DNA of 20,483 nt, taken from a virus. Position 1 is the first letter of the stretch. Every line of letters starts with the position of its first letter. The stretch lies in IMG/VR virus record IMGVR_UViG_3300035070_003110, positions 1 to 20,483 of that record; one strand, written 5' to 3'. The notes under the pieces were generated by a model. The model searched no databases. It saw only the letters and a program-made list of their open reading frames with translations, and was not told the DNA's origin. The translations under genes and the position numbers were made by a program. Below, piece after piece: positions 1 to 20,483 of the stretch.

Positions 1-71
1 GCAAAATCTAAGTTTAGATCGACTACTTGTCTTCTTTTTAAAGGAGAATTATTGTTTTTATTTTCAGCCAT
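1..71 (-). CDS. Start of an unidentified virion-module gene (partial, runs off the window)
   Basis: An ATG at 69-71 on the minus strand opens a frame that stays open for 23 codons to the window edge. It reads MAENKNNNSPLKRRQ, then VVDLNLDF. It lies 7 bases after the stop of the upstream 198-residue gene and follows the same tight, same-strand pattern, which is the main reason to believe it. The start is polar and basic with no signal peptide. There is no Shine-Dalgarno sequence, as elsewhere in this window. Too little is visible to name a family. By position, after a putative internal virion protein, it could be another internal or cargo protein, but that is inference only. Confidence 0.6.
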   Translation of the reverse strand, partial: MAENKNNNSPLKRRQVVDLNLDF

Positions 72-78
72 AATATTA

Positions 79-675
79 TTATTTTGTAAACATTCCTGCA
101 ATATCTCCTAATCCTCCTGTAGCAACACCACCAACTACATCACCTATGCCGCCAACTAAATCAGAAGTAGCTTTTGCTCTTGCCGCTTGTGCTGCTGCAA
201 AACGTTGTGATGACATATTTTGATTTTCTTCTAGTCTTTTGTATTGTTGTGATTGCAAATCTTCTTCACCTTGAGCCTGTAATTGCTGTAATCTACCAGC
301 TTGATTAACTCTCGCCATTTGATTTTGTGATTCCTGGCCTGCGATATTAGCAGATATATTTTGTTTAGACTGTAATGCTGCTTGAGCAATTGCTTGAGCG
401 CCACCTCCGCCGCCCCCACCTGCAACAATAGCATCTAGCCCTTGGGCTAAAGCTGCGTCAGTTTGTTGCGCTTGGAATTGCGAAGCTTGTTGATTAATTG
501 TTAAATCTTCTGCTACGTTTTCTAAGTTAGCATATGGATTTGAAAATTGATAGTCTCTTATAGCTTGGTTGTCTGCGTTGGCCTGAACCATCGCCGCTCT
601 CTCTTCTCTTCTGCGCTTCCCGCCACCGATCATTGACCCGACCATTTGAGTTGCGCCTCCTATTATTTGTCCCAT
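79..675 (-). CDS. Putative internal virion / DNA-ejection protein (T7 gp14-like layout)
   Basis: This 198-residue protein has glycine-rich, weakly hydrophobic ends (residues 1-19 and about 172-195) around a long Gln/Ala-rich helical middle (about 23-168). A basic cluster KRRREER follows the first hydrophobic stretch. A run of seven glycines (86-92) splits the helical part. Size and layout resemble T7 gp14 (196 residues), an internal core protein ejected to form a channel in the host envelope. Similar small Gln/Ala-rich proteins are common in the tail modules of short-tailed marine phages. I see no direct sequence motif that proves homology, so the role is inferred from layout and position. 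Its ATG is 1 base beyond the stop of the upstream GNAT-like gene, suggesting coupled translation. No signal peptide is evident. Confidence 0.75.
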   Translation of the reverse strand: MGQIIGGATQMVGSMIGGGKRRREERAAMVQANADNQAIRDYQFSNPYANLENVAEDLTINQQASQFQAQQTDAALAQGLDAIVAGGGGGGGAQAIAQAALQSKQNISANIAGQESQNQMARVNQAGRLQQLQAQGEEDLQSQQYKRLEENQNMSSQRFAAAQAARAKATSDLVGGIGDVVGGVATGGLGDIAGMFTK

Positions 676-676
676 G

Positions 677-1081
677 TTAGTATTGTATTATTAATTCATA
701 GCTCGGCGTTTTATCCACCGTGAATCCTGCTTGTTTATATTGTTCTAATAACACGCCTGGTTTTGCCCAAGCAAATGAATATTTACATCCTAGATCTTCT
801 GCGAAGCCAGTTGTAAAATCCACCAATAACTGTAATGCGTCACTTCTATCGTTATCCTTATAATATCTATCGGAAATAACTATAGCTGGAATTGCAGTCT
901 TTGAATTTGTTGTGTAAAGAAACATTGCCGCTATAGGGTCATGCTCTTTACATACCATAAAGCCACCCAAACCGTTTTCAGGTAAAAAGTCTCTTTGCGG
1001 TACAGCTTGATCGTAAGCTTCCCACCAAGATGGTAGGAAACCCCAATCAGATTCTATTAATTTTCTTACTTGTAATTTCAT
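677..1081 (-). CDS. GNAT-like acetyltransferase-fold protein, possibly non-catalytic
   Basis: This 134-residue protein has the outline of a GNAT domain. It has an N-terminal strand and helix (MKLQVRKLIESDW, then LPSWWEAYDQ), a central strand ending in AIVISDRYY, and a helix (SDALQLLVDFTTGFAEDLG). A C-terminal part ends in LEQYKQAGF, which resembles the usual 'Y...GF' ending of the family. The acetyl-CoA pyrophosphate loop, normally R/Q-x-x-G-x-G/A before the central helix, is replaced here by KDNDRSDA. Cofactor binding is therefore doubtful and the domain may be structural. GNAT-like proteins of this size are frequent in tail modules of marine phages, with unknown targets. Its ATG overlaps the stop of the upstream gene by one base (TAATG at 1079-1083), so the two are probably translationally coupled. 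Confidence 0.75.
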   Translation of the reverse strand: MKLQVRKLIESDWGFLPSWWEAYDQAVPQRDFLPENGLGGFMVCKEHDPIAAMFLYTTNSKTAIPAIVISDRYYKDNDRSDALQLLVDFTTGFAEDLGCKYSFAWAKPGVLLEQYKQAGFTVDKTPSYELIIQY

Positions 1082-1404
1082 TAAATACTTGATTGAAATA
1101 CCTCACTAGATATAGCGTATAATTCAGCTCTATCCGTGCTGTTGTTAACTAATGTTGTTGTTGCTTCATATCCTATAATGCCAGAAACTTCTGTTTCAGC
1201 TGGCTTAGAAAAGAATATATAATCGTCATTCGCTGGTATTGCTACGTTTAAACTTCTATTTACATTGCAAGATAGTCTATCGTTTGCTACAGAAATAACA
1301 GCACCTAATTTTACAGGTGTTGAGTTTTGTAAATAATAAACAGTATCCCCCAGAGAGAGGGATACGTTTATTTTATTGTTAAATGTTAATACTATTTCTT
1401 CCAT
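1081..1404 (-). CDS. Small beta-rich hypothetical phage protein
   Basis: The product is about 107 residues and I do not recognise a named family. It begins MEEIVLTFNN, then INVSLSLGDTVYY, alternates hydrophobic and polar residues throughout, and looks all-beta, like small structural proteins seen beside tail-fibre genes in marine phages. I chose the ATG at 1402-1404 because the sequence becomes regular there and it starts 4 bases after the adhesin stop. A second in-frame ATG at 1414-1416 would add MLNI and overlap the adhesin gene by 8 bases. Neither has a Shine-Dalgarno site, so the choice is not certain. It ends in a TAATG junction with the GNAT-like gene. An accessory tail or fibre-assembly role is only a guess. 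Confidence 0.7.
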   Translation of the reverse strand: MEEIVLTFNNKINVSLSLGDTVYYLQNSTPVKLGAVISVANDRLSCNVNRSLNVAIPANDDYIFFSKPAETEVSGIIGYEATTTLVNNSTDRAELYAISSEVFQSSI

Positions 1405-1408
1405 TATG

Positions 1409-4400
1409 TTAAGCATCTAATGTTACTGTATATGTTACTCCATTTATTAATTCCAATGTAGTTGAAATTCCTACTTGTGCTTCAACAAAAGAAATATTTT
1501 CCGCCGATGTAGACTGATACCATGAGTAGCTTGTAGGCGCGGCGTTTAGCGACCAAGTTCCATAGGTTCCATTGGAACCGGTTATTCTTCCGCCAGCATC
1601 AGCTGCAATTGAAGGTATAGATGTAAGATCGCTTGATATAAACGAAATTTGAGGTCCAAGCGCTTGTCCTGGGCTTTGCGTTGAGAATACACCTAAGCCA
1701 TAATCGTCTCCAGGATTAATCAAAAAACTTCCCCCAATGAGTTTCAAGCCATCAGCCCTATAAACATAAGATTCTAAAGATTGAGAAGCTGATACTGCTG
1801 TACCTGGGCTTCCTCCTATTAAAAGACCAAGAGAAGAGGCGTGCCATCCTGTCGATAATTGTAATGATCCTCCAGGTCCACCCGTAAGTATGCCAGCTGT
1901 GAACCTCCAAGTGAATAGTGCTACGCTTGCTTGTGCCTGTGCAATAGGCACTACAACTGTAAGCCCTGTGGAATATGTTATAGTTATAACTCCATTCCTA
2001 GCGGGAGTCCCGTCAGCACTTGTTGCTACAGTATAAGATACGCTATCGCCAGAATTGCCAGAAGGTGTTACTGCTGATATAAACGAACTAGGATTCGTGG
2101 TAGCTGAGGCTGTCCAGGTTGCTCCTGAAACACTGCTAGTAATTGGGCCAAGCGTAAACGTTCCGCCAAATTCCGCTATATTTACTTGACTACCTGATCC
2201 ACTCGCCACATTTTCATTTCCTATAAAATAGGTTGCTACCCCTGCAGCTAGCTGAATTGTTATTATTCTTGTTAAAACATTCCCTGATGTTGTGGTCGCA
2301 GTAATTGTTATGGTTGCAGATTTGGCTGGTTCACCATCTGCATTAGGCGCCACAGTATAAGTTATATCACTTGTAGCATTACCCGATGAAGATAGCGATG
2401 ATATTATATTACTGCTATCACTAGTTTCTATAGCACTCCACGTTAAACCTGAATCACCAGTTACTAAATCAATTGTCTGAGCACCCCCCGAAGCAGTAAA
2501 GCTATCTATAAAATTACCATTATTACCATCAAGGGTAAGAGTTTCTGTATTCGCGGCTTGTGATACAGTAATAGTTATTATTGTGCCAAATACACTTGTA
2601 ACGGTAAATGAATCTGATATTTGACTACTTGTGCTATTAGCGCTTGCTTTAGTGATAGTTATAGTAGTGTTATTAGTCTTAACTAAAGAATATAAGCTGT
2701 TAGATGACTGAGCTGGTATAGTCCAACCTGCTAAATCAGCGGCAACCGTTCTGGTTGTTGATCCCCCTGTTTGTGGGATTAACCCAGCCCCTGAAACGCT
2801 AATAGCATCTGTAGTTGTTACTAGTGGGTTAGTGCCTGCGGCTGCTTCATCAATATCGCTAAATCCATCATTATCATCATCAAGATCAGCATTGTTGCCT
2901 ATTCCGTCACCGTCTGTGTCTATACTTTCATTAGGATCTAATGGGAAAGCATCATTTATATCTAACACCCCATCTCCGTCGTCATCAGTATCAGCGTTAT
3001 CTCCCGTTCCATCTCCATCTGTATCAACGTATTCATTTGGGTCTAGTGGAAACGCATCAGCACCATCCGCAACTCCGTCACCGTCGTCGTCAGTATCAGC
3101 GTTATCTCCCGTTCCATCACCATCAGTATCGGTGTCTTCTGCTGGATCAAGCGGGAAAGCGTCGGCGCCATCGAGAGTTCCATCATTGTCGTCGTCGGGA
3201 TCTGTTATGTCGGGGTCTCCATCGCTATCTGAGTCTACGTAAGCGTTACCTGTTATATTAACTAATACATCATCATCTGAGTCTGTAGAAACGCCTGATA
3301 ATGTACCGTTTATTTGTGTATATGTAGGTCCGCTTCCAACAAGTGTTGGCCCAGTAACAGTAACAGCCCCTTCGCTGGTTGTTGTTAAGCTAACCAAGTG
3401 GGGATTGTCAAATACAAGTGCTCCGTCGCTAGTTATAGTATAAGGTTTAGACCACGCTCGGCTACTAACATTTACAATATCTGTTAAATTGTTTATTGCA
3501 ATTGTTTGCTGAACGCCGTTAAAACCTCTATTATTTAAACCTGTGTCAAAGAAAATTGTTGAAATTTTTCTAGGCCCCCCGGTTGGTGTGAAATTAGATG
3601 CTACAGGCTCTGTTCCATGCACTCCTTGTAAAACCCAAGATACTGTAATTGTTGATGTTGGCGTTCCATCAAAAGCCAATGAACTAAGCGATGAAACTGT
3701 TGGCGTGATTGACACGGAAGCTATATTAGCTTGAGAGTGTCCATCCGCAACAAAACTTGAAACCGAAGCGGCGAAATCAGTACTATGCCACGTAAAGCCG
3801 CTAGCTGCTGTTAAGACAACGCTAAGCTCAGTCCCCGTTACAGCTGCTCCAGCTGCGGAGCCTATATAGGTTATTGTTTGTTTACTTACTGTGTAATTAG
3901 GACCGTCAACAAAATTTAGTATAACTGCAGGTCTCACCCAAGCTACAATATTTGTTAGCTGTATTTCATATAAAGCATCTTCGCTTTGCATTGTGCCTTC
4001 AGAATATTCTAAAAATAATAGTAAATTTCCATCCCCATCTAAAGAAGCAGTTCCTTGGCAAAAGTCAATGCCCGGATCAATATCTGCAGTAACAAGCGAT
4101 ATTTCTTCGTTAATTTTTAAAGCAACTAAATTTGCGGCAACTTCGGCGGGTGTGCCGAATAAGTTCCATGAACCCGTGCCTGGGCTTATTGTTAACTTTA
4201 TAAAATTCCCTTTAAACTTTTGACCTTCTTCTAATGGGCCTATAACTGTATCATGAGTCCACTCTGTTGCGGATATAACAGTGCCGCCTTGATTGGGTTG
4301 TGGTATATCTACATCATCTGTTTGAAATCTAATTGTTACTTTGCTGGATGTGTCTTGTTTTAATGTGTCTAAAACTACATTTGTAGTCTCCGAACCTTCT

Positions 4401-5413
4401 TCAGCTACAATTTCAAAACTCCAGTCTATATTGGTAACGTCGTCGTTTGTATCTGGGTCGCATATAGCGTTGCCTGCTGAAGCGTCAGTTGCTGAGCTTG
4501 GTATTCTAACTGTTTGTGCAAAAGTGCCATTAGAATCAATTAAAACAACTATAGATATAGCTGGATATGTTGCAGATGATGTTGATGGGGTTACGGTTGG
4601 TGTAATATTAACAGTTGCTTGAGCCCCTGCATCACCTGTTGCTGTAATAATTATAAAACCACCATTTAAGCCATCAAGATTATCTGTATTAACATCTATG
4701 TTTTCAATTGATAATGTTTCTGCTTCGTCAAAATCTTCAATTGGCACAGTTACAATATTGCCACCACTGCTATCGGTAATATCACCTGTCGTTACAGCAA
4801 CGTCGCCTAAAACTAAATCATCATTTGGAATAACTACAATTATGTCGTATACTAAGTCACCGTCGTTGTTTAAAACCCCATCACCTAATTTAAAAGGCGA
4901 CGGCAAATCAATGGTTAAGTCATCTGGATCACCATCATTGTTTCCATCGGGCAATTCGTTTTCTTCATCTGATTTTATTATCAATTCACCTACTACTATT
5001 TCGTCCCCCTCTTCCCCATCAACAACTACATCGAGTATACCATCAGTGATTAAATTGCCATCAGCATCTAAAACGTCAAATTCAAAGCCATCGCTAGGAG
5101 TGTCATCAAAAGTAATATCCCCTTCTACGGTTATATTTGAAATAACCGCATCTCCAGTTAAATTTAAATTAGATTCAATATCCTCTTCTCCGTAGTTTAT
5201 AGAGTCAATTAAATCAAATGTTATTACAACGTTTGCTCCAACCTTTGTTTTAACAATATTTTCATATATATTAGTAGGGTCGTTAATTGAAAAATCAGCT
5301 GTTCTTAGCCTAAAGCCAGGGAGCGGAGTAAGCTCCAGCGTGACAGTTTGAGTGCCAGCGCTGGTGCCTATTTGCCCAGTTATACTAGTTATAGTATACG
5401 TGTAATTAGCCAT
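1409..5413 (-). CDS. Giant modular tail adhesin with TSP type 3 repeats and three BACON-like domains
   Basis: This 1334-residue protein is probably a tail fibre or host-surface adhesin. Residues 1-45 form a beta module (ending GFRLRTADF) that recurs at about 504-548 (GFTWHSTDF), so an early domain appears duplicated. Residues about 75-240 are very acidic and Asp/Asn-rich. Residues about 724-864 are thrombospondin type 3 repeats (DTDGDGTGDNADTDDDGDG pattern), which bind calcium and form a stiff rod. Three BACON-like domains follow, at about 865-953, 954-1057 and 1058-1161. Each ends in the typical strand pattern (ITVSQAA, ITIQLAA, VVPIAQA), and the last has GTPARNGVITITYS. BACON domains are linked to carbohydrate or mucin binding and also occur in crAssphage. 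The Gly/Ser-rich tail (1162-1334) may be the receptor-binding tip. The gene starts 3 bases after the muzzle gene stop and has no signal peptide, consistent with assembly into virions. Confidence 0.85.
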   Translation of the reverse strand: MANYTYTITSITGQIGTSAGTQTVTLELTPLPGFRLRTADFSINDPTNIYENIVKTKVGANVVITFDLIDSINYGEEDIESNLNLTGDAVISNITVEGDITFDDTPSDGFEFDVLDADGNLITDGILDVVVDGEEGDEIVVGELIIKSDEENELPDGNNDGDPDDLTIDLPSPFKLGDGVLNNDGDLVYDIIVVIPNDDLVLGDVAVTTGDITDSSGGNIVTVPIEDFDEAETLSIENIDVNTDNLDGLNGGFIIITATGDAGAQATVNITPTVTPSTSSATYPAISIVVLIDSNGTFAQTVRIPSSATDASAGNAICDPDTNDDVTNIDWSFEIVAEEGSETTNVVLDTLKQDTSSKVTIRFQTDDVDIPQPNQGGTVISATEWTHDTVIGPLEEGQKFKGNFIKLTISPGTGSWNLFGTPAEVAANLVALKINEEISLVTADIDPGIDFCQGTASLDGDGNLLLFLEYSEGTMQSEDALYEIQLTNIVAWVRPAVILNFVDGPNYTVSKQTITYIGSAAGAAVTGTELSVVLTAASGFTWHSTDFAASVSSFVADGHSQANIASVSITPTVSSLSSLAFDGTPTSTITVSWVLQGVHGTEPVASNFTPTGGPRKISTIFFDTGLNNRGFNGVQQTIAINNLTDIVNVSSRAWSKPYTITSDGALVFDNPHLVSLTTTSEGAVTVTGPTLVGSGPTYTQINGTLSGVSTDSDDDVLVNITGNAYVDSDSDGDPDITDPDDDNDGTLDGADAFPLDPAEDTDTDGDGTGDNADTDDDGDGVADGADAFPLDPNEYVDTDGDGTGDNADTDDDGDGVLDINDAFPLDPNESIDTDGDGIGNNADLDDDNDGFSDIDEAAAGTNPLVTTTDAISVSGAGLIPQTGGSTTRTVAADLAGWTIPAQSSNSLYSLVKTNNTTITITKASANSTSSQISDSFTVTSVFGTIITITVSQAANTETLTLDGNNGNFIDSFTASGGAQTIDLVTGDSGLTWSAIETSDSSNIISSLSSSGNATSDITYTVAPNADGEPAKSATITITATTTSGNVLTRIITIQLAAGVATYFIGNENVASGSGSQVNIAEFGGTFTLGPITSSVSGATWTASATTNPSSFISAVTPSGNSGDSVSYTVATSADGTPARNGVITITYSTGLTVVVPIAQAQASVALFTWRFTAGILTGGPGGSLQLSTGWHASSLGLLIGGSPGTAVSASQSLESYVYRADGLKLIGGSFLINPGDDYGLGVFSTQSPGQALGPQISFISSDLTSIPSIAADAGGRITGSNGTYGTWSLNAAPTSYSWYQSTSAENISFVEAQVGISTTLELINGVTYTVTLDA
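2878..3190 (-). repeat. Tandem 105-base repeats encoding calcium-binding TSP3 units
   Basis: About three copies of a 35-codon unit lie in tandem inside the adhesin gene. A 28-base stretch beginning CAGTATCAGCGTTATCTCCC on the plus strand is identical at 2986 and at 3091, which sets the 105-base period. Each unit encodes an Asp-rich calcium-binding loop followed by DAFPLDPNE or a close variant (DAFPLDPAE in one copy). The near-identity at DNA level suggests recent duplication and possible copy-number change by slippage or recombination. Confidence 0.85.
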
Positions 5414-5416
5414 ATT

Positions 5417-8400
5417 TTATTGTACATTAAATGTTATTGTAGTGTTTCCGCTTGGTTCTGATGGTGGATTGCCGTTAACTAAAGTAGCGCTGACCATTGG
5501 TCCAATACCAAGATACTCATTTTGAGATGAGTTTGATTGTATTGAAAACTCATAAGCGTCTTCATTATTAGCTAAGCCGTTAGATATGCTTTTTAAGTTA
5601 TCTTTTTTATAAAAATCTATAGGACCGTTTGGATCTATTAAATTATTTAATTCAGTGATAACGTTAACATTGCTAATACCATTTATGTTATTATACCATT
5701 TACCTTCTTTATTTTCAAAATCAATAACATAACCAGCTTGTTGATCGGTAAGTATAAAAGGAACTTGCCAACCAGCCGTTCCCTCGTAGTTAATTGTTTT
5801 AAAACTTTTAATTGCAGAGGGTTCTTGATTAAATACGGTGGTTAAGTATGATTTATATTGAACATTGTAAAAGTTATTTCTATTAACGTTTACTGAATTA
5901 TGCTGCCATATATCACCTTGATTAAATGTATAAAAAATGTTATTAACAGAAACACCAGCTTCTGGCACATATGAAACCCTAGAAACCCAACCTTTTTGAT
6001 CTTCAGAAAAAGTTAAACTATAATCATCTAAAGACAATAAGTATTGTCCATTATAAGAATCATAGCTACCTATTAACTTGCTTGAATTAGAGTTTAGTTT
6101 GTCTCTAAAGAAATCACTCATTCCAGATTCTGAAATTTCAGTAATGCCATCTGTTGATATTCTTATAACAGAACCTCTTGGTCTATCTGTAAAATACATT
6201 CTATTTGCATATGACGCAAAAGATGACGGGTCTAGCCCAATACCAAAATCACCTAAAAACGGAGTGGTTTGGCCTAACACCCTATTGGAAGCTACAACCT
6301 GTGGGTTACCTGAACCACTATACAATATGTCTTTATCAGCCATTATTGTAAACACTTTGCTTTCGCATAAAGCCACTAAATTAGTGTCTCTTGTGTGAAG
6401 CTTTTGCAAGCTACCATAGTTGGGTTCCAAATCTTTAGTTATACCATCTGAATAAACAAATTCATTTAACCTGTTTGTTCCAGTTCTAGAGTTATATATT
6501 CCAGAAAATATTAAACCAGCTTTTCTTCTTTCTTTTGCGTAGTTTTCTTGTGGTACATTTACTCTAACACCCTTAGCCATTTGAACAGAATTAAACTTAT
6601 CAAATACTCTTTGTGTTTCTAAAAATACCCCATCTTTAACAAACGCAATACAATTATAAAAGTCTAGTGTTTGTGTATTACCGTGTTCTGCAATAGGTAT
6701 AGACTTGCTAGCTTCCCAAAATAAGTTAAGATTACTATCTTCAATTTCAGGAACTGTTTCAAACCATATTGTTTGCAATGTGTTTACTTCATTCTCATCA
6801 TTGAAGGTAGATTGACCTGTTGGTAGGTTGTGTAATCCTACTGGAACTTTTATTTCTTTGCCTAGCAATGTTTTTCTAACCGTAAAGTTTTTATTGCTTG
6901 TACTTCTTTTTACTTTAGCAAAGAAAGATCCTTGTATATTTTTAAGAGCATTTTCTGTAATATCGCCTTTAAATATTGCAAAGTCTTTCCTATATGGGTC
7001 TACCCCAACCGGCTCTTCTAAAACTATCTTAAGAACATCTCTAACATCGTAATTATTAGTAATGTTAAATTGAGAAAACCCTAATGAAATTTCAAGAATT
7101 TTTATTTTATTTGCAATTGATTTAACCGTATTGCTCGTACCAATATCACCTACTCCATACCAAAGCCCCCCCTCTAATTCAGAAACGTCAATTGTCTGAA
7201 CAAACTCAGCGGGTTGGATTTCACTAACGTCGTCTGCTACTTGCAAGCTGCCTAAATTTTCAAAAGCAAGAATGTTATTAATAGCTGATATTAAAGGTAT
7301 ATTTTTATATCCATTATTATTCTCGCTAGCTTCATAAAACAGTTCAGTAGAATTAGTTAAAGTTCCCTCAGCTGCTTCAGTGTCATTGGCTGCTTGAAAA
7401 CCTACGCTATTTAAAAATACAGTTTTACCTCCGCTTCCGGAGTAATCATATTTTACAGTATTAGCTACTTTTCTTGTCTCTACAGGCAATTGATTTTTAA
7501 CTATATCTGGAGCTTCGTTTTCAATTTCTATTATACGATGCTTAGATAAGTTTTTAACTATGTAGTTAAATTGTTCTACAGGTGGAGCTGTAGCGTTAGG
7601 ATCTACAGGGGTAAATAATGTTTTAAATGTAGTATCAACAATATCCATGTAAACATTGCCCTTTCTTCTTGATCTATTTTTAAAAATAAAAGGTCTCACC
7701 CTATCATTTACTTCTAAATCATACTCTACTGTAACATAAAACCTAAAATCTCTATCTTTATTTCCGCTTTCTCTTATTCTGGTTATTTTAAATTTTGCAG
7801 AATTTTCAAAAGAATGATTTAAAGAACCAAATGATTGACCACTTTTTGCTTTTTGGAAAGAGGCATATGGTTCTATGTATGCAGCATCATTCCCCACAGT
7901 AAAACCTTTGGTTAATCTAACAAAGCTAAGGTTGCCTTCAAACTCAAAAGAATATTTACCAGCAACAGCACAAGTAAAAATCCAATCAGAATTATTTATT
8001 GTGCTATTTACGCCGTTATTAACAAACGACTGGTCCGCACTACCCGCAACACCAGGTGCCCATATAGTTGTATCCCTAGTTTCTTCGTTATAACTTTTAT
8101 CTACATTAAAGTTAATATTACTTAAACTTCCGTCTGTAATGCCGCTAGACTGTTTAGTAAAAGCAAGTGAGTTAGTACCGTTACCAGTGATTAAATCACC
8201 GTGAGTATGTCTTCTAGGTATTATGAAAGTATCTTCACTTACTTTATTTCTGTCATTAGAATCTATTTGCAGCCATATAAACTCGCTATTGTCTTTATCT
8301 CCATCACCATCATTAAACGTGTTGTAAACAGGAAAATTATGGTGGTCGTTAGAAGAGTCCTTAACGTAGTATTTGAAATGAGTTGCCCAGTCAGGCGCTG

Positions 8401-11056
8401 CGCTTGTTATTTTAGCAGCTAAAGACTGCGTTCCGTTTGAACTAAATTTAGTTGTGTATTTAGTTCCTTCGCCTACTAAAAGAGCTCCTTGTCTACCAGG
8501 TGCGTCCTCGTAAACAACTCCAACTTCATAATCTCTAGCGCTCTTAACGCTTAATCCGCTGGAAGTCGATTTTTCTTTTTGAGTTACAGTTATATCAGCA
8601 GAAGCTTCTTGCTCAAAGCCAAATTCATAGTTACCATATATAAGTCTATTAGCGGTAACCTCTTGGGCTTTAGCTAAGGATGGTATACTATCAAAATGTC
8701 TTGATAATTGATTATTAGGTAGAGCCGAGTAAAAAGATCTTTTTGTAAACACCTGATCTTTTATATAATTAGGATCTGTACCAAAATCTTTTTTACGTAT
8801 TGTTTTTAAAGTATATACAGTTGAACTTATTGATTCTGTGTATAGCACTTCTACTTCAATAACATCTTCTTCCCCTTTTGGTATATTACCAACGGTTATT
8901 TCTGTTACTATATTTCTAGCCGCTTTATTATAGCCTTCTTTAAAATGCTCTTTTGAGTCATACTCATCAACTTCAAATACAGGTTCTGTAAAAAACGAGA
9001 ACGGGCTATATTCGCCATCTGAAAATTTCCATCTGTATGCAAATTGCGGAAATATTTCTTCAAAAGGAAGTATTTCTTTATCTGCATCAACAACGGCTTT
9101 AGTTGTTAACCTTTCCTTTGGGTGTGGCTTAATTACAGTTAGATCGCTATCTAAAAAGTTTCTTGAATATATTTTTGTTGGAACTGCCGAATGATTTGCT
9201 TTTTTCCACTTGTTAATATTAAGTTTACGTGGCTCATTTTTATCGTCTGTCCAGAACAACATTCCGTCAATGACGTTAATCCCTGTGATTAAGAAATCAG
9301 TAGAAAAACCTAAATCTCCACGTACTAATGTGTTTATAGCCCCTGAAGCGGGCACGTATTCATAAACTCCATCATAATCATTAGCGTGAATAAACCAATA
9401 GACGTTGCCACTTGACGCGTCTGCAATAGAGCCAATACACACAGCGCTTGTTCCAATACTTTCTGTAATTGTTTCTACAATATCCGGTGTTCCTGGAATT
9501 GCTGGTATAGCTGGTATTTCAGGTGTGCCTGGCACAGTTATTTGTCTGGGTATATTTAATATTGTGCCACTAGTTGGAGTTGGTGTTAAATCAGCTCGAA
9601 GGGTCAAAGTAAATTCTCCAGAGCTTTCAGTAACAGCATCAATTATAGTTGCATTGGTTGCTGTTATAGTTTCTCCAACACTTGGGTCTGGATTTTCAGC
9701 ATTAGCTTTAGTAACAACAACTTCTGCAGGCGTACCGCTTAAAGCGTTACTTCCACCAACGTACGCTAACTTATAAACCGCAGTTGGAGTAGACAAATTG
9801 GTTGTATCCGAAGTGTAAGTAGGCGCTGAAGAAAGAGTTACGTTGTTACCGTCTACAGCTGTTACACTTGGTATTACTGTGTCTTCTAATATAGATGGTT
9901 GTCTAAACCCGTAAAAGTCGCCTACAGCGAGATTGTTGGTGTTCATTGCAACAACATACGGGCTAGTTGTAACAACGGAACCAAATGTTGACACATTTCC
10001 TGCAAACTCATAAAATCTTTGAAAAGTTAAAACATCGCCATCTACATAGCTAAATGTGTCTGACGTTGTAAAACTATTTCCTTGATTCTGCGTTGAAGTT
10101 TGACCAACACCACCATTATCAAAAGTTATTATAAATGAATTATTATTAGCGTCTGTTAAAAGCAACTGCTCGTTGTGCTGAAAAGACGTATCGTTTTCAT
10201 CAAATAAAGTTCCAGCTGTTAGCGTATAATTAAAACCACCGGTAGTTGTTCCCGCAATAGGGTCCACCGGGCCATATATAGTATATGTGCCTACATTATT
10301 GCCATCAGGGTCGTGATCCGCATATGGAATTGTAATTAAAGTGTCTATTGTAATTAAATAGCCATCTTGCGTAGCATCATAAGCTCCAGCTGATGTTATT
10401 GTTACAGTTTGATTGCCTGATGCGGGTGGTGTGTAATTTGAAAAAGGATCGTAAAGATCTGCTGAGTGTAACCCAATTATGATTTTATCACCAACCTGTG
10501 GTGCATTACCAGGGTTGTTTTCTGTATATGGTGGAAAATTTCCTCTTATGTAAAAAGTAGTTGTGCTTGTTGGTAATAAACCATTTATACCATCAGTTGT
10601 TAAAGTTCCTATTACTACACCTTTTTTAACAGAAGCGCCGTCAGACCCAGCGTATCCTCCGGTTGTGGTCGTTGTGTTGTCAGAGCTAGAAAACGTTCCG
10701 TTTACTCTAATTGTTTGTGTAGCCGAAGCTGGCTGAGCGGGGCCCTGCTCTGTGTAAGAAACAACATTAAAATTATGGTTTTCAACTACAGTTGACTCAG
10801 GCACTGCTGGCACCGCTGGTACTTCAGGCGTTCCTGGTGTCCCAGGTGTTGTTACTGTTCTAGTGGTGGTTAAAGATCCGAAGCCTGGGCCTTTTAACTC
10901 ATTGCCTAATAAATTTTCAACAGTGCTAGCGTCTGATGATTCTGAAGTGCCTATATTTACATTTAAAGCATCTCGATATTCTCCGGGACTAATTAGCCGT
11001 TCGTCTAAATCTTTATTTAAACGACCTGCTAAAAATGTATTTTTAATTTCTGGCAT
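5417..11056 (-). CDS. Giant tail nozzle / stabilisation ('muzzle'-type) protein with an inserted beta-rich segment
   Basis: This is 1879 residues, far longer than T7 gp12, which closes the T7 tail. The start MPEIKNTFLAGRLNKDLDER, followed by GEYRDALNV, is a recurrent opening of large tail proteins in crAss-like and marine short-tailed phages, where they form the distal tail tube or muzzle. Blade-like segments follow, such as GNVYWFIHAND and LFWTDDKNEPRKLNI (about residue 600), then FAYRWKFSDGEYSPFSFFTE, consistent with beta-propeller and beta-sandwich folds. Residues about 89-505 form a Thr/Ser/Asn-rich beta segment bracketed by two similar hinges, PGTPGTPEVPAVPAVPE (71-87) and PGTPEIPAIPAIPGTP (about 507-522), which looks like an insertion. 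The gene lies 3 bases after the second ring protein and 3 bases before the adhesin, as expected for a tail-assembly series. The exact family name is inferred from context and recognition, not a search. Confidence 0.8.
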   Translation of the reverse strand: MPEIKNTFLAGRLNKDLDERLISPGEYRDALNVNIGTSESSDASTVENLLGNELKGPGFGSLTTTRTVTTPGTPGTPEVPAVPAVPESTVVENHNFNVVSYTEQGPAQPASATQTIRVNGTFSSSDNTTTTTGGYAGSDGASVKKGVVIGTLTTDGINGLLPTSTTTFYIRGNFPPYTENNPGNAPQVGDKIIIGLHSADLYDPFSNYTPPASGNQTVTITSAGAYDATQDGYLITIDTLITIPYADHDPDGNNVGTYTIYGPVDPIAGTTTGGFNYTLTAGTLFDENDTSFQHNEQLLLTDANNNSFIITFDNGGVGQTSTQNQGNSFTTSDTFSYVDGDVLTFQRFYEFAGNVSTFGSVVTTSPYVVAMNTNNLAVGDFYGFRQPSILEDTVIPSVTAVDGNNVTLSSAPTYTSDTTNLSTPTAVYKLAYVGGSNALSGTPAEVVVTKANAENPDPSVGETITATNATIIDAVTESSGEFTLTLRADLTPTPTSGTILNIPRQITVPGTPEIPAIPAIPGTPDIVETITESIGTSAVCIGSIADASSGNVYWFIHANDYDGVYEYVPASGAINTLVRGDLGFSTDFLITGINVIDGMLFWTDDKNEPRKLNINKWKKANHSAVPTKIYSRNFLDSDLTVIKPHPKERLTTKAVVDADKEILPFEEIFPQFAYRWKFSDGEYSPFSFFTEPVFEVDEYDSKEHFKEGYNKAARNIVTEITVGNIPKGEEDVIEVEVLYTESISSTVYTLKTIRKKDFGTDPNYIKDQVFTKRSFYSALPNNQLSRHFDSIPSLAKAQEVTANRLIYGNYEFGFEQEASADITVTQKEKSTSSGLSVKSARDYEVGVVYEDAPGRQGALLVGEGTKYTTKFSSNGTQSLAAKITSAAPDWATHFKYYVKDSSNDHHNFPVYNTFNDGDGDKDNSEFIWLQIDSNDRNKVSEDTFIIPRRHTHGDLITGNGTNSLAFTKQSSGITDGSLSNINFNVDKSYNEETRDTTIWAPGVAGSADQSFVNNGVNSTINNSDWIFTCAVAGKYSFEFEGNLSFVRLTKGFTVGNDAAYIEPYASFQKAKSGQSFGSLNHSFENSAKFKITRIRESGNKDRDFRFYVTVEYDLEVNDRVRPFIFKNRSRRKGNVYMDIVDTTFKTLFTPVDPNATAPPVEQFNYIVKNLSKHRIIEIENEAPDIVKNQLPVETRKVANTVKYDYSGSGGKTVFLNSVGFQAANDTEAAEGTLTNSTELFYEASENNNGYKNIPLISAINNILAFENLGSLQVADDVSEIQPAEFVQTIDVSELEGGLWYGVGDIGTSNTVKSIANKIKILEISLGFSQFNITNNYDVRDVLKIVLEEPVGVDPYRKDFAIFKGDITENALKNIQGSFFAKVKRSTSNKNFTVRKTLLGKEIKVPVGLHNLPTGQSTFNDENEVNTLQTIWFETVPEIEDSNLNLFWEASKSIPIAEHGNTQTLDFYNCIAFVKDGVFLETQRVFDKFNSVQMAKGVRVNVPQENYAKERRKAGLIFSGIYNSRTGTNRLNEFVYSDGITKDLEPNYGSLQKLHTRDTNLVALCESKVFTIMADKDILYSGSGNPQVVASNRVLGQTTPFLGDFGIGLDPSSFASYANRMYFTDRPRGSVIRISTDGITEISESGMSDFFRDKLNSNSSKLIGSYDSYNGQYLLSLDDYSLTFSEDQKGWVSRVSYVPEAGVSVNNIFYTFNQGDIWQHNSVNVNRNNFYNVQYKSYLTTVFNQEPSAIKSFKTINYEGTAGWQVPFILTDQQAGYVIDFENKEGKWYNNINGISNVNVITELNNLIDPNGPIDFYKKDNLKSISNGLANNEDAYEFSIQSNSSQNEYLGIGPMVSATLVNGNPPSEPSGNTTITFNVQ
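9495..9532 (-). repeat. Inner copy of the Pro-hinge direct repeat in the muzzle gene
   Basis: By hand alignment this 38-base stretch matches 10800-10837 at about 29 of 38 positions, in the same orientation and frame. Most differences are third-position changes. It encodes a PGTPEIPAIPAIP-type hinge at the C-terminal border of the putative insertion. Confidence 0.7.
10800..10837 (-). repeat. Outer copy of the Pro-hinge direct repeat in the muzzle gene
   Basis: This is the partner of 9495-9532 and encodes a PGTPEVPAVPAVPE-type hinge at the N-terminal border of the putative insertion. The two copies are about 1.3 kb apart. This copy is richer in C and G at third positions than its partner, so the duplication is not very recent or the copies had different sources. 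Confidence 0.7.
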
Positions 11057-11059
11057 ACT

Positions 11060-12001
11060 TTAGTGTTTTATCCATTTAGATTTGCCTCTTAGCACTTGAG
11101 CCATCTCTTCAGATTTATAGTTAGTTAACCTTATTTTTGTATTTCGCATTTTAGCACTTGCTTCTTTTTTGTATAAAGCAACTCCTGGCGCAGCAGATGG
11201 TCTTAGCTTGGCTAAATTGTACAACATGTAAGCATATAGAGCGTCTTCAGCAAGCTTTGGCACATAAACCTTAGATAAGTCCCCATCGTCTGATAAGCCA
11301 TCAGAAATGTAGTCTAAAACAATTAGCTCATTTTGCTTAACCCCTCCGTCAAAAAATATTACGCCGTTTACTTTATCAATATAGAATGTGCTGGCTGCCG
11401 ACATATGTTCTGGGTTAGCGCCAAACTTCTTATTAAAGTAGTCGAAGTTATCGTCATTGTAATTATTTCTGTAATAATCATTAGCCTCTAGGTTAACATC
11501 ACGGACGTCTGGATTCTGAAATCTGCTAATTGTATTAGAAGCAGAAGCCTCTTCTATATTACCGTCAGCATCGTAAGTATAGTCGTAGTCGCTGTCTTGT
11601 AATGGAGCGGTGGGGTTACCGGTTTTTCTGCCTGGTAATAAAGGTTTTTTATTGCCTAGTTTATCAATGCAAGATACTTTTACATAAGAAACGTAATCTT
11701 GTGGCAATGGTATTTGTCTAGCTGGGTTTAATTCAACCTCAATGCTTTTTTCAGAGTGCAAAACATCATAGCTAAACTCTTGTAATCCTCTTTGTGCCCA
11801 AAAAGCAACTTCGTACTCAGGCACTTTAGCTAAAATTTTATCGTCACCTATATAAGCAACTACAAAGTTGTTTATTACGTCCTCTAAGCTTGTTCTTTGA
11901 TAATAGCCTAAGCCCTTAAAATCTGCGGGGATGTTGTCTGTATCGTTTTCAAACTTTGCGTAATAATTTTTTTCAGTATATATTTTGTTTAACTCAGCCA
12001 T
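11060..12001 (-). CDS. Tail ring / adaptor protein (tail tubular-like, P22 gp4 / T7 gp11 type)
   Basis: This 313-residue protein is likely one of the ring proteins that extend the portal into the short tail. The N-terminus (MAELNKIYTEKNYYAKFEND) is followed by a helical stretch LEDVINNFVVAYIG and EVAFWAQRGLQEFSYDVLHS, a pattern typical of tail tubular/adaptor proteins. The central part, with QIPLPQDYVSYVKVSCID, resembles the beta core of that family. The C-terminal helix (residues about 255-313, LAEDALYAYMLYNLAKLRP then AMRNTKIRLTNY) is also usual for these proteins. Its ATG overlaps the stop of the preceding ring gene by one base (TAATG at 11999-12003), and the muzzle gene follows after 3 bases. 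The position between another ring protein and the muzzle agrees with crAss-like gene order. Which ring it forms in the tail cannot be told from sequence alone. Confidence 0.75.
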   Translation of the reverse strand: MAELNKIYTEKNYYAKFENDTDNIPADFKGLGYYQRTSLEDVINNFVVAYIGDDKILAKVPEYEVAFWAQRGLQEFSYDVLHSEKSIEVELNPARQIPLPQDYVSYVKVSCIDKLGNKKPLLPGRKTGNPTAPLQDSDYDYTYDADGNIEEASASNTISRFQNPDVRDVNLEANDYYRNNYNDDNFDYFNKKFGANPEHMSAASTFYIDKVNGVIFFDGGVKQNELIVLDYISDGLSDDGDLSKVYVPKLAEDALYAYMLYNLAKLRPSAAPGVALYKKEASAKMRNTKIRLTNYKSEEMAQVLRGKSKWIKH

Positions 12002-12699
12002 TATCGTTCAGATTGTGTTACTTGTTGTTCTTTTTGTGCAGCCGCTTGAGCTACGTCTATTGATTTAGTAGATAAGCCAGCGTATTGACATATCTTAAGT
12101 ACCAATTCAGTTATTTCCGATGGATGCAACTCAAAATCTGTTGACGTGTTTGCGTTATATACAGCTTTACCGTTAACAGTTAAATAACTCCAATTAACTT
12201 CAGCTGGTATTCTTACGTAACTTAAGTTAATTTCAGTAACCCCAGTAGATGGCGAAACAACTAACCCGCCTTCATGGCGTGCGTATATAGGGTTTTTAAC
12301 TGTTGGCTTTGTTAGCTTAGATTTATTTACATATAAAAAGTCTTTAGTTGAAACTTCTGTTGCAAAAGTATTATTTAAAGAAATTGCTATTAGCGAATAA
12401 AAATTACTAGGGTAAGCAAAATAACTGCTAGTAGGAACCCCACTCGAGTTGCTAAAAGTTATCGCTGATAAAGTATCTTCGTTTTCAAAAAAAGATATTT
12501 TTTCCTCAACATTCTTTTGAATATCAGAGTAATCTGAATCGTTTGAAGGAACATAATTTCTTAAAGAAAAGTACCCTCCAAAAATTTCATTTTGGGCTTG
12601 GTTTGCAAATAAGTTAAACTCTACAGGAGGTAAATAACCCCGCTGCTCTTTATTAAGTATTTTTTGCACTGTTTGATAAACTCTATCTATACCTACCAT
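12001..12699 (-). CDS. Portal-proximal ring / head-tail connector protein
   Basis: This 232-residue protein begins MVGIDRVYQTVQKILNKEQR, then GYLPPVEFNLFANQAQNEIF, an opening I associate with ring proteins of crAss-like and related phages. The middle is beta-rich (about 85-180). The C-terminal segment DFELHPSEITELVLKICQY is followed by a Gln/Ala-rich helix (AQAAAQKEQQ), the usual end of these connector proteins. It is cotranscribed and coupled (TAATG) with the second ring gene. There is a 57-base gap upstream holding a hairpin. The role as head-tail connector rests on gene order and general resemblance. A tail completion protein is the main alternative. Confidence 0.7.
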   Translation of the reverse strand: MVGIDRVYQTVQKILNKEQRGYLPPVEFNLFANQAQNEIFGGYFSLRNYVPSNDSDYSDIQKNVEEKISFFENEDTLSAITFSNSSGVPTSSYFAYPSNFYSLIAISLNNTFATEVSTKDFLYVNKSKLTKPTVKNPIYARHEGGLVVSPSTGVTEINLSYVRIPAEVNWSYLTVNGKAVYNANTSTDFELHPSEITELVLKICQYAGLSTKSIDVAQAAAQKEQQVTQSER

Positions 12700-12721
12700 T
12701 GATTTGTTTTATTAATTAGAT

Positions 12722-12749
12722 GGTTATGATTAAACGAATAATCATAACC
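12722..12749 (-). promoter_or_regulatory. Perfect 10-bp hairpin between the 241-residue gene and the ring gene
   Basis: The arms GGTTATGATT and AATCATAACC pair perfectly around an 8-base loop. The hairpin lies 7 bases after the stop of the 241-residue gene and about 22 bases before the ATG of the ring gene. No T-run follows on either strand and the stem is AT-rich, so it is a poor terminator. It may be an RNA-processing or translation-control element, or a protein binding site. Confidence 0.5.
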
Positions 12750-12756
12750 TGGTGTT

Positions 12757-13482
12757 TTATGAAAGTTTCTTTTCAATAGCTTTCATAACGTCTACGCCTT
12801 CATCTGTTTTTAAGAATCGTGCAAACGCTGCATATGGGTGTTCATCAAATGGAACTGTCATAATTTTTTTACTATTAGTTGACCATTTGAATATTGTGTT
12901 GTCGTCTGTTAATTTAACGATGCCAGCTTCGACACATCGGTTTGCTAAATTACGAAGTTTAATATCTTCGTCCTGTGCTACTTCAATAAATAGCTTAGGC
13001 ATGTTTCTAGCAAACATATAACAATCTCTTTTAATTTCTTTAGAAGACATTTTAGTTACATCAGAACCAATTTCAGTTCTTAATATAGCTTCTAAATGCT
13101 CTATATCAAGCTCTTGGACTAGTTTTAATGCTTCTAGTTCTAGTTCTATAATATCTATGTCATCTATAGCTTCTTGTACAAAATCAATTTCTTCCCATAG
13201 GTTAAACCTGTCTGGGTGATGAAGTGAAAGCAATTGTTGTAATAAAGGCTGGTTTCTTGGCACTGTTAAAACACCATCAACAAATACGATGTGCTCTAGC
13301 TTTGCAAAACCGTCTTGTTCATCCACAAATAAAGATCGTTGATTAGTAGAGTATCTTAATTCTCTATTGACACCTTTTTCTTCGTCAAAGAACAAAAGCC
13401 CTGTGCTTTTTATTTTATAAGTTAACGGCGACATACCGTTTTTAAGAACATAAGTTCTATCTTTAATTTCCCAATTTTTCAT
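12757..13482 (-). CDS. Uncharacterised conserved-looking structural-module protein
   Basis: This 241-residue protein has no named family that I can support. The first 85 residues look beta-rich, with MKNWEIKDRTYVLKNGMSPL, LLFFDEEKG and two further strand pairs. The rest is mostly helical and acidic (FVQEAIDDIDIIELELEALK), ending in EHPYAAFARFLKTDEG and a helix. I recall similar proteins near the capsid genes of crAss-like and other Bacteroidota phages, always without a function. It lies between the capsid terminator and the ring genes, so head completion, capsid decoration or tail attachment are all possible. The start at 13480-13482 lies only about 22 bases from the terminator T-run and has no Shine-Dalgarno site, so it must rely on read-through or on a promoter I cannot see. 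There is no signal peptide or membrane segment. Confidence 0.75.
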   Translation of the reverse strand: MKNWEIKDRTYVLKNGMSPLTYKIKSTGLLFFDEEKGVNRELRYSTNQRSLFVDEQDGFAKLEHIVFVDGVLTVPRNQPLLQQLLSLHHPDRFNLWEEIDFVQEAIDDIDIIELELEALKLVQELDIEHLEAILRTEIGSDVTKMSSKEIKRDCYMFARNMPKLFIEVAQDEDIKLRNLANRCVEAGIVKLTDDNTIFKWSTNSKKIMTVPFDEHPYAAFARFLKTDEGVDVMKAIEKKLS

Positions 13483-13504
13483 ATATAATTTAATAAGATA
13501 ATTT

Positions 13505-13550
13505 AAAAAAAATAACTGAAGGGGCGACCGTTAAGCCACCCCACAGTTAT
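13505..13550 (-). terminator. Factor-independent terminator right after the capsid gene
   Basis: On the minus strand, ATAACTG (13550-13544) and GGGG (13542-13539) pair with CCCC (13524-13521) and CAGTTAT (13518-13512). A small internal bulge and four inner pairs including two wobbles extend the stem. Eight T's follow directly (13512-13505). It starts 9 bases after the capsid gene's first TAG. This is a textbook terminator shape and the only strong one I found in the window. Confidence 0.85.
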
Positions 13551-13559
13551 ATTAATCTA

Positions 13560-15008
13560 CTACTTCAATAAGAAGAAGTTGTTTGCACCTTGAGTAATCA
13601 AACATCTTTCAGATAAGAAATTAACTCGCATCTCATCTACAGAAGAAGTATAAGCTCCTCCAACAGATCCAGTGATCCAAGTTTTCATTTTTCTATCATC
13701 AGTTTCAGATGAACGATAACGGATGTGTAAGAATGGACGCTTGATGTTTTTACCAAGATCTTGATCGTACACAGTAGAGGTACCTGCAGGAATAATAGCT
13801 CCTTCAACATCTCCAAATCCACCGCGAGTTGCGAAGTCATTTAGATATTTCCAGTCAGTTTTGTAGAAGTCATAAGAACCTCTGCGGAAACCGCTAAATC
13901 CTAGGTTAAGAGCCATGTCTTCAGAGTTATTAAATACTCCGTAAGAAGTACCTCCTGCTCCGTAAGAATTTTTAGCTGCTAATGCATCGTCAATTGATAA
14001 AGATAAAGCACGGTTACTATAGATCATATTTTCTTCAATAGATCCGTTTTTATCCAATTGCTTAAGGATGCTGTCAAAACCAGTCATGTCAGTACCTAGA
14101 TCTGTAGAAAGACCTCCGTATACATTTCCACGCGCTTCTAATGCAGCAAAGAATCCTTCAGAACCAGAATAAGTTCCAATATCAGATCCTGCTCCAGCAG
14201 TTTTTACTGCTTCAACCATAGTCATTTCTAAGTTGTCTTCAAAACGTAAACGAGTTTCGTGCTCAGACTTTAGGTACCATAGGTATCCGCTAGCTCCGTT
14301 TTCTGAAGCAACTTCAATCCATCCGATTTGTGCAGTGTCAGAACCATTAACAGCATAGTTATCTTTTAAGATAATAGGCTTGTTAGTGTAAGAAGAGTAG
14401 TCAGAATCTACAGATCCAATCATTCCGTCAGTTCCTTTTGCAAATTCAGAACCATAAGCAAGCACGGTAGCATGGTCATAAGAAGCAGCTCCGGTAACAG
14501 CACCAAAGTTAGCAGCAGTATAACATACAGCTGTAAAGGTACCTGTGTCTCCTGCTCCAGCAGCTCCAGCAACTGTAACAACACCTTTTAATACAGGTCC
14601 AGTAGCAACGTTTGCGCTAGTTTGTCCTTGTACCATAATGGTTTGTCCAGCACGGAATATAGGTGCAGCACCAGCAGCATGTGCAGATCCATCGGCGTTA
14701 GCATCAAAAGTTACTGTAAATACAGTAGCTCCGTTAGCTCCAGCTGCTGCAAGAGCAACATTTTGGTAACGCGTGTGTAGACGACCTTGCTCTACCCAAC
14801 GAATTTCGTCAGATGTAGATGGCATTTCAGCTGATACCATACGTAGGAAAGAAGAGATAGAACGGTTTCCGTAAATTTCAGCTTCCTTTTCGTATACGTC
14901 AGGTAAAAATTGTTTTGTAAAATCGAAATCATTAATGTAATTTCCTTGAAATAATACTCCCTTAGTTGCTGAGGGAGATAAGTGTTCAATGCCAGTAGTT
15001 ATAGCCAT
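13560..15008 (-). CDS. Major capsid protein (HK97-fold, crAss-like/marine type)
   Basis: This 482-residue protein follows the portal and scaffold genes, as the capsid gene should. Sequence landmarks are an N-terminal arm (YEKEAEIYGNRSISSFLR then DEIRWVEQGRLHTRY), an Ala/Gly-rich beta segment (about 85-180) likely holding the E-loop and an inserted domain, then QIGWIEVASENGASGYLWYL and a helix HETRLRFEDNLEMTMVEAVK typical of the spine helix. It ends SERCLITQGANNFFLL. Codon use differs from its neighbours, with many CGT, ATC, CAC and GCT codons, as expected for the most abundant virion protein. It ends in two adjacent TAG codons, whereas every other complete gene here ends in TAA, and a strong terminator follows at once. 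The start has no Shine-Dalgarno site but has an A/T-rich leader. Confidence 0.88.
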   Translation of the reverse strand: MAITTGIEHLSPSATKGVLFQGNYINDFDFTKQFLPDVYEKEAEIYGNRSISSFLRMVSAEMPSTSDEIRWVEQGRLHTRYQNVALAAAGANGATVFTVTFDANADGSAHAAGAAPIFRAGQTIMVQGQTSANVATGPVLKGVVTVAGAAGAGDTGTFTAVCYTAANFGAVTGAASYDHATVLAYGSEFAKGTDGMIGSVDSDYSSYTNKPIILKDNYAVNGSDTAQIGWIEVASENGASGYLWYLKSEHETRLRFEDNLEMTMVEAVKTAGAGSDIGTYSGSEGFFAALEARGNVYGGLSTDLGTDMTGFDSILKQLDKNGSIEENMIYSNRALSLSIDDALAAKNSYGAGGTSYGVFNNSEDMALNLGFSGFRRGSYDFYKTDWKYLNDFATRGGFGDVEGAIIPAGTSTVYDQDLGKNIKRPFLHIRYRSSETDDRKMKTWITGSVGGAYTSSVDEMRVNFLSERCLITQGANNFFLLK

Positions 15009-15024
15009 TGTAATAAATTTTTAG

Positions 15025-16239
15025 TTAGTTTTTTAGTTTCATTCTTAGTTTAGAACTAGAATCACCTGATACAACTTTAAATTTCTGTCCAGATTTAGTT
15101 TGTACAACGCCTTCTTTTCTGGGGTCCATATTAATATTTTTAGCATCCTTAGCGGCATTGCGAAGAGCATCGGCACGGCCTTGCTCATAAAAATGTTCTG
15201 CAAGCTTGTCTGCATTTCTAGCAGCAAACAATGCTTTATGGTACCCCTTAGCGTCACTAATCTGACCATCATCTCCTAAAAATCCTTTAACAAAATTGTT
15301 AATGTCTGATTGCTGCGTTTTTGTTTCAGCAGCATTATTGACTTTAAATCGGTATTTATTGTCTCCAACTTGGAAATCAAAACCTTTAAATTTGTCATTA
15401 AAAACATTATCTGTTTTTTGTAAAAAAGATTGCTTTAGTTGTTCATTAGATTCAGCGCTCTGTTTATATTCGTTATAATACGTAAAAGCTTCTTGGTACT
15501 CCTGAGGAATATCTTGTTGCTTATTCAACTTGAGGTCAGCATAATATTTCTCTTTGTTTCCTTCCAAAAACTTTTTAGCATTAAATAACTCTTCTTTAAA
15601 TGCTCTTTTCTTAGAGCGAATTTCTCTTGGGTCGTCGTCTTCATCATATGAAAAATTATCTTCCATATATTCTGAAACTTCTTGAGCGTCCCAAGGTTTT
15701 GATTGATTATAGTACTCTCTTAATAAATCACCATCATTATACGATGATAAGTCTTTGTTTAACAAAACATAATCTTCAACAGTTCCGCCAGTTTCTTCCA
15801 TAAACTTTACAAGTTTATCAACATTTTCTGGTAAAACAACCGGAGTAGTGGGCTCTGGTAACTCATTTACTTTAGCGGAGTTTGCGTCAACTGCAGGTTT
15901 TGTATCTACCGGCGCTTCGTCTTCTTCTTCGATAACGAGCTCGAGCGGAGAGGCTTCTTCGGTTTCGGTTTGCTCCCGTACTTCTTCGCCCACTTCTTCG
16001 CTATTTCCGGTTTCATTTTCCATAGAAACCTCCTCTGTTTTTCGCTCTTGAACGGCATCTTCTGTTGGTTTGTTTAGTTCGTCTAAATTAATTTTAGGCA
16101 CTTCGTCTACTGTTTGACCAGCGGCTTCCGGGGTAATGTCCCCGGCTTCTACCGCTTTGTCTAATACAGCTTGTTCTTGTTCCTGTGCCGACTTCTGTGT
16201 TGTATCGTCAACAACACCTTTAATTTTCCATTCACTCAT
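15025..16239 (-). CDS. Capsid scaffold-like protein, highly acidic
   Basis: This 404-residue protein sits between portal and capsid genes, the standard position for a scaffold. Residues about 30-125 are very acidic and probably disordered (runs of Glu, for example EEVGEEVREQTETEEASPLE). Residues about 150-300 look helical. A conserved-looking segment, YHKALFAARNADKLAEHFYE, precedes a basic end (KFKVVSGDSSSKLRMKLKN). An acidic body with a short basic C-terminus is typical of scaffolds, the basic end contacting the capsid protein. There is no protease catalytic motif that I can see, so it is unlikely to be the maturation protease. The start at 16237-16239 lacks a Shine-Dalgarno site, but an in-frame internal ATG at 16023 has a perfect one, so a 332-residue form may also be made. 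Confidence 0.8.
   Translation of the reverse strand: MSEWKIKGVVDDTTQKSAQEQEQAVLDKAVEAGDITPEAAGQTVDEVPKINLDELNKPTEDAVQERKTEEVSMENETGNSEEVGEEVREQTETEEASPLELVIEEEDEAPVDTKPAVDANSAKVNELPEPTTPVVLPENVDKLVKFMEETGGTVEDYVLLNKDLSSYNDGDLLREYYNQSKPWDAQEVSEYMEDNFSYDEDDDPREIRSKKRAFKEELFNAKKFLEGNKEKYYADLKLNKQQDIPQEYQEAFTYYNEYKQSAESNEQLKQSFLQKTDNVFNDKFKGFDFQVGDNKYRFKVNNAAETKTQQSDINNFVKGFLGDDGQISDAKGYHKALFAARNADKLAEHFYEQGRADALRNAAKDAKNINMDPRKEGVVQTKSGQKFKVVSGDSSSKLRMKLKN
16021..16034 (-). promoter_or_regulatory. Perfect internal Shine-Dalgarno and ATG inside the scaffold gene
   Basis: On the minus strand AGGAGG (16034-16029) lies 5 bases before an in-frame ATG (16023-16021, residues MENETG). The main starts I checked in this window have no such site. 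Use of this start would yield a 332-residue scaffold lacking the first 72 residues. It may also be chance, since the coding triplets GAG GAG GTT create the match. Confidence 0.4.
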
Positions 16240-16270
16240 AATTTAATAATATATAATAGTTATTGTTTTT

Positions 16271-18655
16271 TTACCTAGGCTCAAAGCTACTTAAATCAAA
16301 TCCGCCTAATACATCATTGCCCTTAGACTCAAAAGACTTTTGAGGTTTTGGTATTGATGGAGGGCCAGATATATCAGAATCTGTAATTTTGCTTCCAGCC
16401 ATTTCTTTTTTAGCATCTAATTCCATTTTTTTAAGCTTAGTATTTAAATCAAACTCAAATTGCATAAGCTCTTTTTTGGTAATAGCCTCTACTTCTAGCT
16501 TTTTTATGTCATAATTAGTTTGTGCCTCAGAAAGTTTCATTTTAGCTTCTGCTTTAATTGTTTCAGCTTGAGCCTTCGCTAGTTCAGCAGCTTGAGCCGC
16601 TTGTGCGTTTGCTTGTGATTGAGCTGCTATGTTTCTTTCTGCTTTTTGCTGGTCTAAAGCTTCTTTCTTAGCTCTTCTGTATTTCAACAGCTGGTTAGCT
16701 AGTTTAATATTTTTTACCTGTCGAATATCAATTACATCATCTAAATGTATTTGATCTCTTGACAAAGCTATTTGAATGTTATTTTCAACAAGCTGTTTTT
16801 CGTCTTCATCAGGATCAAGCTCTATAAAAATACCAAAATCATGCAGATGTAGCTTCTCCATTTCTTTCAAAGCCCCTACACTAAATCTACCTATTGACGT
16901 AACTAAAGCGTCCCTTTGTGGGTGAAATTCTAAAACATCTTTTACCCTAATAGATATAGCCTCTGCTAACGCTGTGGTTATATAAAGAGAACTATACAGG
17001 ATATGTCTTGTTGCTGTGTTAGAATTGGCAGCCGCTAGCTTTTGAACCCCAACAAGTGCGTAAGGATCTGGATCAGAACCATCTCTAGCTTCATTTAATC
17101 CAGTTACATCGCGTATCATGTTTAGATAATAGTTGTAAGCTTGTATTAACAACTGGGATTGTTGTCCACCGCCACCAGGCAATTCTTGAATAGGTATTTT
17201 GCCAGCATTCATTTCTCCATCAACTGTCATAGATCTACCTATAACAGAACCTGTTTGAAAATATAAATTTAAAGCTTCTTGCGGATTATAATTTGTTCCA
17301 TTGCCTAAATCAATTTCAGCTAAACCATCTGCATCCAAATAAACGCCTGAAGGCGTCATTCTCTGTAGCACTTGCTGCAATTTTAAATGCGTTAGCTGTA
17401 TTAAGTTAGCATATGTCTCCATTCGGCTAACTAAGCTCTCAATTTTGCCTTGATACATTCTAGGAGCGCTAACAACGTAATTCATAATTACTTTATTAGC
17501 ATTGGAGTTTTCTCTAACCATGTTAGAAGCTTTCTCCCATTTAAGAAGATTATTAGCTCCCAGCACCATAACGCCTTCATAAATAGTCTCTACTGCTGTT
17601 TCAACTTTTTCAAACCTAGTTCTTTGATCTTTTGGAGGATTGAACGTGTCGTCTTTTCTGATTGCTTTTTTCGCTCCAGTAGATGTTTCTTTTATTTTAT
17701 AAACACTTTTTTCCCAAGTTTTCCAATTAAAATAAAGAACACTTAATGTGTTACTGTCATAAGAATCATCTAAATTGTTTGTTGCGTAATCGTAGTTTTT
17801 ATAGTTGCTAGATTGTTTAACGGCAAGATCAAACTCTTCGTCAGATAAATTAGGAAATTGTTTTTTAAGCTCGTTGCTTTTTATTTGCTTTATTTCGCCA
17901 AAATAATACACATCTTGAAAGTCTGGATCTTCTGTATGCGAGTATATAAGGTTTGCGGGGTCAACATACTCTAGCGTAATGCCATCCGTATTATTAAACC
18001 CATGTTTTGCAGCTGATATGCCTAAAACTGTTTGGTCGTAATCAAGCCGTTTTTTTAAGCTTGAAAACTTGTTCCGCAAGAACACATTATTAATAGCTTG
18101 TTCTTGTGCTATCTCAATACTTTGTTTGTAACCTATTTGCATGTAAAGCTCCAACTCTTCTTTGTCGGTTGGCAAATCTTCATCAGGTACTGTTTTTACC
18201 CCCACTCCTAAAGCATCTTCTATTGAGGATAAAAAATCTTTTGCCATCATTTCGTTTGAAACTGTTTCAACAAAATCCGTTCTTGTCTGTATTGACGTTG
18301 GGTCTTGTGCAAAAGCTTTAACTGTAAACAATCTGTCTTGCATTCCGTTTACAACAATATCTACAAACTTAGGAATAATTGGGACTGGTGTCCAATCTAA
18401 GTTTAAATAAGATAAATCGCCGTTAACAGAAAATTCGTCTTTGTACTTTTGAATTGATTGCTCACCTCTTGCATATAATCTCAACTTATGAAAGTCTCTT
18501 TGGTTTTGAGCAAACCTTCCTGTACCAGATGATTTTCTGAACCACTCATTTTGTATACCTCGCGCCACTTCCATTCCGTAGTCTTTGCTCGCTTTGGTAG
18601 CATCGTCAACCGATTGGCTGGGAAATTGGGTAACTTGTCCTGTAGCTTCTGCCAT
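16271..18655 (-). CDS. Portal protein (crAss-like type)
   Basis: This 794-residue protein forms the ring at one capsid vertex through which DNA enters and leaves, and is about the length usual for crAss-like portals. It has the early pattern KYKDEFSVNGDLSYLNLDWT, then IIPKFVDIVVNGMQDRLF (about 70-115), a central clip/stem region, and RDVTGLNEARDGS (about 508-520), a recurrent portal motif, followed by a long helix (NTATRHILYSSLYITTALAE). Residues about 660-755 form a Gln/Ala/Lys-rich coiled coil, probably the barrel or crown inside the capsid. The last 40 residues are Pro/Ser-rich and may be flexible. The gene begins 2 bases after the terminase stop, has no Shine-Dalgarno site, and is followed after 31 bases by the scaffold gene. 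Confidence 0.88.
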   Translation of the reverse strand: MAEATGQVTQFPSQSVDDATKASKDYGMEVARGIQNEWFRKSSGTGRFAQNQRDFHKLRLYARGEQSIQKYKDEFSVNGDLSYLNLDWTPVPIIPKFVDIVVNGMQDRLFTVKAFAQDPTSIQTRTDFVETVSNEMMAKDFLSSIEDALGVGVKTVPDEDLPTDKEELELYMQIGYKQSIEIAQEQAINNVFLRNKFSSLKKRLDYDQTVLGISAAKHGFNNTDGITLEYVDPANLIYSHTEDPDFQDVYYFGEIKQIKSNELKKQFPNLSDEEFDLAVKQSSNYKNYDYATNNLDDSYDSNTLSVLYFNWKTWEKSVYKIKETSTGAKKAIRKDDTFNPPKDQRTRFEKVETAVETIYEGVMVLGANNLLKWEKASNMVRENSNANKVIMNYVVSAPRMYQGKIESLVSRMETYANLIQLTHLKLQQVLQRMTPSGVYLDADGLAEIDLGNGTNYNPQEALNLYFQTGSVIGRSMTVDGEMNAGKIPIQELPGGGGQQSQLLIQAYNYYLNMIRDVTGLNEARDGSDPDPYALVGVQKLAAANSNTATRHILYSSLYITTALAEAISIRVKDVLEFHPQRDALVTSIGRFSVGALKEMEKLHLHDFGIFIELDPDEDEKQLVENNIQIALSRDQIHLDDVIDIRQVKNIKLANQLLKYRRAKKEALDQQKAERNIAAQSQANAQAAQAAELAKAQAETIKAEAKMKLSEAQTNYDIKKLEVEAITKKELMQFEFDLNTKLKKMELDAKKEMAGSKITDSDISGPPSIPKPQKSFESKGNDVLGGFDLSSFEPR

Positions 18656-18657
18656 TT

Positions 18658-20483
18658 TTATTGTATTATTTTACTATTTGATCCTGAATTATTATATCTT
18701 GAAAAACCAAAATCTATTTTTTTAACTTCTCTTGTAGTCTTAGATGCATATAAATGTCTTTGGCATGCCATTATAGCTAAGCCTGAACTTATTGATGCAT
18801 CAAATTTTGTTCTTTTATTTATATCAAATTTAGCCCAGTCTTCAAGCGTTCTTTGAAAATACATTTTGCCACATTCTCCGTTATCTTTTAATCCAACGTG
18901 ATCTTCTATGTAGCTTTCAATTGCTGCAGCATGAGCTTGTCTTATATCTTCCGAAGAGTTTGGTATACCACCTAGCTCTTTTTCCGTTACAGATAATTTG
19001 CTTCTGGCTTTATCGGGTCTGTTCATTGAATAACCTCTATAACCTCTTCTTTTAATATGATATAATAATCTAGGTTTATTGTTTTCTGCTAATATTGGCA
19101 TTCCGTAGAATATCATTGCCATAAGTACATCTTCAAAAAATATTTCAGCGGTTTGTGGCCTAGCAACATATTCTAAAAAGAATTGACTTGATGGAACATC
19201 CGCCAGCATACTAAAGGTTGTTAATCCGTGTAATGCTCCGTTTGAACCACCTCCATCAACTGTTCCGCTAATATCGTAGCTATCACAACCAAAAGCACCT
19301 AAGTCTTTATTACCAGGATACTTTATACCGTTTTGAACAATTATATTATTTTGTAATTCAACAGGGGGTATCCAAGATAACTTAAATCTTCCTGTTTTAT
19401 TTGGATGAAACTCTACCGTAGAATCTTTAACTCCGTTTTTCCAATTAAACGATCCACGAGTGACGTATCCGTTCATGGTCATTTCTTCATTAAAATCTAC
19501 TTGTTCGTATATCTTATTTAAATTAAATAAAGATCTTGCTATCTCGTCTCTAAAAGCATGCTTTTCATATCTAGGAAACTGACGATAAAATTCATTTAAC
19601 GCGTCATTATTTCCTTTAAGCCCATCTGCTTCATTCTCCCAATGCTCGATAACTCCAATATAGATGAGCTCCCCGTCGATTCCTTTAATTGGTTTTTCTG
19701 GAGTATCAAATACAGGAAATCCATATTTATCAATGAATCCTTCGTAATTCCATTCCATAGGTATGAACAAAGAATATAATCCACTAGCAGTCTGCCCATT
19801 GCGATTTCGCTTCGTAACTTTTGAGTCATAATATAATTTTTTAAAATTATCACCTCCTTTGTCTAAAGCATTAGAGGTAGACCCCATCATACACTTACCA
19901 ACTATCTTAGCACCTAGTCTTAAACAAGTTTTTGTTACTCGCCAGTTATTAAGAATATTGTCAGGCTTTTCCCATTTACCAGATTCATCGTGTACTAGTA
20001 GTCTTAATTTTTCTCCATCATAAGAGTTGTCGCCGGTATTTTTCCAGTCAATCGTCGTGTCAAGACCCTTTTGTTCGTCACCGGACGCTTCATTAACTGT
20101 ACTTCTTGTAAGTCTTCTTGACGGAGTCTTGTAGGAAAGTTCTGTCTTTGGTCTTTCCATTCCGTCTTGGATCGGCTTGAAGAAGAACGGATAGTTCGTT
20201 GAGATTGGTACGACCTTATCTGTGAACATCTTCTTAGCGTCGCTTCCAGACTTTGATAAAATTCCAAATCTTGCATCTCTGGTGACTGTAGCTTGATCCA
20301 CAGTCTCTGAACTTCCCATGAAGGAAAAACCAGACCGTCTGTTTTTGAGGTAGCACATGCCATAACTTCGTGGATCAGCTTTGCACGCTTCCCAGAAATA
20401 ATAGAAGATTCTATTTGCCTGTCGAAAGTCCGGCGATCCAACGTCGATTTTTGTCCAGTTGAGGTACATATAGTGTGACCCTG
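18658..20483 (-). CDS. terL: Large terminase subunit, N-terminus cut by window edge
   Basis: This is the DNA-packaging motor: an ATPase that drives DNA into the capsid and a nuclease that cuts it. From the first visible Met (20469) there are 603 residues, but the frame stays open to the window end (preceding residues GSHY), so the true start lies outside. A deviant Walker A, KNRRSGFS, is at 42-49. Walker B, LLVHDE, is at 157-162. A coupling motif, MMGSTSNALDKGG, is at about 194-206. A RNase H-type nuclease follows, with catalytic acids likely at GCDSYD (about 395), ILAENN and KFDAS (about 556). The stretch IPMEWNYEGFIDKYGFP is typical of crAss-like terminases. Codon use changes sharply near residue 147. 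The portal starts 2 bases after its stop, forming the usual packaging pair. Confidence 0.9.
   Translation of the reverse strand, partial: GSHYMYLNWTKIDVGSPDFRQANRIFYYFWEACKADPRSYGMCYLKNRRSGFSFMGSSETVDQATVTRDARFGILSKSGSDAKKMFTDKVVPISTNYPFFFKPIQDGMERPKTELSYKTPSRRLTRSTVNEASGDEQKGLDTTIDWKNTGDNSYDGEKLRLLVHDESGKWEKPDNILNNWRVTKTCLRLGAKIVGKCMMGSTSNALDKGGDNFKKLYYDSKVTKRNRNGQTASGLYSLFIPMEWNYEGFIDKYGFPVFDTPEKPIKGIDGELIYIGVIEHWENEADGLKGNNDALNEFYRQFPRYEKHAFRDEIARSLFNLNKIYEQVDFNEEMTMNGYVTRGSFNWKNGVKDSTVEFHPNKTGRFKLSWIPPVELQNNIIVQNGIKYPGNKDLGAFGCDSYDISGTVDGGGSNGALHGLTTFSMLADVPSSQFFLEYVARPQTAEIFFEDVLMAMIFYGMPILAENNKPRLLYHIKRRGYRGYSMNRPDKARSKLSVTEKELGGIPNSSEDIRQAHAAAIESYIEDHVGLKDNGECGKMYFQRTLEDWAKFDINKRTKFDASISSGLAIMACQRHLYASKTTREVKKIDFGFSRYNNSGSNSKIIQ

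Follow-up and report, generated by a model that had tools for sequence, protein, structure and literature searches.

The locus studied here raises the question of how a phage muzzle protein came to hold a long Thr-rich segment, with a similar Pro hinge near either end, between its N-terminus and its propeller, and of what such a segment may do. The gene lies in what we call the window, the whole 20.5 kb stretch of a virus record that was analysed, in which the long genes are on the minus strand. It runs over 5417..11056 (−) and encodes a protein of 1879 aa that matches phrog_14478 (E 1.8e-109). Residues 1725-1791 (5684..5884, −) match the C-terminal muzzle domain crAss_MUZ_C (Pfam PF25729, E 1.7e-12), exceeding the curated cut-off; gp44 of PhicrAss001 has this domain together with the N-terminal crAss_MUZ (PF25731). 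In the Pfam search, no crAss_MUZ match was reported for the window muzzle at E 0.1; two insert-free homologues, L001 and L072, do match this model, and the match is plausibly missed in the window muzzle because the insert splits the matching stretch. Compared with gp44, the window muzzle has ~475 extra residues in its N-terminal stretch.

In order of rising coordinate, the muzzle gene is preceded by a large gene at 1409-5413, which encodes thrombospondin-type repeats (Pfam), and is followed by structural genes matching phrog_13977 and phrog_14543, one more gene, a structural protein gene at 13560-15008 that is taken to encode the major capsid protein, and further genes up to 20469. These last are taken to be scaffold, portal and terminase from their size and order; only the portal among them has a Pfam match, and a weak one (P22_portal, E 0.0023). 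Among annotated records, the nearest come from flavobacterial phages, namely those of Cellulophaga, Flavobacterium, Maribacter and Tenacibaculum, and the muzzle-like proteins of Callevirus phi38:1, Maribacter phage Panino, Tenacibaculum phage Gundel_1 and Elemovirus are ~29-33% identical to the window muzzle over the conserved parts. In each region of these phages that was examined, the muzzle gene comes after two similarly sized genes, annotated as structural or hypothetical, an arrangement also seen in the window. Inside the large gene, 105-nt tandem repeats at 2927-3196 encode Asp-rich repeats of thrombospondin-type-3-like character.

The preliminary description proposed that a cassette of about 417 residues had been inserted between the hinges, to be checked by looking for homologues that lack it. 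The insertion itself is borne out by comparison with 79 related loci that have a muzzle homologue, taken from the best 80 of 298 matches, a non-independent sample in which near relatives are favoured. L001, the closest relative among the matches listed, has 93% DNA identity over the genes upstream of the insert, and its neighbouring genes are mostly 97-100% identical to those of the window (portal 86%). Homology to L001 in blastn ends at window position 10902 and restarts at 9437. In the E-INS-i MAFFT alignment, the stretch from N52 to I541 comprises 488 residues in the window muzzle and 13 in L001. In the same alignment, the loop measures 10-37 residues in 75 of the 78 homologues compared (again from the best 80 of 298 matches); it has 13-20 residues in five annotated phage records, with 13-15 in phi38:1, Panino, Gundel_1 and Elemovirus against 488 in the window muzzle. 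L001-L004 are among the relatives without the insert. Given that all the outgroups lack it, a gain in the window lineage is the simplest history. Judged by these alignments, the hinge-bounded segment is a real, in-frame and lineage-specific insertion, which leaves the sequences of the N-terminal segment and blade 1 intact. Nor does it appear to be an integral part of the core, since the adjacent, confidently predicted blade is intact in relatives without the segment.

The extent first proposed has to be revised. By homology, from the alignment and from blastn against L001, the insert covers residues about 54-538 (9443..10897, −), ~475 aa net with both hinges included, and is thus slightly wider than the hinge-to-hinge interval. 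The conserved N-terminal core that precedes it, residues 1-53 (MPEIKNTF...VENLLGNE; 10898..11056, −), is 100% identical to L001 over residues 1-50 and contains invariant alignment columns. The segment had been called rich in Thr, Ser and Asn, which holds chiefly for Thr (17.1% of residues 54-538 vs 7.0% of the muzzle outside the insert), with Ser at 7.6% vs 8.8% and Asn at 7.2% vs 9.1%; K+R fall to 2.6% from 9.8%, and a composition count of residues 54-538 found no W or C. Synonymous codons in the insert are used much as they are elsewhere in the gene (RSCU correlation 0.94; GC3 0.235 vs 0.220), and the insert is therefore a resident coding segment. Its 485 codons stay open, whereas the other five frames of the stretch hold 19-43 stops. 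The motif VG[DE] occurs in three copies in the insert, a number reached in 12 of 5000 shuffles; it was considered as the mark of a domain family, and no demonstrable family resulted.

The two hinges, PGTPEVPAVPAVP on the N side (residues 74-86; 10799..10837, −) and PGTPEIPAIPAIP on the C side (residues 509-521; 9494..9532, −), lie within one base of the positions in the preliminary description (10800-10837 and 9495-9532). Compared directly, they agree at 10 of 13 residues with a BLOSUM62 score of 68, against a maximum of 46 for any off-diagonal 13-mer pair when the whole protein was shuffled 40 times and the insert 200 times. The DNA match is weak (30 of 39 nt), and the pair is missing from the DNA repeat listing of the window. 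The nucleotide differences include synonymous changes, so that a fresh DNA duplication can be discounted. It had been expected that relatives with the empty site would retain a single hinge, but none of the muzzle homologues carries one, and insertion into a pre-existing hinge repeat is accordingly unsupported. Since no relative has a single hinge, both are counted as part of the insert; they either arrived with it or evolved inside it. The full hinge pattern gave 0 matches in viral contigs, and a shorter pattern gave 4, in unrelated GC-rich sequences that we read as convergent Pro-rich linkers.

Where the insert sits in the protein was modelled with AlphaFold2 on residues 1-700, using 49 homologous rows; the mean pLDDT was 48, and nothing is therefore asserted from this model about how the insert folds. 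Two short low-confidence strands (residues 33-37 and 44-48) are followed by the insert and then by a first propeller-like blade at residues 539-580 (9317..9442, −), with pLDDT about 91-95 from residue 541 and four strands at 539-545, 552-557, 562-568 and 573-580. Of the architecture that marks a crassvirus-type muzzle, a hexamer with a seven-bladed propeller, two IG domains and a crass fold, this first blade region is the only part predicted with confidence in the window muzzle. The insert proper is predicted, with low confidence, mainly as strands; a beta part at residues 161-240 (10337..10576, −) is its only moderately confident block (pLDDT 38-76), the remainder having mostly 22-48. That most of the insert falls below 50 is attributed to its being a segment without homologues. 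The homologue L072 shows the same order of short strands, loop and blade at residues 65-107, and its C-terminal part is below pLDDT 50. According to the models, the site of the insert is the loop that connects an N-terminal beta hairpin to the first propeller blade predicted with confidence. The two short strands may themselves be part of a propeller blade, with the loop facing outward, and exposure of the insert is likely because this loop adjoins blade 1, outside the confidently folded core. The interpretation in the preliminary description is supported in part: the inserted cassette is borne out, and the host-range role that it raised may apply.

The published cases of length variation in muzzles are insertions into the crass domain and into IG2, IG1 being placed between blades 2 and 3, at residues 163-292 of gp44 (PMC10172136). 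Residues 6-148 of L001 match crAss_MUZ positions 5-154 of 1224, a match that spans the loop with almost no length difference. If the crAss_MUZ model follows the gp44 numbering closely, the insertion site precedes IG1 and lies near the ring-joining domain and the first blades. The insert places muzzle variation at a site other than those described for crAss001, and in the literature we found, short of a full survey, no description of this loop as an insertion site.

Longer loops at the same place were seen in three of the 78 homologues: L030 (98 aa), L036 (117) and L029 (225). A beta-like, Gly-rich unit is common to L029, which has two copies, and L036, which has one, the aligned parts being 61-81% identical; the L030 insert differs from this unit. 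The difference between L029 and L036 in the loop after residue 52 amounts to a tandem duplication or loss of the unit. These inserts are beta-like and occupy the same loop as the window insert but bear no sequence relation to it. Kinship with those of L029 and L036 was suggested by a weak BLAST similarity and rejected as no better than shuffles, and in comparisons with the L029, L036 and L030 inserts shuffled sequences scored as well in 30-47 of 60 trials. The presence of beta-type inserts in the three relatives indicates that the loop tolerates insertion, and by sequence there are at least three kinds of insert at this one loop within the homologue sample. Tentatively, the loop ahead of blade 1 in crass-type muzzles might be a hot spot for insertions, one that acquires, sheds and tandemly duplicates unrelated beta modules and so provides the phages, in addition to fibres and crass domain, with a second, exchangeable site for adhesion on the tail. 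By eye, the muzzles of L019, L021, L047 and L067 have more long beta-like stretches, of variable length, elsewhere in their N-terminal half, at residues about 110-400.

Searches for relatives of the insert elsewhere gave nothing credible, whether by protein scans of viral contigs and genome contigs, by tblastn in phages up to E 10, in the records of 20 relatives, or by phmmer against the related loci (ORFs of 60 aa or more). Against PHROGs and Pfam up to E 5 the only match was a hinge-sized one to a PHROG (E 0.17), and Pfam had none at E 5. No PDB chain was found by sequence with the muzzle profile or with the muzzle protein itself; the nozzles of SU10 and T7 have no detectable sequence similarity even to each other (PMC9509320).

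On balance we favour the reading that the insert is an accessory beta module in a permissive muzzle loop, projecting from the tail and aiding adsorption. In this reading, the window lineage gained a beta module, probably of several parts, in an insertion-tolerant loop directly before blade 1. Extended Pro-Ala-Val/Ile hinges would hold it away from the propeller, and up to six copies would project from the tail if the muzzle is hexameric like that of crAss001. With its polar, Thr-rich beta surface, the module could attach to a polysaccharide or a surface protein of the host and thereby help adsorption beside separate tail fibres. Several points count against this reading. The insert has no homologue of known function, and its model (mean pLDDT 48) provides no usable structure. 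In the crAss001 structure, the part proposed to contact the cell is the crass domain (PMC10172136), whereas the loop before blade 1 lies elsewhere, towards the N-terminus.

The main rival, by analogy, is fibre docking or stabilisation, in which the insert would be a docking or bracing element for a fibre or hub and the muzzle, thanks to the hinges, could keep a fibre against the tail until the phage infects. It owes this position to SU10, in which a loop from blade 1 of the nozzle propeller docks a short tail fibre, blades 1-3 being those away from the channel (PMC9509320). The SU10 dock, too, extends from a tail-tip propeller close to blade 1; however, it is built on Trp residues (839, 847 and 857) far from the N-terminus, whereas the window insert lies ahead of blade 1 and contains no Trp. 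Docking would also fit the fact that the C-terminal half of the product of gene 1409-5413 differs between the window phage and L001, so that both proteins change together, but the half expected to dock is the N-terminal one, which is 84% identical over 759 residues. Moreover, the fibres of crAss001 are anchored on hub proteins of the barrel rather than on the muzzle (PMC10172136). We regard docking as unlikely.

That the insert is neutral decoration, a domain accretion tolerated in a permissive loop and without selected function, seems rather improbable. The length of the loop is indeed free to vary (10-37 residues), L029, L036 and L030 have unrelated inserts there, and none of the libraries searched contains a relative of the window insert; yet an open frame of 485 codons has been kept, with codon use like that of the gene, where the other five frames contain stops, and the two end hinges resemble each other more than shuffles do. 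An assembly error that fused two phages of the metagenome would account for an insert carried by only one contig, but is very improbable: both ends are in frame inside a conserved gene, the codon use is the same, the hinge pair is present at both ends, and the L001 homology restarts directly across the insert. Inteins favour conserved sites, and although a large in-frame insertion missing from close relatives might recall an intein, or a diversity-generating element with its variable region, we give such an origin almost no weight, since the site is a variable loop, residues 54-538 lack any Cys and, even at E 5 in Pfam, any recognisable Hint or endonuclease domain, and a scan of window proteins (a subset of the ORFs of a record of only 20 kb) recognised no reverse transcriptase.

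Exposed loops of tail proteins commonly receive domain insertions, and beyond its new site and the phage pair the insert is ordinary. The window phage and L001 form a clean pair, near-identical in most neighbouring genes and differing in the module and the large gene, so that the role of the module could be tested if carriers were cultured. Along the muzzle, identity to L001 is 44-92% per 50-residue block over residues 951-1350 and 98-100% over residues 1501-1850. In gene 1409-5413 there is no match beyond residue 759, and by sequence its C-terminal part appears to be a swapped module. The L001 counterpart downstream of the muzzle (L001 12267-19132) encodes about 2289 aa vs 1334 aa in the window, and the next two genes beyond are 99-100% identical. 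That the variation is found for the most part in regions of the tail likely to touch the host fits the adsorption role favoured above, the covariation of the insert with the large gene coming from this single phage pair. Two differences fall outside the host-contact pattern. One is in gene 79-675, with 61% identity over 74 residues. The other is in the portal-like protein (16271-18655), which is 86% identical while its flanking genes are 98-99% identical, a divergence possibly due to recombination.
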